A stretch of 64,000 nt of DNA from Geodermatophilus tzadiensis (GTDB lineage Bacteria; Actinomycetota; Actinomycetes; Mycobacteriales; Geodermatophilaceae): assembly GCF_003002915.1 (NCBI RefSeq), contig NZ_PVTG01000002.1, positions 248,001 through 312,000 of the forward strand, given 5' to 3'. Each line of letters opens with the position of its first letter. Position 1 is the first letter of the stretch. Positions 1 through 64,000 of this stretch are shown here, piece by piece. The notes beneath the pieces are model-generated. The model made no database searches. It had not been told where the DNA came from and saw only the letters and a program-made list of their open reading frames with translations. A program made the translations under genes and the position numbers.

Positions 1-55
1 TGGCGCCGGTGGAGCTGGCGACCCGTGCGATCTCGGCGGGCTCCTTGGCGGTCAT
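1..55 (-). CDS. N-terminal 18 codons of an unidentified protein (cut by window edge)
   Basis: An ATG on the minus strand at 53-55 opens a frame that runs off the left edge, beginning MTAKEPAEIARVASSTGA. A purine-rich GGGGAGG lies about 5 nt upstream of this ATG, a good ribosome site. Only 18 residues are visible, so no family can be assigned. It is divergent from the lipoprotein/ATP-grasp pair at 183-1799. In enterobacteria, relatives of that pair sit beside a DUF350 membrane protein, but nothing here proves that identity. Confidence 0.5.
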   Translation of the reverse strand, partial: MTAKEPAEIARVASSTGA

Positions 56-182
56 CGCGCCTCCCCGGGGACTCGGCGTCGCCCCGGACGCTAGCGGTAC
101 GGGATCGTCCGCGCCGCCCGGGGACGATCGCGGGGCGGGCATGGCCCTAGGGTCGGGGCGTCCACCGAGCCGGGAGGGGTCC

Positions 183-566
183 ATGGCGTTCTCGAACCGG
201 GTGCGCGGCGCCCTGACCACGACGGTCCTGGCGACCGCCGCCACCGGCTTCCTCGCCGGCTGCGGCACCGAGGACGAGGAGGAGCAGGTCGCCTACTGCA
301 CCAACGAGGACGGCGAGATCGTCGACGACGACTACTGCGACGACGACTACCGCGGCGGCGGCGGGCTGTTCTTCCTCTACCTCGGCGCCTTCCGCCCCGG
401 CCTGCCGGTCGGCACCGTGCTGCCCGCCGGCGGCACCCGCGTGAACCCCGCGGACACCGCGGCCCGGCAGCGCTACGGGCTGCCCGGCACCGGCAAGGTC
501 ACCGGCGGCCAGCGGGTGACCGGCGGGATCGGCTCGGGCGCCGGCGGCTCGGGCTCCGGCTCCTGA
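183..566 (+). CDS. Small Gly-rich lipoprotein, partner of ATP-grasp gene
   Basis: The 127-residue product has a lipoprotein signal: MAFSNRVRGALTT, a hydrophobic stretch, then lipobox LAGC at about residue 24. The mature part opens with an acidic segment (TEDEEEQ), two further Cys in CTNEDGEIVDDDYC, and a Gly-rich tail. The ATG at 183 was chosen over an in-frame start further upstream because it begins the signal peptide and follows GGAGGGGT. It sits 3 nt before the ATP-grasp gene, so the two are probably cotranscribed. The pairing recalls E. coli YgiB/YgiC and YjfM/YjfC (DUF1190 lipoprotein plus Gsp-like enzyme). Sequence similarity to DUF1190 is only weak by eye. Confidence 0.75.
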   Translation: MAFSNRVRGALTTTVLATAATGFLAGCGTEDEEEQVAYCTNEDGEIVDDDYCDDDYRGGGGLFFLYLGAFRPGLPVGTVLPAGGTRVNPADTAARQRYGLPGTGKVTGGQRVTGGIGSGAGGSGSGS

Positions 567-569
567 GCC

Positions 570-1799
570 GTGCGGCGCGTCGAGGGCGGTGTCGTCCGGC
601 CCGGGTGGGAGGCCGAGGTCGAGGCCCAGGGGCTGGTCTACAACCGGACCCACCTGCCCGGCGGTGAGGTGCGCAGCTACTGGCGCGAGGGCCCCTTCTA
701 CGACTTCACCTCCGCCGAGGTCGCCCGGCTGGAGGGCTGGGTGGCCCAGCTCTTCGAGATGTGCGTGGCCGCGGGCGACCACGTCGTCGAGCACGACCTG
801 TTCGACCGGATGGGCATCCCGCTCATCGCCCGCTCGGGCATCCGCACCACCTGGGAGACCGAGCCGCCCAGCGTCTACGGCCGCTTCGACCTGCGCTACG
901 ACGGCTCCGGCCCGCCGAGGCTGCTGGAGTTCAACGCCGACACCCCGACCGGGCTGGTCGAGTCGGCGGTCACCCAGTGGAACTGGCACCTGTTCACCGG
1001 GCAGGGCCGCGACCAGTGGAACGCACTGCACGAGAAGCTGGTCGCCGCCTGGCAGCGCAACCTCACCCGGTGGGAGCGGCGCACCGGCGTCCGCCCGCGG
1101 GTGCACCTGGCGTGGACCAGCGAGGAGACCTCCGGCGAGGACCGGATGACCGTCGCCTACCTCATGGACACCGTCGTGCAGGCCGGGTACGAGGCGGTCG
1201 AGCTGGTGGTCGAGGACATCGCGCTCGACGACGGCGACGGCCGCTTCTACGACCCGCAGGGCCGCCACCTCGACGTCGTCTTCAAGCTCTACCCCTGGGA
1301 GTGGCTGATCGAGGACGAGTTCGGCGCCGCCGTCCTCGCCGACGCCGCCCGGCCCGGCGGCACCACCTGGGTCGAGCCGGTCTACAAGATGCTGTGGAGC
1401 ACCAAGGCGCTGCTGCCGGTGCTGTGGCGGCTCTTCGGCGGCGACCCGGTGCTCTCCCCGCTGCTGCTGCCCGCCTACTTCGCCGACGAGATGCCGTCCA
1501 GCTGGCGGGACTACGTGCGCAAGCCGCTGTGGGGCCGCGAGGGCGCCAACGTCGAGATCGTCCGCGACGGCCAGGTGGTCACCGCGATGCCGGGCCGGTA
1601 CGGCACCGAGGGGTTCGTCGTCCAGGAGCTCGCGGAGCTGCCGGACTTCGCCGGCGTCGACGGGCCGCACCACCCGGTGCTGGGCGCCTGGGTGGTCGAC
1701 GGCGAGCCGGCCGGCCTCGGCATCCGCGAGAGCGACGGCCTGATCACCGACAACCTCAGCTTCTTCGTGCCGCACACCATCGACCACTCCGGCCGGTAG
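570..1799 (+). CDS. Glutathionylspermidine synthase-like ATP-grasp enzyme (YgiC/YjfC type)
   Basis: This 409-residue protein matches the Gsp_synth family: LLEFNADTPTG near residues 118-128 is the hallmark, and KPLWGREGANVEIV near 318-331 supplies ATP-grasp residues. Known members ligate an amine to a carboxylate with ATP (C-N bond formation). The stand-alone YgiC/YjfC group has the synthetase domain but no amidase, as here, and its substrate is unsettled. The start is GTG, 3 nt after the lipoprotein stop. The 3' end overlaps about 290 nt with the convergent dihydrofolate-reductase-like gene, which is unusual and discussed separately. Family assignment is firm; substrate is unknown. Confidence 0.9.
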   Translation: MRRVEGGVVRPGWEAEVEAQGLVYNRTHLPGGEVRSYWREGPFYDFTSAEVARLEGWVAQLFEMCVAAGDHVVEHDLFDRMGIPLIARSGIRTTWETEPPSVYGRFDLRYDGSGPPRLLEFNADTPTGLVESAVTQWNWHLFTGQGRDQWNALHEKLVAAWQRNLTRWERRTGVRPRVHLAWTSEETSGEDRMTVAYLMDTVVQAGYEAVELVVEDIALDDGDGRFYDPQGRHLDVVFKLYPWEWLIEDEFGAAVLADAARPGGTTWVEPVYKMLWSTKALLPVLWRLFGGDPVLSPLLLPAYFADEMPSSWRDYVRKPLWGREGANVEIVRDGQVVTAMPGRYGTEGFVVQELAELPDFAGVDGPHHPVLGAWVVDGEPAGLGIRESDGLITDNLSFFVPHTIDHSGR

Positions 1800-2332
1800 G
1801 TCAGCAGCGAGATCCCGGAGCGGAAGGTGCGGCTCCCGGTGGCGCGCAGCCGCACGTCGACGCCGTCGGGGAACAGGCGCCGGCCGCGACCGAGCACCCG
1901 CGGGAAGACGAACAGCCGGTACTCGTCGACCAGTCCCGCGCCGATCAGCGCGTGGCACAGCCGGATGCTGCCGGTCACCCCCACCTCGCCGTCCCGGGCG
2001 GCCACCAGCCGGCGCACCTCCTCGACCGGGTCGCCGGACAGCACGGTGGTGTCCGGCCAGCCGGGGTCGGTGAGCGTGCGCGACACGACGGCTTTCTCGA
2101 CCGCGTCGAGGTGCGCGGAGATGCCGGTGGTGTCGCCGGTCTGCCGCGGCCAGTAGCCGCGCAGGTCCTCGAAGGTGCGCCGCCCGACGAGGAACACCGT
2201 CTGGGCGGCCATGTGCTCGCGGACGACGGCGAGCTGGTCGCCGGCGTCCGCCTCCTGCGTGGCGAACCAGTCGCCGAGCACCTCGGCGACGCCGTCGACG
2301 GTGACGTCCTGGGTGACGACCAGGCGACCCAC
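1511..2332 (-). CDS. Dihydrofolate reductase family (RibD C-terminal-like) protein with antisense C-terminal extension
   Basis: Residues 1-180 match the RibD_C/DHFR-like family: MGRLVVTQDVTVDG at the start, FLVGRRTFED, and TGSIRLCHALIGAGLVDEY, ending in the usual ISLLTYRP. These proteins bind NADPH and their substrates are mostly unknown. Family members usually stop soon after LLTYRP (about 180-195 residues). Here the frame runs on for about 93 residues of Ser/Pro/Thr-rich sequence that is antisense to the 3' end of the ATP-grasp gene, giving 273 residues. The tail looks like read-through after loss of a stop codon, not an evolved domain. The start is GTG; its only neighbour on this strand lies 3 kb away. 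Confidence 0.8.
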   Translation of the reverse strand: MGRLVVTQDVTVDGVAEVLGDWFATQEADAGDQLAVVREHMAAQTVFLVGRRTFEDLRGYWPRQTGDTTGISAHLDAVEKAVVSRTLTDPGWPDTTVLSGDPVEEVRRLVAARDGEVGVTGSIRLCHALIGAGLVDEYRLFVFPRVLGRGRRLFPDGVDVRLRATGSRTFRSGISLLTYRPEWSMVCGTKKLRLSVIRPSLSRMPRPAGSPSTTQAPSTGWCGPSTPAKSGSSASSWTTNPSVPYRPGIAVTTWPSRTISTLAPSRPHSGLRT

Positions 2333-2409
2333 GGGACTCCTCTGTCGGGGGGCGGGGACAGGGGAGACCGGGGCGGCGGCGAGGAGTCATCGGTCCTACG
2401 GTCGGGCAC

Positions 2410-2856
2410 ATGCCACTCGAAGGGGAGTACGAGCCCAGCTCGCAGCAGTGGGTGCGCGAGCAGGTGGAGCGCTACGAGGCCACCGGGGGCCGGGAGGCCA
2501 ACACGCTGCTCGACACCGGCCTGCCCGTGGTGGTCTTCTCCACGCGCGGGGCGCGGACCGGCAAGGTCCGCAAGCAGCCGCTCATGCGGGTGGAGGAGGG
2601 CGGCGTCTACGCGATGGTGGGCTCGCAGGGTGGGGCGCCGAAGGACCCTGCCTGGGTGGCCAACCTGCGCGCGCACCCCGACCAGGTGACCGTCCAGGAC
2701 GGCCCGGAGCCGTGGGACGGCGTCGCCCGGGAGATCACCGGCGAGGAGAAGGCGCTGTGGTGGGAGCGCGCGGTTGCCGCCTACCCGCCCTACGCCGAGT
2801 ACCAGCGCAAGACCGACCGGGTCATCCCGGTGTTCCTCGTCGAGCGCAGGTCGTGA
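2410..2856 (+). CDS. Nitroreductase/deazaflavin-dependent oxidoreductase family (DUF385) protein
   Basis: The 148-residue product fits the F420H2-dependent Ddn-like split beta-barrel family. Visible features are VVVFSTRGARTGKVRKQPLMRVE (the usual TxGRKTGKxR.xPL region), GSQGGAPKDPAWVANLRAHP (the G-x-x-P-x-W-x-x-N-L motif) and a C-terminal VIPVFLVE. Members use F420 or FMN, including M. tuberculosis Ddn, which activates nitroimidazoles, and others protect against quinones. The start is ATG. It is divergent from the DHFR-like gene and does not appear to form an operon with the downstream iron-binding protein, which has its own iron box. Family is confident; substrate is not. Confidence 0.85.
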   Translation: MPLEGEYEPSSQQWVREQVERYEATGGREANTLLDTGLPVVVFSTRGARTGKVRKQPLMRVEEGGVYAMVGSQGGAPKDPAWVANLRAHPDQVTVQDGPEPWDGVAREITGEEKALWWERAVAAYPPYAEYQRKTDRVIPVFLVERRS

Positions 2857-2872
2857 CCCCCGGCACGTCGAC

Positions 2873-2891
2873 TCAGGCAAGGCTGCCCTAA
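2873..2891 (+). promoter_or_regulatory. IdeR/DtxR-type iron box
   Basis: The 19 bases TCAGGCAAGGCTGCCCTAA match the actinobacterial IdeR consensus TTAGGTTAGGCTAACCTAA at 14 of 19 positions, including the central AGGCT and the CCTAA end. The box lies about 50 nt before an iron-siderophore binding protein, which is the expected target. IdeR with Fe2+ would repress this gene when iron is plentiful. Confidence 0.75.
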
Positions 2892-2899
2892 GTTTCTCT

Positions 2900-2926
2900 C
2901 CGGTCGCCGGACGGTCCGGCGACCGG
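2900..2926. repeat. Perfect 13-bp inverted repeat in the 5' leader
   Basis: CCGGTCGCCGGAC and GTCCGGCGACCGG flank a single G at 2913. The 27-bp palindrome lies between the iron box and the ribosome site GGAGGGAGG (about 2925-2933), and its right arm reaches that site. As RNA it would form a strong hairpin abutting the ribosome site; as DNA it could bind a dimeric repressor. Confidence 0.7.
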
Positions 2927-2939
2927 AGGGAGGGCGAGG

Positions 2940-3896
2940 GTGCTCTGGGGACGGCGGGGACCCGCCATGGTGACGGGTGCGGTGCTCGGCGCGCTGGCGC
3001 TGGGCGGGTGCGGGGGCACCGGTGAGGCGGCCGAGGCGGTGCCCGCGGAGGAGACCCGCACCGTCGAGCACGCGATGGGGGAGAGCGAGGTCGCCGGCAC
3101 CCCCGAGCGGGTCGTCGTCCTCGACACCGGTGAGCTCGACGCGGCGCTCGCCCTCGGCGTCACCCCGGTGGGCGCGGTCCGCACCGACGTCAGCGAGGCG
3201 CTGCCGGCCTACATCGAGGACGCCGGGGTCGAGGCCGCCGACATCACGACCGTGGGCACCATCGCCGAGCCCGACCTGGAGGCGATCGCGGCGCTCGAGC
3301 CCGACCTGATCCTGTCCAACCAGGTGCGCCACGAGGACCTCTACGAGCAGCTCGCCGCGATCGCGCCGACGGTGTTCGCCGAGTCCATCGGGGAGAGCTG
3401 GCAGGAGAACCTGCTGCTCGCGGGGGAGGCGCTGGGCCGCCCCGACGACGCCCGGGCGCTGCTCGACGAGTACACCGCGCGGGCCGAGGAGGTCGGCGGG
3501 CTCTACGGCGACCCGGCGGCCACCGAGGTGAGCGTCGTGCGCTTCCTCGACGGCACGCTGGTCCGGCTCTACGGCGAGGGCTCGTTCATCGGCTCGGTCC
3601 TCGCCGACGTGGGCTTCGCCCGGCCGGAGCTGCAGCGCACTGCCGAGACCTTCGTCGAGGTCTCGCCCGAGCAGATCACCTCCGCCGACGGCGACCTGCT
3701 GTTCCACGCGGCCTACGGCGCGGACGGCTCGGCGGCCGCCGACCAGGTCACCGCCGGTCCGCTGTGGGGCGCGATCCCCGCCGTGCAGGAGGGGCGCGCC
3801 GTCGAGGTCAGCGACGACCGCTGGTTCCTGGCGCTGGGCCCGATCGGTGCCGACCTGGTGCTCGACGACCTCGAGGAGCTCGCGGGCCGGCTCTGA
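2940..3896 (+). CDS. Iron-siderophore ABC transporter substrate-binding lipoprotein
   Basis: The 318-residue product is a FepB/FhuD-type (type III) binding lipoprotein. It has an n-region with Arg-Arg, a hydrophobic stretch and lipobox LGGC at about residue 23, then GTPERVVVLDTGELDAALALG and LEPDLILSN, both typical of periplasmic siderophore-binding proteins. It would hold ferric siderophore outside the membrane for an ABC importer. No permease or ATPase gene is nearby, so it is an orphan binding protein. The GTG at 2940 is preferred over the ATG at 2967 because it keeps the charged n-region and follows GGAGGGAGG at good spacing. The upstream iron box implies IdeR repression. Confidence 0.92.
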   Translation: MLWGRRGPAMVTGAVLGALALGGCGGTGEAAEAVPAEETRTVEHAMGESEVAGTPERVVVLDTGELDAALALGVTPVGAVRTDVSEALPAYIEDAGVEAADITTVGTIAEPDLEAIAALEPDLILSNQVRHEDLYEQLAAIAPTVFAESIGESWQENLLLAGEALGRPDDARALLDEYTARAEEVGGLYGDPAATEVSVVRFLDGTLVRLYGEGSFIGSVLADVGFARPELQRTAETFVEVSPEQITSADGDLLFHAAYGADGSAAADQVTAGPLWGAIPAVQEGRAVEVSDDRWFLALGPIGADLVLDDLEELAGRL

Positions 3897-3912
3897 GGCA
3901 GCCGCCGTCCGG

Positions 3913-3982
3913 CCTCCGGGGGCGTTCCTCGCGCTCCCGGGGTCCGGCAGCACCCCCAGTGCACGAGCAACGCCCCTGGAGG
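3913..3982. terminator. Stem-loop between convergent genes
   Basis: CCTCCGGGGGCGTT (3913-3926) pairs with AACGCCCCTGGAGG (3969-3982) over 14 positions with one mismatch, around a 42-nt loop. It lies between the ends of the siderophore-binding protein gene and the aldo/keto reductase gene, so it could serve both strands. There is no T-run, as is usual for actinobacterial terminators. Confidence 0.5.
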
Positions 3983-4031
3983 GCGCGCTCGGGGTCGCCG
4001 TCCGACCCCGGTGGCGGGGACGTGACCCGCG

Positions 4032-5003
4032 TCAGAACCCGACGACGGCGTGCGGGGTGTAGGGCTCCTCGAGGCGGGCGACCTCGTCGTCGGTGAGACG
4101 CAGGTCCACCGCGGCGACCGCGTCGTCGAGGTGCGACTCCCTCGTCACCCCGACGATCGGGGCGGTGACCACCGGCTTGGCCAGCAGCCAGGCCAGCGCC
4201 ACCTGCGCCCGCGGGACGCCGCGCTCGGCGGCGACCTCCGCGACCCGCCCGACGATCGCCCGGTCGCTGCGCTCGTCGTAGAGGCGGCTGCCGAACCGGT
4301 CGTTGGCCGAGCGGTGCGTCGTCTCGTCCCAGTCGCGGGTGAGCCGGCCGCGGGCCAGCGGGCTCCACGGGAGGACGCCGATCCCCTGGTCGGCGCACAG
4401 CGGGAGCATCTCCCGCTCCTCCTCGCGGTTGAGCAGGTTGTAGTGGTCCTGCATCGACACGAACCGGTGCCAGCCGCGCTCGCCGGCGGTGTGCAGCGCC
4501 TTGCCGAACTGCCAGGCCCACATGCTGCTGGCGCCCAGGTAGCGCACCTTCCCCGACCGCACGCACGCGTCGAGTGCCTCGAGGGTCTCCTCGATCGGCG
4601 TGGCGGGGTCCCAGCGGTGGATCTGGTACAGGTCGACGTGGTCCACCTGCAGCCGGCGCAGGCTCGCCTCGAGCTCCCGCAGGATCGCCACGCGGGACAG
4701 GCCACCGCCGTTGGGGCCGGGCCGCATCCGGCCGTGCACCTTGGTGGCCAGCACGACGTCGTCCCGGGTGGTGAACTCGCGGATCGCCTTCCCGGTGATC
4801 TCCTCGCTGGAGCCGCCCGAGTAGACGTTCGCGGTGTCGAGGACGGTGACGCCTGCCTCGAGCGCCTTCCGGACCAGCGGCATCGCCTCGTCCTCGGGGA
4901 GGCTCCACGGCGTCGCCCCGCGCCCGGGTTCGCCGAAGCTCATCATCCCGAGGCAGATCCGCGAGACCTCCAGGCCGGTGGCGCCCAGGCGCAGGTACTC
5001 CAT
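4032..5003 (-). CDS. Aldo/keto reductase
   Basis: This 323-residue protein is a (beta/alpha)8 NADPH-dependent oxidoreductase. The catalytic tetrad is visible: Asp and Tyr in VLDTANVYSGG, Lys in VVLATKVHG and His in YQIHRWD. LGASSMWAWQF, SMQDHYNLLNREEEREMLP and IVGVTRESHLDDA are typical of the YajO/AKR11-12-like branch that acts on small aldehydes or sugars. The ATG at 5003 was chosen because MEYLRLGATGLEVSRICLG is the standard N terminus. It is a single gene, convergent with the iron-binding protein. Confidence 0.93.
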   Translation of the reverse strand: MEYLRLGATGLEVSRICLGMMSFGEPGRGATPWSLPEDEAMPLVRKALEAGVTVLDTANVYSGGSSEEITGKAIREFTTRDDVVLATKVHGRMRPGPNGGGLSRVAILRELEASLRRLQVDHVDLYQIHRWDPATPIEETLEALDACVRSGKVRYLGASSMWAWQFGKALHTAGERGWHRFVSMQDHYNLLNREEEREMLPLCADQGIGVLPWSPLARGRLTRDWDETTHRSANDRFGSRLYDERSDRAIVGRVAEVAAERGVPRAQVALAWLLAKPVVTAPIVGVTRESHLDDAVAAVDLRLTDDEVARLEEPYTPHAVVGF

Positions 5004-5053
5004 GCCCCCACCCTTCCCCGGTGACCCCGGGGTCGCCTCCCGGCGGCGAGCGC

Positions 5054-6127
5054 TCAGGGCAGGACGGCGGCCAGCTCCCCGACGCGGTCGGCCACGCCCT
5101 CGGGGAACGCGGTGAACGGCTCGGCCTCGACCCGGCGGCGGGCGCCCGTGCCGGTCCACCGCCAGGTGCCCACCGCCCGCCCGCCGACCACGACCGTGGA
5201 CCGGAAGACCCCGTTGCCACCCGGGACGATGCGGTCGGCGAACTCCGGCGGCACCGTGCAGGAGCGGTCGGCGTAGCCCAGGACGACCTCGTCGAAGCCG
5301 GGGAGCAGGTGCAGACCCTCGGCCTCCGCGCGGCAGGCGGCCAGCCGCTCGGGCACCTCCGGGTCCAGGAACGCCTCGGTGCCCTCGACGTCGACGGTTC
5401 CCAGCCGGTCGCGCACGAGCGCGAGGCCCGCCCGCGCGTCGCGCACCGTCGTCCCGGCCCAGCGGACCAGGTCGGCGACCGTCGCCGGGCCGTGCCCGGT
5501 GAAGAAGCGCAGCGCGAGCTCGGCCAGTGCCTCCTCGCCGGCGAGCCGGCGGGGCGCGCGCACCCACTCGTCGAGCAGCACGAAGGCCTGGTCGGTGCCC
5601 TCGGTGGGGCCGAGGACGAGCGTGCCGGTCTGGGCGAGGAACCACAGCGAGTGGTAGCCCTTCTGCCCGGCGACGTCGCAGCCGCCGTCGGCCAGCGCGG
5701 CCAGCAGCTCCCGGCGGCCGAGCCGGCGGCCGCCGGACAGGGCGGCGACCGCCACCTCGCGGGCCCGCTCCAGGTCCTCGAGGGTGAGCCCGACGACGGC
5801 CCGCCGCTTCGCCGCCCCGGACAGCACGCGCTCGCCGAGCAGGTCGAGCAGCCAGGGCAGGTCCTCGGCGGCGGTCAGGTGCAGCGTGCCGCGCATCGGC
5901 CACGAGCGGACGACGTCCCCGGCGTCCAGCGCCGCCGTGACGCCGGCCCGCGACCGGCCGGCGGTCCGCAGCGCCACCGACGTCAGCGCGCCGGGCAGGT
6001 CCTGCCCCTGGACGGCGAGCAGCCCGCGGACGGCGGCCGCGGCGTCGGGGAACGGCGGGCCGGCCACCCGCTGGGCCACCAGCCGCAGCAGCGCGACCTC
6101 CCGGGACGACACGCGGGGCACGGTCAT
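5054..6127 (-). CDS. Winged-helix DNA-binding protein, AlkZ/YcaQ-like (HTH_42)
   Basis: The 357-residue protein fits the HTH_42 family, which includes the DNA glycosylases AlkZ and YcaQ (AlkX) that unhook DNA cross-links or remove alkylated bases. Near residue 40 it has VQGQDLPGALTSVALR, where Q-x-Q is the position of the catalytic glutamines in AlkZ-type enzymes. MRGTLHL and the C-terminal VVVGGRAVGTWRWTG are also typical. The start ATG at 6127 begins MTVPRVSSREVALLRL. Glycosylase activity is inferred from the motif; many family members are untested. It lies 15 nt downstream of the acetyltransferase stop... both genes face left, so cotranscription is possible. Confidence 0.8.
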   Translation of the reverse strand: MTVPRVSSREVALLRLVAQRVAGPPFPDAAAAVRGLLAVQGQDLPGALTSVALRTAGRSRAGVTAALDAGDVVRSWPMRGTLHLTAAEDLPWLLDLLGERVLSGAAKRRAVVGLTLEDLERAREVAVAALSGGRRLGRRELLAALADGGCDVAGQKGYHSLWFLAQTGTLVLGPTEGTDQAFVLLDEWVRAPRRLAGEEALAELALRFFTGHGPATVADLVRWAGTTVRDARAGLALVRDRLGTVDVEGTEAFLDPEVPERLAACRAEAEGLHLLPGFDEVVLGYADRSCTVPPEFADRIVPGGNGVFRSTVVVGGRAVGTWRWTGTGARRRVEAEPFTAFPEGVADRVGELAAVLP

Positions 6128-6141
6128 GCCCGCAGCCTGCC

Positions 6142-6696
6142 TCAGGGGGACGACGGCCGGCGCTCGCGGCGCACGTAGACCATGTCCTCGGCGTCGGGCT
6201 CGGTGGTCAGCGGGGTGAAGCCGGCGGCCGCGGCGGCGCCGAGGCTGGCGGCGTTGTCCGGCTCGATGCCCAGCACGAACAGCTCGACGTCGGCGGTCTC
6301 CGGGGCGTCCACCAGCGCCCGCAGGGTCGCGCTGCCGTACCCCTGCCCGCGGCAGCCCGGCGCGACGACGTACGCGGCGCCCATGCTGCGCCGCGGGTCG
6401 GCCGACACCACCCGCTCGCCCGCCGGGTCCCAGACGGTCCACCGGTCGTAGACGTCGCCCCCGACCTGCGCGACGAGACGGCCGTCGTCGTCGAGCGCGA
6501 CGAAGGTGTGCGAGCGCAGCACCCGGCGGCCGCGGAACTCCTCCTCCCGCGCGGCGTTGCGCAGCGCGAGCTCCCGCTCGGGCCACTCCGGCCCGCCCAG
6601 CCGGCGCCGCGTGTCGGGGTCGTCGAACCAGGGGAGGACGGCGAGGAGGTGCTCGGGCTCGAACGGCACCAGCCGGACCGACGCGTCGGCGCTCAC
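6142..6696 (-). CDS. GNAT-family N-acetyltransferase
   Basis: The 184-residue protein has the GNAT acetyl-CoA loop RGQGYGSATLRALV (the R-x-x-G-x-G pattern) near residues 118-131, followed by ELFVLGIEPDNAASLGAAAAAGF, the usual distal N-x-x-(S/A) helix and GF turn. The start is GTG at 6696. It shares the leftward strand with the AlkZ-like gene downstream and is divergent from the methyltransferase. The acceptor substrate cannot be predicted from sequence. Confidence 0.85.
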   Translation of the reverse strand: MSADASVRLVPFEPEHLLAVLPWFDDPDTRRRLGGPEWPERELALRNAAREEEFRGRRVLRSHTFVALDDDGRLVAQVGGDVYDRWTVWDPAGERVVSADPRRSMGAAYVVAPGCRGQGYGSATLRALVDAPETADVELFVLGIEPDNAASLGAAAAAGFTPLTTEPDAEDMVYVRRERRPSSP

Positions 6697-6759
6697 CGGT
6701 CCAGCCTGACCCGCCCGCCCGGAGGGTGCACGGGCTCGGGCGCTGCCACACTCGCGGGC

Positions 6760-7359
6760 GTGCGCGCCGAGGACTGGGACGCCCGCTACGCCGAGCGCCA
6801 GCAGTGGTCGGCCGACCCGAACGCGCTGGTCGCCGAGCTGCTGCGGGACCTGCCGCCGGGGACCGCGGTCGACCTGGCGGCGGGGGAGGGGCGGCACGCG
6901 CTGTGGCTGGCCGGCCGCGGCTGGCGGGTCACCGCCGTCGACTTCTCCGCCACCGGCCTGGCCCGCGGGCAGGCGCAGCCGGGCGCCGACCGGGTCACCT
7001 GGGTGACCGCCGACGTCACCGCCTGGGACGCCGCGCCCGCGTCCGCCGACCTGGTGCTCGTCGCCTACCTGCACCTGCCGGACCCGCCGATGACCGACGT
7101 GCTGCGCCGCGCGGTCGGCTGGCTGCGCCCGGGCGGGCGGTTCCTGCTGCTCGGCCACGACGTCGACAACCCCACCGCCGGCGTCGGCGGCCCGCAGGAC
7201 CCGGCGATCCTGCACAGCACCGACCGGCTGGCGCCGGTGGCGGAGCTGCTGGACGTCGACCGGCTGGAGCAGGTGACCCGCGGGACACCGGCGGGCACCG
7301 CGCTGGACACCCTGCTGTGGGGACGGCGGCCGGCCGGTCCCGTCGGTGGCCGGCGGTAG
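6760..7359 (+). CDS. Class I SAM-dependent methyltransferase
   Basis: This 199-residue protein begins MRAEDWDARYAERQQWSADPNALVAELL, the usual opening of the TehB/Methyltransf_25 type, and has motif I as VDLAAGEGRHALWLA near residues 39-52. LRPGGRFLLLGHD is the post-motif III strand. The substrate is unknown. The GTG at 6760 was chosen because the aligned family N terminus begins exactly there. It faces away from the acetyltransferase gene. Confidence 0.88.
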   Translation: MRAEDWDARYAERQQWSADPNALVAELLRDLPPGTAVDLAAGEGRHALWLAGRGWRVTAVDFSATGLARGQAQPGADRVTWVTADVTAWDAAPASADLVLVAYLHLPDPPMTDVLRRAVGWLRPGGRFLLLGHDVDNPTAGVGGPQDPAILHSTDRLAPVAELLDVDRLEQVTRGTPAGTALDTLLWGRRPAGPVGGRR

Positions 7360-7362
7360 CGT
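7357..7362 (+). promoter_or_regulatory. -10 hexamer TAGCGT for leaderless start at 7370
   Basis: TAGCGT is followed by 7 nt and then GTG at 7370. The same spacing recurs in many genes of this window and fits a transcription start at the first base of the start codon. Confidence 0.45.
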
Positions 7363-7369
7363 GCCGCCC

Positions 7370-7495
7370 GTGCTGGGGATGGGTGGGGCCGGCGGGCCGG
7401 GGGCCCGCCGCCGGCGGCGGCTGGTGGCCGCCGTGGTCGTGCTGGCGATGGTGCTGGCCACGGCCGCGACCGTGCTGTCCCTCCTGCTCGGGTGA
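7370..7495 (+). CDS. Small single-pass membrane protein (41 aa)
   Basis: This short frame encodes a Gly-rich lead-in, five consecutive Arg residues, then about 23 hydrophobic residues (LVAAVVVLAMVLATAATVLS) ending LLLG and stop. That is a textbook positive-inside single membrane span. Support for it being real: a leaderless-type TAGCGT sits 7 nt before the GTG, and the ribosome site GAGGAGG of the next gene overlaps its stop, as in an operon. No family is recognised. A GTG at 7361 is an alternative start adding three residues. Confidence 0.5.
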   Translation: MLGMGGAGGPGARRRRRLVAAVVVLAMVLATAATVLSLLLG

Positions 7496-7505
7496 GGAGG
7501 CCGTC

Positions 7506-7931
7506 GTGACCGACGCGATCGAGGAGTGGTTCGCCGCGGCCGGGCCGCGCGAGACGGAGCTGCGCCGGGTCGACGCGCTGGTGCGCGAGGCCGCACCCGG
7601 CCTGGACCGCGAGCTGGTCCCGGCCGGGTCGGGGACCGTGCTCGGCTACGGGCTGCTGCCCTACCGGCCGCGCTCGGCGAAGGAGACCACGCGGTGGCCG
7701 CTGGTGTCCCTCGCCGCGCAGAAGCGGCACCTGTCGCTGTACGTCTGCGCGGTCGTCGACGGCGCGTACCTGCCGGAGGCGCGCGCGGAGCGGCTCGGGC
7801 GGGTGTCGTGCGGACGCAGCTGCGTCCGGTTCACCTCCCTGGACCGTGTCGACGCCGGTGAGCTCGCCGCCCTGGTCCGGGAGGCCGCGGCCACGACCGC
7901 CGACCGCCGTAACGAGTTCTTCACCTGGTGA
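7506..7931 (+). CDS. DUF1801 domain protein
   Basis: The 141-residue product matches DUF1801, a fold related to YdhG/frataxin-like Fra: PLVSLAAQKRHLSLYVC in the middle and LGRVSCGRSCVRFTSLDRVD, where family members have GKSCIRFKKLDDLD. Function in actinobacteria is unknown. The GTG at 7506 has GGAGG about 5 nt upstream, overlapping the stop of the small membrane protein, so the two are probably coupled. Confidence 0.82.
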   Translation: MTDAIEEWFAAAGPRETELRRVDALVREAAPGLDRELVPAGSGTVLGYGLLPYRPRSAKETTRWPLVSLAAQKRHLSLYVCAVVDGAYLPEARAERLGRVSCGRSCVRFTSLDRVDAGELAALVREAAATTADRRNEFFTW

Positions 7932-7970
7932 CCGCCACCGGGTGGACCTTGGTCCCTGGTGCGCGCGCGG

Positions 7971-7993
7971 CGGGAACGCCAGGCTGGTTCCCG
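7971..7993. promoter_or_regulatory. Inverted repeat CGGGAAC-N9-GTTCCCG
   Basis: Two perfect 7-bp arms separated by 9 bases lie about 40 nt before the small gene at 8034 and after the DUF1801 stop. The size and spacing fit a dimeric repressor site, or a weak terminator for the upstream gene. Confidence 0.45.
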
Positions 7994-8033
7994 CTGTAAC
8001 GAAACGAGAACGGACGAGAGGCCCCGCCCCCGC

Positions 8034-8246
8034 ATGACCGCGACCGTCGAGTACACCGCCGCCGCCGACGCCTCCGTCGACGAGGCGGTCGCCCGCCTCG
8101 TGGAGGAGTTCCGCCCGCGGCTGCGACCGCAGGTCGTGGGCACGGTGGTCGCCTCGTGCCGGCGTGACCTCAGCGGCGTCCCGGTGACCGCGCTGCCCGA
8201 GATGGTCGAGCGGCTGGCCCGTACCCGTCTGCAGTCGGTCGCCTGA
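8034..8246 (+). CDS. Small three-helix-bundle-like protein (70 aa)
   Basis: The 70-residue protein is entirely helical by pattern: VDEAVARLVEEFRPRLRPQVVGTVV, then CRRDLSGVPVTALPEMVERLARTRLQ. This resembles the small DUF3562/three-helix-bundle dimerization domain common in actinobacteria. The ATG at 8034 is preferred because sequence upstream of it in the same frame is low-complexity. No catalytic residues are apparent. Family link is by pattern only. Confidence 0.6.
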   Translation: MTATVEYTAAADASVDEAVARLVEEFRPRLRPQVVGTVVASCRRDLSGVPVTALPEMVERLARTRLQSVA

Positions 8247-8288
8247 GCCCTCCCGCAACCCGCTTGCCCCCTCCCGGACGATGACCGG

Positions 8289-9908
8289 GTGGGATCGGTC
8301 GACGTGAGCGGGGTCCGGCACACGCTGCCGGACGGCCGGGTGCTGCTGGACGACGTCTCCTTCCGGGTGGGGGAGGGTGCCCGCGCGGCGCTGGTCGGCG
8401 AGAACGGCGCCGGCAAGACCACGCTGCTGCGGATCATCGCCGGCGACCTCGTCCCCGAGGCGGGGACCGTCGCGCGCAGCGGCGGCCTGGGCGTGATGCG
8501 GCAGTTCATCGGCTCGGTGCGCGACGACACCACCGTGCAGCGCTTCCTCGTCGACCTCGCCGCCCCCGCGGTGCGGGCCGCCTGGGACGCCGTCGAGGCC
8601 GCGGAGCTCGCCCTCATGGAGACCGACGACGAGCCCGCGCAGCTCGCCTACGCCGACGCGCTCGCGCAGTGGGGCGACGTCGGTGGGTACGACACCGAGG
8701 TCACCTGGGACACCGTGACCGTCGCCGCCCTGGGCGTGCCCTACGACCGGTGCAAGTACCGCGAGCTGTCGACGCTGTCGGGTGGCGAGCAGAAGCGGCT
8801 GGCGCTCGAGGCGCTGCTGCGCGGGCCGGAGCAGGTGCTGCTGCTCGACGAGCCGGACAACTACCTCGACGTGCCGGGCAAGCGCTGGCTCGAGCAGCGG
8901 CTGGGCGAGACCCGCAAGACGGTGCTGTTCGTCAGCCACGACCGCGAGCTGCTCGCGACCGTCGCCGACCGGGTGGTCACCGTCGAGGGCGGGACGGCGT
9001 GGGTGCACGGCGGCGGGTTCGCCGGCTACCCCGAGGCGCGCACGGCGCGGCACGAGCGGATGGCCGAGCTGCGCCGGCGCTGGGACGAGGAGCACCAGCG
9101 GCTGGTCGACCTGGTGCGCACGCTGCAGCAGCAGGCGGCCAACTCCCCGGACATGGCCAGCCGGTACCGGGCGATGCAGACCCGGCTGGCGAAGTTCGAG
9201 GCCGAGGGCCCGCCGCCGGAGAGGCCGCCGGAGCAGGAGGTCACCATGCGGCTGCGCGGCGGGCGCACCGGGGTCCGGGCGGTCGTGGCCGAGCAGCTGG
9301 AGCTGTCCGGGCTGATGCGGCCCTTCGACCTGGAGGTCTGGTACGGCGACCGGGTCGGCGTCCTCGGCGCGAACGGCGCGGGCAAGTCGCACTTCCTGCG
9401 GCTGCTGGCCGGCCAGGACGTCGCGCACTCGGGTGCGTGGCGGCTGGGTGCGCGCGTCGTCCCGGGGTTCTTCGCCCAGACCCACGCCCACCCGGAGTGG
9501 CTGGACCGGACGCCGGTCGACCTGCTCTGGCACGGCGAACCGGGCCGGCCGGGCGTGGACCGCGGCCGCGCCATGGCGGTGCTGCGCCGCTACGGGCTCA
9601 CCCCCGTCGCCGACCAGCCCTTCCGCACCCTGTCCGGCGGTCAGCAGGCGCGGCTGCAGGTGGTGATGCTGGAGCTCTCCGGCGCGACGCTGCTGCTGCT
9701 CGACGAGCCGACCGACAACCTCGACGTCCTCTCCGCCGAGGCGCTGGAGGAGGCGCTGGCCGCGTTCGACGGCACGGTGCTCGCGGTGACCCACGACCGC
9801 TGGTTCGCCCGCTCGTTCGACCGGTTCCTCGTCTTCGGCGCCGACGGCCGGGTGTACGAGTCGGCCGAGCCGGTCTTCGACGAGGCACGGGTCGCCCGCG
9901 CCCGCTGA
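8289..9908 (+). CDS. ABC-F family ATPase
   Basis: Two ABC cassettes lie in one 539-residue chain without membrane spans. Cassette 1 has Walker A GENGAGKTT (37-45), signature LSGGEQKRL near 162 and Walker B LLLDEPDNYLD. Cassette 2 has GANGAGKSHF near 358, LSGGQQARL and LLLLDEPTDNLD. A charged linker of about 80 residues (RRRWDEEHQRLVDLVRTLQ) joins them. ABC-F proteins act on ribosomes, either as translation factors of the EttA type or in antibiotic protection; which applies here cannot be told. GACGAT sits 6 nt before the GTG start, suggesting a leaderless transcript. Confidence 0.95.
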   Translation: MGSVDVSGVRHTLPDGRVLLDDVSFRVGEGARAALVGENGAGKTTLLRIIAGDLVPEAGTVARSGGLGVMRQFIGSVRDDTTVQRFLVDLAAPAVRAAWDAVEAAELALMETDDEPAQLAYADALAQWGDVGGYDTEVTWDTVTVAALGVPYDRCKYRELSTLSGGEQKRLALEALLRGPEQVLLLDEPDNYLDVPGKRWLEQRLGETRKTVLFVSHDRELLATVADRVVTVEGGTAWVHGGGFAGYPEARTARHERMAELRRRWDEEHQRLVDLVRTLQQQAANSPDMASRYRAMQTRLAKFEAEGPPPERPPEQEVTMRLRGGRTGVRAVVAEQLELSGLMRPFDLEVWYGDRVGVLGANGAGKSHFLRLLAGQDVAHSGAWRLGARVVPGFFAQTHAHPEWLDRTPVDLLWHGEPGRPGVDRGRAMAVLRRYGLTPVADQPFRTLSGGQQARLQVVMLELSGATLLLLDEPTDNLDVLSAEALEEALAAFDGTVLAVTHDRWFARSFDRFLVFGADGRVYESAEPVFDEARVARAR

Positions 9909-9918
9909 GCCGCGAGGG

Positions 9919-10875
9919 TCAGTGCGTCGTGGTGGCGGCCGCGCCGGAGTTCTTGCGCCGGTGCAGCGTGAGGCTCACGACCAGCACGACGAGGGCGCCG
10001 ACGACGAGGCCCACCAGCGCACTGGCGAGCGTGTCGACCACCCACGCGAGGACGCCGCCCAGGGCGCCGGTGGCCTCGTGCACGGCCTCCTCCACGTGGT
10101 GCAGGGCGCCGTAGAGGGCGTGGAAGCCGAGCTCGTCGCTGCCCACCAGCAGGATGTGGCCGCCGACCCACAGCATCGCGGCGGTGCCGACCACGGTGAG
10201 GGCGGTGAGCAGCCGGGGCATCCCCTTCACCAGGCCGCGGCCGAGCCCGGCGACGCCCTTCTTCGACGACTGGGACAGCCGCAGCCCCGCGTCGTCCATC
10301 TTCACGATCAGCCCGACGACGCCGTAGACCAGGACGGTGATCAGCACCCCGACGACCGCGAGGATGACGGCGCGGGACCAGAAGCCCTCGCTGGCCACCT
10401 CGTTGAGCGAGATGACCATGATCTCCGCCGACAGGATGAAGTCGGTGCGCACGGCCCCGGTCACGATCGTCTTCTCGTCCGGCATCGCCTCCTCTGCCGA
10501 CGCGTGCTCGTCGTGGCCGCCGTGGATCTTGTGCCACACCTTCTCGGCGCCCTCGTAGCACAGGTAGGCGCCGCCGACCATGAGGATCGGGGTGAGCAGC
10601 CAGGGCAGGAACTGGCTGAGCAGCAGGATCGCCGGGAGGATGATCAGCAGCTTGTTGCGCAGCGACCCGAGGGCGATCTTCCGGATGATCGGGATCTCGC
10701 GGTCGGCGGACAGGCCCTGCACGTACTGCGGGGTGACCGCGGTGTCGTCGACGACGACACCGGCGGCCTTCACGCTCGCCCGGCCGGCAGCGGCCCCGAC
10801 GTCGTCGATGGAGGCAGCGGCGGCGCGCGCCAGCAGCGCCACGTCGTCGAACAGGGCCACGAGTCCACCGGCCAC
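9919..10875 (-). CDS. DUF808 (YedI-like) inner membrane protein
   Basis: The 318-residue protein begins VAGGLVALFDDVALLARAAAASIDDV, the standard N terminus of DUF808, and contains DDTAVTPQYVQG and PIIRKIALGSLRNK, followed by several membrane spans (LLIILPAILLLSQFLPWLL and others). Its function is unknown. I chose the GTG at 10875 over the ATG at 10923 because the former has GGAAGGA seven bases upstream and matches the family start, while the ATG has no ribosome site. It converges on the ABC-F gene with a 10-nt gap. Confidence 0.88.
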   Translation of the reverse strand: MAGGLVALFDDVALLARAAAASIDDVGAAAGRASVKAAGVVVDDTAVTPQYVQGLSADREIPIIRKIALGSLRNKLLIILPAILLLSQFLPWLLTPILMVGGAYLCYEGAEKVWHKIHGGHDEHASAEEAMPDEKTIVTGAVRTDFILSAEIMVISLNEVASEGFWSRAVILAVVGVLITVLVYGVVGLIVKMDDAGLRLSQSSKKGVAGLGRGLVKGMPRLLTALTVVGTAAMLWVGGHILLVGSDELGFHALYGALHHVEEAVHEATGALGGVLAWVVDTLASALVGLVVGALVVLVVSLTLHRRKNSGAAATTTH

Positions 10876-10967
10876 GGGAGGGTCCTTCCGCTCGGGCAGC
10901 ACCGACGTGCTGCGCACCGTCATGGTGGTGGGTCGGGCCGTGCCCCGCGCGGGCGGGCGTCACACCT

Positions 10968-11009
10968 CCGTCAGGACGCCTTGACTGTCAGGTCCTCCTG
11001 ACGGACGCT
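10968..11009 (+). promoter_or_regulatory. Divergent promoter with inverted repeat CCGTCAGGA/TCCTGACGG
   Basis: CCGTCAGGA (10968-10976) and TCCTGACGG (10996-11004) are perfect inverted copies. Between and after them lie TTGACT (10981-10986) and, 17 bases later, GACGCT (11004-11009), a plausible -35/-10 pair 5 nt before the GTG at 11015. The repeat therefore straddles the core promoter, as a repressor operator would. Confidence 0.5.
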
Positions 11010-11014
11010 GGGTC

Positions 11015-11410
11015 GTGGACGTCGACGACCTGGAACGCGCGCACACGCTGGGCAGCGCGGTCCTCCGGTACGAGGAGCTGCGCACCCGGGAGTCGCTCGC
11101 CGACCCCGAGGACCCGGCCGGCCCGCGGCCGCTGTCGCGCGAGGAGTCCCTGGAGCTGCTGGCTCTCGGCGAGGTGATCGCGCGGCGGGCCACCCAGGGG
11201 CGTCAGCTCACCGTCCGCACGGCCCGCACCACCGGCGCCTCCTGGGCGCAGATCGGCCGGGCCCTGGGCGCCACCCGCCAGTCGGCGTGGGAGGCGCACC
11301 GCCGGTGGATCGACGCCCAGGTCGCCCAGCGCGGCACCCGTGGCGCCGTCGGCTTCGACGACGACGAGGCCGCCGAGGCCCGCGCCCTGCTGGCGAACGA
11401 CGCGGACTGA
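11015..11410 (+). CDS. Small helix-turn-helix-like protein
   Basis: This 131-residue protein has two helical halves. RTARTTGASWAQIGRALGATRQSAWEAHRRW near residues 68-98 looks like a helix-turn-helix of the sigma-70 region 4/MarR type found in short actinobacterial proteins of unknown role. The first half is acidic and helical. The GTG start follows a promoter with a palindrome over the core elements, which would fit autoregulation. Family not named with confidence. Confidence 0.65.
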   Translation: MDVDDLERAHTLGSAVLRYEELRTRESLADPEDPAGPRPLSREESLELLALGEVIARRATQGRQLTVRTARTTGASWAQIGRALGATRQSAWEAHRRWIDAQVAQRGTRGAVGFDDDEAAEARALLANDAD

Positions 11411-11428
11411 GCCCTCGGCCGCTGGAAC

Positions 11429-11488
11429 GGCCCCCGTGCAGGGCCCCGCCGCGAGCGGAGCGAGGGGTGGGGGGCCCGGGGGTCCTTC
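11429..11488 (-). terminator. Long GGAAGGACC-type hairpin element (copy B)
   Basis: Read on the minus strand, this begins inside the stop codon of the aldo/keto reductase (TGAAGGACCCCC) and ends GGGGGCC. Its middle shares GCCCCCCAC, CGCTCCGC and GCGGGGCCCTGC with the copy at 28714. Outer arms pair as a hairpin, so a terminator role is likely. Confidence 0.6.
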
Positions 11489-12380
11489 ACAGGTCGACGT
11501 CGGGCTCGCCGGTGCCGCCGATGCGGTCGAGCTCCTGCAGCTCCACCGGCCCGAGCACCCGCGCCCCGGCCTGCAGGTTCTCCTCCAGGTGGGTCACCGA
11601 CGAGGTGCCGGGGATGAGCAGCAGGTTCGGCGAGCGAGCCAGCAGCCAGGCCAGCGCCACCTGCATCGGCGTGGTCTCCAGCCGCCGGGCCACGGTCTCC
11701 AGCGCCGCCGACTGCAGCGGCGTGAACCCGCCGAGCGGGAAGAACGGCACGTAGGCGATGCCCTCGCGGGCCAGCGCGTCGACCATCGCGTCGTCGTCGC
11801 GGTGCACGAGGTTGTAGTGGTTCTGCACGCACACCACCGGGGCGATCGACCGCGCCTCGGCGAACTGCTGCGTCGTCACGTTGGAGACGCCGAGGTGGCG
11901 GATCAGCCCCTGCTGCTGCAGCTCGGCGAGGGCCTCGAACGGCTCGGCGAGCGAGCGCTCCACCGGTGCGTCGAAGCCGGGCATCCGCAGGTTGACCACG
12001 TCGAGCACGTCGAGGCCGAGGTGGTCGAGGTTGTCCTGCACCGCGGAGCGCAGCTCGTCGGGGGAGAGCGCCTCGGGCCACCCGCCGTCGGGCGTCCGCC
12101 GGGCACCGACCTTGGTCACGATGGTCAGCTGCTCCGGATAGGGGTGCAGCGCCTCGCGGATGACCTCGTTGGTCACGTGCGGGCCGTAGTAGTCGCTGGT
12201 GTCGAGGTGGTCCACGCCGAGCTCGACGGCCCGGCGCAGCACGGCGACGGCGGCCGCGCGGTCGGCCGGCGGCCCCATGATGTCGGGGCCGGACAGCCGC
12301 ATCGCCCCGTAGCCGATCCGGTTGACCGTGCGGTCCCCGAGCGTGAACTGTCCTGACCGTTCGGCGGTCGTCGTCGTCAT
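11487..12380 (-). CDS. Aldo/keto reductase family oxidoreductase lacking the tetrad His
   Basis: The 297-residue protein has the AKR fold: IGYGAMRLSG, Asp/Tyr in HLDTSDYYGP and Lys in IVTKVGARR. The usual catalytic His strand reads VLDVVNLRMPG, with Asn in place of His. FIPGTSSVTHLEEN-like sequence (LLIPGTSSVTHLEEN) forms the NADP-binding end. It is clearly related to the gene at 47117 but that copy keeps His. The change is common in one actinobacterial branch and may alter substrate choice. The ATG at 12380 opens MTTTTAERSGQFTLG. Confidence 0.9.
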   Translation of the reverse strand: MTTTTAERSGQFTLGDRTVNRIGYGAMRLSGPDIMGPPADRAAAVAVLRRAVELGVDHLDTSDYYGPHVTNEVIREALHPYPEQLTIVTKVGARRTPDGGWPEALSPDELRSAVQDNLDHLGLDVLDVVNLRMPGFDAPVERSLAEPFEALAELQQQGLIRHLGVSNVTTQQFAEARSIAPVVCVQNHYNLVHRDDDAMVDALAREGIAYVPFFPLGGFTPLQSAALETVARRLETTPMQVALAWLLARSPNLLLIPGTSSVTHLEENLQAGARVLGPVELQELDRIGGTGEPDVDL

Positions 12381-12417
12381 GCCCGGCTCCTACCCGCGCG
12401 GGCCGCCCCACGCGCGC

Positions 12418-13632
12418 TCAGGCGGCGCGGCCCATCGGCTCGCCGACGGTCTCCTCCCACTGCCGGACGTCGGCGGCGACCCGCGCGGTCTCGCGGCGGT
12501 CGGCGCGGCGAGCCACCACGGCCAGCCCGGCCCCGGCCACCGCCAGCACGGCACCCACCCACATCGGCGCGGTGTAGCCCAGCCCCGCGGAGATGACGGC
12601 CGCGCCCAGGGCGGCGCCGATCGCGTTGGCCACGTTGAACGCCGCCTGGTTGGCCGCCGAGACCAGGCTGCCGCCGGGCACGCGCGCGGCCTCGATGACG
12701 CCGTTCTGCACGACCGGTCCCATCGCGAAGGCCACGGTGCCGAACAGCACCAGCAGGACCACTGCGGCGACGGGGGAGCGCGCGAGGAAGGCGAAGGCGG
12801 CCAGCAGCACGGCGGTGCCCAGCAGGCCGACCGCGACGAAGGCGAAGCCGTACCGGTCGCCGAGCCGCCCGCCGGCCAGGGTGCCCACGGTCGTCCCGAC
12901 GCCGAAGAGCGCCAGCACCGGCGTCACCCAGGCCTCGGGGATCCCGCCGAGCTCGGTGAGGATCGGGCTGACGTAGCTGTAGACGGCGAACAGCGCGGCG
13001 AAGCCGATCATCGTCAGGCCGAGCACCAGCCACACCTGGCCGCGCCGGAAGGCCGCGACCTCCGACCGCAGGTCGCTGCGCTCGCCCGCGCCGGCCGGCA
13101 GCCACGCGAGCAGCCCGGCGATGGTGACCAGCCCGATCAGGGCGATGCCGCCGAGCACCAGCCGCCAGCTGGTCTGCTGCGCGACGAAGGTGCCCAGCGG
13201 GACGCCGACGACGTTGGCCAGCGTCAGGCCGACCATCATCAGCGAGATCGCCTGGGTGGCCCGCTCGGGGGCGACCAGCCGGCGGGCGGCGACCGCGCCG
13301 ACGCCGAAGAAGGAGCCGTGCGCCAGGGCGGTGAGCACGCGGGCGGCGGCGAGGGTCTCGTAGGTGGGTGCCAGCGCCGAGAGCGCGTTGCCGACGGTGA
13401 ACACGACCATCAGCGCGACCAGCGTCTGCCGCGGGGAGAACCGGACACCGAGCGCGGTGAGCGTGGGGGCGCCGATGACGACGCCGACGGCGTAGGCGGA
13501 GATCAGCAGGCCGACCGCCGACACCGAGACACCGAGACCCTCGGCGACCTCGGGCAGCATGCCCATCACCACGAACTCGGTGGTGCCGATGCCGAAGGCG
13601 CCGATGGCCAGGGCGAGCAGTGCACGGGGCAC
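12418..13632 (-). CDS. MFS transporter, AraJ/DHA1-type exporter
   Basis: The 404-residue protein has about 12 membrane spans. Its first span, AIGAFGIGTTEFVVMGMLPE, is the hallmark of the AraJ/chloramphenicol-exporter branch of DHA1 transporters, which expel drugs or sugars using proton flow. The GTG at 13632 was chosen because the hydrophobic first span follows directly and GGAG lies about 10 nt upstream; an upstream ATG would add 44 Pro/Arg-rich residues. Substrate unknown. It is on the same strand as the alcohol dehydrogenase, but a strong hairpin lies between them. Confidence 0.88.
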   Translation of the reverse strand: MPRALLALAIGAFGIGTTEFVVMGMLPEVAEGLGVSVSAVGLLISAYAVGVVIGAPTLTALGVRFSPRQTLVALMVVFTVGNALSALAPTYETLAAARVLTALAHGSFFGVGAVAARRLVAPERATQAISLMMVGLTLANVVGVPLGTFVAQQTSWRLVLGGIALIGLVTIAGLLAWLPAGAGERSDLRSEVAAFRRGQVWLVLGLTMIGFAALFAVYSYVSPILTELGGIPEAWVTPVLALFGVGTTVGTLAGGRLGDRYGFAFVAVGLLGTAVLLAAFAFLARSPVAAVVLLVLFGTVAFAMGPVVQNGVIEAARVPGGSLVSAANQAAFNVANAIGAALGAAVISAGLGYTAPMWVGAVLAVAGAGLAVVARRADRRETARVAADVRQWEETVGEPMGRAA

Positions 13633-13767
13633 GGGGGGACTCCAGGGGACGACGGTGGTCGGCTGCTGCGGACGTCGTCGTCCGGCCGGGGCGCGCGGGT
13701 GCCTTTCCGTGCATCGCCACGGGACGGGTCGGTCATGCCCCGAGGGCGACGTGGGTCTGCTCACAGC

Positions 13768-13799
13768 GGGGCCCGGCGCCCGGAGGGGCGCCGGGGCCC
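13768..13799 (-). terminator. Stem-loop after the alcohol dehydrogenase gene
   Basis: GGGGCCCGGCGCCC and GGGCGCCGGGGCCC pair with one bulged base around a GGAG loop, 11 nt past the dehydrogenase stop on the minus strand. This is a strong GC-rich terminator-like hairpin. Confidence 0.65.
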
Positions 13800-13809
13800 G
13801 GCCGCGGGG

Positions 13810-14988
13810 TCAGGGCTGCAGCAGCACCTTGACCGCGCCGTCCTTCTTCTCGCGGAAGTCGGCGTAGGCCTGCGGCGCCTGCTCGAGGGGGACCCGGTGG
13901 GTGGCGAAGTCGTCGACGCCGAGCGGGTCGCCCTCGACGAGCAGCGGCAGGATGTCGGGCACCCATCGCCACACGTTGGCCTGCCCCATGCGCAGCTGGA
14001 CCTGCTTGTCGAACATGCGCATCAGCGGCACGGGGTCGGTGGCGCCGCCGTAGACGCCCGAGAGCGACACGGTCCCGCCGCGCCGGACGGCCTCGATGGC
14101 GGTGTTGAACGCGGCGAGGCGGTCGATGCCGGCCACCTTCATCACCTGCGCCATGAGCGCGTCGGGGAGGATCGCCGTCGCCTTCTGGGCGAGCTGCGCA
14201 CCCGGGGAGCCGTGCGCCTCCATGCCGACGGCGTCGATGACGGCGTCCGCGCCCCGGCCGTCGGTCTTCTCGCGGATCTCGCCGACCACGTCGTCCTGGT
14301 CGGTGGAGGGGATGACCTCGGTGCCGCGGGCGGAGGCGCGGGCGAGCCGCTCGGGGACGACGTCGGAGGCCACCACGCGCAGGCCGAGGTGCGACGCGAT
14401 GCGGGTGCACATGTCACCGATCGGGCCCAGGCCGAGCACCAGCAGCGTGCCGCCGGGCGGGGTCGCCGCGTACTGCACCGCCTGCCACGAGGTGGGCAGG
14501 ACGTCGGAGAGGTAGACGAAGCGGTCGTCGGAGGGGCCGTCGGGGACCTTGACGGGCAGGGTGTTGCCGAAGGGCACCCGCAGGTACTCGGCCTGGCCGC
14601 CGGGCACCTGCCCGTAGAGCTTGGTGTAGCCGAACAGCGAGGCGCCGAAGCCCTGCTCGCGGTTCTGCGTGGTCTCGCACTGCGACTGCAGACCCTGCGA
14701 GCACATCCAGCAGGTGCCGCAGGAGATGTTGAACGGGACGACGACGCGGTCGCCCGGCTTGACGGCGGTCACCGCGGAGCCGACCTCGCGCACCACGCCC
14801 ATCGGCTCGTGGCCCATGACGTCGCCCTTCGTCATGAACGGCGCCATGACCTCGATCAGGTGCAGGTCCGACCCGCAGATCCCGCTCGAGGTGATCTCGA
14901 CGATGACGTCGGTGTCCTCCTGCAGCGTCGGGTCGGGGACGGTGTCGACCTGTACGTCGGCACGTCCGTGCCAGGTGACTGCGCGCAT
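13810..14988 (-). CDS. Zinc-dependent alcohol dehydrogenase, formaldehyde dehydrogenase-like
   Basis: The 392-residue medium-chain dehydrogenase has the catalytic zinc site in SSGICGSDLHL and GHEPMGVV, four structural-zinc Cys in ISCGTCWMCSQGLQSQC, and the NAD(P) loop LVLGLGPIGDM. The GTKLYGQVPGGQAEYLRVP-like segment (FGYTKLYGQVPGGQAEY) is typical of the glutathione-independent formaldehyde dehydrogenase/FdhA group. It would oxidise an aldehyde or alcohol in the cytoplasm. The ATG at 14988 starts MRAVTWHGRADVQV, the family N terminus. A 19-bp palindrome lies in the divergent promoter region. Confidence 0.93.
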   Translation of the reverse strand: MRAVTWHGRADVQVDTVPDPTLQEDTDVIVEITSSGICGSDLHLIEVMAPFMTKGDVMGHEPMGVVREVGSAVTAVKPGDRVVVPFNISCGTCWMCSQGLQSQCETTQNREQGFGASLFGYTKLYGQVPGGQAEYLRVPFGNTLPVKVPDGPSDDRFVYLSDVLPTSWQAVQYAATPPGGTLLVLGLGPIGDMCTRIASHLGLRVVASDVVPERLARASARGTEVIPSTDQDDVVGEIREKTDGRGADAVIDAVGMEAHGSPGAQLAQKATAILPDALMAQVMKVAGIDRLAAFNTAIEAVRRGGTVSLSGVYGGATDPVPLMRMFDKQVQLRMGQANVWRWVPDILPLLVEGDPLGVDDFATHRVPLEQAPQAYADFREKKDGAVKVLLQP

Positions 14989-15105
14989 GAGTCTGCTCCT
15001 CAGCTCCTCGTCAAGGGGGTCCGCTCCGGGCTCCTGCCCCACGTGAGCCTCGTCGCGCTCCCGTTCGGGGCGCACGCGGCGTGTCCCTCACTCTGGGTGA
15101 GGCCG

Positions 15106-15124
15106 GTTCGACGAGTCGTCGAAC
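15106..15124. promoter_or_regulatory. 19-bp palindrome in divergent promoter
   Basis: GTTCGACGA-G-TCGTCGAAC is a perfect palindrome placed 118 bp before the dehydrogenase start (minus) and 152 bp before the M23 peptidase start (plus). It probably binds a dimeric regulator. The half-sites are in the opposite order to the actinobacterial LexA box. Downstream, about 15140-15215 is less GC-rich and may hold the peptidase promoter. Confidence 0.5.
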
Positions 15125-15275
15125 GACGTCCGTGCAGCTCAGTGGCCTGCGCCACAGAACCCAGTCTCGTTACCCGCCTTCTCAGATCACGAAACCATCA
15201 CGGCGTGTTTACATGGGCCCCGCCCGCTCCCCCGGGCACCGCACGACGTCCCTGTCCCCGACGGAAGTCAGGTGC

Positions 15276-16529
15276 ATGACCGAGCTCCACCCCGACCGCC
15301 TCCACGACGGAGGGGACCCCCGCACTCCCGCGTGCCGACCCTCCCGGCAGGCCACGGCGACGTCGCCCTCCCGGCTGCGTCTCCTGGTCCGGAAGGCGGC
15401 CCAGCGGAAGGCCCCGGAGCGACGTCAGGGGGAGGCGTCGTCGTCCGGGGAGACCGCCGCTGCCCCACCCGCCCCCCGTCCCGGTCCCCGACCGACGCCG
15501 CACCCGCGCCCGGAGCCGGCGCTCGAGGTGCTCGTCGTCCTCGACGTGGACACCGCCGCCGACGCCGCGGACGGCGCCCGCCCCGCGGACGTCGTCGACG
15601 AGGTCCGTGCCGCCGAGCCGGTCACCGACGTCGCCGCGCTCGTCGAGGCCGCCGACGCCCAGGCCCTGGCCGCCGTCGCCCCCGGTGCCGTCGCCCCCGG
15701 TGACGTCGCCCCCGGTGACGTCGAGTCGTCCGCTCCCGGGCCGGCCACCGCCCCGGAGGTCACCGCCGAGCGGCGCCGTCCCCGGCGGTTGCGGGTCCCG
15801 CGTCGCCGCGCGGCCTGCTACCTCGCCGCGGCGCTGGTCGGTGCCACGGGCCTCGGTGCCTCCACCGCCGGTGGCGGGATCGCGCAGGCCGGCGGCCCCC
15901 GGCCGGTCAGCCACTCGGTGAGCGTGGCCGAGGAGCTCGGCATCGCCGGCACCGACCCGTCGGCCGACGCGCGGGCCGCGACGATCCGGTCCGACGCCGC
16001 GGTGATGCTCGGCGAGGTCACCGCCAGCCGCACCGCCCGCGAGGCCGAGCAGGCCGCCGCCGCCGAGGCGCAGGCCGAGGCCGACCGGGTGGCGGCGGAG
16101 GCCGCCGCGGCCGCCGCCGCGGAGGCGGCCCGCCCGAGGACCGTGCTCCCCGTGGCCGGTGCCCGGCTGACCAGCGGCTTCGGTGCCCGCTGGGGCAGCG
16201 TGCACGCCGGCATCGACCTGGCCGCCCCGATGCTCACCCCCGAGTACGCGGCCGCCGACGGCGTCGTCCTGGAGGCCGGCCCGGCCAGCGGCTACGGCAA
16301 CGTCGTGTACGTCCAGCACGAGAACGGCGACGTCACCGTCTACGGGCACATGGAGGAGATCCTCGTGCAGCCCGGACAGGTCGTCCGCGCCGGCGACACG
16401 ATCGCGCTGCTGGGCAACCGGGGCCAGTCCACCGGCCCGCACCTGCACTTCGAGGTGCACGTCGGCGGGATCGGCGGCGAGAAGATCGACCCCGTCCCGT
16501 GGCTGCGCGACCGCGGCGTGGCCATCTAG
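15276..16529 (+). CDS. Membrane-anchored M23 (LytM-type) peptidase
   Basis: The 417-residue protein has a long, disordered, Arg/Pro- then Asp/Ala-rich N-terminal region (1-175), a basic stretch and one membrane span (about 180-198), an Ala/Glu-rich helix (about 245-285), and a C-terminal M23 domain (287-417). Zinc ligands are visible: His310 and Asp314 in HAGIDLA and His391 in HLHFEV. Such enzymes cut peptidoglycan cross-bridges or act as LytM-type activators; with the ligands intact, hydrolysis is likely. The ATG at 15276 has GGAAG about 10 nt upstream. The N-terminal region contains a 15-bp DNA repeat. Confidence 0.85.
   Translation: MTELHPDRLHDGGDPRTPACRPSRQATATSPSRLRLLVRKAAQRKAPERRQGEASSSGETAAAPPAPRPGPRPTPHPRPEPALEVLVVLDVDTAADAADGARPADVVDEVRAAEPVTDVAALVEAADAQALAAVAPGAVAPGDVAPGDVESSAPGPATAPEVTAERRRPRRLRVPRRRAACYLAAALVGATGLGASTAGGGIAQAGGPRPVSHSVSVAEELGIAGTDPSADARAATIRSDAAVMLGEVTASRTAREAEQAAAAEAQAEADRVAAEAAAAAAAEAARPRTVLPVAGARLTSGFGARWGSVHAGIDLAAPMLTPEYAAADGVVLEAGPASGYGNVVYVQHENGDVTVYGHMEEILVQPGQVVRAGDTIALLGNRGQSTGPHLHFEVHVGGIGGEKIDPVPWLRDRGVAI
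15672..15723 (+). repeat. 15-bp tandem repeat, about 3.5 copies, inside M23 gene
   Basis: The units GCCGTCGCCCCCGGT, GCCGTCGCCCCCGGT and GACGTCGCCCCCGGT are followed by a partial unit. They encode the pentapeptide repeat (A/D)VAPG in the cytoplasmic disordered region. The repeat keeps frame, so copy number could vary without breaking the gene. Confidence 0.85.
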
Positions 16530-16583
16530 GGAAGGACCCCCCCTCCCGGCAGGTCCGGGCAGGGGGCGGCGCCGTCCGGGGGA
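16530..16583 (+). terminator. GGAAGGACC-type element after M23 gene (degenerate)
   Basis: GGGAAGGACCCCCCC begins right after the TAG stop, as in the other copies of this element, and is followed by GTCCGGGGG around 16574. Pairing is imperfect, so it is listed as a likely but degenerate copy. Confidence 0.35.
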
Positions 16584-16605
16584 CACTGCTCGGGGAGGTG
16601 AGCCG

Positions 16606-17523
16606 ATGGGAGCCGGGCACGGGCACGACCACGGCACCGCCGCGGGCGCGTCCCGCGGGCGGCTGGCCGTCGTCCTGGCGCTGACGGTGGCCGTCCTGGT
16701 CGCCGAGGTGGTCGGGTCGCTGGTGTCGGGGTCGCTGGCGCTGCTCGCCGACGCCGGGCACATGGCCACCGACGCGCTCGGCGTGGGGCTCGCCCTCGGC
16801 GCGGTCACCCTCGCCCAGCGCCCGGCCCGCGGACGGCGGACGTTCGGCTGGCAGCGGGTGGAGATCCTCGCCGCGGTCGCCAACGGTCTGCTGCTGGCCG
16901 CGGTGGCGGTGGTCGTGGTGGTCGAGGCCGTCCGCCGGGTCGGCGACCCGCCCGAGATCGACGCCGGCGTGGTGCTCGCCGTCGCCGCGGCGGGCCTGGC
17001 CGCCAACCTCGCCGGGCTGGCGCTGCTGCACCGCGGCCGCCGCGACTCCCTCGCCGTCCGCGGCGCGCACCTGGAGCTCCTCGGGGACGCGCTCGGGTCG
17101 ATCGCGGTCCTGGTCGCCGGCGGCGTCGTCGCCGTCACCGGGTGGACGCCGGCGGACACGATCGGCGCGCTGCTGGTCGGCTGCCTGGTCCTGCCGCGTG
17201 CGTGGTCGCTGCTGCGCGAGTCGCTCGACGTCCTGCTGGAGGCCGCGCCCCGCGACGTCGACCTCGACGAGGTGCGCGCGCACGTGCTCAGCGTCGCGGG
17301 CGTCATCGGCGTCCACGACCTGCACGCCTGGACGATCACCTCCGGCCTGCCGGTGCTCTCCGCGCACGTCGTCGTCACCGACGAGGCGCTGGCCGCCGGG
17401 CACGGTGGGCGGGTGCTCGACGCCCTCGGCAGCTGTCTGGGCGCCCACTTCGACGTCGCCCACTGCACCTTCCAGATCGAGGCCGAGGCGCACGCCGGCC
17501 ACGAGGCCCCCGTCCACGACTGA
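16606..17523 (+). CDS. Cation diffusion facilitator (CzcD/ZitB-like)
   Basis: This 305-residue protein has a His-rich start (GAGHGHDHG), six membrane spans and a cytoplasmic C-terminal domain. The metal site in spans 2 and 5 is visible as LADAGHMATD and HLELLGDALGS (the two HxxxD-type pairs). The C-terminal VIGVHDLHAWTITSG is the usual regulatory zinc-binding region. It exports Zn2+, Co2+ or similar ions in exchange for protons. The ATG at 16606 follows GGGGAGG. It is followed by a short hairpin and then the CtaG gene. Confidence 0.95.
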   Translation: MGAGHGHDHGTAAGASRGRLAVVLALTVAVLVAEVVGSLVSGSLALLADAGHMATDALGVGLALGAVTLAQRPARGRRTFGWQRVEILAAVANGLLLAAVAVVVVVEAVRRVGDPPEIDAGVVLAVAAAGLAANLAGLALLHRGRRDSLAVRGAHLELLGDALGSIAVLVAGGVVAVTGWTPADTIGALLVGCLVLPRAWSLLRESLDVLLEAAPRDVDLDEVRAHVLSVAGVIGVHDLHAWTITSGLPVLSAHVVVTDEALAAGHGGRVLDALGSCLGAHFDVAHCTFQIEAEAHAGHEAPVHD

Positions 17524-17525
17524 GA

Positions 17526-17543
17526 GGACCCCGCAGAGGGGCC
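17526..17543 (+). terminator. Short hairpin after CDF gene
   Basis: GGACCCC, GCAGA, GGGGCCC: a small stem beginning 2 nt after the TGA stop, matching the start of the recurring GGACCC element. Confidence 0.35.
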
Positions 17544-17604
17544 CGCTCCACCGCGTCAGGAGTGGGACAGTGGAGGACGAACGCGGACGAGACCGGAGGT
17601 AGGG

Positions 17605-18567
17605 GTGGAGCACGGGCACCACTCGGGCATGTGGGTGCCCGGCGAGCCGCCCACGTGGGGGCGGCTGTTCCTGCCCCACCTGGACGCCTGGTCGGTGCTG
17701 CCGGTGCTCGCCCTCGTCGGCCTGCTGGCCTACGCGGTCGCCGTCGTGCGGCTGCGCCGGTCGGGCGTGGCCTGGCCCTGGTGGCGGACGGCGTCGTTCG
17801 CGGCCGGCTGCCTGTCGCTGGTCGCCGTCACCGGCACCTGGCTGGCCGGCTACAGCATGGTGCTGTTCAGCCTGCACATGGCCCAGCACATGGTGCTGTC
17901 GATGGTCACGCCGCTGCTGGTCCTGCTCGGCCGGCCGGTGACCCTGGCGCTGCGCACGCTGCCGCGGGGCAGGGGAGTGGCCGCCGTCCCCCGGGCGCTG
18001 CTGCTCGACGCGCTGCACAGCCGGTTCGCGCGGTTCGTCTCGCACCCGCTGTTCACCGTGCCGCTGTTCCTGGTCAGCCTCTACGGCGTCTACTTCACGC
18101 CCGTCTTCGACGCCCTCATGGGCGACCCGGTCGGGCACCAGTTCATGCTCGCCCACTTCACCGTGACCGGGCTGCTGTTCTTCGGGCCGATCCTGGGCCA
18201 GGACCCGTGGCCGCGGCAGGTCGGCCACGGCGGCCGGATGCTCGAGCTGCTGATCCCGATGCCGTTCCACGCCTTCTTCGGCGTGGCGATCATGATGTCC
18301 TCGTCGCTGGTCGTGCGGACCTTCGCCGACCCGCCGGCGGGCTGGGGCGTCGACCCGCTGGCCGACCAGAGCACCGCCGGGAGCATCGCCTGGTCCTTCG
18401 GCGAGCTGCCGACGGTGCTGGTCCTCGCCGTCGTGCTGTTCTCCTGGATGGGGTCGGAGGAGCGCCGCGGCCGCCAGCAGGCCCGGGTCGCCGAGCGCAC
18501 CGACGACGCCGAGCTCGAGGCCTACAACGCCCGCCTGCGCGCGCTGGCCGCCCGCTCCGGCTCCTGA
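17605..18567 (+). CDS. Cytochrome c oxidase assembly protein, CtaG (caa3 type)
   Basis: The 320-residue multi-span protein matches CtaG_caa3: LAGYSMVLFSLHMAQHMVLSMVTPLLLLG-type sequence near residues 85-112, with the conserved SxHMxQHMxL pattern, then PLFTVPLFLVSLYGVYFTP and a C-terminal LVVRTFADPPAGWGVDPLADQSTAG. CtaG-type proteins help load copper into cytochrome oxidase. The GTG at 17605 has GGAGGTAG upstream. The ctaD gene for oxidase subunit I lies 4 kb away at 21793, so the link is functional, not an operon. Confidence 0.92.
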   Translation: MEHGHHSGMWVPGEPPTWGRLFLPHLDAWSVLPVLALVGLLAYAVAVVRLRRSGVAWPWWRTASFAAGCLSLVAVTGTWLAGYSMVLFSLHMAQHMVLSMVTPLLVLLGRPVTLALRTLPRGRGVAAVPRALLLDALHSRFARFVSHPLFTVPLFLVSLYGVYFTPVFDALMGDPVGHQFMLAHFTVTGLLFFGPILGQDPWPRQVGHGGRMLELLIPMPFHAFFGVAIMMSSSLVVRTFADPPAGWGVDPLADQSTAGSIAWSFGELPTVLVLAVVLFSWMGSEERRGRQQARVAERTDDAELEAYNARLRALAARSGS

Positions 18568-18612
18568 CCCGCTGGACGCCGTCGTCCGCGGGTGTCCTGC
18601 GACGATGGCCCG

Positions 18613-19116
18613 GTGCCCGTCTCGCTGGTGGTGATGGCCGACACGCACGTGCCGAAGCGGGCCCGTGACCTCCCGCGCGCGCTGTGGGCCGCGGTCGACG
18701 CCGCCGACCTGGTGGTGCACGCCGGGGACTGGGTCGACGTCGCGCTGCTCGACGTCCTCGAGCAGCGGTCCCGCCGGCTGCTCGCCGTCCACGGCAACAA
18801 CGACCACGGCCCGCTGCGCGAGCGGCTGCCGGAGGTGGCGCGGGCCGAGGTCGAGGGGCTGCGGATGGCCGTCGTCCACGAGACCGGCGACGCGAGGGGG
18901 CGCGAGGAGCGGTGCGCCGCCCGGTTCCCCGACACCGACGTCCTCTTCTTCGGCCACAGCCACATCCCGTGGAACACGACGACCGGGACCGGGCTGCGGC
19001 TGCTCAACCCCGGCTCGCCGACCGACCGGCGCCGTCAGCCGCACGGCACCTTCGTGACCGCCGTCGCCGCCGACGGCGTCCTCTCCGAGGTGACGTTCCA
19101 CCCGGTCGCCCGGTGA
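18613..19116 (+). CDS. YfcE/MJ0936-type metallophosphoesterase
   Basis: This compact 167-residue phosphodiesterase has all the family motifs: MADTHVP (usually SDTHG), VHAGDWVD (GD), VHGNNDH (GNCD), FGHSHIP (GHTH) and LLNPGSPTDRR. Two metal ions would be bound by these Asp/His/Asn residues. GACGAT lies 6 nt before the GTG at 18613. Its stop overlaps the next GTG by four bases (GTGA), so it leads a three-gene operon with an MFS transporter and an RlmA-type methyltransferase. Substrate unknown. Confidence 0.9.
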   Translation: MPVSLVVMADTHVPKRARDLPRALWAAVDAADLVVHAGDWVDVALLDVLEQRSRRLLAVHGNNDHGPLRERLPEVARAEVEGLRMAVVHETGDARGREERCAARFPDTDVLFFGHSHIPWNTTTGTGLRLLNPGSPTDRRRQPHGTFVTAVAADGVLSEVTFHPVAR

Positions 19117-20342
19117 GCGCCCCGACCGGACCCCCGCGCGCCCGCTGGCGCCACCTCGGCGTCGGCCTCGTCGGGCTGGTGGCCGCCTGCGCGGCGCAGA
19201 ACGGGCTGCCCTTCCTCACCGTGGCGCTGCGCGCCGAGGGGCTGACGCTGCCGCAGGTCGGCCTGCTGGTCAGCGCGCCGACGGCGGGCCTGGTGCTCAC
19301 CCTGCTGGCCTGGGGAGCGCTGGCCGACCGGTACGGCGAGCGGCTCGTGCTCTCCTGCGGCCTGGCCGTGGCCGCCGCGGCGCTGACCGGTGCCGCGCTC
19401 GCCGACGCGGCACTGCCCACCGGGCTGTGGCTCCTGTTGGCCGGCGCCGGCAGCGCGTCGGTCCACGCGGCCAGCGGCCGGCTGGTGCTCGGCTGGTTCC
19501 CGCCCGAGCAGCGCGGGCTGGCCATGGGCATCCGGCAGGCCGGTCAGCCGATGGGCGTGGGCCTGGCCGCGCTGCTCCTCCCGCGGCTGTCCACCGGTGG
19601 TCCCGGCGGCGCCTTCGCGTTCCTCGCGGCCGGGTGCGCGGTCGCGGCCGTGCTGGTGGCGCTGCTGGTCCGCGACCCGGCCCGCCCGCCGCGGGCCGAC
19701 GGCGCGCCGCGGCCGGCCTCGCCCTACCGCAGCCCGGTGCTGTGGCGGGTGCACGCGGCCAGCACGCTGCTGGTGGTGCCGCAGTTCGCCGTCGCCGGGC
19801 TGGCCTTCGACTGGCTGGTGCACGAGGCCGGGTGGGCCGCCGCGGCCGCCGGGACGCTGCTGGCGGTCACCCAGGTCGGCGGCGTGGCCGCACGGCTGGG
19901 CGCGGGCGTGTGGTCCGACCGGGTGGGCAGCCGGCTGGGGCCGCTGCGCCGGGTGGCGGGCGCGGTGGGCGCCGTCGTCGGGCTGCTGGCGCTCGTCGCC
20001 GTCCTGACGCCGGACGTGCTCGGCCCCGCGGTCGCGGCCGCCGCGGTGGCGCTCGCCGCGATCGCCACGGTCAGCCCGAACGGCGTGGCCTTCACCTCGG
20101 TGGCCGAGCAGGCCGGCAGCGCCTGGGCGGGGCGGGCGCTGGGCGCGCACAACACGGTGCAGAACCTGGCCGCCGCCCTGACCGTGCCGGTGGCCGCGCT
20201 CCTGGCCGACGGCGGCCCCGGCTACCCGGCGGCGTTCGCCCTCGGCGCCGTCGCGGCGCTGCTGGCCGTCGGGGTGGTCCCCGGCCGGGCGGCCGAGGTG
20301 CCGCCCCCGGCCGCGCAGCCGGTGGCGGCGGCACCCCGGTGA
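19113..20342 (+). CDS. MFS transporter
   Basis: The 409-residue protein has about 12 hydrophobic spans. GALADRYGERLVL is the loop 2-3 signature of the major facilitator superfamily, and MGIRQAGQPMGVGLAALLLP lies in the fourth to fifth span. The start GTG overlaps the upstream stop and its own stop overlaps the next start, both as GTGA, so translation is coupled across the trio. The branch resembles nitrate/cyanate-like or general organic-compound transporters; the substrate is not predictable. Confidence 0.9.
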   Translation: MSAPTGPPRARWRHLGVGLVGLVAACAAQNGLPFLTVALRAEGLTLPQVGLLVSAPTAGLVLTLLAWGALADRYGERLVLSCGLAVAAAALTGAALADAALPTGLWLLLAGAGSASVHAASGRLVLGWFPPEQRGLAMGIRQAGQPMGVGLAALLLPRLSTGGPGGAFAFLAAGCAVAAVLVALLVRDPARPPRADGAPRPASPYRSPVLWRVHAASTLLVVPQFAVAGLAFDWLVHEAGWAAAAAGTLLAVTQVGGVAARLGAGVWSDRVGSRLGPLRRVAGAVGAVVGLLALVAVLTPDVLGPAVAAAAVALAAIATVSPNGVAFTSVAEQAGSAWAGRALGAHNTVQNLAAALTVPVAALLADGGPGYPAAFALGAVAALLAVGVVPGRAAEVPPPAAQPVAAAPR

Positions 20343-21193
20343 GCCGGCGGCCCTGGCCGCCGCGGGCGGTGGCGCTGCTCGCCTGCCCGGTCTGCGGGCA
20401 GCGGCTGGCGGCCCTGCCCGGCGACGCCGGGCTGCGCTGTCCGGCCGGGCACGCCTTCGACCGCGCGCGCCAGGGACACGTGACGCTGCTGCCGCCGGGC
20501 CACACGCCACCGTCGGGCGATACCGCCGCGATGGTGGCCGACCGGGCCGAGGTCCTCTCGGCGGGCACGTTCGCCGGACTGACCCGGGTCCTGGCCGACG
20601 TCGTCGCCGCGGGGGACGGTCCCGTCGACGCCGTCCTCGACCTCGGCGGCGGCACCGGCCACCACCTCGCCGGCGTCCTCGACCGGCTGCCCTCGGCGGT
20701 CGGCGTGGTGCTCGACTCGTCGCGCTACGCGGCCCGCCGGGCGGCCGGGGCCTCGCCCCGCGCCCTGGCCGTCGTGGCCGACACGTGGGCGCGGCTGCCG
20801 GTCCGCGACGCCGCCGTCGACCGGGTCACGGTGGTCTTCGCCCCGCGCAACGGCCCGGAGACCGCGCGGGTGCTGCGCCCCGGCGGCCGACTGGTGGTGG
20901 CCACCCCCGCACCCGACCACCTCGCCGAGCTGGTCGGCCCCCTGGGCCTGCTGCGGGTCGACCCGGACAAGGCGGCGCGGCTGTCGGCGTCGCTGGAGCC
21001 GCACCTTGCCCCGGCCGGGGGAGCGGCGCACCGGGAGGTGCTCGAGCTGGACCACCGGACGGTGACGACCGTCGTCGGCATGGGTCCGCACGCCCGGCAC
21101 CTGACCCGGGAGCGGCTCGCCGCGGCCGTGGGGGAGCTGCCGGAGCGGGTGCGGGTGACGCTCGCCGTCGACGTCACCACCTGGACGGTCTGA
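20339..21193 (+). CDS. RlmA-type 23S rRNA (guanine-N1) methyltransferase
   Basis: The 284-residue protein starts with a zinc ribbon made by Cys16, Cys19, Cys34 and His38 (LLACPVCGQ, RCPAGHAFD), followed by ARQGHVTLLPPGH, GDTAAMVADRAEVLSAG and the SAM motif LDLGGGTGHHLAG. This is the layout of RlmA(I)/RlmA(II)/TlrB, which methylate G745 or G748 of 23S rRNA; TlrB confers tylosin resistance. Actinobacterial members are usually the G748 type, so that is the better guess. It ends the phosphoesterase-MFS operon; coupling with a transporter could hint at drug tolerance. Confidence 0.88.
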   Translation: MSRRPWPPRAVALLACPVCGQRLAALPGDAGLRCPAGHAFDRARQGHVTLLPPGHTPPSGDTAAMVADRAEVLSAGTFAGLTRVLADVVAAGDGPVDAVLDLGGGTGHHLAGVLDRLPSAVGVVLDSSRYAARRAAGASPRALAVVADTWARLPVRDAAVDRVTVVFAPRNGPETARVLRPGGRLVVATPAPDHLAELVGPLGLLRVDPDKAARLSASLEPHLAPAGGAAHREVLELDHRTVTTVVGMGPHARHLTRERLAAAVGELPERVRVTLAVDVTTWTV

Positions 21194-21204
21194 CCCCGGG
21201 GACG

Positions 21205-21240
21205 CAGCAGGGGCCCGGCCGACCGGCCGGGCCCCTGCTG
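21205..21240. terminator. Perfect 16-bp stem-loop between convergent genes
   Basis: CAGCAGGGGCCCGGCC pairs perfectly with GGCCGGGCCCCTGCTG around a GACC loop, 11 nt after the methyltransferase stop and 57 nt past the GlsB-like gene on the other strand. It probably stops transcription in both directions. Confidence 0.85.
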
Positions 21241-21296
21241 GGTGTGCTGTCGGGCTCCCGCCGTCCGCCGAGGCGTCGGGCGGGCCCGCTGTCGGG

Positions 21297-21578
21297 TCAG
21301 ACGTGCGTGCGGTGGCTGCGTCCCCGCGTGGCGAAGACGTACACCAGCAGCACCACGATGGCGCCGATGATCGAGCCGATGATCCCGGCGGTGCCGAGCT
21401 CGAAGCCGCGGCCGCTGATGAGGCTGCCGAGCAGGTTCCCGACGAAGGAGCCGATGATGCCGAGCACGATCGTCATGCCGACGCTCATGGACTGCTTGCC
21501 GGGGACGACGGCCCGCGCGATGAAGCCGGCGATCGCACCGACCACGATCAGCACGATGATGTTCCAGAGCAGATCCAC
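21297..21578 (-). CDS. GlsB/YeaQ/YmgE family stress membrane protein
   Basis: The 93-residue protein has three Gly-rich membrane spans typical of the transglycosylase-associated (Transgly_assoc) family: IIVLIVVGAIAGFIARAVVPG, SVGMTIVLGIIGSFVGNLLG and GIIGSIIGAIVVLLVYVF. The family is induced by stress in many bacteria; its mechanism is unknown. The GTG at 21578 has CAGGAGG 6 nt upstream. A possible SigB/SigF-type promoter lies about 70-95 nt further upstream. Confidence 0.9.
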   Translation of the reverse strand: MDLLWNIIVLIVVGAIAGFIARAVVPGKQSMSVGMTIVLGIIGSFVGNLLGSLISGRGFELGTAGIIGSIIGAIVVLLVYVFATRGRSHRTHV

Positions 21579-21646
21579 GGTGGACCTCCTGAAGGAGATG
21601 GGCCGGTCTGGCCGAGGCCCGGGATCTCCGGGGCCGGACGGAGTGG

Positions 21647-21671
21647 TTCCCCGTCTGAGCTGGGCGGAAAC
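21647..21671 (-). promoter_or_regulatory. Candidate stress-sigma (SigB/SigF-type) promoter
   Basis: On the minus strand GTTT (21668-21671) is followed after 15 bases by GGGGAA (21647-21652). This resembles the GTTT-N15-17-GGGTAT promoters of actinobacterial SigF/SigB. It would give a leader of about 60 nt for the GlsB-like gene, whose relatives are stress-induced. Confidence 0.4.
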
Positions 21672-21780
21672 CCGAGATGATCTCCACGGGGCAGCTTCAC
21701 CCGACCGGGGCACCCGGCCGGGTCGGCGGACCCCCGACGCGCCTGGCCGATCGGCTCGGACGGGCGTCCCCACCACGGTC

Positions 21781-21786
21781 TAAGCT
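21781..21786 (+). promoter_or_regulatory. -10 hexamer TAAGCT, leaderless start of ctaD
   Basis: TAAGCT is followed by 6 nt and the ctaD start codon GTG at 21793. There is no ribosome site in between, so the mRNA probably starts at the GTG. Confidence 0.55.
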
Positions 21787-21792
21787 GCGGGC

Positions 21793-23550
21793 GTGACGAT
21801 CGCGCCTGCACCGATCGTGAGCCGGCCGAGCCCGGCTCGCGAGGTCCAGCGGGGTGCGCGGCTCTCGAACCTGCTGCGGACCACGGACCACAAGACCATC
21901 GGCCTGATGTACATGGCCACCTCGTTCCTCTGGTTCGTCGTGGCCGGGTTCATGGCCATGCTGATCCGCGGTGAGCTGGGCCAGCCGGGACTGCAGTTCC
22001 TGTCGCCCGAGCAGTACAACCAGCTCGTCACGATGCACGGCACGGTCATGCTGCTGATGTTCGCGACGCCGCTGTTCTTCGCGTTCTCGAACCTGATCAT
22101 GCCGCTGCAGATCGGCGCGCCCGACGTGGCGTTCCCGCGGCTGAACGCGTTCTCCTACTGGTTGTTCCTGTTCGGCAGCCTGATGCTCATCAGCGGGTTC
22201 TTCACGCCCGGTGGCGCGGCCGACTTCGGCTGGTACGCCTACGCCCCGCTGTCCGACGTCGTGCACAGCCCCGGCGTGGGCGCGAACCTGTGGTTCGCCG
22301 GGCTCGCCGTCAGCGGGCTGGGCACCATCCTCGGCGCGGTCAACTTCATCACCACGATCGCCTGCCTGCGGGCGCCGGGCATGACCCTGTTCCGGATGCC
22401 GATCTTCACCTGGAACACCCTGGTCACCAGCCTGCTGGTGCTCTTCGCGTTCCCGATCCTCACCGCGGCACTGCTCGCGATGCTGGCCGACCGCAACCTC
22501 GGCGCCCTCGTCTTCTCCGACGAGAACGGCGGCCCGATGCTGTGGCAGCACCTGTTCTGGTTCTTCGGCCACCCCGAGGTCTACATCATCGCCCTGCCGT
22601 TCTTCGGCATCATCACCGAGATCATTCCGGTGTTCTCGCGCAAGCCGCTGTTCGGCTACAAGGGCATGGTCGCCGCCACCCTGCTCATCGGGGGCCTGTC
22701 CCTGGCGGTGTGGGCGCACCACATGTTCGCGACCGGCGCCATCCTGCTGCCGTTCTTCTCGTTCATGACCTACCTGATCGCCGTGCCGACCGGCATCAAG
22801 TTCTTCAACTGGATCGGCACCATGTGGCGCGGCCAGATCACCTTCGAGACGCCGATGCTGTTCTCGGTCGGCTTCCTGGTGACCTTCCTCCTGGGCGGCC
22901 TGACCGGCGTCCTGCTCGGCAGCCCGCCGCTGGACTGGCACGTCAACGACAGCTACTTCGTCGTCGCCCACTTCCACTACGTCGTCTTCGGCACCGTCGT
23001 GTTCGCCGCCTACGCCGGCATCTACTTCTGGTTCCCGAAGATGGCCGGCCGGATGATGGACGAGCGGCTGGGCAAGCTGCACTTCTGGCTGACCTTCATC
23101 GGCTTCCACGCGACGTTCCTGGTGCAGCACTGGCTGGGCACGCAGGGGATGCCGCGCCGGTACGTGGACTACCTGCCCACCGACGGGTTCACCACGCTGC
23201 ACGTGATCTCGACGATCGGTTCGTTCGTCCTCGGCGCCTCGACCATCCCGTTCCTCTACAACGTGGCCAAGTCGTGGAAGTACGGCCGGCTCGCGCTGCG
23301 CGACGACCCGTGGGGCCACGGCAACTCGCTGGAGTGGGCGACGTCGTCCCCGCCGCCGCGGCACAACTTCACCGAGATCCCGCGGATCCGGTCGGAGCGC
23401 CCCGCGTTTGAGGCGCACTACCCGCACCTCATCGAGCGGCTCCAGCGCGAGGCGCACGTGGGCAAGCGGCACGAGCCCTACGCCGGTGTCAGCGAGCTGG
23501 CCGGCGACTCCGGTCCCCGTCAGGGCCCGAACGACCCCGACCCGTTCTGA
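21793..23550 (+). CDS. ctaD: Cytochrome c oxidase subunit I (aa3 type)
   Basis: The 585-residue, 12-span subunit holds heme a and the heme a3-CuB centre. Ligands are all visible: heme a His in TMHGTVMLL and VAHFHYV, CuB His with its cross-linked Tyr in [10 protein letters not shown], the CuB His pair in WAHHMF and heme a3 His in VAHFHY. It reduces O2 to water and pumps protons, the last step of respiration. The actinobacterial C-terminal tail ([12 protein letters not shown]) is present. It starts with GTG behind a leaderless-type -10 and ends with two hairpins. CtaG at 17605 would help mature it. Confidence 0.98.
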
Positions 23551-23582
23551 GGAAGGACCCTCCCCTGCAGGAGGGTCGTTCC
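23551..23582 (+). terminator. GGAAGGACCC hairpin after ctaD (copy D)
   Basis: GGAAGGACCCTCC and GGAGGGTCGTTCC pair over 13 positions with one mismatch around CCTGCA. The element starts immediately after the ctaD stop codon. Confidence 0.8.
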
Positions 23583-23595
23583 AGCACGTCACCTG

Positions 23596-23629
23596 CGACG
23601 CCCCGTCGGCTCCGGCCGGCGGGGCGTCG
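23596..23629 (+). terminator. Second hairpin after ctaD
   Basis: CGACGCCCCG and CGGGGCGTCG form a perfect 10-bp stem with a 14-nt loop, 13 nt beyond the first hairpin. The two probably act in tandem to end ctaD transcripts before serB. Confidence 0.6.
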
Positions 23630-23702
23630 CCGTGTCCGGGGCCTCACCGGACGCACCGCACCGCTCGGCGGCCGGTGCCGGGCGGTGCGGCACGATGGCG
23701 CC

Positions 23703-24974
23703 GTGTCGCTCGACCCCGCTCCCCGCACCCCGCCGGCGACCGCCGCGCCCGGCCCCCGCGCGCTGCTGACGGTCACCGGCGCGGACCGGCCCGGGGTCAC
23801 CGCCCGGCTCTTCGCCGCGCTCGCCGAGGGGACCGACGGGATCCCGCCGGTCGAGGTGGTCGACGTCGAGCAGGTCGTCGTGCACGGGCACCTGGTCCTC
23901 GGCGTGGTCCTGGGCAGCGTGCCGGTCGAGGGGCCGGCCGGCGGGGCCGCCGAGGAGGCCGCCTTCCTCGCCGGGCTGGGGCGCCTCGCCGCCGGGGTCG
24001 CCGCGGCCACCGGCGTCCAGGTGGAGGTCGAGTCGGCGTCCGACCCCGGCCCGGGAGCCGCCCGCGGGGGGCGCCCGCACCACGTGATCCTGCTCGGCCG
24101 GCCGGTGCCGCCCGGCGCGGTCGCCGGTGCGGCCACCGCCATCGCCGGCGTGGGCGGCAACATCGACGCGATCCGGCGGCTCTCGGACTACCCGGTCACC
24201 AGCTTCGAGCTCACCGTCTCCGGCGCCGAGGCCACGGCGCTGCGCACCGCGCTCGGCGCCGTCGCCGCCGGCACCGGCGCCGACATCGCCGTCGAGCAGG
24301 TGGGCCTGGCCCGGCGCAGCAAGCGGCTGATCGTGCTCGACGTCGACTCCACGCTGGTCCGCGGCGAGGTCATCGACGAGCTCGCCGCCCGCGCCGGTCG
24401 CGCCGCCGAGGTCGCCCGCATCACCGCCGCGGCGATGAACGGCGAGCTGGACTTCGCCGAGTCGCTGCGCGCCCGCGTGGGCACGCTGGCCGGGCTGCCG
24501 GTGGAGGTGCTCGACGAGGTCCGCGAGCACCTCGAGCTCACCCCCGGCGCCCGCACGCTCATCCGGACCCTCCAGCGGCTGGGCTTCCGCTGCGGCGTCG
24601 TCAGCGGCGGCTTCAGCCAGATCACCGACCCGCTCGCCGCCTCCCTGGGCCTGGACTTCGCCGCGGCCAACACCCTCGAGGTGGCCGACGGGAAGCTCAC
24701 CGGCGGGCTGGTCGGCGAGATCGTCGACCGCGCCGGCAAGGCCCGGGCCCTGGCCCGCTTCGCCGCCGAGCACGGCATCCCGCTCGACCAGACAGTGGCC
24801 GTCGGCGACGGCGCCAACGACCTCGACATGCTCAACGCCGCCGGGCTGGGCATCGCCTTCAACGCCAAGCCGGTTGTGCGCGAGCAGGCGCACACCGCGC
24901 TCAACCAGCCCTACCTGGACGCCGTCCTGCAGGTCCTCGGCTTCACGCGGGACGAGGTGCTGGAAGCGCAGTGA
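23703..24974 (+). CDS. serB: Phosphoserine phosphatase with N-terminal ACT-like domains
   Basis: The 423-residue enzyme has two ACT-type regulatory halves (LLTVTGADRPGVTARLFAAL, then HHVILLGRPVPPGAVAG...GGNIDAIRRLSDYP), followed by a HAD phosphatase domain. Motif I is LDVDSTLVRGEVIDELA (nucleophile Asp about residue 213), motif II GVVSGGFSQI and motif IV VAVGDGANDLDML. It makes L-serine from phosphoserine in the cytoplasm, and serine is a cysteine precursor used by the CysM route here. The GTG at 23703 follows CACGAT by 6 nt; a GTG at 23685 would add six residues. Confidence 0.96.
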   Translation: MSLDPAPRTPPATAAPGPRALLTVTGADRPGVTARLFAALAEGTDGIPPVEVVDVEQVVVHGHLVLGVVLGSVPVEGPAGGAAEEAAFLAGLGRLAAGVAAATGVQVEVESASDPGPGAARGGRPHHVILLGRPVPPGAVAGAATAIAGVGGNIDAIRRLSDYPVTSFELTVSGAEATALRTALGAVAAGTGADIAVEQVGLARRSKRLIVLDVDSTLVRGEVIDELAARAGRAAEVARITAAAMNGELDFAESLRARVGTLAGLPVEVLDEVREHLELTPGARTLIRTLQRLGFRCGVVSGGFSQITDPLAASLGLDFAAANTLEVADGKLTGGLVGEIVDRAGKARALARFAAEHGIPLDQTVAVGDGANDLDMLNAAGLGIAFNAKPVVREQAHTALNQPYLDAVLQVLGFTRDEVLEAQ

Positions 24975-25123
24975 GCTGTGACATCGCCGTCCTCCGGACG
25001 GCACCGCGGCCAGGTACCGTCCCCGGGCTGCGCTGAGCCCAGCCGTCGCACCCGGCGGGGACCCTCCGGGCCCGCCACCGGGCACGACCACTCGCAGGGG
25101 CGGCTCACCTCGAGGCGGCTCCC

Positions 25124-25690
25124 TCAGCCCCGCGTGACCGCACCCTCCAGGTCGACGCCGGCGGTGCGCAGCTGCTCCAGGGCCGCTTCCGTCGAGGCCT
25201 CGGCGACGCCCGCGGTGAGGTGCAGCAGCACCCGCGTGGCGAAGCCCGCGGCGACGGCGTCGAGGGCGGTGGCCCGCACGCAGTGGTCGGTGGCGATGCC
25301 GACGACGTCGACGGCGTCCACGCCGTGCCCGCGCAGCCAGTCGGCCAGCGGCGTCCCGCCGGCCTGCCCCTCGAAGCCGGAGTAGGCCGCCGCGTACTCG
25401 CCCTTGTCGAACACCGCCTCGATCGGCCCGCGGTCCAGCGCCGGGTGCAGCTCCTCGCCGCCGGTGCCCACCACGCAGTGCGCCGGCCAGGTGTCCAGGA
25501 AGTCCGGCTGCTCGGCGAAGTGGCCGCCGGGGTCGACGTGGTGGTCCCGGGTGGCGACGACGTGCGCGTACCCGGCCGAGCGCACGTGCTCGCTGATCGC
25601 CCCGGCCACGGCCGCGCCGCCGGCCACCGCGAGGCTGCCGCCCTCGCAGAAGTCGTTCTGCACGTCGACCACCACCAGCGCGCGGGTCAT
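25124..25690 (-). CDS. pncA: Nicotinamidase
   Basis: The 188-residue enzyme shows the catalytic triad Asp9 in VVVDVQNDF, Lys in VFDKGEY and Cys in ATDHCVRATAL. The metal site is in TRDHHVDPGGHF. It converts nicotinamide to nicotinate in NAD salvage; in mycobacteria this enzyme also activates pyrazinamide. The ATG at 25690 begins MTRALVVVDVQ. It lies 20 nt downstream of pncB on the same strand, so the two successive salvage enzymes are probably cotranscribed. Confidence 0.96.
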   Translation of the reverse strand: MTRALVVVDVQNDFCEGGSLAVAGGAAVAGAISEHVRSAGYAHVVATRDHHVDPGGHFAEQPDFLDTWPAHCVVGTGGEELHPALDRGPIEAVFDKGEYAAAYSGFEGQAGGTPLADWLRGHGVDAVDVVGIATDHCVRATALDAVAAGFATRVLLHLTAGVAEASTEAALEQLRTAGVDLEGAVTRG

Positions 25691-25710
25691 CGCGGCTCCT
25701 CCGTCCGGGC

Positions 25711-26994
25711 TCACGCCGTCACCGTCTCCAGCACCGGTTCCCCGCGGGAGAGCGCCCATGCCTCGGCCGGCAGCGCCTCCCGCACCCGGCGGTGGTGCGC
25801 GGCCGCCGCGGCCAGCGCCTCGGGCGGCGACGCCGGGGCCACGACCTCCCCGCCGCGCACCAGGTCGACCACCAGCGGGCGGTCGCCCTCCCGCGGCTCC
25901 ACCTCTGCGCTGCTCACCACCTCGGCGGTCGCGGTCCCGTCGGCGTCGTGCCGGCGCAGGGCGGTCTTGCGGCCGCCCACGGAGTTCTTGCCCTCCGACC
26001 GCTTGGCCACCGGCACCCCGTCGCGCTCCACGAGCTTGTAGACCATGCCGGCCGTCGGGGCGCCCGAGCCGGTCACCAGGGAGGTGCCGACGCCGTAGCC
26101 GTCGACCGGGGCGGCCATCAGCCCGGAGATGGCGAACTCGTCGAGGTCGCTGGTCACGATGACCCGCGTCGAGGTGGCGCCGAGCTCGTCGAGCTGCCGG
26201 CGGGCCGCGGTGGCCAGCGTGGGCAGGTCGCCGGAGTCCAGCCGGATCGCCCCGAGCCCCGGGCCGGCCACCTCGACGGCGTTGCGGATGCCCTGCACGA
26301 CGTCGTAGGTGTCGACCAGCAGCGTGGTGCCCACCCCGAGGGCCTCGACCTGGGCGGCGAACGCGGCCTTCTCGTCGTCGTGCAGCAGCGTGAAGGCGTG
26401 CGCGCTGGTGCCCGTCGTCGGGACGCCGTAGCGCCGCCCGGCCTCCAGGTTGGAGGTGGACACGAAGCCGACCAGGTGCGCGGCCCGCGCGGCGGCGACG
26501 GCGGCCTGCTCGTGGGTGCGGCGTGAGCCCATCTCGATGCAGGGCCGCTCGCAGGCCGCGGCCACCATGCGCGCGGCGGCCGAGGCGATCGCGCTGTCGT
26601 GGTTGAGCACCGAGAGCACCAGCGTCTCCAGCAGCACGCCCTCGGCGAAGGGCGCCCGCACGGTGAGCACGGGGGAGCCGGGGAAGAACAGCTCACCCTC
26701 GGCGTAGCCGCAGACGTCGCCGCCGAAGCGGAAGTCGGCCAGCCAGTCGAGCAGCCGGGCGTCGTCGAGGCCCTGGTCGCGCAGCGCGGCCAGCTCCTCG
26801 TCGCCGAAGCGGACGTGCGGCAGCGCCTCCAGCAGCCGGCCGGTGCCGGCGACCACGCCGTAGCGGCGGCCGTGCGGCAGGCGCCGGGCGAACACCTCGA
26901 ACACGCAGTCGCGGTCGGCCGTGCCGTCGGCGAGGGCGGCGGCGACCATGGTCAGCTCGTACCGGTCGGTGAGGAGGGCGGGACCCGTCGGCAT
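25711..26994 (-). CDS. pncB: Nicotinate phosphoribosyltransferase
   Basis: This 427-residue enzyme joins nicotinate to PRPP to give nicotinate mononucleotide. [18 protein letters not shown] at the N terminus, [42 protein letters not shown] sequence (with the catalytic-region GTSAHAF) and IRLDSGDL are diagnostic. The ATG at 26994 is preferred: TAGGCT lies 8 nt before it on the minus strand, and [16 protein letters not shown] is the family start. It is transcribed divergently from clpS, as in mycobacteria, and is followed by pncA. Confidence 0.96.
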
Positions 26995-27002
26995 GGGACC
27001 GG

Positions 27003-27061
27003 AGCCTAGGTCGGCCACGGCGGGCGGACCCGGTGAACCCGGGGAGGCGCCGTCCTATGGT
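27003..27061. promoter_or_regulatory. Divergent pncB/clpS promoters with leaderless -10 boxes
   Basis: On the minus strand TAGGCT (27003-27008) precedes the pncB ATG by 8 nt. On the plus strand TATGGT (27056-27061) precedes the clpS ATG at 27068 by 6 nt. The 73-bp interval therefore probably holds two face-to-face promoters with no 5' leader on either mRNA. Confidence 0.55.
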
Positions 27062-27067
27062 GGTCGG

Positions 27068-27364
27068 ATGGCCGGACCGCTCGCGCCCACACGGACGCCC
27101 GAGACCACGGTCGAGGAGACCGCCGACCTCGACCGGCCCTGGGTCACGATCGTCTGGAACGACCCGGTGAACCTGATGACCTACGTGACCCACGTGCTGC
27201 GGGAGCTGTTCGGCTACGACGAGCCGACGGCGACCACGCTGATGCTGCAGGTGCACAACGACGGCAAGGCGGTCGTCAGCTCCGGCCCGCGAGAGCGGAT
27301 GGAGCACGACACCAGCCGGCTGCACGCCTACGGCCTGTGGGCCACCTACCAGCAGGACGCATGA
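27068..27364 (+). CDS. clpS: ATP-dependent Clp protease adaptor ClpS
   Basis: The 98-residue adaptor has the ClpS core: [21 protein letters not shown] (the WNDxxN motif binding N-end-rule residues), [13 protein letters not shown] and the C-terminal region. It delivers N-degron proteins to ClpAP/ClpCP. The ATG at 27068 is 6 nt past TATGGT. Its stop overlaps the following ATG (ATGA), so it is coupled to the DUF2017 gene, a standard actinobacterial pair. Confidence 0.96.
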
Positions 27365-27858
27365 GGCCCTTCCGCCGCAAGCGGGACGACGTCGTCGCCC
27401 GCCTCGAGCCGGCCGAGGCCGGCGTGCTCGGGCTGCTCCTCGACCAGCTCGAGCAGCTGCTCACCGCCGACGCCGACGACGTCGACGGCGACCCGGTCAT
27501 GGCGCGGCTGCTGCCGGCCGGGCACCGCACCGACCCGGAGATCGCCGCCGACTACCGCGAGCTGACCGAGTCGGCGCTGCGCGCGGGCAAGACCGACGAC
27601 CTGGCCGCCGTCCGGGCCTCCCTGCCCGCCGGAGGCGGCGAGGTGCGGCTGGACCCGGACCAGGCCGGGGCGTGGCTGCGCACCACCAACGACCTGCGGC
27701 TGGCCCTGGGCGAGCGGATCGGCGTCACCGAGGAGACCGAGCCGCCCGAGGACCCCACCGGCGAGGAGGGCCAGCAGCTGGCCGTCTACTACTGGCTCAC
27801 CGCGCTGCAGGGGTCGCTCGTCGACGCGGTCGCCGCCGGTCGCGCCGGCCGAAGGTGA
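27361..27858 (+). CDS. DUF2017 family protein
   Basis: The 165-residue helical protein matches DUF2017: [20 protein letters not shown] near the start, then [27 protein letters not shown] and [18 protein letters not shown], all conserved in the protein that follows ClpS in actinobacteria (Rv1332 position). Function is unknown; the fixed position hints at proteolysis. The start overlaps the clpS stop. Its last 62 bases overlap the convergent membrane protein gene. Confidence 0.9.
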
Positions 27859-28153
27859 GCAGGACCAGCACCGCGAGCAGCAGGTCGAGGACGAAGAACA
27901 CCGACACCAGGCTGGGCATCTCCAGGTCGCGCAGCCAGGCGCCGACGGCGCAGACGAGCACGACCACCGACAGCAGCAGGACGAGCAGCCAGGTGAGCGC
28001 GCGCGAGGTCACCAGCAGCACCAGCGAGACGCGGTCGGCGGTGACGTCGCTGCTGTAGTGCCCGGTCCGCCGGGTCAGCCCGCGGGCGCCGAGCCACAGC
28101 GCGGGCAGCGCGAGCAGGGTCACGCCCACGACCATGACCAGCTCGAGCACCAC
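27797..28153 (-). CDS. Three- or four-span membrane protein of unknown function
   Basis: The 118-residue protein has hydrophobic segments MVVGVTLLALPALWLGARGL, SLVLLVTSRALTWLLVLLL, VVVLVCAVGAWL and [16 protein letters not shown], and an Arg-rich C-terminal tail ([10 protein letters not shown]). No family is recognised. It overlaps the DUF2017 gene tail to tail by 62 bases and is divergent from the mec gene. The hydrophobic pattern makes it a real protein despite the overlap. Confidence 0.65.
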   Translation of the reverse strand: MVLELVMVVGVTLLALPALWLGARGLTRRTGHYSSDVTADRVSLVLLVTSRALTWLLVLLLSVVVLVCAVGAWLRDLEMPSLVSVFFVLDLLLAVLVLLTFGRRDRRRPRRRATPAAR

Positions 28154-28226
28154 GGGTCCGCACCGTATCGGTGGACGGCGGGGGTCGGCCCGGCCACCGC
28201 CCGGGACCGGCGTCCGGGCCGCCGCC

Positions 28227-28232
28227 TAGACT
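28227..28232 (+). promoter_or_regulatory. -10 hexamer TAGACT before mec-cysO-cysM
   Basis: TAGACT is followed by 7 nt and the GTG at 28240. It probably drives the cysteine-synthesis genes with a leaderless first message. Confidence 0.5.
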
Positions 28233-28239
28233 GGGAACC

Positions 28240-28713
28240 GTGCTGCGCATCGACCGCGCGACCTACGACGCCATCGTGGCCCACGCCCGGGAGGACCACC
28301 CGGACGAGGCCTGTGGCGTCGTCGCCGGCCCCGAGGGCAGCGACCGGCCCGAGCGGTTCCTCCCGATGCTCAACGCCGCGCGGTCGCCCACGTTCTACGA
28401 GTTCGACTCCGGTGACCTGCTGCGGCTGTACCGGGACATGGACGACCGGGACGAGGAGCCGGTGGTCGTCTACCACTCGCACACCGCCACCGAGGCGTTC
28501 CCCTCGCGGACCGACGTCAGCTACGCGTCCGAGCCGAACGCGCACTACGTGCTCGTCTCCACCCGCCACCACGGGGAGCGGACCGGGCTCGAGGGCGACG
28601 ACGTCGAGTTCCGCAGCTTCCGGATCGTCGACGGGCAGGTGACCGAGGAGGACGTCGAGGTCGTCGAGTCCTACCTGTTCGGCCACTCGCCGACCACCGT
28701 CGTCTACGACTGA
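28240..28713 (+). CDS. mec: Mec: JAMM/Mov34-type CysO-cysteine peptidase (M67)
   Basis: The 157-residue metallopeptidase has the full JAMM site: Glu23 in HPDEACGVV and H79-x-H81-x7-S89-x2-D92 in YHSHTATEAFPSRTD. In M. tuberculosis Mec hydrolyses the CysO-cysteine adduct to release cysteine. Here it lies directly before cysO and cysM, the same order as mycobacteria. The start is GTG behind TAGACT. A hairpin element of the GGAAGGACC family lies between it and cysO, so it may be partly uncoupled from them. Confidence 0.95.
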   Translation: MLRIDRATYDAIVAHAREDHPDEACGVVAGPEGSDRPERFLPMLNAARSPTFYEFDSGDLLRLYRDMDDRDEEPVVVYHSHTATEAFPSRTDVSYASEPNAHYVLVSTRHHGERTGLEGDDVEFRSFRIVDGQVTEEDVEVVESYLFGHSPTTVVYD

Positions 28714-28774
28714 GGAAGGACCCCCTCGCCCCCCACGACGCGCTCCGCGCGCCGCGGGGCCCTGCGAGGGGGCC
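28714..28774 (+). terminator. Long GGAAGGACC-type hairpin element (copy A)
   Basis: The element starts right after the mec stop. Outer arms GGACCCCCTCGC and GCGAGGGGGCC pair with one bulge. The interior (GCCCCCCAC, CGCTCCGC, GCGGGGCCCTGC) is shared with the inverted copy at 11429-11488. It probably acts as a terminator or transcript-end structure. Confidence 0.7.
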
Positions 28775-28881
28775 AGCCGTCCGGAATGGCCCGCGCTCGT
28801 CGGGCGTTGCCCGCACCGACACCCGCCGCACCGACGGCGTCCCCGCACGTCCCGACCCCTTCTTGAGGAGAACCGCACACC

Positions 28882-30804
<1,923 letters not shown>

Positions 30805-30817
30805 CCTGGCGCGCGCC

Positions 30818-30868
30818 ATGGAGAGCGAGCAGGGAACCGGCGGGGGCCGGCAGGGGGACGCGGCGTGA
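30818..30868 (+). CDS. Possible 16-aa leader peptide overlapping the MBL gene start
   Basis: An ATG at 30818 opens MESEQGTGGGRQGDAA and its TGA overlaps the GTG start of the MBL gene (GTGA at 30865-30868). TAGCCT lies 10 nt before the ATG. The overlap would couple MBL translation to this peptide. Coding evidence is weak because it is short and Gly-rich. Confidence 0.25.
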   Translation: MESEQGTGGGRQGDAA

Positions 30869-31602
30869 GGCTCACGATCGTCGGGTGCTCCGGCAGCGGC
30901 CCCGGCCCGACGTCGGCGGCCTCCTCCTACCTGGTCGAGCACGACGGCTTCCGGGTGCTGCTCGACCTCGGCAACGGGGCGTTCGGGGCGCTGCAGGCGC
31001 TGGCCGACCCCGACACCGTCGACGCGGTCTACCTGTCCCACCTGCACGCCGACCACTGCCTGGACGTGGCGCCGCTGGTCGTCTGGCACCGCTACTCCGG
31101 CCGCGCGTCGGGCCGCCGGCTGCCGCTGATCGCCCCGGCCGGCGCCGACCGGCGGCTGGCCCGCGCCTACGACGGCGACGGCGCCCCGCTCACCGACGTC
31201 TTCGACTTCGCGGTCACCCCGGTCTCGGCGGTGCTGGGCCCCTTCCAGGTGCAGACCGCCCGCACCGCGCACCCGGTCGAGTGCCACGCCATCCGGCTCA
31301 CCGCGCACGGCAGCTCCCTGGTCTACACGGGTGACACCGGGCCCTGCCAGGCCGTCGTCGACCTCGCGTGGGGTGCCGACGTGCTGCTGGCCGAGGCCGC
31401 CCACCCCGAGCGCGACGACCTGCCGCCCGACCTGCACCTCACCGGCCGCCAGGCGGGCGAGACCGCCGCGGCCGCCCGGGTGCGGCGGCTGCTGGTCACC
31501 CACGTGCCGCCCTGGGTCGACCCGGCCGCCCAGCTGGCCGACGCGCGGGCGGTGTTCCCGGCCGCCGAGCTGGTCCGCCCGGGCGCCACCTACCAGATCT
31601 GA
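30865..31602 (+). CDS. MBL-fold hydrolase, Rv1339-like (atypical class II phosphodiesterase)
   Basis: The 245-residue metallo-beta-lactamase fold protein has SHLHADHCLDV (HxHxDH), His in ARTAHPVECHA and Asp in VYTGDTGP, ending VTHVPPW. It occupies the place of M. tuberculosis Rv1339, between the cysteine genes and rph, and has similar length. Rv1339 is reported as a cAMP phosphodiesterase; RNase Z-like or PhnP-like roles are the alternatives. The GTG overlaps the stop of a possible leader peptide. Confidence 0.88.
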   Translation: MRLTIVGCSGSGPGPTSAASSYLVEHDGFRVLLDLGNGAFGALQALADPDTVDAVYLSHLHADHCLDVAPLVVWHRYSGRASGRRLPLIAPAGADRRLARAYDGDGAPLTDVFDFAVTPVSAVLGPFQVQTARTAHPVECHAIRLTAHGSSLVYTGDTGPCQAVVDLAWGADVLLAEAAHPERDDLPPDLHLTGRQAGETAAAARVRRLLVTHVPPWVDPAAQLADARAVFPAAELVRPGATYQI

Positions 31603-31617
31603 GGGGACCGGGGCGAC

Positions 31618-31634
31618 GATCAGGTGACCTGATC
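31618..31634. promoter_or_regulatory. 17-bp perfect palindrome GATCAGGTGACCTGATC
   Basis: Two 8-bp arms around a central G, 15 nt after the MBL stop and 145 nt before the LigD-like start. Such short perfect palindromes are typical sites for GntR- or TetR-type dimers. A weak terminator role is less likely because the loop would be too short. Confidence 0.55.
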
Positions 31635-31678
31635 CCGGCGCGTCCCACCCGACCGCGCACCGTCCGGTCGGACGCGCT

Positions 31679-31717
31679 GCGGTGCGGGAGGACGCGCCGC
31701 GGTGCGGGAGGACGCGC
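31679..31717 (+). repeat. Two tandem copies of a 20-bp unit
   Basis: GCGGTGCGGGAGGACGCGC occurs twice with a period of exactly 20 bp, about two helical turns, in the region upstream of the LigD-like gene. Two protein-binding sites on one face of the helix would have this spacing. Confidence 0.7.
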
Positions 31718-31778
31718 ACCGGCGACCGGCCGCGGCGCCGCCCTTGCCGGGTCCGCGGGGAGGCGGCACGGTGGGCCG

Positions 31779-32732
31779 GTGGTCGACGACGAACGGGACG
31801 GCGTCCGGCTGACCAGCCTCGACGCGCCGCTGGGCGACGGTCTCGGGGTGACCAAGGGGGACCTGGTCGACCACCTCGACGCGTTCGCCGACAGGCTGGT
31901 GCCGCAGCTGGCCGGCCGGCCGCTGTCGGTCAAGCGCGTGCGGCCCGGCCAGGACCCGTTCATGCAGCGCAACGTCGCCAAGGGCGCGCCGGACTGGGTG
32001 CGGACCGTGCCCGTGTGGTCCTTCGGCGCGCACCGCGAGGTGCACCAGGTGCTCTGCGACGACCGCCGCACGCTGCTGTGGCTGGCCAACCAGCGGGCGG
32101 TGGAGTTCCACGTCCCGTTCTTCCGCGCGGGCGCGGAGGCCGAGCCGACCGGCATCGTGCTCGACCTCGACCCGCCGGAGGGCGCCGACTTCGACGTCGT
32201 CGTGCGGGCCGCGGAGCTGGTGCGGCGGGCGCTGGCCGACGCCGGGCTGGCGGGCGCGGTGAAGACCAGCGGCTCCAAGGGCGTGCACGTCGTCGTCCCG
32301 GTGCGCGGCGCCGGCCCCGAGGACGCCGCGGCCGCCACCCGCGCGCTGGCCGCCCGCGCCGCCGCGCTCGACCCCGACCTGGCCACGACCGCCTACATCC
32401 GCGAGGACCGGCACGGCCGGGTGTTCCTCGACTCCACCCGCTCGGGCTCCTCGACGATCGTCGCCGCCTACAGCCCCCGCATCCGCCCCGGCCTGCCGGT
32501 GTCGGCGCCGGTCGCGTGGGCCGACCTGCCCGCGGTGCGGCCCGGCGACGTCACCGTGGCGACGGCGGCGGAGCGGCTCGGGGACGGCGACCCGTGGACG
32601 GCGCTGCTGCCCGACCCGCAGGAGCTGCCCGCCGACCTGGTCGCCCAGGGGCACACCATCCCGGTCGCGCGGGTGGCCGCGATGCACGAGGGCAGGCGCC
32701 GGGCCCGGGCCAAGCGGGCCGAGGAGGGCTGA
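31779..32732 (+). CDS. LigD-type DNA polymerase/primase domain protein (stand-alone)
   Basis: The 317-residue protein is the archaeo-eukaryotic primase-like polymerase domain of LigD: FMQRNVAKGAPDWVRTV, LLWLANQRAVEFHVP, catalytic Asp-x-Asp in IVLDLDPPEG, SGSKGVHVVVP and the third Asp region VFLDSTRSGSSTIVAAYSPR. Linked to ligase and nuclease domains it fills ends during Ku-dependent end joining; here it stands alone and no ku gene is in view. Short stand-alone copies are common in actinobacteria. CACGGT lies 6 nt before the GTG. Confidence 0.92.
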   Translation: MVDDERDGVRLTSLDAPLGDGLGVTKGDLVDHLDAFADRLVPQLAGRPLSVKRVRPGQDPFMQRNVAKGAPDWVRTVPVWSFGAHREVHQVLCDDRRTLLWLANQRAVEFHVPFFRAGAEAEPTGIVLDLDPPEGADFDVVVRAAELVRRALADAGLAGAVKTSGSKGVHVVVPVRGAGPEDAAAATRALAARAAALDPDLATTAYIREDRHGRVFLDSTRSGSSTIVAAYSPRIRPGLPVSAPVAWADLPAVRPGDVTVATAAERLGDGDPWTALLPDPQELPADLVAQGHTIPVARVAAMHEGRRRARAKRAEEG

Positions 32733-32833
32733 GCACCGACGATCCGCCCGCCGCCGTCCACAGCGAGCGCGCCCGTCCACCACCGGCCGCGCGCGGACGC
32801 GTCCTGTCGGCCCCCGCCCGCAGGCTCCCGGTC

Positions 32834-33313
32834 ATGAGCACGGACCCGCAGACCACCGCCTGGCTCGACCAGGAGGACGCCCACCTCGCCGCCGTCATCC
32901 GCCGCGCCCGCTTCGCCGTCCAGTACGTCGGCCCGGGGGAGGGCCCGGGGGAGCCGGCCTTCGGCTACACGATCGGCCTGTTCGGGTTGGGCCACCCCGA
33001 GCTCGTCGTCGTCGCCCGCAGCGCCCCGGCGACGCACGCCCTGCTCGACGCGGTGGCGGGGCAGGTCGTCGCCGGCCGGTCGCTGGTGCCGGGGGAGCTG
33101 GTCGAGGCCGCCGGGGAGGCGCTCGTCGTCGAGGAGTGCCCCAACCCCGGGGAGGTGCTGCTCGGCGCCAACCGCTGGTACCAGCGGCCGGCCGAGTACT
33201 CCGTGCCGGCGCAGCAGCTGGCGTGGGCCTCACCGGCCGGCTGCTGGCCCTGGGACGCCGGCTGGGACGGCGGGGCCCACGGCCAGCCGCGGCCGGGCAC
33301 CTGGACGGCGTGA
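32834..33313 (+). CDS. DUF4262 domain protein
   Basis: The 159-residue protein fits DUF4262: FAVQYVGPGE, PAFGYTIGLFGLGHPELVVVARS (Y-T-x-G-L-x-x-x-x-H-P-E) and NRWYQRPAEYSVPAQQLAWA. Function unknown. The ATG at 32834 is 101 nt after the LigD-like gene and is the family start. It converges on gnd with a 17-nt gap. Confidence 0.85.
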   Translation: MSTDPQTTAWLDQEDAHLAAVIRRARFAVQYVGPGEGPGEPAFGYTIGLFGLGHPELVVVARSAPATHALLDAVAGQVVAGRSLVPGELVEAAGEALVVEECPNPGEVLLGANRWYQRPAEYSVPAQQLAWASPAGCWPWDAGWDGGAHGQPRPGTWTA

Positions 33314-33330
33314 GGGCCGGCCGCGGTCGC

Positions 33331-34767
33331 TCAGCCGACCGGCCGCTCGCTGCGGTCCTCCGACCAGAGGGTGTGGAAGGCGCCCTCCCGGTCGACCCGC
33401 CGGTAGGTGTGCGCCCCGAACAGGTCGCGCAGCCCCTGCACCAGCGCGGCCGGCAGCCGCTCGGCGCGCAGGCCGTCGTAGTAGGCCAGGGCGCTGGCGA
33501 AGCCCGGCGCGGGCACCCCGGCGCGGGCGGCCTCGGCGACCACGGTGCGCCAGCCCTCCTGGCACTGCGCGACCGCGTCGCGGAAGTAGGGGTGCACCAG
33601 CAGCGTGGGCAGGCCCGGGTCGTCGGTGAACGCCTGCCGGATCCGGTCGAGGAAGCGGGCGCGGATGATGCAGCCACCGCGCCAGATGGTGGCCAGCGCC
33701 GCCCGGTCGACGCGCCAGCCGTGGGCCTGCGCCCCGGCGGCGACCTGGTCGAAGCCCTGGGCGTAGGCCACCACCTTGGAGGCGTAGAGCGCCTGGCGGA
33801 CCGCCTCGACGAAGCCCTCGCGGTCGGCCACCGGCTCCGGCGGCGCGGCCGGGCCGGGCAGCGCCTCGCGGGCCGGGCCGCGCTGCTCGGCGTGCCCGGA
33901 CAGCGCGCGGGCGAACACCGCCTCGGCGATGCCGCTGACCGGGACGCCCAGGTCCAGGGCCGACTGCACCGTCCAGCGCCCGGTGCCCTTCTGCTCGGCC
34001 TGGTCGAGCACGACGTCGACGAAGGGCCGGCCGGTGTCGGCGTCGACGTGCCGCAGCACCTCGGCGGTGATCTCGATGAGGTAGGAGTCGAGGTCGCCCT
34101 CGTTCCACCCGGCGAACACCTCGCCGATCTCGGCGGGCGACATGCCCAGCCGGGTCCGCAGCAGGTCGTAGGCCTCGGCGATGAGCTGCATGTCGGCGTA
34201 CTCGATGCCGTTGTGCACCATCTTCACGAAGTGACCGGCCCCGTCGCCGTCGACGTGCGTGCAGCAGGGCGTCCCGTCCACGACGGCGGCGATGCCCTCC
34301 AGCAGCGGGCCGACGAGCGCGTAGGCCTCCGCCGAGCCGCCGGGCATGATGCTCGGCCCCAGCAGCGCGCCCTCCTCGCCGCCGCTGATGCCCGCGCCGA
34401 CGAAGTGCACGCCCTTCTCGGCGCAGGCCGCCGTGCGCCGGATCGTGTCGGTGTAGCGGGCGTTGCCGCCGTCGACGAGCACGTCGCCCGCCTCGAGCAC
34501 CGCCATCAGCTCCTCGACGACGGCGTCGGTCGAGGCCCCGGCCTGCACCATGACGATCACCCGCCGCGGCTTCTGCAGCGCGGAGACGAACTCCTGCACC
34601 GACCCGGTGGCGACGAACTCACCCTCGTCGCCGTGGGCGGCCAGCAGCGCGTCGGTGCGGGCCCGCGTGCGGTTGTGGACGACGACCCGGCAGCCGTGCC
34701 GCGCGAGGTTGCGGGCGAGGTTGGCGCCCATCACGGCCAGCCCGGTCACACCGATCTCTTGGCTCAT
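33331..34767 (-). CDS. gnd: 6-phosphogluconate dehydrogenase, decarboxylating
   Basis: The 478-residue enzyme has the NADP fold IGVTGLAVMGANLARNLARHG, the substrate region GISGGEEGALLGPSIMPGGS and catalytic Lys in HFVKMVHNGIEYADMQLIAE, with a C-terminal helical domain (GWRVDRAALATIWRGGCIIRARFL). It makes ribulose 5-phosphate, CO2 and NADPH in the pentose phosphate pathway. Length and motifs match the long (about 470-residue) class. The ATG start at 34767 is divergent from the TetR regulator 121 bp away. Confidence 0.96.
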   Translation of the reverse strand: MSQEIGVTGLAVMGANLARNLARHGCRVVVHNRTRARTDALLAAHGDEGEFVATGSVQEFVSALQKPRRVIVMVQAGASTDAVVEELMAVLEAGDVLVDGGNARYTDTIRRTAACAEKGVHFVGAGISGGEEGALLGPSIMPGGSAEAYALVGPLLEGIAAVVDGTPCCTHVDGDGAGHFVKMVHNGIEYADMQLIAEAYDLLRTRLGMSPAEIGEVFAGWNEGDLDSYLIEITAEVLRHVDADTGRPFVDVVLDQAEQKGTGRWTVQSALDLGVPVSGIAEAVFARALSGHAEQRGPAREALPGPAAPPEPVADREGFVEAVRQALYASKVVAYAQGFDQVAAGAQAHGWRVDRAALATIWRGGCIIRARFLDRIRQAFTDDPGLPTLLVHPYFRDAVAQCQEGWRTVVAEAARAGVPAPGFASALAYYDGLRAERLPAALVQGLRDLFGAHTYRRVDREGAFHTLWSEDRSERPVG

Positions 34768-34876
34768 GCCCGGCCATGCTGCCGCACCCGACGGGCCCGC
34801 GAGAAGGGCTCGGGTGCCGCGCCGGAGCGCCCCCCGTCGCGGGTGCCGGCCGTGTCCCGGCAGGTCGCGGCGGTCC

Positions 34877-34882
34877 TAGGCT
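34877..34882 (+). promoter_or_regulatory. -10 hexamer TAGGCT, leaderless start of TetR gene
   Basis: TAGGCT is followed by 6 nt and GTG at 34889; no ribosome site is present between them. Confidence 0.6.
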
Positions 34883-34888
34883 CGGCGC

Positions 34889-35479
34889 GTGATCGCGCCC
34901 CCGGACGAGGTGGTCCGCCAGGCCGCGCTCACCCTCCTGCGCGAGGAGCGCCTCGACACCACCGTGCTCGCCGCCCGGCTGGGCATCTCGCGGGTCACCC
35001 TGTTCCGGCGGGTCGGCAACCGCGACGCCATCCTCGGCGAGGCGCTGTGGTGGCTGGCGGAGCGGACGCTGCACCGGGCGGTCGCCGACCACGACGCCGG
35101 CACGGCCGCGCCGCGCGGGCCCGGCCGGCTGCGCAGCCTCGCCGTCATCGAGCACTACCGCGGCCTGCTGGGGACGGCGCCCGCGCTGCGCCGCCTGCTC
35201 GACGACGAGCCGGCCACCGCCCTGCGCATCCTCACCGATCCGCGGGGCCGGGTGCAGCCGCGCCTGGTCGAGGCCTACACCGCGCTGTTCGAGCGCGACG
35301 TCGAGGAGCTCGGGCTGGTCCCGGCTGTGCCGCTGCCGCTGCTGTCCTACGCCGTGGTGCGGCTGGGGGAGTCGTTCCTCTACTCCGACGTCATGGTCTC
35401 GCGCGAGCCCGACCTCGCGGCCGCGGCCACGGTGTGCGACGCGCTGGTGACCGGCGTGCTCGGGGTCCGGGCCGGCTGA
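34889..35479 (+). CDS. TetR-family regulator, QsdR-like
   Basis: The 196-residue protein has an N-terminal helix-turn-helix, LAARLGISRVTLFRRVGNRDAIL, at residues 28-50, and a C-terminal ligand domain in which IEHYRGLLGTAPALRRLLDDEP resembles QsdR-type regulators. It is divergent from gnd and convergent with bcp, with only 6 nt to the latter. Ligand and targets are unknown; the gnd promoter is the nearest candidate. Confidence 0.88.
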   Translation: MIAPPDEVVRQAALTLLREERLDTTVLAARLGISRVTLFRRVGNRDAILGEALWWLAERTLHRAVADHDAGTAAPRGPGRLRSLAVIEHYRGLLGTAPALRRLLDDEPATALRILTDPRGRVQPRLVEAYTALFERDVEELGLVPAVPLPLLSYAVVRLGESFLYSDVMVSREPDLAAAATVCDALVTGVLGVRAG

Positions 35480-35485
35480 CCGGGC

Positions 35486-35974
35486 TCAGCCCAGCCCGAG
35501 GTCGCGGCGCAGCTTGGCGACGTGCCCGGTGGCCTTGACGTTGTAGGCGGCCCGCTCCACCCGGCCCTCGGCGTCGATGACGAACGTCGACCGGATGACG
35601 CCCTGCACCTCCTTGCCGTACAGCTTCTTGGTGCCGTACGCGCCGTAGGCGGCCAGCACCTGCTTGTCCGGGTCGGAGACGAGCGTGATGCCCAGGCCCT
35701 CCTGCTCGCGGAAGCGCTGCAGCTTTTCCGGCGGGTCGGGCGAGATGCCGATGATGTCCAGCCCGGCCTCGGCCAGCTCGCCGGCGGCGGCGGTGAAGTC
35801 GACCGCCTGCGTGGTGCAGCCGGGGGTCAGGGCGGCGGGATAGCAGTAGACGATCACCCGGCGCCCGCGGTGGTCGGCGAGCGACACCGGGGTGCCGTCG
35901 GCGTCGGGCAGGGTGAAGTCCGGGGCCGGGTCGCCGGGCGCGAGGCGGATCGGGGCGGGCGCGGTCTCGGTCAT
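35486..35974 (-). CDS. bcp: Thioredoxin-dependent peroxiredoxin, Bcp type
   Basis: The 162-residue AhpC/TSA fold protein has [11 protein letters not shown], the peroxidatic Cys in [13 protein letters not shown] and [12 protein letters not shown]. It reduces peroxides using thioredoxin-type donors. The position five residues after the peroxidatic Cys is Val, so it lacks the resolving Cys found in E. coli Bcp and should act as a 1-Cys enzyme. The ATG at 35974 starts [11 protein letters not shown]; one three codons upstream is possible. Confidence 0.93.
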
Positions 35975-36021
35975 GCCCGGCATCCTGCCGTGCCCGGACC
36001 ACCGCGCGGCAGCGAGGGCGG

Positions 36022-36426
36022 CTATCCCGCGAGGAAGGACAGCCGCACGTGCCGCTGCGGGTTGTCCCGGTTGGTGTCGACCAGGCAGATCCGCTGCCAG
36101 GTGCCCAGCTGCAGGCGCCCCTCGAGCACCGGCACGCTCGCGTGCGGCGGCACGAACGCCGGCAGCACGTGGTCGCGGCCGTGCCCGGCGCTGCCGTGCC
36201 GGTGCCGCCAGCGGTCGTCGCGGGGGAGCAGCTCGTCGAGCTGCGCGAGCAGGTCGTCGTCGCTGCCCGAGCCGGTCTCGATGACGGCCACGCCCGCCGT
36301 CGCGTGCGGCACGAAGACGTGCAGCAGGCCGTCGCTCTCGCCGCGGACGAACTCCTCGCACTCCCCGGTCAGGTCCACCACCGTCGGCACCCCACCGGTC
36401 CGCACCGCCCGCAGCTCCGATCGCAC
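36022..36426 (-). CDS. YjbQ/UPF0047 family protein
   Basis: The 134-residue protein matches UPF0047 (secondary thiamine-phosphate synthase-type): [38 protein letters not shown] with several metal-binding His, and [14 protein letters not shown] near the end. Some members have weak thiamine phosphate synthase activity; the physiological role is unknown. The GTG at 36426 matches the family start. It is divergent from rph and upstream of bcp on the same strand. Confidence 0.88.
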
Positions 36427-36488
36427 GAGGCCGATCGTGGCCCAGCCGCGGCCGTCTCGCCGGGCGGGAGGCGGCGCGGCCGCGTCGT

Positions 36489-36494
36489 TAGGCT
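36489..36494 (+). promoter_or_regulatory. -10 hexamer TAGGCT before rph
   Basis: TAGGCT lies 8 nt before the rph GTG at 36503. The rph-rdgB message is probably leaderless or nearly so. Confidence 0.5.
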
Positions 36495-36502
36495 CGGCGT
36501 CC

Positions 36503-37240
36503 GTGACCCGCCCCGACGGCCGCTCGGCCGACCAGCTCCGCCCGGTGACCATCACGCGCAACTGGCTCGACCACGCCGAGGGATCGGTGCTCGTCGAGTT
36601 CGGCCGCACCCGGGTGCTGTGCGCGGCCAGCGTCACCGAGGGCGTGCCGCGCTGGCGCAAGGGGTCGGGGCTGGGCTGGGTCACCGCCGAGTACGCGATG
36701 CTGCCGCGCGCCACCCACACCCGCGGCGACCGCGAGTCGGTGCGCGGGAGGATCGGCGGGCGCACCCACGAGATCAGCCGGCTCATCGGCCGCTCGCTGC
36801 GCGCCTCGATCGACCTGGCCGCGCTCGGGGAGAACAGCATCGCCCTCGACTGCGACGTCCTGCAGGCCGACGGCGGCACCCGGACGGCGGCGATCACCGG
36901 CGCGTACGTGGCCCTGGCCGACGCCGTCTCCTGGCTGGGCGACCGGCGCAAGCTCGCGCGGAAGACCGCGATCGTGCAGTCGGTGGCCGCGGTGAGCGTC
37001 GGCGTCGTCGACGGCGAGCCGCGCCTGGACCTCGCCTACGAGGAGGACGTGACGGCCGGCACCGACATGAACGTCGTCTGCACCGGCGAGGGCGGCTTCG
37101 TGGAGGTGCAGGGCACCGCCGAGGGCGCGGTCTTCGACCGGCCGACCCTCGACGCGCTGCTCGACCTCGCCGTCGCCGGGTGCGCCGAGCTCACCCGCGT
37201 GCAGCAGGAGGCACTGCAGGCGGCGGGTGCGGGCCGGTGA
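36503..37240 (+). CDS. rph: RNase PH
   Basis: The 245-residue phosphorolytic 3'-5' exonuclease has the full family pattern: [56 protein letters not shown] and the phosphate-binding [22 protein letters not shown]. It trims the 3' ends of tRNA precursors. The GTG at 36503 follows TAGGCT by 8 nt. The stop overlaps the rdgB start (GTGA), the common actinobacterial pair. Confidence 0.97.
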
Positions 37241-37845
37241 CCCGCCTGCTGCTGGCCACCCGCAACGCGGGCAAGCTCGCCGAGCTGCAGCGGCTGCTGG
37301 AGAGCGCCGTCCGCGGCGTCGAGGTGGTGGGCCTGCGCGACGTCGAGGAGTACCCGGAGGCGCCCGAGACCGGCGCGACCTTCGCCGAGAACGCGCTGCT
37401 CAAGGCGCGGGAGGCGGTCCGGTACACCGGCCTGCCGGCGGTCGCCGACGACTCGGGCATCACCGTCGACGCGCTCAACGGGATGCCCGGTGTGCTCTCG
37501 GCGCGCTGGTCGGGCCGGCACGGCGACGACCCGGCGAACACCGCACTGCTGCTCGGCCAGCTCGCCGACGTCCCCGACGAGCGCCGCGGGGCGGCCTTCG
37601 TCTGCGCCGCCGCCCTGGTCACCCCCGACGGCAGCGAGCACGTCGTCGAGCGGCAGTGGCGCGGGCGCGTGGTGCGCGAACCGCGCGGCGGCAACGGCTT
37701 CGGCTACGACCCGGTGTTCCTGCCCGACGGCCTCGACCTCACCGCCGCCGAGCTGGCGCCGCAGGAGAAGGACGCCCGCAGCCACCGCGGCCAGGCGTTC
37801 ACCGCGCTGGTGCCGGTGGTCGCCCAGGAGCTGGGCGACCGCTGA
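37237..37845 (+). CDS. rdgB: XTP/dITP diphosphatase (Ham1/RdgB)
   Basis: The 202-residue pyrophosphatase cleans the nucleotide pool of inosine and xanthosine triphosphates. [18 protein letters not shown] (the nucleotide-binding T-x-N-x-x-K), [29 protein letters not shown] and GFGYDPVF are diagnostic. It is translationally coupled to rph. It ends 6 nt before the convergent membrane protein gene. Confidence 0.97.
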
Positions 37846-37851
37846 GCGGGC

Positions 37852-38394
37852 TCAGCGCCCCGCCGACCAGGTGACGAAGGCCGCCGCGGCGGCGGTGAGC
37901 GCGGGCGGGAACGCCAGCACCAGCCAGGCGGCCAGCACGCGGTCGGTGCGCCACAGGCCCGGCAGCCGCTGCGGCACGACGGACGCCGACGTGGCCGCCT
38001 CCTCGGCGGCGGTTCCCGCGGAGGTCCGGGTGGCCTGCCACGCCTCCACCCGCGCCCACGCCGGGGCGAGGCCGCAGCCCACCGCCACGGCCAGCGCGGC
38101 GGCGAGGGCGACCGGGAGGCTGCCGGGCACCGCCAGCACCACCCCGGCCATCCCGGCGCCGGCGACGAACCCGGCCACGCTCACCGCCCCCAGGCAGAAG
38201 ACCACGGCGTAGGCGACGGCGAGCACGGTGCAGGCGCCGGCCACGACCTCGGTCCAGGGGCGGTCGAGCAGCAGCAGGACGCCGGCCGCGAGCGCGACGA
38301 GGGCGGCGCAGGCGAGCGTCACGCGGCCCATGGGCACCGGCTCCGGCGGGGACGGCGGCGCGACGGCGGGACGAGCGGGCACGACGGCGCTCAC
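37852..38394 (-). CDS. Membrane protein, partner of MshEN glycosyltransferase
   Basis: The 180-residue protein has about five hydrophobic spans (VTLACAALVALAAGVLLLL, VVAGACTVLAVAYAVVFCLG, VSVAGFVAGAGMAGVVL, PVALAAALAVAVGCG, and VLAAWLVLAFPPALTAAAAAF near the end). No family is recognised. The GTG at 38394 overlaps the stop of the glycosyltransferase gene (GTGA), so it is almost certainly cotranslated and may act with it at the membrane. Confidence 0.75.
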   Translation of the reverse strand: MSAVVPARPAVAPPSPPEPVPMGRVTLACAALVALAAGVLLLLDRPWTEVVAGACTVLAVAYAVVFCLGAVSVAGFVAGAGMAGVVLAVPGSLPVALAAALAVAVGCGLAPAWARVEAWQATRTSAGTAAEEAATSASVVPQRLPGLWRTDRVLAAWLVLAFPPALTAAAAAFVTWSAGR

Positions 38395-40397
38395 CGGGGA
38401 CCGCCGGCGGTCAGGTCGGCCCAGCCCAGCCGCTCGGGCCGGCCGTCGTCGGCGGCTCCCGCCGGCGGCTCGTCGCGCACGTGGCTGGACAGCCCGTGCG
38501 TCGTCTTCTCCCAGTAGAAGGGTTTGGTCAGCAGCTGCCAGGCCGCCTTGTACGACGCGACCGAGTGCAGCAGCCAGTACAGCGGTGAGAGCAGCGCGAA
38601 GGGCACCAGGCCGTAGCTGCGCCGCTTGAAGCCGGCCAGCAGCGACAGGTAGACGATCACGCCGTTGCCGAAGACCAGGTTGGCCGTGCTGACCCACAGC
38701 AGCCACTCCGGCAGCACCGGCAGCAGCGCCCCGGGTTCGACCAGCTCGACCAGGAACAGCGCGTACAGCCACGGGGTGAGCAGGAACATCGCGGGCGTGC
38801 CGCCGATGAGCAGCCCGAAGCCGGCGGCCTGGCGCGGCCCGACGGTGCGCACCAGGTGCACCGGGCGGCGGGTGTGCACCAGGACGGTCTGCATGTAGCC
38901 CTTGATCCAGCGGCTGCGCTGCCGGATCCAGTTGCCGACGGCCATGTTGGCCTCCTCGTACGTCGTCGAGTTGACGACGGCGACGCGGTGGCCGCGGGCG
39001 GAGGCGCGGATGCCGAGGTCGGCGTCCTCTGTGACGTTGAAGGGGTCCCAGCCGCCGAGCCGGCGCAGCAGGTCGGTGCGGAAGTGGTTGCTCGTCCCGC
39101 CCAGGGGGATGGGCAGCCGCATCCGGTCGAGGCCGGCGAGGGTGTAGTCGAACCAGGACGAGTACTCGAGGGTGAACATGCGGGTGAGCACGTTCTCCCG
39201 GGCGTTGAAGTAGTTCAACGCCGCCTGCACGCAGACCAGGTCCTCCCCGCCCTTGCGGAAGGCGACGACGGCCTTCTTCAGCTGGTCGGGGTCGGGCCGG
39301 TCCTCGGCGTCGTAGATGACGACGTGCTCGCCCCGGGCGAAGGTCAGGCCCACGTTGCACGCCCGCGGCTTGGTCTTGGGCAGCGAGTGCGGGACGACGA
39401 CGATGCGCACGAGGTCCGGCGGCGCGGCGGCCAGCGCGGCCTCCAGCGTCTCGGGGTCGTCCTCCTCGAGCAGCAGGAGGATCTCCATCTTCTCCCGCGG
39501 GTAGTCCAGCGCCGCGAGGTTGCGCACGAGCAGCCCGACGATGCCGGCCTCGCGGTAGACCGGGACGAGGATCGTGTACCGGGGCAGGTCGTCGTCGGTG
39601 AGCGCGGCGACCTCGGCGTCGGTGACCTGCTCGACGGTCTCGTAGGCGGTGCCGACCGTGCTGATCAGCGCCTTGGCGCCGACGGCCAGGGCGACGACGA
39701 CGTTGACCGTCGCCACCAGCACCGTCACGGTGGACGCCGGCGCCAGGACCAGCCCCACCGCGGTGGCCAGCAGGAGCGCAACGGCGAGGGCGACCTGCGG
39801 CCACACGAACACCGTGGACGCCGACTCCTCGGGCCGGCGCTCGGCCAGCGAGCTGACCGCCTCGTGCACCAGCTCGTCGCGCCACACGGTGCGCAGCGCC
39901 CGCTGCACGTCCCAGTCGGTGGTGACCACCTGCCGGACGCGGGGGATGCCGGTGCGGGCGGCCACCTCGGCCTCGACGTGCGCCGACGGGCGGCCGGCGG
40001 TGGCGACGACGACCCGCTGCCGGCCGTCCTCGTCGCGCTCCACCTCCAGCGGCAGCCACAGCTCGCGCGCCAGCAGCGCGGCGGGGAACAGCCGGGCCAG
40101 CTCCGGGTCGACCTGCACCGGGTCGACGAAGGCCAGGTCGGTGCCCCACACCTCGGCGAGGGCGACGTAGAGCTGCCGGCGGGTGACCAGCCCCCGGGCG
40201 AGCAGCACCGAGCCCAGCGGCTCGCCGATCCGCCGGCCCTGGGCCAGCGCGTCCGACAGCTGCGTCGGCGTGAGCGCGCCCTGGTCGACGAGCACGTCGC
40301 CGAGGCGGCGCTCGACCCGCCGCACGGGCGGCGGGGGCGGCGGCGGGGCGGACCCCCGGGCGCGGTCGGGCCGGAGCCGGGGCGGGGGAGCGGTCAC
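38391..40397 (-). CDS. GT2 glycosyltransferase with N-terminal MshEN (c-di-GMP-binding type) domain
   Basis: The 668-residue protein has, in order: a Pro/Arg-rich start; an MshEN/T2SSE_N-like domain (about 30-170) with motifs RLGDVLVDQGALTPTQL (31-47) and LGSVLLARGLVTRRQL (61-76); two membrane spans (about 198-248); a processive GT2 domain (273-500) with DAED (363-366), TEDADLG (456-462) and QRSRW (493-497); and several C-terminal spans (515-640). The set of D, ED and QxxRW motifs marks a membrane polysaccharide synthase. The layout resembles phage N4 receptor protein NfrB. MshEN domains bind c-di-GMP, so the synthase is predicted to be c-di-GMP-controlled. Confidence 0.9.
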   Translation of the reverse strand: MTAPPPRLRPDRARGSAPPPPPPPVRRVERRLGDVLVDQGALTPTQLSDALAQGRRIGEPLGSVLLARGLVTRRQLYVALAEVWGTDLAFVDPVQVDPELARLFPAALLARELWLPLEVERDEDGRQRVVVATAGRPSAHVEAEVAARTGIPRVRQVVTTDWDVQRALRTVWRDELVHEAVSSLAERRPEESASTVFVWPQVALAVALLLATAVGLVLAPASTVTVLVATVNVVVALAVGAKALISTVGTAYETVEQVTDAEVAALTDDDLPRYTILVPVYREAGIVGLLVRNLAALDYPREKMEILLLLEEDDPETLEAALAAAPPDLVRIVVVPHSLPKTKPRACNVGLTFARGEHVVIYDAEDRPDPDQLKKAVVAFRKGGEDLVCVQAALNYFNARENVLTRMFTLEYSSWFDYTLAGLDRMRLPIPLGGTSNHFRTDLLRRLGGWDPFNVTEDADLGIRASARGHRVAVVNSTTYEEANMAVGNWIRQRSRWIKGYMQTVLVHTRRPVHLVRTVGPRQAAGFGLLIGGTPAMFLLTPWLYALFLVELVEPGALLPVLPEWLLWVSTANLVFGNGVIVYLSLLAGFKRRSYGLVPFALLSPLYWLLHSVASYKAAWQLLTKPFYWEKTTHGLSSHVRDEPPAGAADDGRPERLGWADLTAGGPR

Positions 40398-40546
40398 CCC
40401 GGGGACATCGGCGGACGGCCGGTGCCGGTCCAGTCAGCCGACCGGCGCGCTCACCCGCAGGGGTGGGGCGGCGATCCGGCCCGGGACCGGCCGGGGACGG
40501 CTAGGGTCCGCCGGCGCGGGCGGCGGAGCCCGCGGAGGAGGCCGGG

Positions 40547-41641
40547 GTGCGCGCGGACCGCAGGGCGTGGGCGACGGGGCTGCGCCCCGGGCCGGTGGGC
40601 TACCGGCGGGCGGAGGTGCTGCGCGGCGGGTTCGGCGCGCTGGTCGGCATCGCGCTGGCCGGGCTGACCGCGTCGGCGGTCCCCGGCGGGCCGGCCGGCC
40701 TGCCGTGGATCGTGGCCCCGATGGGCGCCACCGCCGTCCTGCTCTTCGCCGCGCCGGCCAGCCCGCTGGCACAGCCGTGGCCGGTGCTGGCCGGCAACAC
40801 CGTCTCGACACTGGTCGGGGTGGCCGCCGGCAAGCTGCTCGACGACGTCACGCCGGCCGCCGCGGTCGCCGTCGGGGTGGCGGTCCCGCTGATGATGGTG
40901 CTGCGCTGCGTGCACCCGCCCGGCGGCGCGTGCGCCCTGTTCACCGCGGTCGGCGGGGCGGCGGTGCACGACCACGGCTGGGCGTTCGTGCTGTGGCCGG
41001 TCGGCGTCGACACCGTGGTGCTGCTGCTGGTGGCGGCGCTGGTGAACAATCTGACCGGCCGGCCCTACCCGCACGTGCCCGAGTCGCCGCCTCCGCCCGG
41101 TGCCGACGTGCCGCCCACCGAGCGGGTCGGGCTGCGCACCGAGGACGTGCGGGCGGCGATGGACCGCCTCGACCGCGGCCTCGACGTCATGCCCGGCGAC
41201 GTGCTGGCGCTGGTCCGCGAGGCCGAGGCGCACGCGCTGGACCGCCGGCTCGGGCAGCTGCGGGTCGGTGCGTTGATGGCCCGCGACGTCCGCACCGTGC
41301 AGCCCCAGGAGACGCTCTACCGGGCGCGGATGCTGATGAACCAGCACGCGGTCAAGGCGCTGCCGGTGGTCACCGAGGACCGGCGGGTGGTCGGCATCGT
41401 GACCGTGCACGACCTGTTCAACCTCGACGTCGCCGCGCTGGACCCGGTGTCGCGGGTGATGAGCAGCCCGGTCACCACCGTCGGCGTGGACACCCCGGTG
41501 TCGCAGCTGGTGGGCCTGATGGCCGACCGCGGGCTGCGGCACCTGCCCGTGGTCGGCGACGACGACCGGCTGGCCGGGATCGTCACCCGCGCCGAGCTGG
41601 TCGCCGTCCTGCACCGCGCGCTCGTCGACGCGCGGCCCTGA
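40547..41641 (+). CDS. HPP-family membrane protein with two CBS domains
   Basis: The 364-residue protein has an N-terminal HPP domain of four spans, with the name-giving motif in LRCVHPPGGACAL, and a C-terminal CBS pair (about 230-360: MARDVRTVQPQETLYRARMLM and VMSSPVTTVGVDTPVSQLVGLM). HPP proteins include nitrite transporters in cyanobacteria and plants; CBS pairs bind adenosine nucleotides. Transport of a small anion gated by energy state is a reasonable guess. The GTG at 40547 has GGAGGAGG five bases upstream. It is divergent from the glycosyltransferase. Confidence 0.9.
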   Translation: MRADRRAWATGLRPGPVGYRRAEVLRGGFGALVGIALAGLTASAVPGGPAGLPWIVAPMGATAVLLFAAPASPLAQPWPVLAGNTVSTLVGVAAGKLLDDVTPAAAVAVGVAVPLMMVLRCVHPPGGACALFTAVGGAAVHDHGWAFVLWPVGVDTVVLLLVAALVNNLTGRPYPHVPESPPPPGADVPPTERVGLRTEDVRAAMDRLDRGLDVMPGDVLALVREAEAHALDRRLGQLRVGALMARDVRTVQPQETLYRARMLMNQHAVKALPVVTEDRRVVGIVTVHDLFNLDVAALDPVSRVMSSPVTTVGVDTPVSQLVGLMADRGLRHLPVVGDDDRLAGIVTRAELVAVLHRALVDARP

Positions 41642-41658
41642 GCGTCAGGGGGTGGGCG

Positions 41659-42534
41659 TCAGGGGGTGGGCGCGGCGCCCCCGGCGCCGGTGCCGGCCCG
41701 CGGCCCGCCGTCCGGCGAGCTGCCGCCGCCGGAGTCGGTGCCGCTGTCGGTGCCGCTGTCCGTGCCGCTGTCCGTGCCGGTGCCGGGGTCGGTGCCCGGG
41801 GCGGTGCTGCCGTCGTCGTCCGTGGTGGGCGAGGACCCCGACGTCGAGGTCGCCGGCGTCTCCGTGCCGTCCTCGGTGCCGCCGTCCTGGGTGTCGTCGT
41901 CCGCCGTGCCGCTCTCCGGGGCCTCGGCGGAGCCCGGGGCTCCGGTGGTCGGGCCGGCCGGCCCGGTGCCGTCCGTGTCGTCGGAGGAGCCGTCCTCGGT
42001 GGAGCTGCCCGCGGAGGACCCGGACGTGATCTCGCCCAGCGTGGTGGACGACGACGCCGTCTGCGCGCCCACCAGCGCCGACACCGGCTCCTTGGAGACC
42101 AGCTCGATCCCGGTGACGACCGCCATCCCGAGCACGAAGACCCCGGCGGCGTAGACGGCCACCCGCGGCCAGCGCACCCGCTCCAGCAGGGCCGTGCGGC
42201 GCCGCGGCTCGGGGCGGCGCGGGTCGAGGTGGGCGGGCAGGACGGCGGTGGCCGCGTCCGGACCGGTCGCCGACCGGCGGGACAGCTGCTCGCGCGCCTT
42301 GCGCAGCCTCTCGTTGGTGCGGTTGAGCGACTCGCTGTAGAGGGCGGCGCCGACGGTGCTGACGACGCTGGCCATCGCCGCACCGACCACGGTGCCGGCG
42401 ACGCCGAAGAAGGACAGCACCACGGCGGCGGAGACGGCGGCCAGGGCGCCGGCGGCGACCTGGACGGCGCTGATCGCCTTGGGCTTCTCGTCGGGGGTGG
42501 GACGGTCGGTCTGCTCGGTGCGCGGGGAGGTCAT
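41659..42534 (-). CDS. Two-span membrane protein with long acidic Ser/Thr/Gly tail
   Basis: The 291-residue protein has a hydrophobic Ala/Val-rich region (ISAVQVAAGALAAVSAAVV and following, about 20-68), a basic cytoplasmic helix (TNERLRKAREQLSRR), a second span (about 121-141: VAVYAAGVFVLGMAVVTG) and then about 140 residues of low-complexity D/T/S/G sequence containing a (TDSG)n repeat. The tail is probably extracellular and flexible, perhaps glycosylated. The N-terminal half recurs in actinobacterial proteins of unknown function. The ATG at 42534 follows GGGGAGG. Confidence 0.75.
   Translation of the reverse strand: MTSPRTEQTDRPTPDEKPKAISAVQVAAGALAAVSAAVVLSFFGVAGTVVGAAMASVVSTVGAALYSESLNRTNERLRKAREQLSRRSATGPDAATAVLPAHLDPRRPEPRRRTALLERVRWPRVAVYAAGVFVLGMAVVTGIELVSKEPVSALVGAQTASSSTTLGEITSGSSAGSSTEDGSSDDTDGTGPAGPTTGAPGSAEAPESGTADDDTQDGGTEDGTETPATSTSGSSPTTDDDGSTAPGTDPGTGTDSGTDSGTDSGTDSGGGSSPDGGPRAGTGAGGAAPTP
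41735..41782 (-). repeat. 12-bp tandem repeat, four copies
   Basis: Units TCGGTGCCGCTG, TCGGTGCCGCTG, TCCGTGCCGCTG and TCCGTGCCGGTG encode the TDSG repeat in the tail of the membrane protein. Frame is kept, so length variation between strains is likely. Confidence 0.85.
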
Positions 42535-42702
42535 GGGCTCCGACGGGTCGGGTCCGGAGGACGTTCGGGCGGGGGAGGAGCCCGGTGCGAGCACGCCGTC
42601 GTGCGACCGGGCCGACCCTCCGAGACTACGGCCGCCGGCACCGGCGTTTCGCCGCTCCCGGGCGTGGCGCCCCGCTGACCTGCGCGGACGCGGCGCTGTG
42701 AC

Positions 42703-43686
42703 ATGGCCTACGTCCCGCGGGACGGTCGCCGCATGCGGCGGCGCGCCGGCGGGCACCGGTCCCCCGTGCGCGTGACGGTGGACGGGGTCGCGGCCCTGCG
42801 GTTCGACGACGGGACGCCGGTGCGGGCCGCCTCCGGCATCGCACCGCTGGGCGACGGGTGGCTGGTCGCCCAGGACGACGCCACGCACGCCGCCTGGCGC
42901 CGCCCCGGCTCGGTCACCCGCGTGCGGGTGCTGCCGCCGGTCGAGGGCCACGACACCTTCGCCGCGGCGGCGGGCACCAAGCACCTCAAGCCCGACCTGG
43001 AGGTCGCCTGCCCGGCCGAGGTCGACGGCGCGCCGGCCGTGCTGCTGCTCGGCTCCGGGTCCACCGCGCGGCGGGTGCGGGGCGTGCTGGTGCGGCTCGA
43101 GGACGGCCGGCCGGTGTCCGTCGCCGCCGACCTCGGCGCGCTGTACGAGCGGGTCGGCGCCGTCCTCGGGGTGCCGGCGGACCAGCGGAACCTGGAGGGC
43201 GGCAGCCGGCTCGGGGACACCGTGCGCTGGTACCAGCGCGGCAACCTGGCCGCCGGGGTGCCGTCGGCCAGCGTCGAGGTGCCGCTGGCCGACCTGGTGG
43301 ACGCCGTCCTCGGCCGCACCGGCCCCCGGGCGGTCCCGGTGACGCGGCCGTGCCGCCACGAGCTCGGCGAGGTCGACGGCGTGGGCCTGGCGGTCACCGA
43401 CGCGGTGGCCCTGCCCGACGGGCGCGAGCTGCTCAGCGCCGCGGCGGAGGACACGCCCAACGCCGTCGACGACGGCCCGGTGGTCGCCACCGCCCTCGCG
43501 CTGGTCGACGGGCCGGACGTGCTCGCCGTCGCGCGGATCCCCGAGGTCGGCGGCCGGGTGCACAAGGTGGAGGGCCTGGCGCTGCGCGAGGTGCGCGGCG
43601 CGGAGGTGCACCTGCTGGCCGTCGTGGACGACGACGACCCGGACACCCCGTCGGCCGAGCTGGCCCTGCGCGCCGTCCTCGACTGA
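42703..43686 (+). CDS. Uncharacterised DUF6929-like protein
   Basis: The 327-residue protein has alternating beta-type sequence (ASGIAPLGDGWLVAQDDATHAAW, VLPPVEGHDTF, TKHLKPDLEVACPA and VLLLGSGSTARRVRGVLV), which suggests a beta-propeller and matches my recollection of the DUF6929 group. KHLKPDLE and LGSGST are the most conserved-looking parts. No signal peptide is obvious. Starts at ATG 42703, ATG 42733 or GTG 42766 are all possible; the family-like region begins near residue 24. Confidence 0.7.
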   Translation: MAYVPRDGRRMRRRAGGHRSPVRVTVDGVAALRFDDGTPVRAASGIAPLGDGWLVAQDDATHAAWRRPGSVTRVRVLPPVEGHDTFAAAAGTKHLKPDLEVACPAEVDGAPAVLLLGSGSTARRVRGVLVRLEDGRPVSVAADLGALYERVGAVLGVPADQRNLEGGSRLGDTVRWYQRGNLAAGVPSASVEVPLADLVDAVLGRTGPRAVPVTRPCRHELGEVDGVGLAVTDAVALPDGRELLSAAAEDTPNAVDDGPVVATALALVDGPDVLAVARIPEVGGRVHKVEGLALREVRGAEVHLLAVVDDDDPDTPSAELALRAVLD

Positions 43687-43714
43687 CACCGCTCGACCGG
43701 CTCCGCTCGACGCG

Positions 43715-43795
43715 TGCGGGAGGCGGGAGTCGAACCCGCACGCCCGGAGGCACCAGATCCTAAGTCTGGCGTGGCTGCCGTTACACCACTCCCGC
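43715..43795 (-). tRNA. tRNA-Leu (anticodon UAG)
   Basis: Read on the minus strand the gene has a 7-bp acceptor stem GCGGGAG/CTCCCGC, a D arm GTG/CAC, the anticodon stem CCAGA/TCTGG with loop CTTAGGA (anticodon TAG), a long variable region as expected for leucine, and T arm GCGGG-TTCGACT-CCCGC. It has discriminator A and no encoded CCA. It decodes CUA and probably other CUN codons. It lies between the DUF6929-like gene and the DUF3618 gene. Confidence 0.95.
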
Positions 43796-43886
43796 GTGGC
43801 CGCCGAGTGTAGGTGCCGTCGCCCGGCCGGGTGCCCCGCACCGGCCGGAACGGGCCGGTCGGCGCCGTGTCTGGCAGGCTGTCGCC

Positions 43887-44147
43887 GTGCCTCGCGACCC
43901 ACGAGAGATCCAGCTGGAGATCGACGCCGCCCGCGAGTCGCTGGCGGCCACCCTGGACCAGCTCGCCTTCCGGGGCAGCCCGACCCGCCTCAAGGCCCAG
44001 GGCCAGGCTGCGGTCGTCCGCTTCCTGCAGTCGCCCGCCGGCAAGGCCGCGATGGGTGGCCTGGGCCTGCTCGCGACCCTGACCGTGGTGCAGAAGGTGC
44101 GCCGGCGCCGGAACACCGGCCGCCGGGTGCAGCGCCGGAAGCGCTGA
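43887..44147 (+). CDS. DUF3618 family protein
   Basis: The 86-residue protein matches DUF3618: REIQLEIDAARESLAATLDQLA at the start, a helix, a hydrophobic segment (MGGLGLLATLTVVQKV) and a strongly basic tail (RRRRNTGRRVQRRKR). Family members are small single-span proteins next to other envelope genes. CAGGCT lies 6 nt before the GTG, matching the leaderless pattern. It is followed 7 nt later by the DUF427 gene. Confidence 0.85.
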   Translation: MPRDPREIQLEIDAARESLAATLDQLAFRGSPTRLKAQGQAAVVRFLQSPAGKAAMGGLGLLATLTVVQKVRRRRNTGRRVQRRKR

Positions 44148-44154
44148 CCCGCCG

Positions 44155-44652
44155 GTGCGGCCGCCGCGTCGCGACCCGGTCGGCCCGGGCCAGGAGTCGG
44201 TCTGGGACTACCCCCGCCCGCCCTCGGCCGAGGTGACGCCGCGCCGCGTCGTCGTCGAGCTCGGCGGCCGCGCGGTCGCCACGACCGACCGGGCGGTGCG
44301 CGTCTGCGAGACCAGCCACCCGCCGGTCTACTACGTACCCCGGGAGGACGTCGTCGACGGCGTGCTCGAGCGCGCGGCCGGTGCGTCCTGGTGCGAGTGG
44401 AAGGGCGCGGCCACCTACTGGGACGCCGTCGTCGACGGCCGCCGGTACCCCGCGGTGGCCTGGTCCTACGAGCAGCCCACCGCCGGCTACGAGCACCTGC
44501 GCTCGGCGGTGGCCTTCTACCCGAGCAAGGTCGACCGGGCGCTGGTCGACGGCGAGCAGGTGCGCGCCCAGGCCGGGGACTTCTACGGCGGCTGGATCAC
44601 CGACGACGTCGTCGGCCCCTTCAAGGGGGAGCCGGGCACGCTGGGCTGGTGA
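44155..44652 (+). CDS. DUF427 family protein
   Basis: The 165-residue protein has the DUF427 signature: VVVELGGRAVATTDRAVRVCETSHPPVYYVPREDV, SWCEWKGAATYWDA and the C-terminal GGWITDDVVGPFKGEPGT. The fold is a small beta-barrel; the function is unknown. It probably forms a two-gene operon with DUF3618 (7-nt gap) and converges on the TetR gene with a 4-nt gap. Confidence 0.88.
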   Translation: MRPPRRDPVGPGQESVWDYPRPPSAEVTPRRVVVELGGRAVATTDRAVRVCETSHPPVYYVPREDVVDGVLERAAGASWCEWKGAATYWDAVVDGRRYPAVAWSYEQPTAGYEHLRSAVAFYPSKVDRALVDGEQVRAQAGDFYGGWITDDVVGPFKGEPGTLGW

Positions 44653-44656
44653 GGCC

Positions 44657-45274
44657 TCAGCAGGTGCCGCGGACCAGCGGGAGCACCACCGTCCGCAGCA
44701 CCTCGTCGGCGTAGGGGACGTCCACCGGCTCGCGGGTGACCAGCCAGCGCTGCACGAACAGCGCCGTCGTGGCCTCGGCGGTGATCGACTGGGGTAGCTC
44801 CGGACCGACCTCGCCGCGCCCCTGCGCCCGCTCCCACATCTGGTCGTAGGCCCGCCGCCACACCGCCAGCGGGCCCTCGCGGAAGGCCTCGGCCAGGGCG
44901 TGCTCGTGCTGCATCGCCGCCAGCAGCGAGCGGGTGGCCGCCCCGACGGGGCTGGCCATCATCTCCACCATCCGGTGCACCAGGGAGCGGAGGTCGCCCT
45001 CCAGGGACCCGGTGTCGGCGGTGACCGTCCACGCCCGGTTGACCTCGGAGACGGTGTCGACGACGAGGTCCTGCTTGGTGCGCCACCGCCGGTAGATGGT
45101 CGCCTTGCCCACACCGGCCTCGGCGGCGACGGCGTCCATGGTCAGCGCGCCGTAGCCCACCTCGCCGAGCAGGCGCAGGATGGCCGCCCGGATGACGTCG
45201 TCCCGGCTGGGGTCGCGTGGCCGTCCTCCCCGGCCGGCGCGGGGAGGCTGCTCGGCGATGACTGCGGCTACCAT
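44657..45274 (-). CDS. TetR/AcrR-family regulator
   Basis: The 205-residue protein has RDDVIRAAILRLLGEVGYGALTMDAVAAEAG and the helix-turn-helix AGVGKATIYRRWRTKQDLV near residues 50-70. The C-terminal half is a TetR ligand domain (TetR_C_11-like: LRSLVHRMVEMMASPVGAATRSLLA). The ATG at 45274 is 133 bp from the divergent EAL gene, whose promoter it might control. Ligand unknown. Confidence 0.9.
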   Translation of the reverse strand: MVAAVIAEQPPRAGRGGRPRDPSRDDVIRAAILRLLGEVGYGALTMDAVAAEAGVGKATIYRRWRTKQDLVVDTVSEVNRAWTVTADTGSLEGDLRSLVHRMVEMMASPVGAATRSLLAAMQHEHALAEAFREGPLAVWRRAYDQMWERAQGRGEVGPELPQSITAEATTALFVQRWLVTREPVDVPYADEVLRTVVLPLVRGTC

Positions 45275-45407
45275 GCGCGCACCCTAGAGCCTCGGCCCCC
45301 GCGGGCGGGCGTCTGCTGCGCGCCACGAACACGGTCCGTCCCGATCCGGGAGCCGCCGCCCGCGCGCCTGCCCCGGCCGGCCGGCCCGGTCGGCGATCCT
45401 GCTGGGC

Positions 45408-46499
45408 GTGGCGAGCACGATCGGCGCGGTGCGGCGGCGCGAGGAGTGGCCCCTGCCCGAGGCCGCGACCCGGGTGCTGCTGGCATCCGCGGAGGAGCAG
45501 GTGCTGCCCGCCGTGGCCGCCGTCGCCCGCGCGGTGGGCTTGTCGGTGTTCGCCGCCCCCGGCCTGCTCGACCTCTCCGACGAACGCGACGGCGTGGGCG
45601 TGGAGCTGTTCTTCGACCGGCTCTCCCGCGCGCTGACCGGCGCCGAGGCCGAGGCGGTGCGAGTGGCCACGGACCCGGCCGAGGAGTACACCGCGCTGTC
45701 GATCGGCCTGCTGACCGCGCCGTCGCTGGCGCAGGAGCTGGCCCGCCGCAGCGTCACCGCCGAGGTGGGGGTGCTGGCCGAGGCCGAGCTGTGGTCGGCC
45801 TACCAGCCGATCGTGGCGCTGGCCGACCGCGCCGTCGTCGCGCACGAGGCACTGCTGCGCGGGGACTCCGACGGCCGGACCGTCGACGGCGGCGACCTGT
45901 TCTTCGTCGCCGACTCGGCCGGCTGGCTGCCGCGGCTGGACCGGGTGGGCCGCGAGTGCGCCATCGCCGGTGCCGCGAGCTGGCTCGACGGGGCCGACCT
46001 GTTCGTCAACACCCACCCCACCTCGGTGCTGCGCCCCGACGCCGACCTCGCCAGCACCGTCGAGGCGCTCGAGCTCGCCGGCCTGCAGCCGCGGCAGCTG
46101 GTGCTCGAGGTGGGGGAGCGGGCCGCGGTCACCGACCGCGGGCACCTGCTCGCGGTGCTGGAGTCCTACCGGGCCCGCGGCTGGCGGGTGGCCCTCGACG
46201 AGGTGGCCGCCGGGTGGTCGAGCCGCTCGCTGCTCGACGTCGTCCGGCCCGACGTGGTCAAGCTGGGGCGGGCACTGGTGTCCGCGCTGCCCGACGACGG
46301 CGCCCGCGCCGTGGTGCGCGCGGTGACCGAGCACGCGCACCGACTCGGCGCGGTGGTGGTGGCCGAGGGCGTGGAGACCGAGCAGGCGGCCGAGCAGGTG
46401 GCCGCGCTCGGCGCCGACCTCGCCCAGGGCTGGCTGTTCGGCCGCCCCGTCGCGCCGCGGGTCGACGCCGGGGAGCTCAGTCCAGTCCCCACCCCGTGA
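45408..46499 (+). CDS. EAL-domain protein with N-terminal DICT-like sensor
   Basis: Residues 1-120 resemble the DICT-type sensory region seen before GGDEF/EAL domains in actinobacteria. Residues about 130-355 form an EAL domain: Glu147 in HEALLRG, Asn201 in FVNTHP, Glu234 in LVLEVGE, Asp264 in VALDEVAAGWS, Lys285 in DVVKLG, Glu320 in VAEGVET and Gln340 in LAQGW. EAL enzymes cut c-di-GMP to pGpG. The usual DDFGTGYS loop is DEVAAGWS here, so one metal ligand is Glu and loop 6 is altered; activity may be weak. The gene lies 5 kb from the predicted c-di-GMP-binding glycosyltransferase. Confidence 0.85.
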   Translation: MASTIGAVRRREEWPLPEAATRVLLASAEEQVLPAVAAVARAVGLSVFAAPGLLDLSDERDGVGVELFFDRLSRALTGAEAEAVRVATDPAEEYTALSIGLLTAPSLAQELARRSVTAEVGVLAEAELWSAYQPIVALADRAVVAHEALLRGDSDGRTVDGGDLFFVADSAGWLPRLDRVGRECAIAGAASWLDGADLFVNTHPTSVLRPDADLASTVEALELAGLQPRQLVLEVGERAAVTDRGHLLAVLESYRARGWRVALDEVAAGWSSRSLLDVVRPDVVKLGRALVSALPDDGARAVVRAVTEHAHRLGAVVVAEGVETEQAAEQVAALGADLAQGWLFGRPVAPRVDAGELSPVPTP

Positions 46500-47058
46500 G
46501 CACCGGGCGGCTGTGCTCGTGCCCGAGCACGCCGTAGGCACCGGCCGGCAGGGCGAACAGCGCCCCGGCCTCGGGCTCGAGCCCGAGCCAGCGGGCGGTG
46601 AGCACCCGCAGCACGTGGCCGTGGGCGACGAGGGCGACGTCGCCGCCGTCGAGCAGCTCCCGGGCCCGGCCGAGCACCCGGTCCACCCGCCGGCCGACGT
46701 CGGCCAGCGTCTCGCCGGGCGTCCGCCCCGGGACGACGGGGTCGCGCCACACCGACCACGGGCGGCCCAGCTCCTCGCTGATCTCCGCGGTCGTGCGGCC
46801 CTCGTAACCGCCGTAGTCGAGCTCGACGAGGTCCTCGTCGACGCCGGTGGCGGTCAGCCCGGCCAGCTCCGCCGTCCGCCGGGCCCGCTCGCGGGGGCTG
46901 ACCCACACGGCGGCGAAGCGGCGGCGGCCCAGCACCGGCGCCAGCTCACGCGCCCGTCGTTCGCCCTCGGGCAGCAGCGGCAGGTCGGTGACGCCGGTGT
47001 GCTGGCCGCTGAGGCTCCACTCGGTCTCTCCGTGCCGGAGCACCACGATCTCGCCCAT
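46477..47058 (-). CDS. Histidine phosphatase family (phosphoglycerate mutase-like) protein
   Basis: The 193-residue protein has the phospho-His motif [40 protein letters not shown], acid residue region [10 protein letters not shown] and [13 protein letters not shown] with the second catalytic His. It is a broad phosphatase of the GpmB/CobC type; the actinobacterial group often acts on acid phosphatase substrates. The ATG at 47058 starts [10 protein letters not shown]. The 3' end overlaps the EAL gene tail by 23 nt on the opposite strand. Confidence 0.9.
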
Positions 47059-47116
47059 CGGCCCATCGAACACGCTGCGGGGAACACGCGCGCGGGTTCC
47101 CGTGCTGGCCGGTGAC

Positions 47117-47971
47117 ATGACCACCGCATCCCTGAGCGACACCTTCGCCATCGGCGGCGACCTGACCGTCCACCGGCTCGGCTACGGCGCCATGCAGCTG
47201 CCCGGCCCGGGCGTCTGGGGCGAGCCGGCCGACCGCGACGGCGCCCTGGCCGTGCTGCGCGCCGCCGTCGAGCAGGGCGTCGACCTCATCGACACCGCCG
47301 ACTCCTACGGCCCCCTCGTCAGCGAGCAGCTCATCGCCGAGGCGCTGCACCCCTACCCGGAGGGCCTGGTCGTCGCGACCAAGGCCGGCCTCACCCGCCA
47401 GGGGCCGGGCATCTGGACGCCGGTCGGCCGTCCCGCCTACCTCAGGCAGCAGGTCGAGCTGTCGCTGCGGCACCTGCGGGTCGAGCGGATCGACCTCATC
47501 CAGCTGCACCGCATCGACCCCGACGTGCCGCTGGCCGACCAGCTCGGCGCCTTCCGGGAGCTGCAGGAGGAGGGCAAGGTGCGCCACATCGGCGTCTCGG
47601 AGGTGTCCGTCGCCGAGCTGGAGGCCGCCCGCGAGATCGTCGACGTCGTCAGCGTGCAGAACCTCTACAACCTCACCAACCGCCAGTCGCAGGACGTTCT
47701 CGACCACGCCACCGAGCACGGCATCGCGTTCATCCCGTGGTTCCCGATCGCCACGGGCGACCTGGCCGCGCCCGACAGCCCGGTGGCCGACATCGCCCGC
47801 GAGCTGGACGCCACCCCGGCGCAGGTGGCGCTGGCCTGGCTGCTGCAGAAGTCGCCGGTCGTGCTGCCCATCCCGGGCACCAAGTCGGTCGACCACCTGA
47901 CGGAGAACATGGGCGCGGCCCGGCTGAGCCTCTCGCCCGAGGACGTGGCCCGGCTGGACGCGCTGGCCTGA
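47117..47971 (+). CDS. Aldo/keto reductase
   Basis: The 284-residue protein shares the layout of the gene at 11487 ([21 protein letters not shown] against IGYGAMRLSGPDIMGPPADRA) and keeps the full tetrad: Asp and Tyr in [10 protein letters not shown], Lys in VVATKAGL and His in [23 protein letters not shown] is the NADP-binding end. It reduces small carbonyl substrates. The ATG at 47117 begins [15 protein letters not shown]. It is divergent from the histidine phosphatase and followed by a short hairpin. Confidence 0.93.
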
Positions 47972-47972
47972 G

Positions 47973-47996
47973 GGAGGACCCTCCGCAGGGCCGGTC
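47973..47996 (+). terminator. Short GGAGGACCC hairpin after aldo/keto reductase
   Basis: GGACCCTCC, GCAGGGCCGGTC begins 2 nt after the TGA stop and overlaps the end of the convergent STAS gene. It is an abbreviated member of the GGAAGGACCC family; pairing is partial. Confidence 0.35.
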
Positions 47997-48492
47997 AGCG
48001 GGAGCGGCGCAGCGGGACCGTCGGTCCCCACACGCCGTCGACGGTGAGGCCGGCGCTGCGGCGGGGGCGGGCCGGCGGCCGCGACCGCCGCGTCTCCGGG
48101 GGTGAGCCCGGCAGGATCGCGACCGGTTGGGTGTCGTTGGCCCGGTGCGGCCGCGGCCGCACCGGGTCCTGGCCGGTCAGGGGGCCGTCGAGCTCGAGGT
48201 GCTCGGCCAGGCCCGTCTCGGACACCAGCCGCCGGGTGGCCGCCGGCGCGCCGACGAGGCGCAGCCGGCGTCCGGCGGCGGCCATGGCGTCGCTGAAGCC
48301 GGCGAGGGCCTCGAGGGCCGAGCCGTCGCAGAAGCGGGCGCCTGCCACGTCGACCACGATGCTGGCGGTGCCGTGTCCGGCGGCCGTGGTGAGCGCCGGG
48401 ACGAGCCGGGGGAGGGTGGGACGGCCGGCGTCGCCGGTGAGACGGACGACCACCTGGTCGGGTGCGGGGACGACGGCGACGGAGAGGTGCAC
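47995..48492 (-). CDS. STAS-domain protein (anti-sigma factor antagonist-like)
   Basis: The 165-residue protein has a STAS fold in its first 105 residues: VVVRLTGDAGRPTLPRLVPAL, SIVVDVAGARFCDGSALEALAGF and LRLVGAPAATRRLVSETGLAEHL. The Ser in CDGSAL is where SpoIIAA/RsbV-type proteins are phosphorylated. The last 55 residues are Arg/Pro-rich and unconserved. It may switch a partner anti-sigma kinase, but none is in view. The GTG at 48492 has GGAGG 6 nt upstream. Confidence 0.85.
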   Translation of the reverse strand: MHLSVAVVPAPDQVVVRLTGDAGRPTLPRLVPALTTAAGHGTASIVVDVAGARFCDGSALEALAGFSDAMAAAGRRLRLVGAPAATRRLVSETGLAEHLELDGPLTGQDPVRPRPHRANDTQPVAILPGSPPETRRSRPPARPRRSAGLTVDGVWGPTVPLRRSR

Positions 48493-48660
48493 AGGGCCTC
48501 CGGAGGAGGTGTGGCGTCGCGGGTTCGGGCGCCGCCCACGACGCTAACCCCGATCACGCCTGCTCACAACGGGGCGTGGTCGGCCGGTCGCTGATTGCTC
48601 TGGTTCGTGCCCGCTCGACCCGGCCACCCCCGGCGGGGCGACAGGCGTCACCATGGGCGC

Positions 48661-49815
48661 GTGGACGCCGAGGACTTCACGCAGATCCGGGACGCCGTTC
48701 GCCAGCTGGTGCGGGAGGTGGTCGTCCCGCGCGAGGAGGAGATCGACCTGCACGACCGCATCCCCGAGGAGCTGCGCGGCGCGGCCGCCGACATGGGGCT
48801 GTTCGGCTACGCGCTGCCCGAGGAGTACGGCGGCCTGGGCGTCGACATGCGCGAGGACGTCGAGCTGGCCTTCGAGTTCGGCTACACGACGCCGGCGTTC
48901 CGCTCGCTGTTCGGCACCAACAACGGCATCGCCGGACAGGTGATCGCCCGCTTCGGCAGCGAGGAGCAGAAGAAGACGTACCTGCCGCGGCTGGCCGCCG
49001 GCGAGCTGATCGGCTCCTTCGCCCTCACCGAGGCCGAGGCCGGCTCCGACCCGGCGGGGCTGCGGACCAGCGCGCGCCGCGACGGCGACGGGTGGGTGCT
49101 CAACGGCGCCAAGCGCTACATCACCAACGCGCCGCTGGCCGACCTCTTCGTCGTCTTCGCCCGCACCGACCCGGCGGAGAAGGGCGGGCGGGGCATCTCC
49201 AGCTTCGTGGTCGACGCCCGGGCGCCCGGTGTCTCGCTCGGGGCGAAGGACGTCAAGATGGGCCAGTCGGGGGCGTGGACGTCGGAGGTGTTCTTCGACG
49301 ACGTGCGCGTGCCGGCCGACGCGCTGGTCGGCGAGGAGGGCCGCGGCTACGCCAAGGCACTGACCGTGCTCTCCCGCGGCCGGCTGCACATCGCCGCGCT
49401 GTGCGTCGGGATGGCGCAGCGGGTGCTCGACGAGTCGGTGGCCTACGCCGCCACCGCCGAGCAGGGCGGCGCCCCGATCGGGCGGTTCCAGCTGGTGCAG
49501 GCGCTCATCGCCGACACGCACGCCGAGACGCTCGCCGGGCGGGCCATGGTGCGCGAGGTGGCGGCCCGCTACGACTCCGGTGAGGACACCTCGATCGGCC
49601 CGTCGTCGGCCAAGCTGTGGTGCAGCGAGATGGTCGGCCGGGCCACCGACCGCGCCGTCCAGGTGCACGGCGGTCTGGGCTACCTGCGCACCACGCCGGT
49701 CGAGCGCTTCTACCGCGACGCCCGCCTGTACCGGCTGTACGAGGGCACCAGCGAGGTGCAGCGGGTGATCGTCGGCGGTGGGTTGCTGCGCGCGGCCGGC
49801 ATGCCCCGTGACTGA
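48661..49815 (+). CDS. Acyl-CoA dehydrogenase
   Basis: The 384-residue FAD enzyme has LTEAEAGSDPAGLRTSARRDGDGWVLNG-type flavin and substrate binding (the core EAEAGSD), GYAKALTVLSRGRLHIAA, the FAD motif QVHGGLGY and the catalytic-base segment LYEGTSEVQRVIV. It introduces the alpha-beta double bond in acyl-CoA during fatty-acid or branched-chain oxidation. The chain-length class is not clear. CACCAT lies 6 nt before the GTG at 48661. A long hairpin element follows, then a hotdog thioesterase. Confidence 0.95.
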   Translation: MDAEDFTQIRDAVRQLVREVVVPREEEIDLHDRIPEELRGAAADMGLFGYALPEEYGGLGVDMREDVELAFEFGYTTPAFRSLFGTNNGIAGQVIARFGSEEQKKTYLPRLAAGELIGSFALTEAEAGSDPAGLRTSARRDGDGWVLNGAKRYITNAPLADLFVVFARTDPAEKGGRGISSFVVDARAPGVSLGAKDVKMGQSGAWTSEVFFDDVRVPADALVGEEGRGYAKALTVLSRGRLHIAALCVGMAQRVLDESVAYAATAEQGGAPIGRFQLVQALIADTHAETLAGRAMVREVAARYDSGEDTSIGPSSAKLWCSEMVGRATDRAVQVHGGLGYLRTTPVERFYRDARLYRLYEGTSEVQRVIVGGGLLRAAGMPRD

Positions 49816-49816
49816 C

Positions 49817-49906
49817 GAAGGGCCCTCCTGCCCCCCATCCCTCGCTGTCCCCCGCGAGCGGGGGGTACCCCCAGCTCGGGGCGGGCCCCTGCAGGAGGGC
49901 CGTCCC
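49817..49906 (+). terminator. Long GGAAGGACC-type hairpin element (copy C)
   Basis: Beginning 2 nt after the acyl-CoA dehydrogenase stop, GGGCCCTCCTGC pairs with GCAGGAGGGCC near the end. GCCCCCCA and CTCGCTG in the interior match copies A and B, with an added GC-rich arm (CCCGCGAGCGGGGGG). It lies in the gap before the thioesterase and sits inside the longest possible frame of that gene. Confidence 0.65.
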
Positions 49907-49945
49907 AGCCTGTCACCGGAGGAGCGGGCGGCCCGCCGGGTCCCG

Positions 49946-50581
49946 GTGGGGGAGCTGGGGGAGGCGCTGCGCGAGCTGGTCGACGCCGCCGTCCGCACCG
50001 AGGTGGACGCCGACGAGCTGCGCGCCGTCGCCGCGGCCGCCCGGGAGCTGACCGCTCGGCTGCGCGTGCAGGGGCGGGAGCTGACCGAGGTCGCCCGCGT
50101 CGACGACCCGGAGACCGGTGAGCGCTGGTACAGCCCGGTGTACGGACCCGGCAGCCCGGTGGCGCCGTCGTTGGTCGCCTCGGACACAGCCGACGGCCGG
50201 GCCCACGGTCGGGTCACCGTGGGCAAGCCGCACGAGGGTCCGCCGGGCCTGGTGCACGGCGGCGTGGTGGCCACGCTGCTCGACCACGTGCTCGCCCGCG
50301 CCGTCCGCGCCGCCGGCCGTGGTGGGCTGACCGCCACGCTGACCGTCCGCTACCGCCGGCCGGTGCCGCTCGGCGTGCCGCTGGCGCTGTCGGCCGAGGT
50401 GGGGGAGTCCTCCGGCCGCCGCACCACGGCCACCGCCCGGCTCGTCGCCGAGGACGACCCCGACACCGTGCTGGCCGAGGCGGAGGGGTCGTTCGTGTCG
50501 TTGCGCCCGGAGCGGGCGGCCAGCGTCTTCGCGCACATGGACCGGCCGGCCGGTGCCTGGACGGCGTCCTCGGACGCCTGA
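49946..50581 (+). CDS. PaaI-type hotdog thioesterase
   Basis: The protein of about 211 residues ends in a 4HBT hotdog domain: KPHEGPPGLVHGGVVATLLDHVLARAVR with the conserved HGG(V/A) and Asp, then TATLTVRYRRPVPLGVPL and SFVSL. It should hydrolyse acyl-CoA thioesters, fitting the upstream acyl-CoA dehydrogenase. The frame is open back to GTG 49808, but that would translate through the hairpin element, so I place the start at GTG 49946 (VGELGEALRELVDAAV). The true start is uncertain. Confidence 0.8.
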   Translation: MGELGEALRELVDAAVRTEVDADELRAVAAAARELTARLRVQGRELTEVARVDDPETGERWYSPVYGPGSPVAPSLVASDTADGRAHGRVTVGKPHEGPPGLVHGGVVATLLDHVLARAVRAAGRGGLTATLTVRYRRPVPLGVPLALSAEVGESSGRRTTATARLVAEDDPDTVLAEAEGSFVSLRPERAASVFAHMDRPAGAWTASSDA

Positions 50582-50656
50582 CGCGCCGGGCGACGGCGGC
50601 GGGCGGTCCCGCGGCTGCGCAGCGCGCGGCTCGGTGGGGACGTCCTGCGTCGCACG

Positions 50657-50694
50657 CCGTGGGCCACGTCCGTCGGCGTGACGCACGCCCACGG
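50657..50694. terminator. Hairpin between convergent genes
   Basis: CCGTGGGC and GCCCACGG form an 8-bp stem with a smaller CACG/CGTG stem inside, in the 148-bp gap between the thioesterase and the HNH endonuclease genes. Confidence 0.4.
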
Positions 50695-50729
50695 ACCGTC
50701 CGCCGGGTCGGCGGTCGCGCGGGCGTTCC

Positions 50730-51926
50730 TCAGGCGGCGGGTTGCCGCAGCGGTGGTGCGGTGCGGATCTCGGTGCCGTCCGGGCGCCAGGTGCGCCACC
50801 GACCATCCGCTTGGCGTTCCACCCGGAACCCGTGGTGGACCTTGGTGTGGTGGCGCTCGCACAGCAGCGCGGAGTTGGCCAGTGTGGTCTCGCCGCCGTC
50901 GAGCCAGTGCACCAGGTGGTGGACCTCCGCCCACCACGTCGGCGCTGCGCAGCCGGTGAACACGCAGCCGCCGTCGCGCAGCTCGACGGCGCGGCGCAGG
51001 TGGCGGTCGGCCAGTCGGTGTTCCCGGCCGAGGTCCAGTGGTGCCCCGTCGGGACCGAAGACCACGCGGGAGACGGTCGCGTCGCAGGCCAGCCAGCGGG
51101 CGCGGGCGGCGGAGATGGTCGCGCCGAAGCCCATCCGCCCGGCGTCGGGGCCGGTGGCCGGGTCGGCCAGGTCCTCGAGGTCGATGACCACGGCGACGTG
51201 CGGCTTCACCGTCCGCAGGACCGGCAGCGAACCGGACGCCAGGGCGGTGTCGCACAGCTGCACCAGCGCGTCGCCGAGGCGCTGCGCGCGGCTGCGCTCG
51301 TCGCCGGCGGGACGGTCGGCCTGCACGAAGGACTCCAGCGCCGCCTGCAGCTTCTCCCCACCGACCGCGTCGAGCTCGCCCCGCAGGGACAGGCTCCCGT
51401 CGGCGTGCTTCGCCAGCGTCAAGCGCCGGCCCTCGGTGGGATCGGGCTCGGGCCCGTCGGGATCGAGCCGGGCGAGGTAGTGGCGCACGACGGTGACGAA
51501 GTCGGCGTAGCGCTGCTCGATCGCGGCACCGGTGAGCACCGCATCGATCTCCGATAGGTCAACACCGTGCTCGGCGGCGGTCTGCAGGCGTTCCGGCGTC
51601 AGCGCGGTGGCGGCGACGGCGACCTGCTCGGCGCTGACGAGCCCGGCGTCGTGCGCCTCGGCCAGCGCCGGCAGGTGCTCCAGCACCCGGCCGTTCCCCA
51701 CGATCCGGGCGGCCGCCGCGGCCGGGAGCCGGCAGTGCCCGGGCAGCCAGGACCGCATGCTCTTCAGCCCGTCGTGCTCGGCGGCCTGCCGGTGCTCCGC
51801 CGCCCGCACCAGGCGGGCCAGCCGCGCGTCCTCGCGGTTGCGGGCGGCGACGGCCGCGGCGATCGCGTCGAGCAACTCGCCGTCGGACAGACCGTCCGCA
51901 CCCACCGCCGTACCGCTCGAACACAT
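50730..51926 (-). CDS. DUF222/HNH endonuclease protein
   Basis: The 398-residue protein has an N-terminal DUF222 region (AAEHDGLKSMRSWLPGHCRLPAAAAARIV, LTPERLQTAAEHGVDLSE) and a C-terminal HNH nuclease: CVFTGCAAPTWWAEVHHLVHW, DGGETTLANSALLCERHH. This is the REP13E12-like family, present in many copies in actinobacteria and often linked to small mobile regions; its role is unknown. TAGCAT (51933-51938 on the minus strand) lies 6 nt before the ATG. No terminal repeats were found around it. Confidence 0.93.
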   Translation of the reverse strand: MCSSGTAVGADGLSDGELLDAIAAAVAARNREDARLARLVRAAEHRQAAEHDGLKSMRSWLPGHCRLPAAAAARIVGNGRVLEHLPALAEAHDAGLVSAEQVAVAATALTPERLQTAAEHGVDLSEIDAVLTGAAIEQRYADFVTVVRHYLARLDPDGPEPDPTEGRRLTLAKHADGSLSLRGELDAVGGEKLQAALESFVQADRPAGDERSRAQRLGDALVQLCDTALASGSLPVLRTVKPHVAVVIDLEDLADPATGPDAGRMGFGATISAARARWLACDATVSRVVFGPDGAPLDLGREHRLADRHLRRAVELRDGGCVFTGCAAPTWWAEVHHLVHWLDGGETTLANSALLCERHHTKVHHGFRVERQADGRWRTWRPDGTEIRTAPPLRQPAA

Positions 51927-51932
51927 GTACGG

Positions 51933-51938
51933 ATGCTA
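51933..51938 (-). promoter_or_regulatory. -10 hexamer TAGCAT, leaderless start of HNH gene
   Basis: TAGCAT on the minus strand is followed by 6 nt and the ATG at 51926. Confidence 0.5.
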
Positions 51939-52118
51939 CCGCCCAGAGAGCCTCGGCGCGACGTGTATCCGCAGCTCAGAGCCGGTGTCCACAGATCCGG
52001 AGGACGCCTTGACGACACGTCGGATCCTGCACCGAGGAGCTGCGCCGGCACGGCGGTCCTCGCCCGAGCCGGCCGGCCGCATCGACGAGCAGCGCGGCCG
52101 GCGGGTGAGGGGTCCCGC

Positions 52119-53237
52119 TCAGTCGGGGCGGCGGTCGGGCACGTTGGCCGGGTCGCCGCCGGGGTCGTGCTCCCGGCCGCCGGTCGGCGACAGCAGCGGC
52201 CCGGGGGCGCCGTCGCCCCGGCCCAGCGCCTCGACGAACTGGCGCAGCACGTCGTCGCCGCGGTGCGCGGGCTGCCAGTCGAGCTGGGTGCGGGCGCGGG
52301 CGGTGTTGAGCACCGGCGACTGCAGGCCGAGGTCGAGCCAGCCGGGCTCGGTCGGCACCACGTGCGCGTGGAACGCCGCCGACAGCCCGGTGCGCACCGC
52401 CACCGCGGGCACCGGGATCCGGCGGGTGCCCAGGGCGCGGGCGATGCCGTCGGCGTCGAGCGCGGGGTCGGCGGAGAGGTTGAACGGGCCGGGGGCGCGG
52501 CGGTCGAGCATGCGGGTGAGGGCGTCGGCGACGTCGTCGGCGTGCACGAAGCCCACCTGCAGCGAGGGCAGCGGCAGGGGCAGCAGCGAGGCCACCTGGC
52601 CGGGCACCAGCCGGGCGGCGCCGAACAGCAGCGGGCCCAGGAAGTAGCGGCCGATCTCGCTGGCGGCCTCGGGCTGCAGCACCAGGGTCGGCCGGACCAC
52701 GGTCAGCGTGACGTCCTGCTTGCGGCCCACGACCTCGCGCACCACGCGCTCGGCCTCGGACTTCTGCCGGCTGTACTGCGACGACGGGATGCCGGTCGTC
52801 GGCCAGTCCTCCGTCACCGGCCGGCTCCCGCCACCGGCGGCGTAGGCCCCCAGCGACGACATGTGCACGACGTGCTCGACCCCCGCGGCGACCGCCGCCC
52901 GCATCACCCGGCGGGTGCCGTCGACGTTGGCCTTGCGCAGCTCGTCGGGCTTGCGCCCCGGCTGCAGTGCCCAGGCCAGGTGGACGACGGCGTCGACGTC
53001 CTCGAGCAGGTTGGTCAGCGCCTGCTCGCTGGCCGTCTCGCCGAGGTCGGCCTGGTACCAGGTCACCGCGTCGTAGGGGGCGGTGTCCGGCGGCTGCCGG
53101 CGGGCCAGCCCGCGGACCTCGTCGACACCGCTGCCCGGGGCGGTCAGCCGCCGCAGCAGCGCGGTCCCGACGTTGCCGCTGGCGCCGGTGACGGCGACCT
53201 TGAGGCCCTTGAGGTGGTCGCGGGGGAGATCAGCCAT
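52119..53237 (-). CDS. NAD-dependent epimerase/dehydratase family (extended SDR)
   Basis: The 372-residue protein has the Rossmann motif VAVTGASGNVGTALLRRL, the YxxxK motif in SSQYSRQKSEAERVV and the substrate region VVRPTLVLQPEA. LHWLQPG-type loops and FVHADDVADAL mark extended SDRs acting on nucleotide sugars or similar compounds. The last 35 residues are disordered. The ATG start at 53237 is 45 nt beyond the stop of the MFS gene upstream on the same strand, so it may be the last gene of the ArsR-MFS operon. Confidence 0.9.
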   Translation of the reverse strand: MADLPRDHLKGLKVAVTGASGNVGTALLRRLTAPGSGVDEVRGLARRQPPDTAPYDAVTWYQADLGETASEQALTNLLEDVDAVVHLAWALQPGRKPDELRKANVDGTRRVMRAAVAAGVEHVVHMSSLGAYAAGGGSRPVTEDWPTTGIPSSQYSRQKSEAERVVREVVGRKQDVTLTVVRPTLVLQPEAASEIGRYFLGPLLFGAARLVPGQVASLLPLPLPSLQVGFVHADDVADALTRMLDRRAPGPFNLSADPALDADGIARALGTRRIPVPAVAVRTGLSAAFHAHVVPTEPGWLDLGLQSPVLNTARARTQLDWQPAHRGDDVLRQFVEALGRGDGAPGPLLSPTGGREHDPGGDPANVPDRRPD

Positions 53238-53282
53238 GCCAGGCGGCTACCCGCAGCGCCGGGTGGCAACCGGCGACCCCGG

Positions 53283-54563
53283 TCACGGGGCCGGGACGAC
53301 GCCGGGTGCCGGGTCGGCGGGTGCGGCCGACCGGTCGCCGGCGCGCAGGCCGAGCGACACCCCCGCCACCAGCAGCAGCGCGCCGGCCACGGCGAGGAAG
53401 CCCGCGCCGGTGCCCGCCGCCTCGGCCAGCCGGGCCAGGCCGAGCGTGCCGCCGAGCGCGCCGACCTGGAGGGCCAGCGAGGACGCCGACAGCACCGTGG
53501 CCCGCTGCCCGGCGCCCACCCGCCCGTGCAGCACCGCCTTCCACAGCGGCCAGGACGCGGCGTTGGCGGTGTAGAAGACGGCGAACAGGCAGCCCAGCGC
53601 CAGCGGTCCACCCAGCGGGACGGCGGCGACGGCCAGCGCGCCGAACACCGCGAGCACCGCGCTCCCCGCCGCCGCCGAGCCACGGGCCGCCCGGCGCGCG
53701 GCCGGTGCGAGCAGGGCGCCGACCCCCGCCGCGGCGAAGGACGCCGCCATCACCACGCCGAAGACCGCCGACCCCTCCGTCAGGCTGCCGGTCAGCTCGG
53801 CGGCGTGCAGCGGACCGAGCAGCTCCAGCGTGCTCAGCACCGTCCCCACCAGGGCGGAGACGGCCAGCACCCGCCGCAGCAGGCGGTCGCGGGCCACCAG
53901 CCGGGTCGTGTCGCGGACGACGGCCGGCACCGCGCGCAGGCCGGCGCGCAGCGCGGCGGCCCCCGACCCCTGCCGGGGGCGGAGCGGGACGACGAGCAGC
54001 CCCACCGCGACGACCGACACCACCGACAGCGCCGCGGCCAGCAGGATCGGCAGCACGAGGACCGCGTCGCCGGAGCCGTCGGCCAGCAGCGGCAGCAGGC
54101 CGCCGAGCACCGCGCCCAGGCACAGGCCCGCGCCGTCGGCCGCGCCGGCCCGGGACAGCCCCGGGGCCACGTCGGCGTCCGGGTCGGCGGCGCGGACGGC
54201 GTCGACGTACCAGGCCTCCAGCGGCCCCGAGCTCAGCGCCCGGCCGACGGCCCGCAGCGCCTCGGCCAGCGCGAAGGCGGCCACGTCGTCGGCGACGGTG
54301 ACCGCCAGCAGCCCGGCCGTGGACAGCAGCCCGGACAGGACCAGGACCGGCCGGGTGCCCAGCGCGTCGGCCAGCCCGCCGGTGGGCAGTTCGAGCACCA
54401 GGACCACCGTCGAGTAGACGGCGAAGACGACGCCGACGTCGGCCGGCGACAGGCCGCGCGAGGTGGCCAGCAGCACGGTCACCGGGGCGCTCAGGCCCAC
54501 CGGCAGCCAGTGCAGCGCGGTGAGCCCGACGAAGCGGCGGGTGACGGAGCGGACCCCGGTCAC
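53283..54563 (-). CDS. MFS transporter, coupled to ArsR-like regulator
   Basis: The 426-residue protein has 12 hydrophobic spans; VVFAVYSTVVLVLELPTGGLADALG is the MFS loop 2-3 signature. It belongs to the broad tetracycline/efflux-like group (MFS_1). The GTG at 54563 overlaps the regulator stop (GTGA), so the regulator and transporter are made together. This pattern is typical of drug-efflux loci under local repression. Confidence 0.9.
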   Translation of the reverse strand: MTGVRSVTRRFVGLTALHWLPVGLSAPVTVLLATSRGLSPADVGVVFAVYSTVVLVLELPTGGLADALGTRPVLVLSGLLSTAGLLAVTVADDVAAFALAEALRAVGRALSSGPLEAWYVDAVRAADPDADVAPGLSRAGAADGAGLCLGAVLGGLLPLLADGSGDAVLVLPILLAAALSVVSVVAVGLLVVPLRPRQGSGAAALRAGLRAVPAVVRDTTRLVARDRLLRRVLAVSALVGTVLSTLELLGPLHAAELTGSLTEGSAVFGVVMAASFAAAGVGALLAPAARRAARGSAAAGSAVLAVFGALAVAAVPLGGPLALGCLFAVFYTANAASWPLWKAVLHGRVGAGQRATVLSASSLALQVGALGGTLGLARLAEAAGTGAGFLAVAGALLLVAGVSLGLRAGDRSAAPADPAPGVVPAP

Positions 54564-55162
54564 GACGCGTGCCCGGGCAGTCGGAAGACGTCGACCAGCA
54601 CCTGCACCAGCGGCTGGCCGGGCTCCTCGCGCTCGGCCCGCCACCGCGCCACCACGGCGTTGAGCTCGTCGACCAGCTCACCGGCCGCGGCGGGGGAGAG
54701 GTGCAGCGCCCAGTCGTTGAGCGAGGTCGCGTCCCGCCAGGCCTCGTCCAGCTGCTCGCGCTGCTCGGCGTGCGCCGCCAGCACCCGGCGCTGGGTGGCC
54801 AGGAGCTGGGAGGTCATCTCCTCGACGACCTCGCGCCCCCCGGGCCGGGCCACCACCTCCTCGGTGGACCAGCGGGTGCTGCGGTGCCGCGCCCGCCACC
54901 ACCGCTCACGCCCGGTGCCCTCCCCGGGGACCTCCTCGACCAGGCCGGAGTCGGCCAGCCGGCGCAGGTGGTAGCTGGTGCTGCCGCTGCTCTCGCCCGT
55001 CCGCTGCCCGAGCCGGGAGGCGGTCGAGGGTCCCTCGGCGCGGAGCAGGCCGAGCAGGGCGGCGCGCAGGGGGTGGGCGACCGCGCGCAGCACGCGCGGG
55101 TCGCTGACGTCGACCGCCTCGACGGGCGGGATCTCCTCGGGCACGCCCCGGACCATAAACAT
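54560..55162 (-). CDS. ArsR/HTH_20-type transcriptional regulator
   Basis: The 200-residue protein has a winged helix: DPRVLRAVAHPLRAALLGLLRAEGPSTASRLGQRTGESSGSTSYHLRRLADSGLVEEV, the ArsR-like pattern with SxSYHLRxLxxxGLV. The second half (about 110-195) is a helical region (MTSQLLATQRRVLAAHAEQREQLDEAW) typical of actinobacterial regulators that bind unknown ligands. Two overlapping palindromes lie directly before the ATG at 55162, so autorepression is likely. An ATG two codons later is also possible. It is coupled to the MFS gene downstream. Confidence 0.88.
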   Translation of the reverse strand: MFMVRGVPEEIPPVEAVDVSDPRVLRAVAHPLRAALLGLLRAEGPSTASRLGQRTGESSGSTSYHLRRLADSGLVEEVPGEGTGRERWWRARHRSTRWSTEEVVARPGGREVVEEMTSQLLATQRRVLAAHAEQREQLDEAWRDATSLNDWALHLSPAAAGELVDELNAVVARWRAEREEPGQPLVQVLVDVFRLPGHAS

Positions 55163-55192
55163 GCAAAGGGATCTTTGCAAAGGACCCTTTGC
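55163..55192 (-). promoter_or_regulatory. Two overlapping palindromic operators
   Basis: GCAAAG-GGAT-CTTTGC (55163-55178) and GCAAAGG-AC-CCTTTGC (55177-55192) share two bases. They fill the 31-bp gap between the stop of the upstream MFS gene and the start of the ArsR-like regulator, so bound regulator would cover the promoter and the start codon. Confidence 0.75.
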
Positions 55193-55193
55193 A

Positions 55194-56525
55194 CTACGGG
55201 GCGTCGAGAGCCTCCCCGCGCCGCTCGGGCAGCGCCCAGGAGCCGGCGGCCGCGACGACGAAGGCCGCCGCGAACACCCCGAACACCAGCCCGCTCCCGC
55301 CGGCGACCAGCAGTGGCGGCACGCACAGCGGCGCGGCGATCGAGGCGATCCGGCCGAAGCCGGCGGCCGCGCCGGCCCCCGTCCCGCGCAGCGCAGTCGG
55401 GTAGACCTCCGGCGTCACCGCGTACACCGCACCCCAGGCGCCGAGGTTGGAGAAGGACAGCACCATCCCGGTCACCAGGACGGCGGTGTCGCCGGCGGCC
55501 AGCGCGAACAGCGCGGCGCCGACCGCGGAGCCGGCCAGGAACACCACCAGGGTCGGCCGCCGTCCCCACCGCTCGACCAGCACGGCGGCCGCGGCGTACC
55601 CCGGCAGCTGCGCCAGCGTGATGAGCAGCGTGTAGCCGAAGGACTTCACGAGGTCGAACCCGGCGGCCACCAGCAGCGTGGGCAGCCAGATGAAGGCGCC
55701 GTAGTAGGCGAAGTTGATGCCGAACCAGACCGTCCACAGCGCCGCCGTCCGCCCGCGGGTGCCCGGCGCCCACAGGCCGCCGCGGGGCGCGGCGGGCGCC
55801 TGCGGGAGGGCCGCCGCCGGCTGCGGGGCCACCCCGGCGGCCGCCTCGAAGCGGCGCACCGCGGCCTCGGCCTCGCCGTCGCGGCCGCGCAGCTCGAGGA
55901 AGCGCACCGACTCCGGCAGTCCGCGGCGCACCACCACCGCGTACAGCGCCGGGACGGCGCCCAGGGCCAGCGCCCACCGCCAGCCGGCGTCGCCCCGCGG
56001 GACGACGAGGTAGCCGATCAGCGCCGCGAGCAGCCAGCCCACCGCCCAGAATGCCTCCAGTGCCACCACCACCCGCCCGCGCAGCCGGGAAGGCGCGTAC
56101 TCGCTGACCAGCGTCGAGGCCACCGGCAGCTCGGCACCCAGGCCCAGGCCGATGAGCAGGCGGAACACCAGCAGCGAGGCCACCGACCACGAGAGCGCGG
56201 CGGCGCCGGTGGCCACCCCGAAGACGAGCAGGGTGAGCGCGAAGACCTGCCGCCGGCCGACGCGGTCGGCCAGCAGCCCGCCGAGGGTGGCACCCAGCGC
56301 CATCCCGACGAAGCCGATCGAGCCGATCCAGGACAGCTCGGTGGGCGTCAGCGACCACTGCACGGCGAGCGCGGCCATCACGAAGGAGATGAGGCCGACG
56401 TCCATCGCGTCCAGCGCCCAGCCCACGCCGGACCCGACGACGAGCCGCCCGTGCTCGCGGGTGAACGGCAGCCGGTCGAGCCGCTGGGCCCGGGTCAGCG
56501 TGGGGGTCGCCGCATCGGTGCTCAC
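55194..56525 (-). CDS. MFS transporter, aromatic-acid/sugar-type symporter
   Basis: The 443-residue, 12-span protein has two MFS signatures: GGLLADRVGRRQVFALTLLVFG and LVSEYAPSRLRGRVVVALEAFWAVGW, with the R-x-x-x-G-R pattern of the sugar and aromatic acid:H+ symporter (AAHS) groups. PESVRFLELRGR is the usual central-loop motif. Substrates of this branch include niacin, shikimate and benzoates. The GTG at 56525 begins MSTDAATPTLTRAQRLDRLPF. It is upstream of the ArsR-like gene on the same strand. Confidence 0.9.
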   Translation of the reverse strand: MSTDAATPTLTRAQRLDRLPFTREHGRLVVGSGVGWALDAMDVGLISFVMAALAVQWSLTPTELSWIGSIGFVGMALGATLGGLLADRVGRRQVFALTLLVFGVATGAAALSWSVASLLVFRLLIGLGLGAELPVASTLVSEYAPSRLRGRVVVALEAFWAVGWLLAALIGYLVVPRGDAGWRWALALGAVPALYAVVVRRGLPESVRFLELRGRDGEAEAAVRRFEAAAGVAPQPAAALPQAPAAPRGGLWAPGTRGRTAALWTVWFGINFAYYGAFIWLPTLLVAAGFDLVKSFGYTLLITLAQLPGYAAAAVLVERWGRRPTLVVFLAGSAVGAALFALAAGDTAVLVTGMVLSFSNLGAWGAVYAVTPEVYPTALRGTGAGAAAGFGRIASIAAPLCVPPLLVAGGSGLVFGVFAAAFVVAAAGSWALPERRGEALDAP

Positions 56526-56555
56526 GGCGGCAGGCGGTACCCGGGACGGTGCGGG

Positions 56556-56750
56556 TCAGCCGCCGGAGTCCTCGCCGTCGGTGGCGTCCTCGACCTCCTG
56601 CTCGGCCTCGTCGACCCCCTCCTCGACGGTCTGCTCCACGTCGTCGTCCACGACGTCGGAGCCGCAGGCGGCGGTGAACGGCGCGGCGGCGAGCACGAGG
56701 CCGACGGCGGCCAGGCGGAAGCGGCGGCGGGGGGTGGCGGAGGTGGTCAC
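56556..56750 (-). CDS. Small acidic lipoprotein (64 aa)
   Basis: The 64-residue protein has a signal (TTSATPRRRFRLAAVGLVLAAA), a lipobox-like TAAC at about residue 29, and a short, very acidic mature part with a VEEGVDEAEQEVED repeat-like helix. It is probably a surface-anchored acidic peptide of unknown role. The GTG at 56750 has GGGAG 7 nt upstream. It lies between the ABM-like gene and the MFS gene on the same strand. Confidence 0.7.
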   Translation of the reverse strand: MTTSATPRRRFRLAAVGLVLAAAPFTAACGSDVVDDDVEQTVEEGVDEAEQEVEDATDGEDSGG

Positions 56751-56838
56751 GTCTGCTCCCGGGGCTCGGAGGGCGGGCGCGCACAGTGCCCCGCGCGGGC
56801 GCGGACCATGCACGGCGGCCCGGGACCGCACCCGGGCC

Positions 56839-57447
56839 TCAGTCCGCGGGACGACGGGGCGCGGGCACCGGGTCGGTGAAGTCGTACACGCTGCTGACCG
56901 CGGTCTCGGGCCGGGCGCGGATGCCCAGCCGCTCCAGCCCCGGCAGCACCCGGTCCTGCTGGTAGGCGGTGAACTGCTCCTCGCTGTCCCAGACGTCGGT
57001 GGTCCGCAGGGTGCCGTCGGTGAAGGAGGCCACGTGCACCCGCATCCCGGCGGGGACGTCACGGTCCCACCCCACGGCCTCGCGCAGGTCGTCGTACTGG
57101 CCGGCGGTGACCTCGCCCCACTGCTGGACCACCAGCGCGTAGGTGAGCGCCGCGGCGGTGGGCAGGGGCAGCGGCTCGGGCGAGGGCGGCCCGGCGAGCA
57201 CCGGGGTGGCCAGCAGCGCCTCGGCCGCGAGCGCGCGGGCGGGGACGGGGACGACGGCGGGCGCGGCGGGGACCGCGGCAGGCTCCGGACGGCGGCGGCG
57301 CCACCACCGGGGAGCGGTCCCGTCCCGCCGGGCGGCGGCGCGGGCGGTGCGGGCGAACGCACGGTCCCGGCGGCCGGCGGCGGCCTCGTGCAGGAGGCAC
57401 TCGTGGCGGTTCCGCATCGACTCGGCGATGAGCGCTGACTCGGTCAT
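56839..57447 (-). CDS. ABM-like (dimeric alpha/beta barrel) protein with basic N-terminal region
   Basis: The 202-residue protein has an N-terminal basic helix region (MTESALIAESMRNRHECLLHEA, then RRDRAFARTARAAARRD and RRRRRP), a Pro/Ala linker, and a C-terminal domain (about 105-195) of the monooxygenase-like ferredoxin fold: YALVVQQWGEVTAGQYDDLR, VHVASFTDGTLRTTDVWDSEEQF and GLERLGI. This pattern fits small homodimeric ABM proteins; no active-site claim can be made. The ATG at 57447 has CTGGAG about 6 nt upstream. Confidence 0.75.
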   Translation of the reverse strand: MTESALIAESMRNRHECLLHEAAAGRRDRAFARTARAAARRDGTAPRWWRRRRPEPAAVPAAPAVVPVPARALAAEALLATPVLAGPPSPEPLPLPTAAALTYALVVQQWGEVTAGQYDDLREAVGWDRDVPAGMRVHVASFTDGTLRTTDVWDSEEQFTAYQQDRVLPGLERLGIRARPETAVSSVYDFTDPVPAPRRPAD

Positions 57448-57528
57448 GGCGTCTCCAGGAGCCGTCCGTGGCTCGGGCGGGGCGGTGCCGGCGCGCCCTG
57501 GGCGCCGCCGAGGCCTCCGGGTGTGTCG

Positions 57529-57544
57529 TGTGGTGCGCAACACA
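57529..57544. promoter_or_regulatory. Near-perfect 16-bp palindrome
   Basis: TGTGGTGCGCAACACA reads nearly the same on both strands (one mismatched pair). It lies in the divergent gap between the ABM-like and SnoaL-like genes and is a candidate operator. Confidence 0.45.
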
Positions 57545-57554
57545 TCCTGGCGAC

Positions 57555-57600
57555 GGCGACCGTGCCGCCCCAGGGTCGTCGGACCCTGACCGCGGTCGCC
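57555..57600 (+). promoter_or_regulatory. Nested inverted repeats before the SnoaL-like gene
   Basis: An outer pair GGCGACCG/CGGTCGCC encloses a perfect inner stem-loop CAGGGTC-GTCG-GACCCTG. The structure ends 12 nt before TACCGT (57612-57617), which sits 6 nt before the GTG at 57624. It would bind a regulator just upstream of the core promoter. Confidence 0.45.
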
Positions 57601-57623
57601 CTCCCCGGCGCTACCGTCGCCGC

Positions 57624-58025
57624 GTGACCGGGGCGCTCGCGGTGGTGGAGGCGTGGCTGGCCGCCGTCGACCGGGCCGACGTCGACGCGGTGACGGTGCT
57701 CAGCGCGCCCGACCTGGAGGTGGCCGGTCCCCGGGGCAGCGTGCGCGGCCGCGAGGTGCTCGGGCCGTGGCTGGCGCGGGCCGGCCTCACCACCCGCCCG
57801 CTGCGCTGGTTCTGCGGTGCCGGCGGTGCCGTCGTCGTCGAGCAGGACGCCACCTGGACCGACCCGGACACCGGCGCCGAGCGCGGCCGGGCCGTCGTCG
57901 CCTCCCGGTTCACCGTCGCCGGCGGTGTGGTCACCGCCGTCGAGCGGCACGACGCGGGCCTGCCCGCCGCCCTGGCCGCCGCCGGGCTCGGCCCGGCCGA
58001 CGAGGTCACCGCGCGGGGCGCCTGA
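57624..58025 (+). CDS. SnoaL-like (NTF2-fold) protein
   Basis: The 133-residue protein matches the SnoaL/DUF4440-type cone fold: VVEAWLAAVDRADVDAVTVLSAPDLEVAGPRG, VRGREVLGPWLARAG, and VVASRFTVAGGVVTAVERHD. Such proteins are isomerases, hydratases or binding proteins; none can be chosen. TACCGT lies 6 nt before the GTG. It converges on the thioesterase gene with a 2-nt gap. Confidence 0.82.
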   Translation: MTGALAVVEAWLAAVDRADVDAVTVLSAPDLEVAGPRGSVRGREVLGPWLARAGLTTRPLRWFCGAGGAVVVEQDATWTDPDTGAERGRAVVASRFTVAGGVVTAVERHDAGLPAALAAAGLGPADEVTARGA

Positions 58026-58027
58026 CC

Positions 58028-58420
58028 TCAGCCGCGTCCCAGGCGCGCGGCCACGACCTCCTCCGGCAGGACGGCCTGCCCGGTCGTCCCGCGGCCGAGC
58101 AGCCGGCCGGCGGCGTCGACGGCGGTGAGCGCGCAGGTCAGCCGCCCGTCGCGCACCGACGTGCAGCGCGCGGTCACCGGGACGCGGTCGCCCACCCAGG
58201 CCGGCGCCAGGTGCTCGACGGAGACCGCCGTCCCGATGCCGGCCTCGCCCGGCTCGAGGTGGCCGAGCAGCAGCTTGCGGCCGGCCTCCTCGAAGTGCTT
58301 GGCCATCGCGTAGGTGGCGTACACCGGGTGCACGCGGCCGAGCTCGTCGAAGTCGACGGTCATCGCCTCGGTGACCACGACGTCGAGGACGGCGGTCTCG
58401 CCGTCGGCGATCGGGGTCAC
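58028..58420 (-). CDS. FlK-like hotdog thioesterase
   Basis: The 130-residue protein is a hotdog thioesterase of the fluoroacetyl-CoA thioesterase (FlK)-like branch: VYATYAMAKHFEEAGRKLLLGHL, GIGTAVSVEHLAPAWVGDRVPVTARC and RLLGRGTTGQAVL. Thr, Glu and His in these segments are at the FlK catalytic positions. In phenylacetate clusters such enzymes rescue dead-end CoA esters. The GTG at 58420 overlaps the stop of the paaE-like remnant (GTGA), so the original operon order was paaE then thioesterase. Confidence 0.88.
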   Translation of the reverse strand: MTPIADGETAVLDVVVTEAMTVDFDELGRVHPVYATYAMAKHFEEAGRKLLLGHLEPGEAGIGTAVSVEHLAPAWVGDRVPVTARCTSVRDGRLTCALTAVDAAGRLLGRGTTGQAVLPEEVVAARLGRG

Positions 58421-59139
58421 GCGTCGAAGTCGACGGTGACCGCGTCCGACAGCGGCAGGGTCTGGCAGGTGAGCACGTAGCCCGCCTCGACCTCCTCGGC
58501 CTCCAGCGCGTAGTTGCGGCGCATCTCGACCTCGCCGTCGGTCACCCGGGCGCGGCAGGTGCCGCAGACGCCGCCCTTGCAGGCGAAGGGCAGGTCGGAG
58601 CGGACCCGCTGGGCGGAGTCGAGCACCGGCTCGTCGCGGGGGAGGGCCAGGGTGGTCGACCGCCCGTCGAGGACGACGGTCACCTGGCTGCTGGGGCCCT
58701 CGACGGTCTGGTCGTCGCCGCGGACCGGCTGCGGGGGGACGTCGTCGACGTAGAACAGCTCCTGGTGGACCCGCTCCGGCGGGACGCCCAGCTCGGCGAG
58801 CAGCGCGCGGGCGTCGCTCACCATCCCGTGCGGGCCGCACAGCCACCAGTGGTCGACGTGCTCGGCGTCGACGAAGGCGCCGACCAGGGTGCGCAGCCGG
58901 TCGCCGTCGAGCCGGCCGGTGGTCACCTCGGCGTCGCGCGGCTCGCGGGAGAGCACGTGCACCAGCTGCAGGCGGGTGCCGTAGGCGTCCTTCAGGTCGG
59001 CCAGCTCGTCGGCGAACATGACCGTGTTGGTGCGCCGGTTGCCGTAGAAGACGGTGACGGTCGACTCGCCGTCGCGCAGCACGGTGCCGGCCAGGCTGAG
59101 CGCCGGCGTGATGCCCGACCCCGCGACGACGAAGACGTG
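58417..59139 (-). pseudogene. C-terminal two thirds of a PaaE-type ferredoxin reductase (FAD domain missing)
   Basis: The remnant holds the NAD-binding part (HVFVVAGSGITPALSLAGTVL, WWLCGPHGMVSDA) and the C-terminal plant-type 2Fe-2S ferredoxin domain (PFACKGGVCGTCRARV and the last Cys in VLTCQT). Full PaaE proteins are about 350 residues and start with an FAD-binding barrel carrying RxYS; here only about 240 codons remain and the sequence before HVFVV belongs to another gene. A GTG at 59082 could start a truncated product, but it would lack flavin and most of the NAD loop. PaaE feeds electrons to the phenylacetyl-CoA epoxidase, whose other subunits are not in view. Confidence 0.8.
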
Positions 59140-59434
59140 CCGGGACCTCGACGGCGGCCAGGGACAGCCGCGGGTCGGCGGCCACCCGGGCCGCGGCGGC
59201 CGGCAGGTCGCCGGCCGCCGCGATCAGCGAGACGCCGAACGGGTCCCCGCCGGCCGGGTCGCCCAGGTGCGCCGCCAGCTCGTCGAGCCGGACGGCGGGG
59301 ACCACGAACGGCCCCACCAGGTCGCCGAGCCGGGCCCGCAGCTCCCGGTGCGCCGGGACGGCGGCCGCCATGAGCGCGTCGCCGGGCGGGAACAGTGCCG
59401 CGTCGTCGAACAGGCCGGTGAACAGGTCCCTCAT
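59140..59434 (-). pseudogene. 5' fragment of the gene following hmgA, cut by deletion
   Basis: An ATG at 59434 overlaps the hmgA stop (ATGA) and opens a frame beginning MRDLFTGLFDDAALFPPGDA, followed by LVGPFVVPAVRLDELAAHLGD and LSLAAVEVPA. This looks like the N-terminal third of an actinobacterial protein of about 290 residues often placed after hmgA (from memory, unnamed family). At about 59140 the sequence changes to paaE in another reading frame; continuing the first frame gives Arg/His-rich nonsense. The product is therefore truncated. Confidence 0.7.
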
Positions 59435-60636
59435 GCCGAGGGACCCCGGCCCGACCAGGTCCAGGCGTACCTCCCGTCGTCGACGGCGAGGCCCCCCTCG
59501 CCGAAATCGAGCGGCCGGAAGGTGTCGACCATGACGGCGAGCTCGTCGAAGTACTCGATGCCCAGAGAACGCTCGACGGCGCCCGGCTGCGGGCCGTGGC
59601 TGTGCCCGCCGGGGTGCACGGAGATCGAGCCCCTGCCGATGCCCGAGCCCTTGCGGGCCTCGTAGTCGCCGTCGACGTAGAACATGATCTCGTCGCTGTC
59701 GACGTTGGAGTGGTAGTAGGGCACCGGCACCGCCAGCGGGTGGTAGTCGACCTTCCGCGGGACGAAGTTGCAGATCACGAAGTTGGCGCCCTCGAAGACC
59801 TGGTGCACCGGTGGCGGCTGGTGCACCCGGCCGGTGATCGGCTCGTAGTCGGCGATGTTGAACGCGTAGGGATAGAGGTGCCCGTCCCAGCCGACGACGT
59901 CGAAGGGGTGCTCAGGTGTCACGTGCACGGTGCCGGCCAGCCCGCCGGGACCGGCGCCGCGGTGCTTGACGTAGACCTCGACGTCGGTGCCCTCGGCCAG
60001 CAGCGGCTCGGCCGGGCCGCGCAGGTCCCGCTCGCAGTACGGCGCGTGCTCGAGGAACTGGCCGTACCTGGACAGGTACCGCTTCGGCGGGGCGATGTGC
60101 GAGTTCGCCTCGATCGCGTAGGTGCGCAGCGGCTCCTCGCCGGTCGGGATCCAGCGGTGCGTGGTGGTCCGCGGGATGACCACGTAGTCACCCCGGCCGA
60201 CCTGCAGCGCACCGAAGACGGTCTCCACCGTGGCCGCGCCCCGCTCCACGTAGACGCACTCGTCGCCGGTGGCGTTGCGGTAGTACGGGCTCGGCAGCGA
60301 GGAGACGGCGTAGGAGATGCGCACGTCGCCGTTGCCGAGCACCAGCCGGCGGCCGGTCACCGCGTCGACGGCCTTGTGCTCCTCGCCGGGGAACAGGTCG
60401 TGCAGCTTGAGGTGCCGGGGCACCAGCGGTGCGTTGGGCGTCAGGCTCTGGTCGGACAGCTCCCAGGGGCGGGCGTCCACGATCGCCGACGGGATGCCGC
60501 GGTGGTAGAGCAGCGACGAGTCGGAGGAGAAGCCCTCCTCACCGACCAGCTCCTCGGAGTAGAGGCTGCCGTCGGGACGCCGGAACTGGGTGTGCCGCTT
60601 GGGCGGGACCTCGCCCACCTGCCGGTAGAACGCCAT
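59431..60636 (-). CDS. hmgA: Homogentisate 1,2-dioxygenase
   Basis: The 401-residue enzyme opens the ring of homogentisate to maleylacetoacetate, the central step of tyrosine and phenylacetate-type catabolism. Iron ligands are visible: His and Glu in YYHSNVDSDEIMFYVDGDY-type sequence (core HSNVDSDE) and His in HPGGHSHGP. TVHVTPEHPFDVVGWDG is also diagnostic. The length fits the bacterial short form. The ATG at 60636 has AAGGAGG about 8 nt upstream. It follows the FAD monooxygenase by 18 nt, and the cut gene follows it with an ATGA overlap. Confidence 0.97.
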   Translation of the reverse strand: MAFYRQVGEVPPKRHTQFRRPDGSLYSEELVGEEGFSSDSSLLYHRGIPSAIVDARPWELSDQSLTPNAPLVPRHLKLHDLFPGEEHKAVDAVTGRRLVLGNGDVRISYAVSSLPSPYYRNATGDECVYVERGAATVETVFGALQVGRGDYVVIPRTTTHRWIPTGEEPLRTYAIEANSHIAPPKRYLSRYGQFLEHAPYCERDLRGPAEPLLAEGTDVEVYVKHRGAGPGGLAGTVHVTPEHPFDVVGWDGHLYPYAFNIADYEPITGRVHQPPPVHQVFEGANFVICNFVPRKVDYHPLAVPVPYYHSNVDSDEIMFYVDGDYEARKGSGIGRGSISVHPGGHSHGPQPGAVERSLGIEYFDELAVMVDTFRPLDFGEGGLAVDDGRYAWTWSGRGPSA

Positions 60637-60654
60637 GGGGAGTGCCTCCTTCGG

Positions 60655-62313
60655 TCAGACGGTCGCCAGGCCCTCGTGCAGGCTCCCACCGCGGGCCTGC
60701 GAGCGGTGGGGGGCACGAGGGTCCTCCTGGGGGCGGGCGAGCAGCCGGGCCACCGCGGGGGCGACGTCGGCGGCGCGGGTCAGGACGGCGGCGACGTGGG
60801 CGTCGGGGCGGAGCACCCAGGCCTCGCCGGGGCGGGCGCCCAGGGCCTCGTGGAGCAGGCCGGTGCCGTCGAGGTCGGTCATGCGGTGCACGGACACGGG
60901 CAGCCCGTCGGAGGCAGGCAGCTCGGGGACCGGGGCGTCGTCGCCGACCAGGACGGTGACGCCCTCGCGGGCCAGCTGCCGCAGCCGGACGACGTCGGGT
61001 CGGCCGGCGACGGTCACCGGACAGTCGGGTACGAGCACGCCGGGTGCGGGCACCGGGACGTCGCCGCGGGGCGGGCGGCCCGGGAACGGGCGTCCCGGGT
61101 CAGGGGTGGTCAGCGGCGAGTCGACGTACCAGAACGGCTCGGCCAGCCGGCCGGAGTCGACCTGGCCGCGGGCCGCGAGGTCGGTGGCCGCCCGCTCGAG
61201 GACGTCGAGCCGGTGGCGCGCCTCCTCCTCGGTGCGGGGCACCAGGAAGCGCATCGTCGCGGTGGTGACGTCGACGTTCTCCTGCGCCGCGGCGTGCCGC
61301 TCGGCGTGGTAGCTCTCCAGCAGCTCCTCGGGCGCCCAGCCGTGCCGGACGAAGGCGATCTTCCACGCGGCGTTCTCGGCGTCCAGGACGCCGGAGTTCA
61401 GGCCGCGGGCGCCGAAGGGGGAGACCAGGTGCGCGGCGTCCCCGGCGACCAGCACCCGCCCCACCCGCATGCGGTCGACCAGCCGGGAGTGGAAGCGGTA
61501 GACCGACTTCCACACGATCTCGTAGGGCCGGTCGCCGACGACCTGGCGGATCCGCCGGTCCAGCCCGCCCGAGGACTCCTCGGCGGCCAGGTCGAAGTCC
61601 GGCGGCACCTGCCAGTCGATGCGGAAGGTGGAGTCCGGGCAGGGGTGGATGAGCACCTGCCGGCCGGGGTTCCACCCCGGGTCGAAGTAGAAGCGCCGCT
61701 CGGACTCCCAGCCGGGCAGGTCGGTGCGGACGTCGCAGATGAGGAAGTGGTCCTCGAAGGACTCCCCGGGGAAGGAGAGCCCGAGCATCGAGCGGAGGGC
61801 GTCGCTGCGGGGGCCGGGGCAGGCGACGGCGTGCGTGCCGGTCACCCGCACCTCGCCGTCGGTCGTCTCGCAGGTGACGGTGACGCCGTCGCCGTCCTGC
61901 TCGAGGGCGGTGACCCGGTGCCCCCAGCGGACGTCGACGAGCGGCGAGGCGGCGATCCGCTCGTCGAGCAGGGCCTCGGTCTCGCACTGGGAGATGTTCA
62001 CGAAGGGCGGGAAGGGGGACCGGCCGCGGTCGGCGAAGGTGAAGCTGAACACCTCGTGGTCGCGGTGGAAGGTCCGGGCGGTGGTCCAGGTGACGCCGCG
62101 GCGGGCCACTTCGGCGCCGACGCCGACGGAGTCCCAGACGTCGAGGACGTCGCGCTGCTGGCAGATGGCCTTGCTGCCGATCGGGTCGCGCCCAGGCCGC
62201 GCGTCGAGGACGACGACGGGCAGTCCCCAGCGGGCCAGCAGCAGGGCGGCGGTCTGGCCGACCGGGCCGGCGCCCAGGACGAGCACCGGCGGACCGGGGA
62301 GGGGAGCGGTCAT
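60655..62313 (-). CDS. FAD-dependent aromatic monooxygenase (MhpA/PheA-like)
   Basis: The 552-residue group A flavoprotein hydroxylase has the dinucleotide motif LVLGAGPVGQTAALLLARWG (residues 11-30), the Arg/Gln segment GSKAICQQRDVLDVW, the second FAD motif VLVAGDAAHLVSPFGARGLNSG and a C-terminal thioredoxin-like region. It resembles 3-(3-hydroxyphenyl)propionate hydroxylase. Its place before hmgA suggests it makes homogentisate from a hydroxyphenylacetate; that is inference. The last roughly 22 residues are encoded by a copy of the dispersed hairpin element. It follows the MBL gene by 18 nt. Confidence 0.92.
   Translation of the reverse strand: MTAPLPGPPVLVLGAGPVGQTAALLLARWGLPVVVLDARPGRDPIGSKAICQQRDVLDVWDSVGVGAEVARRGVTWTTARTFHRDHEVFSFTFADRGRSPFPPFVNISQCETEALLDERIAASPLVDVRWGHRVTALEQDGDGVTVTCETTDGEVRVTGTHAVACPGPRSDALRSMLGLSFPGESFEDHFLICDVRTDLPGWESERRFYFDPGWNPGRQVLIHPCPDSTFRIDWQVPPDFDLAAEESSGGLDRRIRQVVGDRPYEIVWKSVYRFHSRLVDRMRVGRVLVAGDAAHLVSPFGARGLNSGVLDAENAAWKIAFVRHGWAPEELLESYHAERHAAAQENVDVTTATMRFLVPRTEEEARHRLDVLERAATDLAARGQVDSGRLAEPFWYVDSPLTTPDPGRPFPGRPPRGDVPVPAPGVLVPDCPVTVAGRPDVVRLRQLAREGVTVLVGDDAPVPELPASDGLPVSVHRMTDLDGTGLLHEALGARPGEAWVLRPDAHVAAVLTRAADVAPAVARLLARPQEDPRAPHRSQARGGSLHEGLATV
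60669..60726 (-). repeat. Long GGAAGGACC-type element inside the monooxygenase 3' end (copy H)
   Basis: On the minus strand GGACCCTCGTGC near the start pairs with GCACGAGGGCC near the end. The interior GCCCCCCACCGCTCGC and GCGGTGGG repeats the layout of copies A-C. Unlike the others it lies before the stop codon and is translated. Confidence 0.65.
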
Positions 62314-62331
62314 CGGAGCGGTCCCGTCGGG

Positions 62332-63294
62332 TCAGCCCTGCAGCTGGTCCCACACGGCGCGGTCGCGCTCGGCGGTCCAGATGTCGGGGCGCTCAGTGCC
62401 GGAGAACTCGTCCCACAGCCGGGAGACGTCGAAGGGCAGGCAGTGCTCGAAGATCGGCCACGCGCCGTACTGCGGGGCCAGTGCCGCGTGGGTGGCGTCG
62501 AAGGCCTGCTTGAGGGTGCCGCCGGCCCGGTGCACGTCGCCGACGGTGCGCTGCATGGTGAGCAGGAAGTCGCGGGTCTGCTCGACCGCGGCGTCGACCT
62601 CGTCGCGGCCGCGAGCGATCTTCCCGCGACCGCCGACCAGCTGCTGGGCGCCGAGCGCCTTGACCCGGTCGAGGGTGCCGGCGGCCCAGTCGAAGTGGAA
62701 CGCGTCGCCGGTGTAGAGCGCGGCCTGGGACTCGACCAGGTCGCCGGCGAAGAGGACCTCCTGCTTGGGCAGCCAGGCGACGATGTCGCCCTCGGTGTGG
62801 CCGCGGCCGAGGAACTCCAGCACCAGCTCGCCACGGTCCCCGCCGAGCTCGATGGTCAGCCGGTCGCGGAAGGTCATCGTGGGCCAGGTGAGGCCGGGGA
62901 TGGACTCGGGCTCCTCGAACAGCCGGGGCATCCGGCCGTACTCGCTCTCCCAGTCCTGCTGGCCGCGCTCCTCGATGAGGCGCTTCGTCTGCTCGGAGCT
63001 GACGATCACCTCCGCGTCGAACGCGCTGGCGCCCAGCACGCGGACGGCGTGGTAGTGGGACAGCACCAGGTAGCGCACCGGCTTGTCGGTGTGCTCGCGC
63101 AGCCTGGTCAGCCAGCGGCGGGCGGCGACCGGGGTGGCCAGGGCCTCGAAGCAGACGAGGAAGTCCTCGCCCTCGATCGCGCCGAGGTTGGGGTCGCCCG
63201 CGGCGGTCAGGGCGTACACGCCGTCGGCGAGCACCTCGAGGGTCTGCTCCTTGACGCCGAGGTCGGCGGAGGAGGCGAAGGGCTTGGCGGCCAT
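62332..63294 (-). CDS. MBL-fold metallohydrolase of the homogentisate cluster
   Basis: The 320-residue protein has the metallo-beta-lactamase fold: VRYLVLSHYHAVRVLGASAF, FLGRGHTEGDIVAWLPKQEVLFAGDLVES and a long C-terminal helical part. The metal motif HxHxDH is HYHAVR here, missing the Asp and last His, while GRGHTEGD and GDL remain. The gene is first in the aromatic operon, 18 nt before the monooxygenase. Its role is unknown; a ring-cleavage lactone or thioester substrate would fit. The ATG at 63294 starts MAAKPFASSADLG. Confidence 0.85.
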   Translation of the reverse strand: MAAKPFASSADLGVKEQTLEVLADGVYALTAAGDPNLGAIEGEDFLVCFEALATPVAARRWLTRLREHTDKPVRYLVLSHYHAVRVLGASAFDAEVIVSSEQTKRLIEERGQQDWESEYGRMPRLFEEPESIPGLTWPTMTFRDRLTIELGGDRGELVLEFLGRGHTEGDIVAWLPKQEVLFAGDLVESQAALYTGDAFHFDWAAGTLDRVKALGAQQLVGGRGKIARGRDEVDAAVEQTRDFLLTMQRTVGDVHRAGGTLKQAFDATHAALAPQYGAWPIFEHCLPFDVSRLWDEFSGTERPDIWTAERDRAVWDQLQG

Positions 63295-63317
63295 GACCGG
63301 CTCCCGATCCGTATATC

Positions 63318-63346
63318 GAACGACCCGTTCACTTACTGACCGAACG
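63318..63346. promoter_or_regulatory. Candidate IclR operator: three GAACG half-sites
   Basis: GAACG-ACC-CGTTC (63318-63330) is a perfect inverted repeat, followed after 11 bases by a third half-site GAACG (63342-63346). The group sits 24-52 bp before the first gene of the aromatic operon, in a local AT-rich stretch (GTATATCGAACG), and next to an IclR-family gene. Confidence 0.6.
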
Positions 63347-63423
63347 GTACGGCGGTGTGGTGGCCGGCACAACCCTCTCCGGACGACGGGCGACCGGTGA
63401 GGAGCGCCGTCGGCGCGGAGCGG

Positions 63424-64000
63424 CTACCGGAGGGCCGCGGTCACCGCCGCGGCCGCCTCGACGACCGACCGCCCGATGCGGTCGGTGTCCGCCGTCTCGT
63501 CGACGTAGACGACCGCGAGCGCGGCGCGGGCCCCGCCGTCGGGTCCGAGGACCGGCGCGGCGATCGACCGCAGGCCGGGGATCACCTCGCCGTGCGAGGC
63601 GGCCCAGCCGACCCGGCGGGCCTCCTGCAGCTCGGGGCGGTCCTCCGGCGCGGGCGGATCGGGCATGAGCAGGGCCAGCCCCGGCCCGCCGCGGTCGACC
63701 GGGTGGCGCGTGCCGGGCCGGTAGGACACGTGCGCGGCCGTGTCGTGCGGCTCCACGCTCGCCACGGTCACGGCCTCGTCCCCGGCGCGGACGACGAGGA
63801 AGGCCGTCATCCCGAGCTCGGCCGCGAGCGCGTCCAGCCGGGGGAGCGCCGCGGCCTGCAGGTCGGTGCGCACGCCCCGGGCCAGCGCGGCCATGCCCAG
63901 GCCCAGGCGGTAGCGGCCGGCGCCGTCGCGCTCGACGAGCTGGTGGTCCTCCAGCGTGCGCAGCAGGCGGTAGGCGATCGAGCGGTGCAGGCCGACGGCG
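63424..64000 (-). CDS. IclR-family regulator of the aromatic cluster (5' end beyond window)
   Basis: The frame enters from the right edge and ends at 63424. Visible parts are the helix-turn-helix end (AVGLHRSIAYRLLRTLEDHQLVERDGAGRYRLGLGM) and the effector-binding domain (LDALAAELGMTAFLVVRAGDEAVTV, HPVDRGGPGLALL and GEVIPGLRSIAAPVLGPDG). IclR proteins often control aromatic operons, binding a pathway intermediate. It lies upstream on the same strand as the MBL-monooxygenase-hmgA genes with 129 bp between, which holds the candidate operator. The N terminus is outside the window. Confidence 0.92.
   Translation of the reverse strand, partial: AVGLHRSIAYRLLRTLEDHQLVERDGAGRYRLGLGMAALARGVRTDLQAAALPRLDALAAELGMTAFLVVRAGDEAVTVASVEPHDTAAHVSYRPGTRHPVDRGGPGLALLMPDPPAPEDRPELQEARRVGWAASHGEVIPGLRSIAAPVLGPDGGARAALAVVYVDETADTDRIGRSVVEAAAAVTAALR

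Follow-up and report, generated by a model that had tools for sequence, protein, structure and literature searches.

A hairpin repeat of Geodermatophilaceae at gene 3' ends: a probably mobile element and candidate terminator facing back at the gene

Dispersed palindromes of bacteria are usually labelled REPs or terminators, and the choice between selfish spread and function is left undecided. TRIT, described by a covariance model in the RNIE work, is reportedly a lineage-specific repeated terminator-like family of Mycobacterium tuberculosis; the hairpin repeat analyzed here is likewise a lineage-specific, terminator-like family with a covariance model, and we set the two side by side by description only. 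With intrinsic (Rho-independent) terminators our repeat shares a GC-rich hairpin and a U-containing tail, located on the strand opposite the abutting gene. It differs from them in being one sequence family with turnover between species, in its bulged two-part stem and short UUC tail, and in the overlap of this tail with the stop codon of another gene; its terminator role is a predicted one. Like MITEs and similar short non-autonomous mobile elements it is structured, polymorphic between relatives and nested, but no target duplication was recognised when filled and empty orthologous ends were compared by eye, and it has no known parent transposon. REP and REPIN elements, as one account describes them (PMC3733652), are short palindromic extragenic repeats with over 100 copies, variation among relatives, variable stems and no gene of their own, and our repeat is alike in all of these. 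It differs from them in carrying the core GAAGGACC beside the stem, not a GTAG or CGTC tag, in its longer two-part hairpin, in being locked to stop codons in one orientation, and in the lack of a Y1 transposase in 26 genus genomes. Among the titles and abstracts listed in searches of open-licence papers, none reported such a repeat in Geodermatophilaceae.

The original prediction placed four long copies and several shorter relatives in the window, that is, the whole 64,000-nucleotide stretch of Geodermatophilus tzadiensis DNA that was analysed. The four long copies are present (Table 1), with covariance-model scores of 68.1–78.0 bits; the next best score is 23.9 bits (23548–23586), and the background of the model in the window probably starts at about 13–17 bits. 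The shorter relatives fared unequally. The one at 23551 is a degenerate copy, because four relatives (G006, G002, G004 and G080) carry long copies at the same COX1 gene end. Those at 17526 and 16530 are probably remnants of full copies, which stand at these two ends in 5 of 11 and 3 of 11 genomes, respectively. The one at 47973 is doubtful; at this end no clear same-strand copy was seen in 10 relatives, two of which (G019 and G004) aligned to another gene. A start at the stop codon in gene orientation holds for three of the four long copies, and the fourth lies inside an open reading frame. The copy at 49813–49910 is absent from G006 and others and present in G002, G019 and G023. The closing stems re-pair, as had been proposed, with one blemish: a G.A mismatch interrupts the variable stem part of the 11429 copy, whose fold is no better than that of shuffled sequences (z −0.18; the other three long copies, −3.51, −1.60 and −2.58). 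The window and five 20-kb stretches, 164 kb together, contain 5 long copies, and all but one of these belong to the window. At the gathering score the repeat matches no Rfam family, and the sole Rfam match in the window is a tRNA gene at 43715–43795 (−). A conserved GC-rich hairpin at 21205–21239 (GGGGCCCGGCC...GGCCGGGCCCC), kept in the relatives compared, lies between the convergent genes 20369–21193 and 21297–21578; it looks like an ordinary bidirectional terminator outside the repeat family. Another repeat, CACCGCGGCCAGGT(A/G)CCGTCC..., lies at about 25000–25030, 3' of a stop at 24974, and recurs at the same end in relatives; a shorter string, CACCGCGGCCAGGTGCC, is found immediately upstream of two hairpin copies elsewhere (L154 and L180).

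Table 1. Copies and candidate relatives of the hairpin repeat in the window.
Feature	Position	Strand	Score (bits)	Context
Long copy (index copy)	28711..28783	+	77.9	Abuts mec (Prok-JAB) stop at 28713; end filled in 9/11 genomes
Long copy	11420..11492	-	78.0	At stop of aldo/keto reductase gene 11487-12380 (-)
Long copy, centre 27 nt longer	49813..49910	+	68.1	3' of acyl-CoA dehydrogenase stop at 49815
Long copy, stop-rule exception	60660..60731	-	68.8	Within final ~25 codons of ORF 60655-62286 (-)
Short degenerate copy, inner part missing	23548..23586	+	23.9	3' of COX1 stop
Probable remnant	16527..16577	+	14.0, near background	3' of stop of gene 15528-16529
Probable remnant	17521..17548	+		Short hairpin; 3' of stop of gene 16606-17523
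Doubtful short relative	47969..48001	+	15.0, near background	3' of stop at 47971

The covariance model was trained on 12 copies (four from the window, eight from elsewhere in the genome), the alignment of which gives a structure of 20 pairs; in 9 of these, both sides are changed in one or more copies. Because the four window copies belong to the training set, independent support comes from the whole-genome searches. In the own genome (4.87 Mb, 36 contigs) the model gave at least 149 matches at E ≤ 0.1 among the best 150 of 14315 candidates scored, rather than fewer than about ten, and blastn with one copy gave at least 41 matches (best 40 of 141 candidates scored). The hairpin repeat family is therefore genuine and far bigger than four copies. 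It was matched in all 25 genomes of the genus and in 101 of the 112 of the family (own included in both; E ≤ 1e-6 for the family), covering 9 of 12 genera; the members without a match are the genera g21–g23 (9 genomes) together with G041 and G069, whose genera are otherwise positive. None of 16 genomes from other families of the order was matched, nor any of 295 other genomes in a class sample given mostly without names or families, in which a copy-rich member of Geodermatophilaceae, if included, would have been detected. A relaxed search (E ≤ 1) of low-copy genomes gave no match in G041 or G088, one weak match in G069, 3 in G057, 4 in G091 and 9, 5 of them weak, in G047. Many congeners of these genomes hold at least 42 copies, so that the range within one genus runs from 0 to at least 42; by eye, at least 5 of 8 loci inspected in low-copy genomes have a stop at the usual offset. 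Carriage by phages or plasmids was rejected, since one copy had no match in 72,556 plasmid and 50,697 phage records and one repeat pattern had no exact match in viral contigs. At L146 (G000:C9:94073-94378) the repeat is arrayed in tandem, one unit every 63 nt or so, and may be a VNTR.

A full copy measures about 70–80 nt and reads, in gene-sense order, as the stop codon, GNNGAAGGACC, a variable 5-bp stem part, GCCCCCCAC plus an inner hairpin, CCCTGC, the complementary variable part, GGCC and GTTCCAGCACGTCACC. The own-genome alignment holds 118 copies (E ≤ 1e-6, from the best 100 sources) and that of the relatives 81, one of them truncated at the end of its stretch. Cells are paired in 97.0% and 95.9% of cases, respectively, with double changes in 11 and 13 of the 20 pairs. 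Double-changed cells number 243 versus 58 after shuffling in the own copies (at most 31 in slid controls) and 176 versus 52 in the relatives' copies (at most 28), beyond all 500 shuffles; relatedness among the copies and the fitting of the alignments to the model tilt the test toward structure, but the margin is nonetheless large. The covariation that had been expected is thus statistically supported. Most variation falls in the 5 nt between GGACC and GC, which occur in 30 versions among the 112 parsable copies of the 143 described below and are perfectly paired in 85 of these 112. Of the 38 copy pairs that agree throughout the inner sequence, 27 differ at two or more of the five variable positions (71%; all pairs, 78%) and 8 are identical there (21%; all pairs, 7%). 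Therefore, the stem arms change together and are only weakly linked to the remaining sequence.

The position of the repeat relative to genes was read from 143 own copies, which are model matches in retrieved stretches picked from the best of a longer match list, with one duplicate (L012 2876), three partial or weak matches (L146 1347, L019 1406 and L010 2290) and one reverse of another match (L210 1715) left out and L218 19243 added. Genes were called by a codon-usage script trained on 8 Pfam-supported genes. In 107 copies the core GAAGGACC falls −3 to +3 nt from where a sense stop ends, against 0.76 expected for random positions in these loci, and the positional bias suspected from the window thereby extends to the genome. 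In relatives, 65 of 97 copies stand at a sense stop, a count that is not one of independent cases since many are orthologous; this set of 97 leaves out L229 6727, L228 19938, L255 12853 and L062 13687, and also L040 (three), L041, L042 (two) and L046 (two), presumed duplicates of G021, G019, G002 and G009. Stop type tracks the offset: TGA is found at −2 (16/16) and +1 (59/60), TAG at −1 (9/10) and +2 (9/11), and TAA at −3 (3/4) and +3 (2/2), with offset 0 (TGA 3, TAG 1) breaking the rule. Therefore, letters of the repeat form part of the host stop codon. Genes with a copy use TGA 81, TAG 20 and TAA 6 times, and those without use them 124, 17 and 0 times. We rejected a mere preference for TGA letters as the reason for the lock, since among the 36 copies away from a called sense stop only one (L202) has TGA at +1, the commonest class; however, 13 of the 36 have some stop triplet at −3 to +3 (random, 5.7%), and some may belong to genes missed by the caller.

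At the COX1 end, long copies go with TAA (G006), TAG (G002 and G004) or TGA (G080) and copy-free sites have TGA; at the 17523 end the pattern is partly reversed, TGA accompanying filled sites and TAG three sites without a full copy. Given these opposed patterns, the insertion model is a tentative one: the lock may arise by insertion at the stop, or by loss of the useless gap between a stop and a terminator that selection retains. The far end of the repeat also touches stop codons. TCACC stands exactly 11 nt 3' of GGCC in 27 of 143 copies (chance, anywhere in the next 24 nt, 4.2%), and of 46 convergent genes nearby, 6 terminate precisely there, their stop being a TCA in or at the repeat. Convergent gene pairs are not enriched (41/107 with a copy versus 60/156), and tight tandem junctions are under-used (9/107 versus 30/156, p 0.02).

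Orthologous gene ends show turnover. Among 44 ends covered by at least six genomes, 9 are filled in at least one genome and none in all, with degenerate copies scored as not filled; apart from the mec end, filled ends are filled in 1 to 5 genomes. Between the own genome and G006 (mean gene identity 94.6%), 55 ends were compared, of which 1 is filled in both, 2 in the own genome only and 5 in G006 only. In named family genomes with a readable end (L049, L050 and L057 were unreadable there), the mec-cysO gap is filled in 10 (Klenkia terrae, four Geodermatophilus, two Modestobacter and three Blastococcus) and empty in 13 (six Blastococcus, five Modestobacter and two family MAGs). Many of the family mec-cysO gaps inspected also contain GGAAT-N15-GGCGTT, at 28783–28808 in the window, which we take to resemble a SigR/ECF-type promoter; the 28711–28783 copy therefore lies between the mec stop and the likely cysO promoter. 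The cysM end is filled in 4 of 11 genomes (G006, G009, G001 and G023), and there the copy lies between cysM and the following gene; in the window these two genes overlap. Nested copies, inserted after GCCCCCC, are found at own loci L137, L179 and L130 and also in G006 and G002, and by eye several copies with intact tails are followed by the 3' half of another copy. Because orthologous ends are polymorphic, copies are nested and copy number varies so widely inside one genus, the repeat is most probably a dispersed, mobile and non-autonomous element, and the small mobile element listed among the options of the original prediction is supported by these patterns and by the tandem arrays. From them we infer transposition. 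A REP served by a RAYT, another of the options, was not supported: there are many extragenic palindromic copies, mostly at gene ends, but the 5' flank consensus GNNGAAGG has no GTAG or CGTC tag (a minority of copies carry CGTC some 9 nt away from the stem, within the intact 3' tail consensus), and the Y1 transposase (RAYT) family PF01797 was found in 0 of 26 genus genomes, with the positive control found in 5 of 14 named genomes.

The covariation agrees with the proposal that structure is kept, but the better-kept fold lies opposite the gene and probably not on the mRNA strand. Over the 20 pairs read in the sense direction, A.C-type cells outnumber G.U-type cells by 50 to 14 in the own copies (20 of the 50 at one pair) and by 36 to 11 in the relatives'; the outer helix by itself shows no significant excess (17 to 9, p 0.17, and 12 to 6, p 0.24). 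An apposition in the inner stem, outside the model, is A.C in 95, G-C in 16, A-T in 6 and T.C in 1 of 118 own copies, and A.C in 56, G-C in 18, A-T in 2, G.T in 1 and others in 2 of the relatives' (79 of 81 rows); on the opposite strand A.C, G-C and A-T become T.G, C-G and T-A. Folding stability favours the strand opposite the gene in 142 of 143 copies; after correction for composition, by z-scores versus shuffles, that strand is still ahead in 114 of the 143. These strand tests are not independent, and shared ancestry makes their p-values too good. We consider it very likely that the kept structure belongs to the opposite strand; the asymmetry therefore points to a fold formed there, as RNA arriving from the other side or as single-stranded DNA.

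Single-stranded DNA is the basis of the best surviving alternative, in which the repeat would be a purely selfish, REP-like hairpin, one strand of which is read by some recombinase, gene ends being merely tolerated and transcription playing no part. The asymmetry persists with DNA folding parameters (opposite strand more stable in 138/143 own and 90/97 relatives' copies), and the wide range of copy number within one genus and the copies that part cysM from its neighbour suit this idea, which we regard as possible though rather unlikely. The Y1 transposase family is missing from all 26 genus genomes, and the repeat follows no strict fork-strand rule: in G013, with dnaA set at the start and the terminus at half the chromosome, 98 of 150 copies lie on the presumed leading strand (a raw share of copies), and strictly replication-strand-directed insertion was rejected on this count. 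The selfish hairpin also leaves unexplained the exact stop lock and the UU adjacent to the stem. The AA of GAAGGACC, which are the most conserved unpaired letters (76% and 93%), become this UU on the opposite strand.

Taking a tail as U-rich when at least 3 U fall in the 8 nt after the stem, the cut-off used for Streptomyces clavuligerus ends in one report (PMC8269248), 103 of 143 copies have such a tail on the opposite strand and 9 of 143 on the sense strand (random, 5.3%). The opposite-strand tail, which is not a continuous U run, is U-rich in 82 of 107 copies at a sense stop and 21 of 36 elsewhere. The anatomy of an intrinsic terminator, with its U-rich tract, is thus present on the opposite strand, while the repeated terminator of the original prediction does not hold in the sense orientation. 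We dropped the latter as the main reading, given the missing U-tract, the A.C rather than G.U cells on the sense strand and the more stable opposite fold. A related but improbable alternative is that the hairpin serves the abutting gene's own 3' end, as a U-less terminator or exonuclease block, and was spread or homogenised as useful; the sense orientation directly 3' of stops and the under-use of tight tandem junctions are in keeping with it, and U-lacking structured 3' ends are common in S. clavuligerus, 353 of 535 structured ends in the account given there (PMC8269248). The rarity of sense G.U relative to A.C, the fixed A.C apposition and the scarcity of sense U tails speak against it, as does the repression by ribosomes of E. 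coli terminators just 3' of a stop, described in one study (PMC4824070), which may not apply in this phylum. Least probable of all is that old terminators at fixed ends, without transposition, were lost in some lineages and homogenised by gene conversion or quasi-palindrome repair that also kept their arms complementary, for although the mec-end variable part CCCTC is common to the window, G002, G019, G004 and Klenkia terrae, and variable-part mismatches show no sense G.U bias (G.U 8 versus A.C 18), as repair would yield, nested copies and copies trailed by another's 3' half require insertion, and the closest relative shares a single filled end.

We therefore return to the reading of the repeat as a family-wide, non-autonomous, probably mobile element acting as a candidate intrinsic terminator that faces back at gene 3' ends, to which, as a whole, we give roughly even chances. 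On this reading the repeat enters at, or is retained at, the precise 3' end of a gene, where its initial letters make up part of the host stop codon. Read on the opposite strand, a GC-rich hairpin is followed by GGUCCUUC and by the complement of the stop codon, and together these have the anatomy of an intrinsic terminator directed back toward the gene. Its likely action would be to halt antisense or convergent transcription at the gene end. The support at the level of sequence comprises copy number, stop lock, presence and absence at orthologous ends, nesting, covariation, strand asymmetry and the U-rich opposite-strand tail; from it we infer termination activity and a benefit to the host. 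A terminator of opposing transcripts might predict an enrichment of convergent pairs, which is not seen, and we hold the terminator action to be about as probable as its absence because of this, though tight tandem junctions are under-used. More tentatively, the repeat could be a mobile element with a stop-codon niche, whose own first letters complete the host stop, whose base-paired variable part is a tag with co-changing arms, and which works as a portable terminator shielding the gene 3' end from transcription of the other strand, with a stop codon at both its ends in some convergent pairs.

In this one repeat family, some orthologous sites are filled and others empty, the landing position is bound to the reading frame, and the two strands differ in a way that indicates which one's structure is kept. 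Should our reading be confirmed, a mobile repeat would be tied to how GC-rich actinobacteria control antisense transcription and could serve as a source of natural terminators for them, and the stop codons of many genes would be partly made of repeat sequence.
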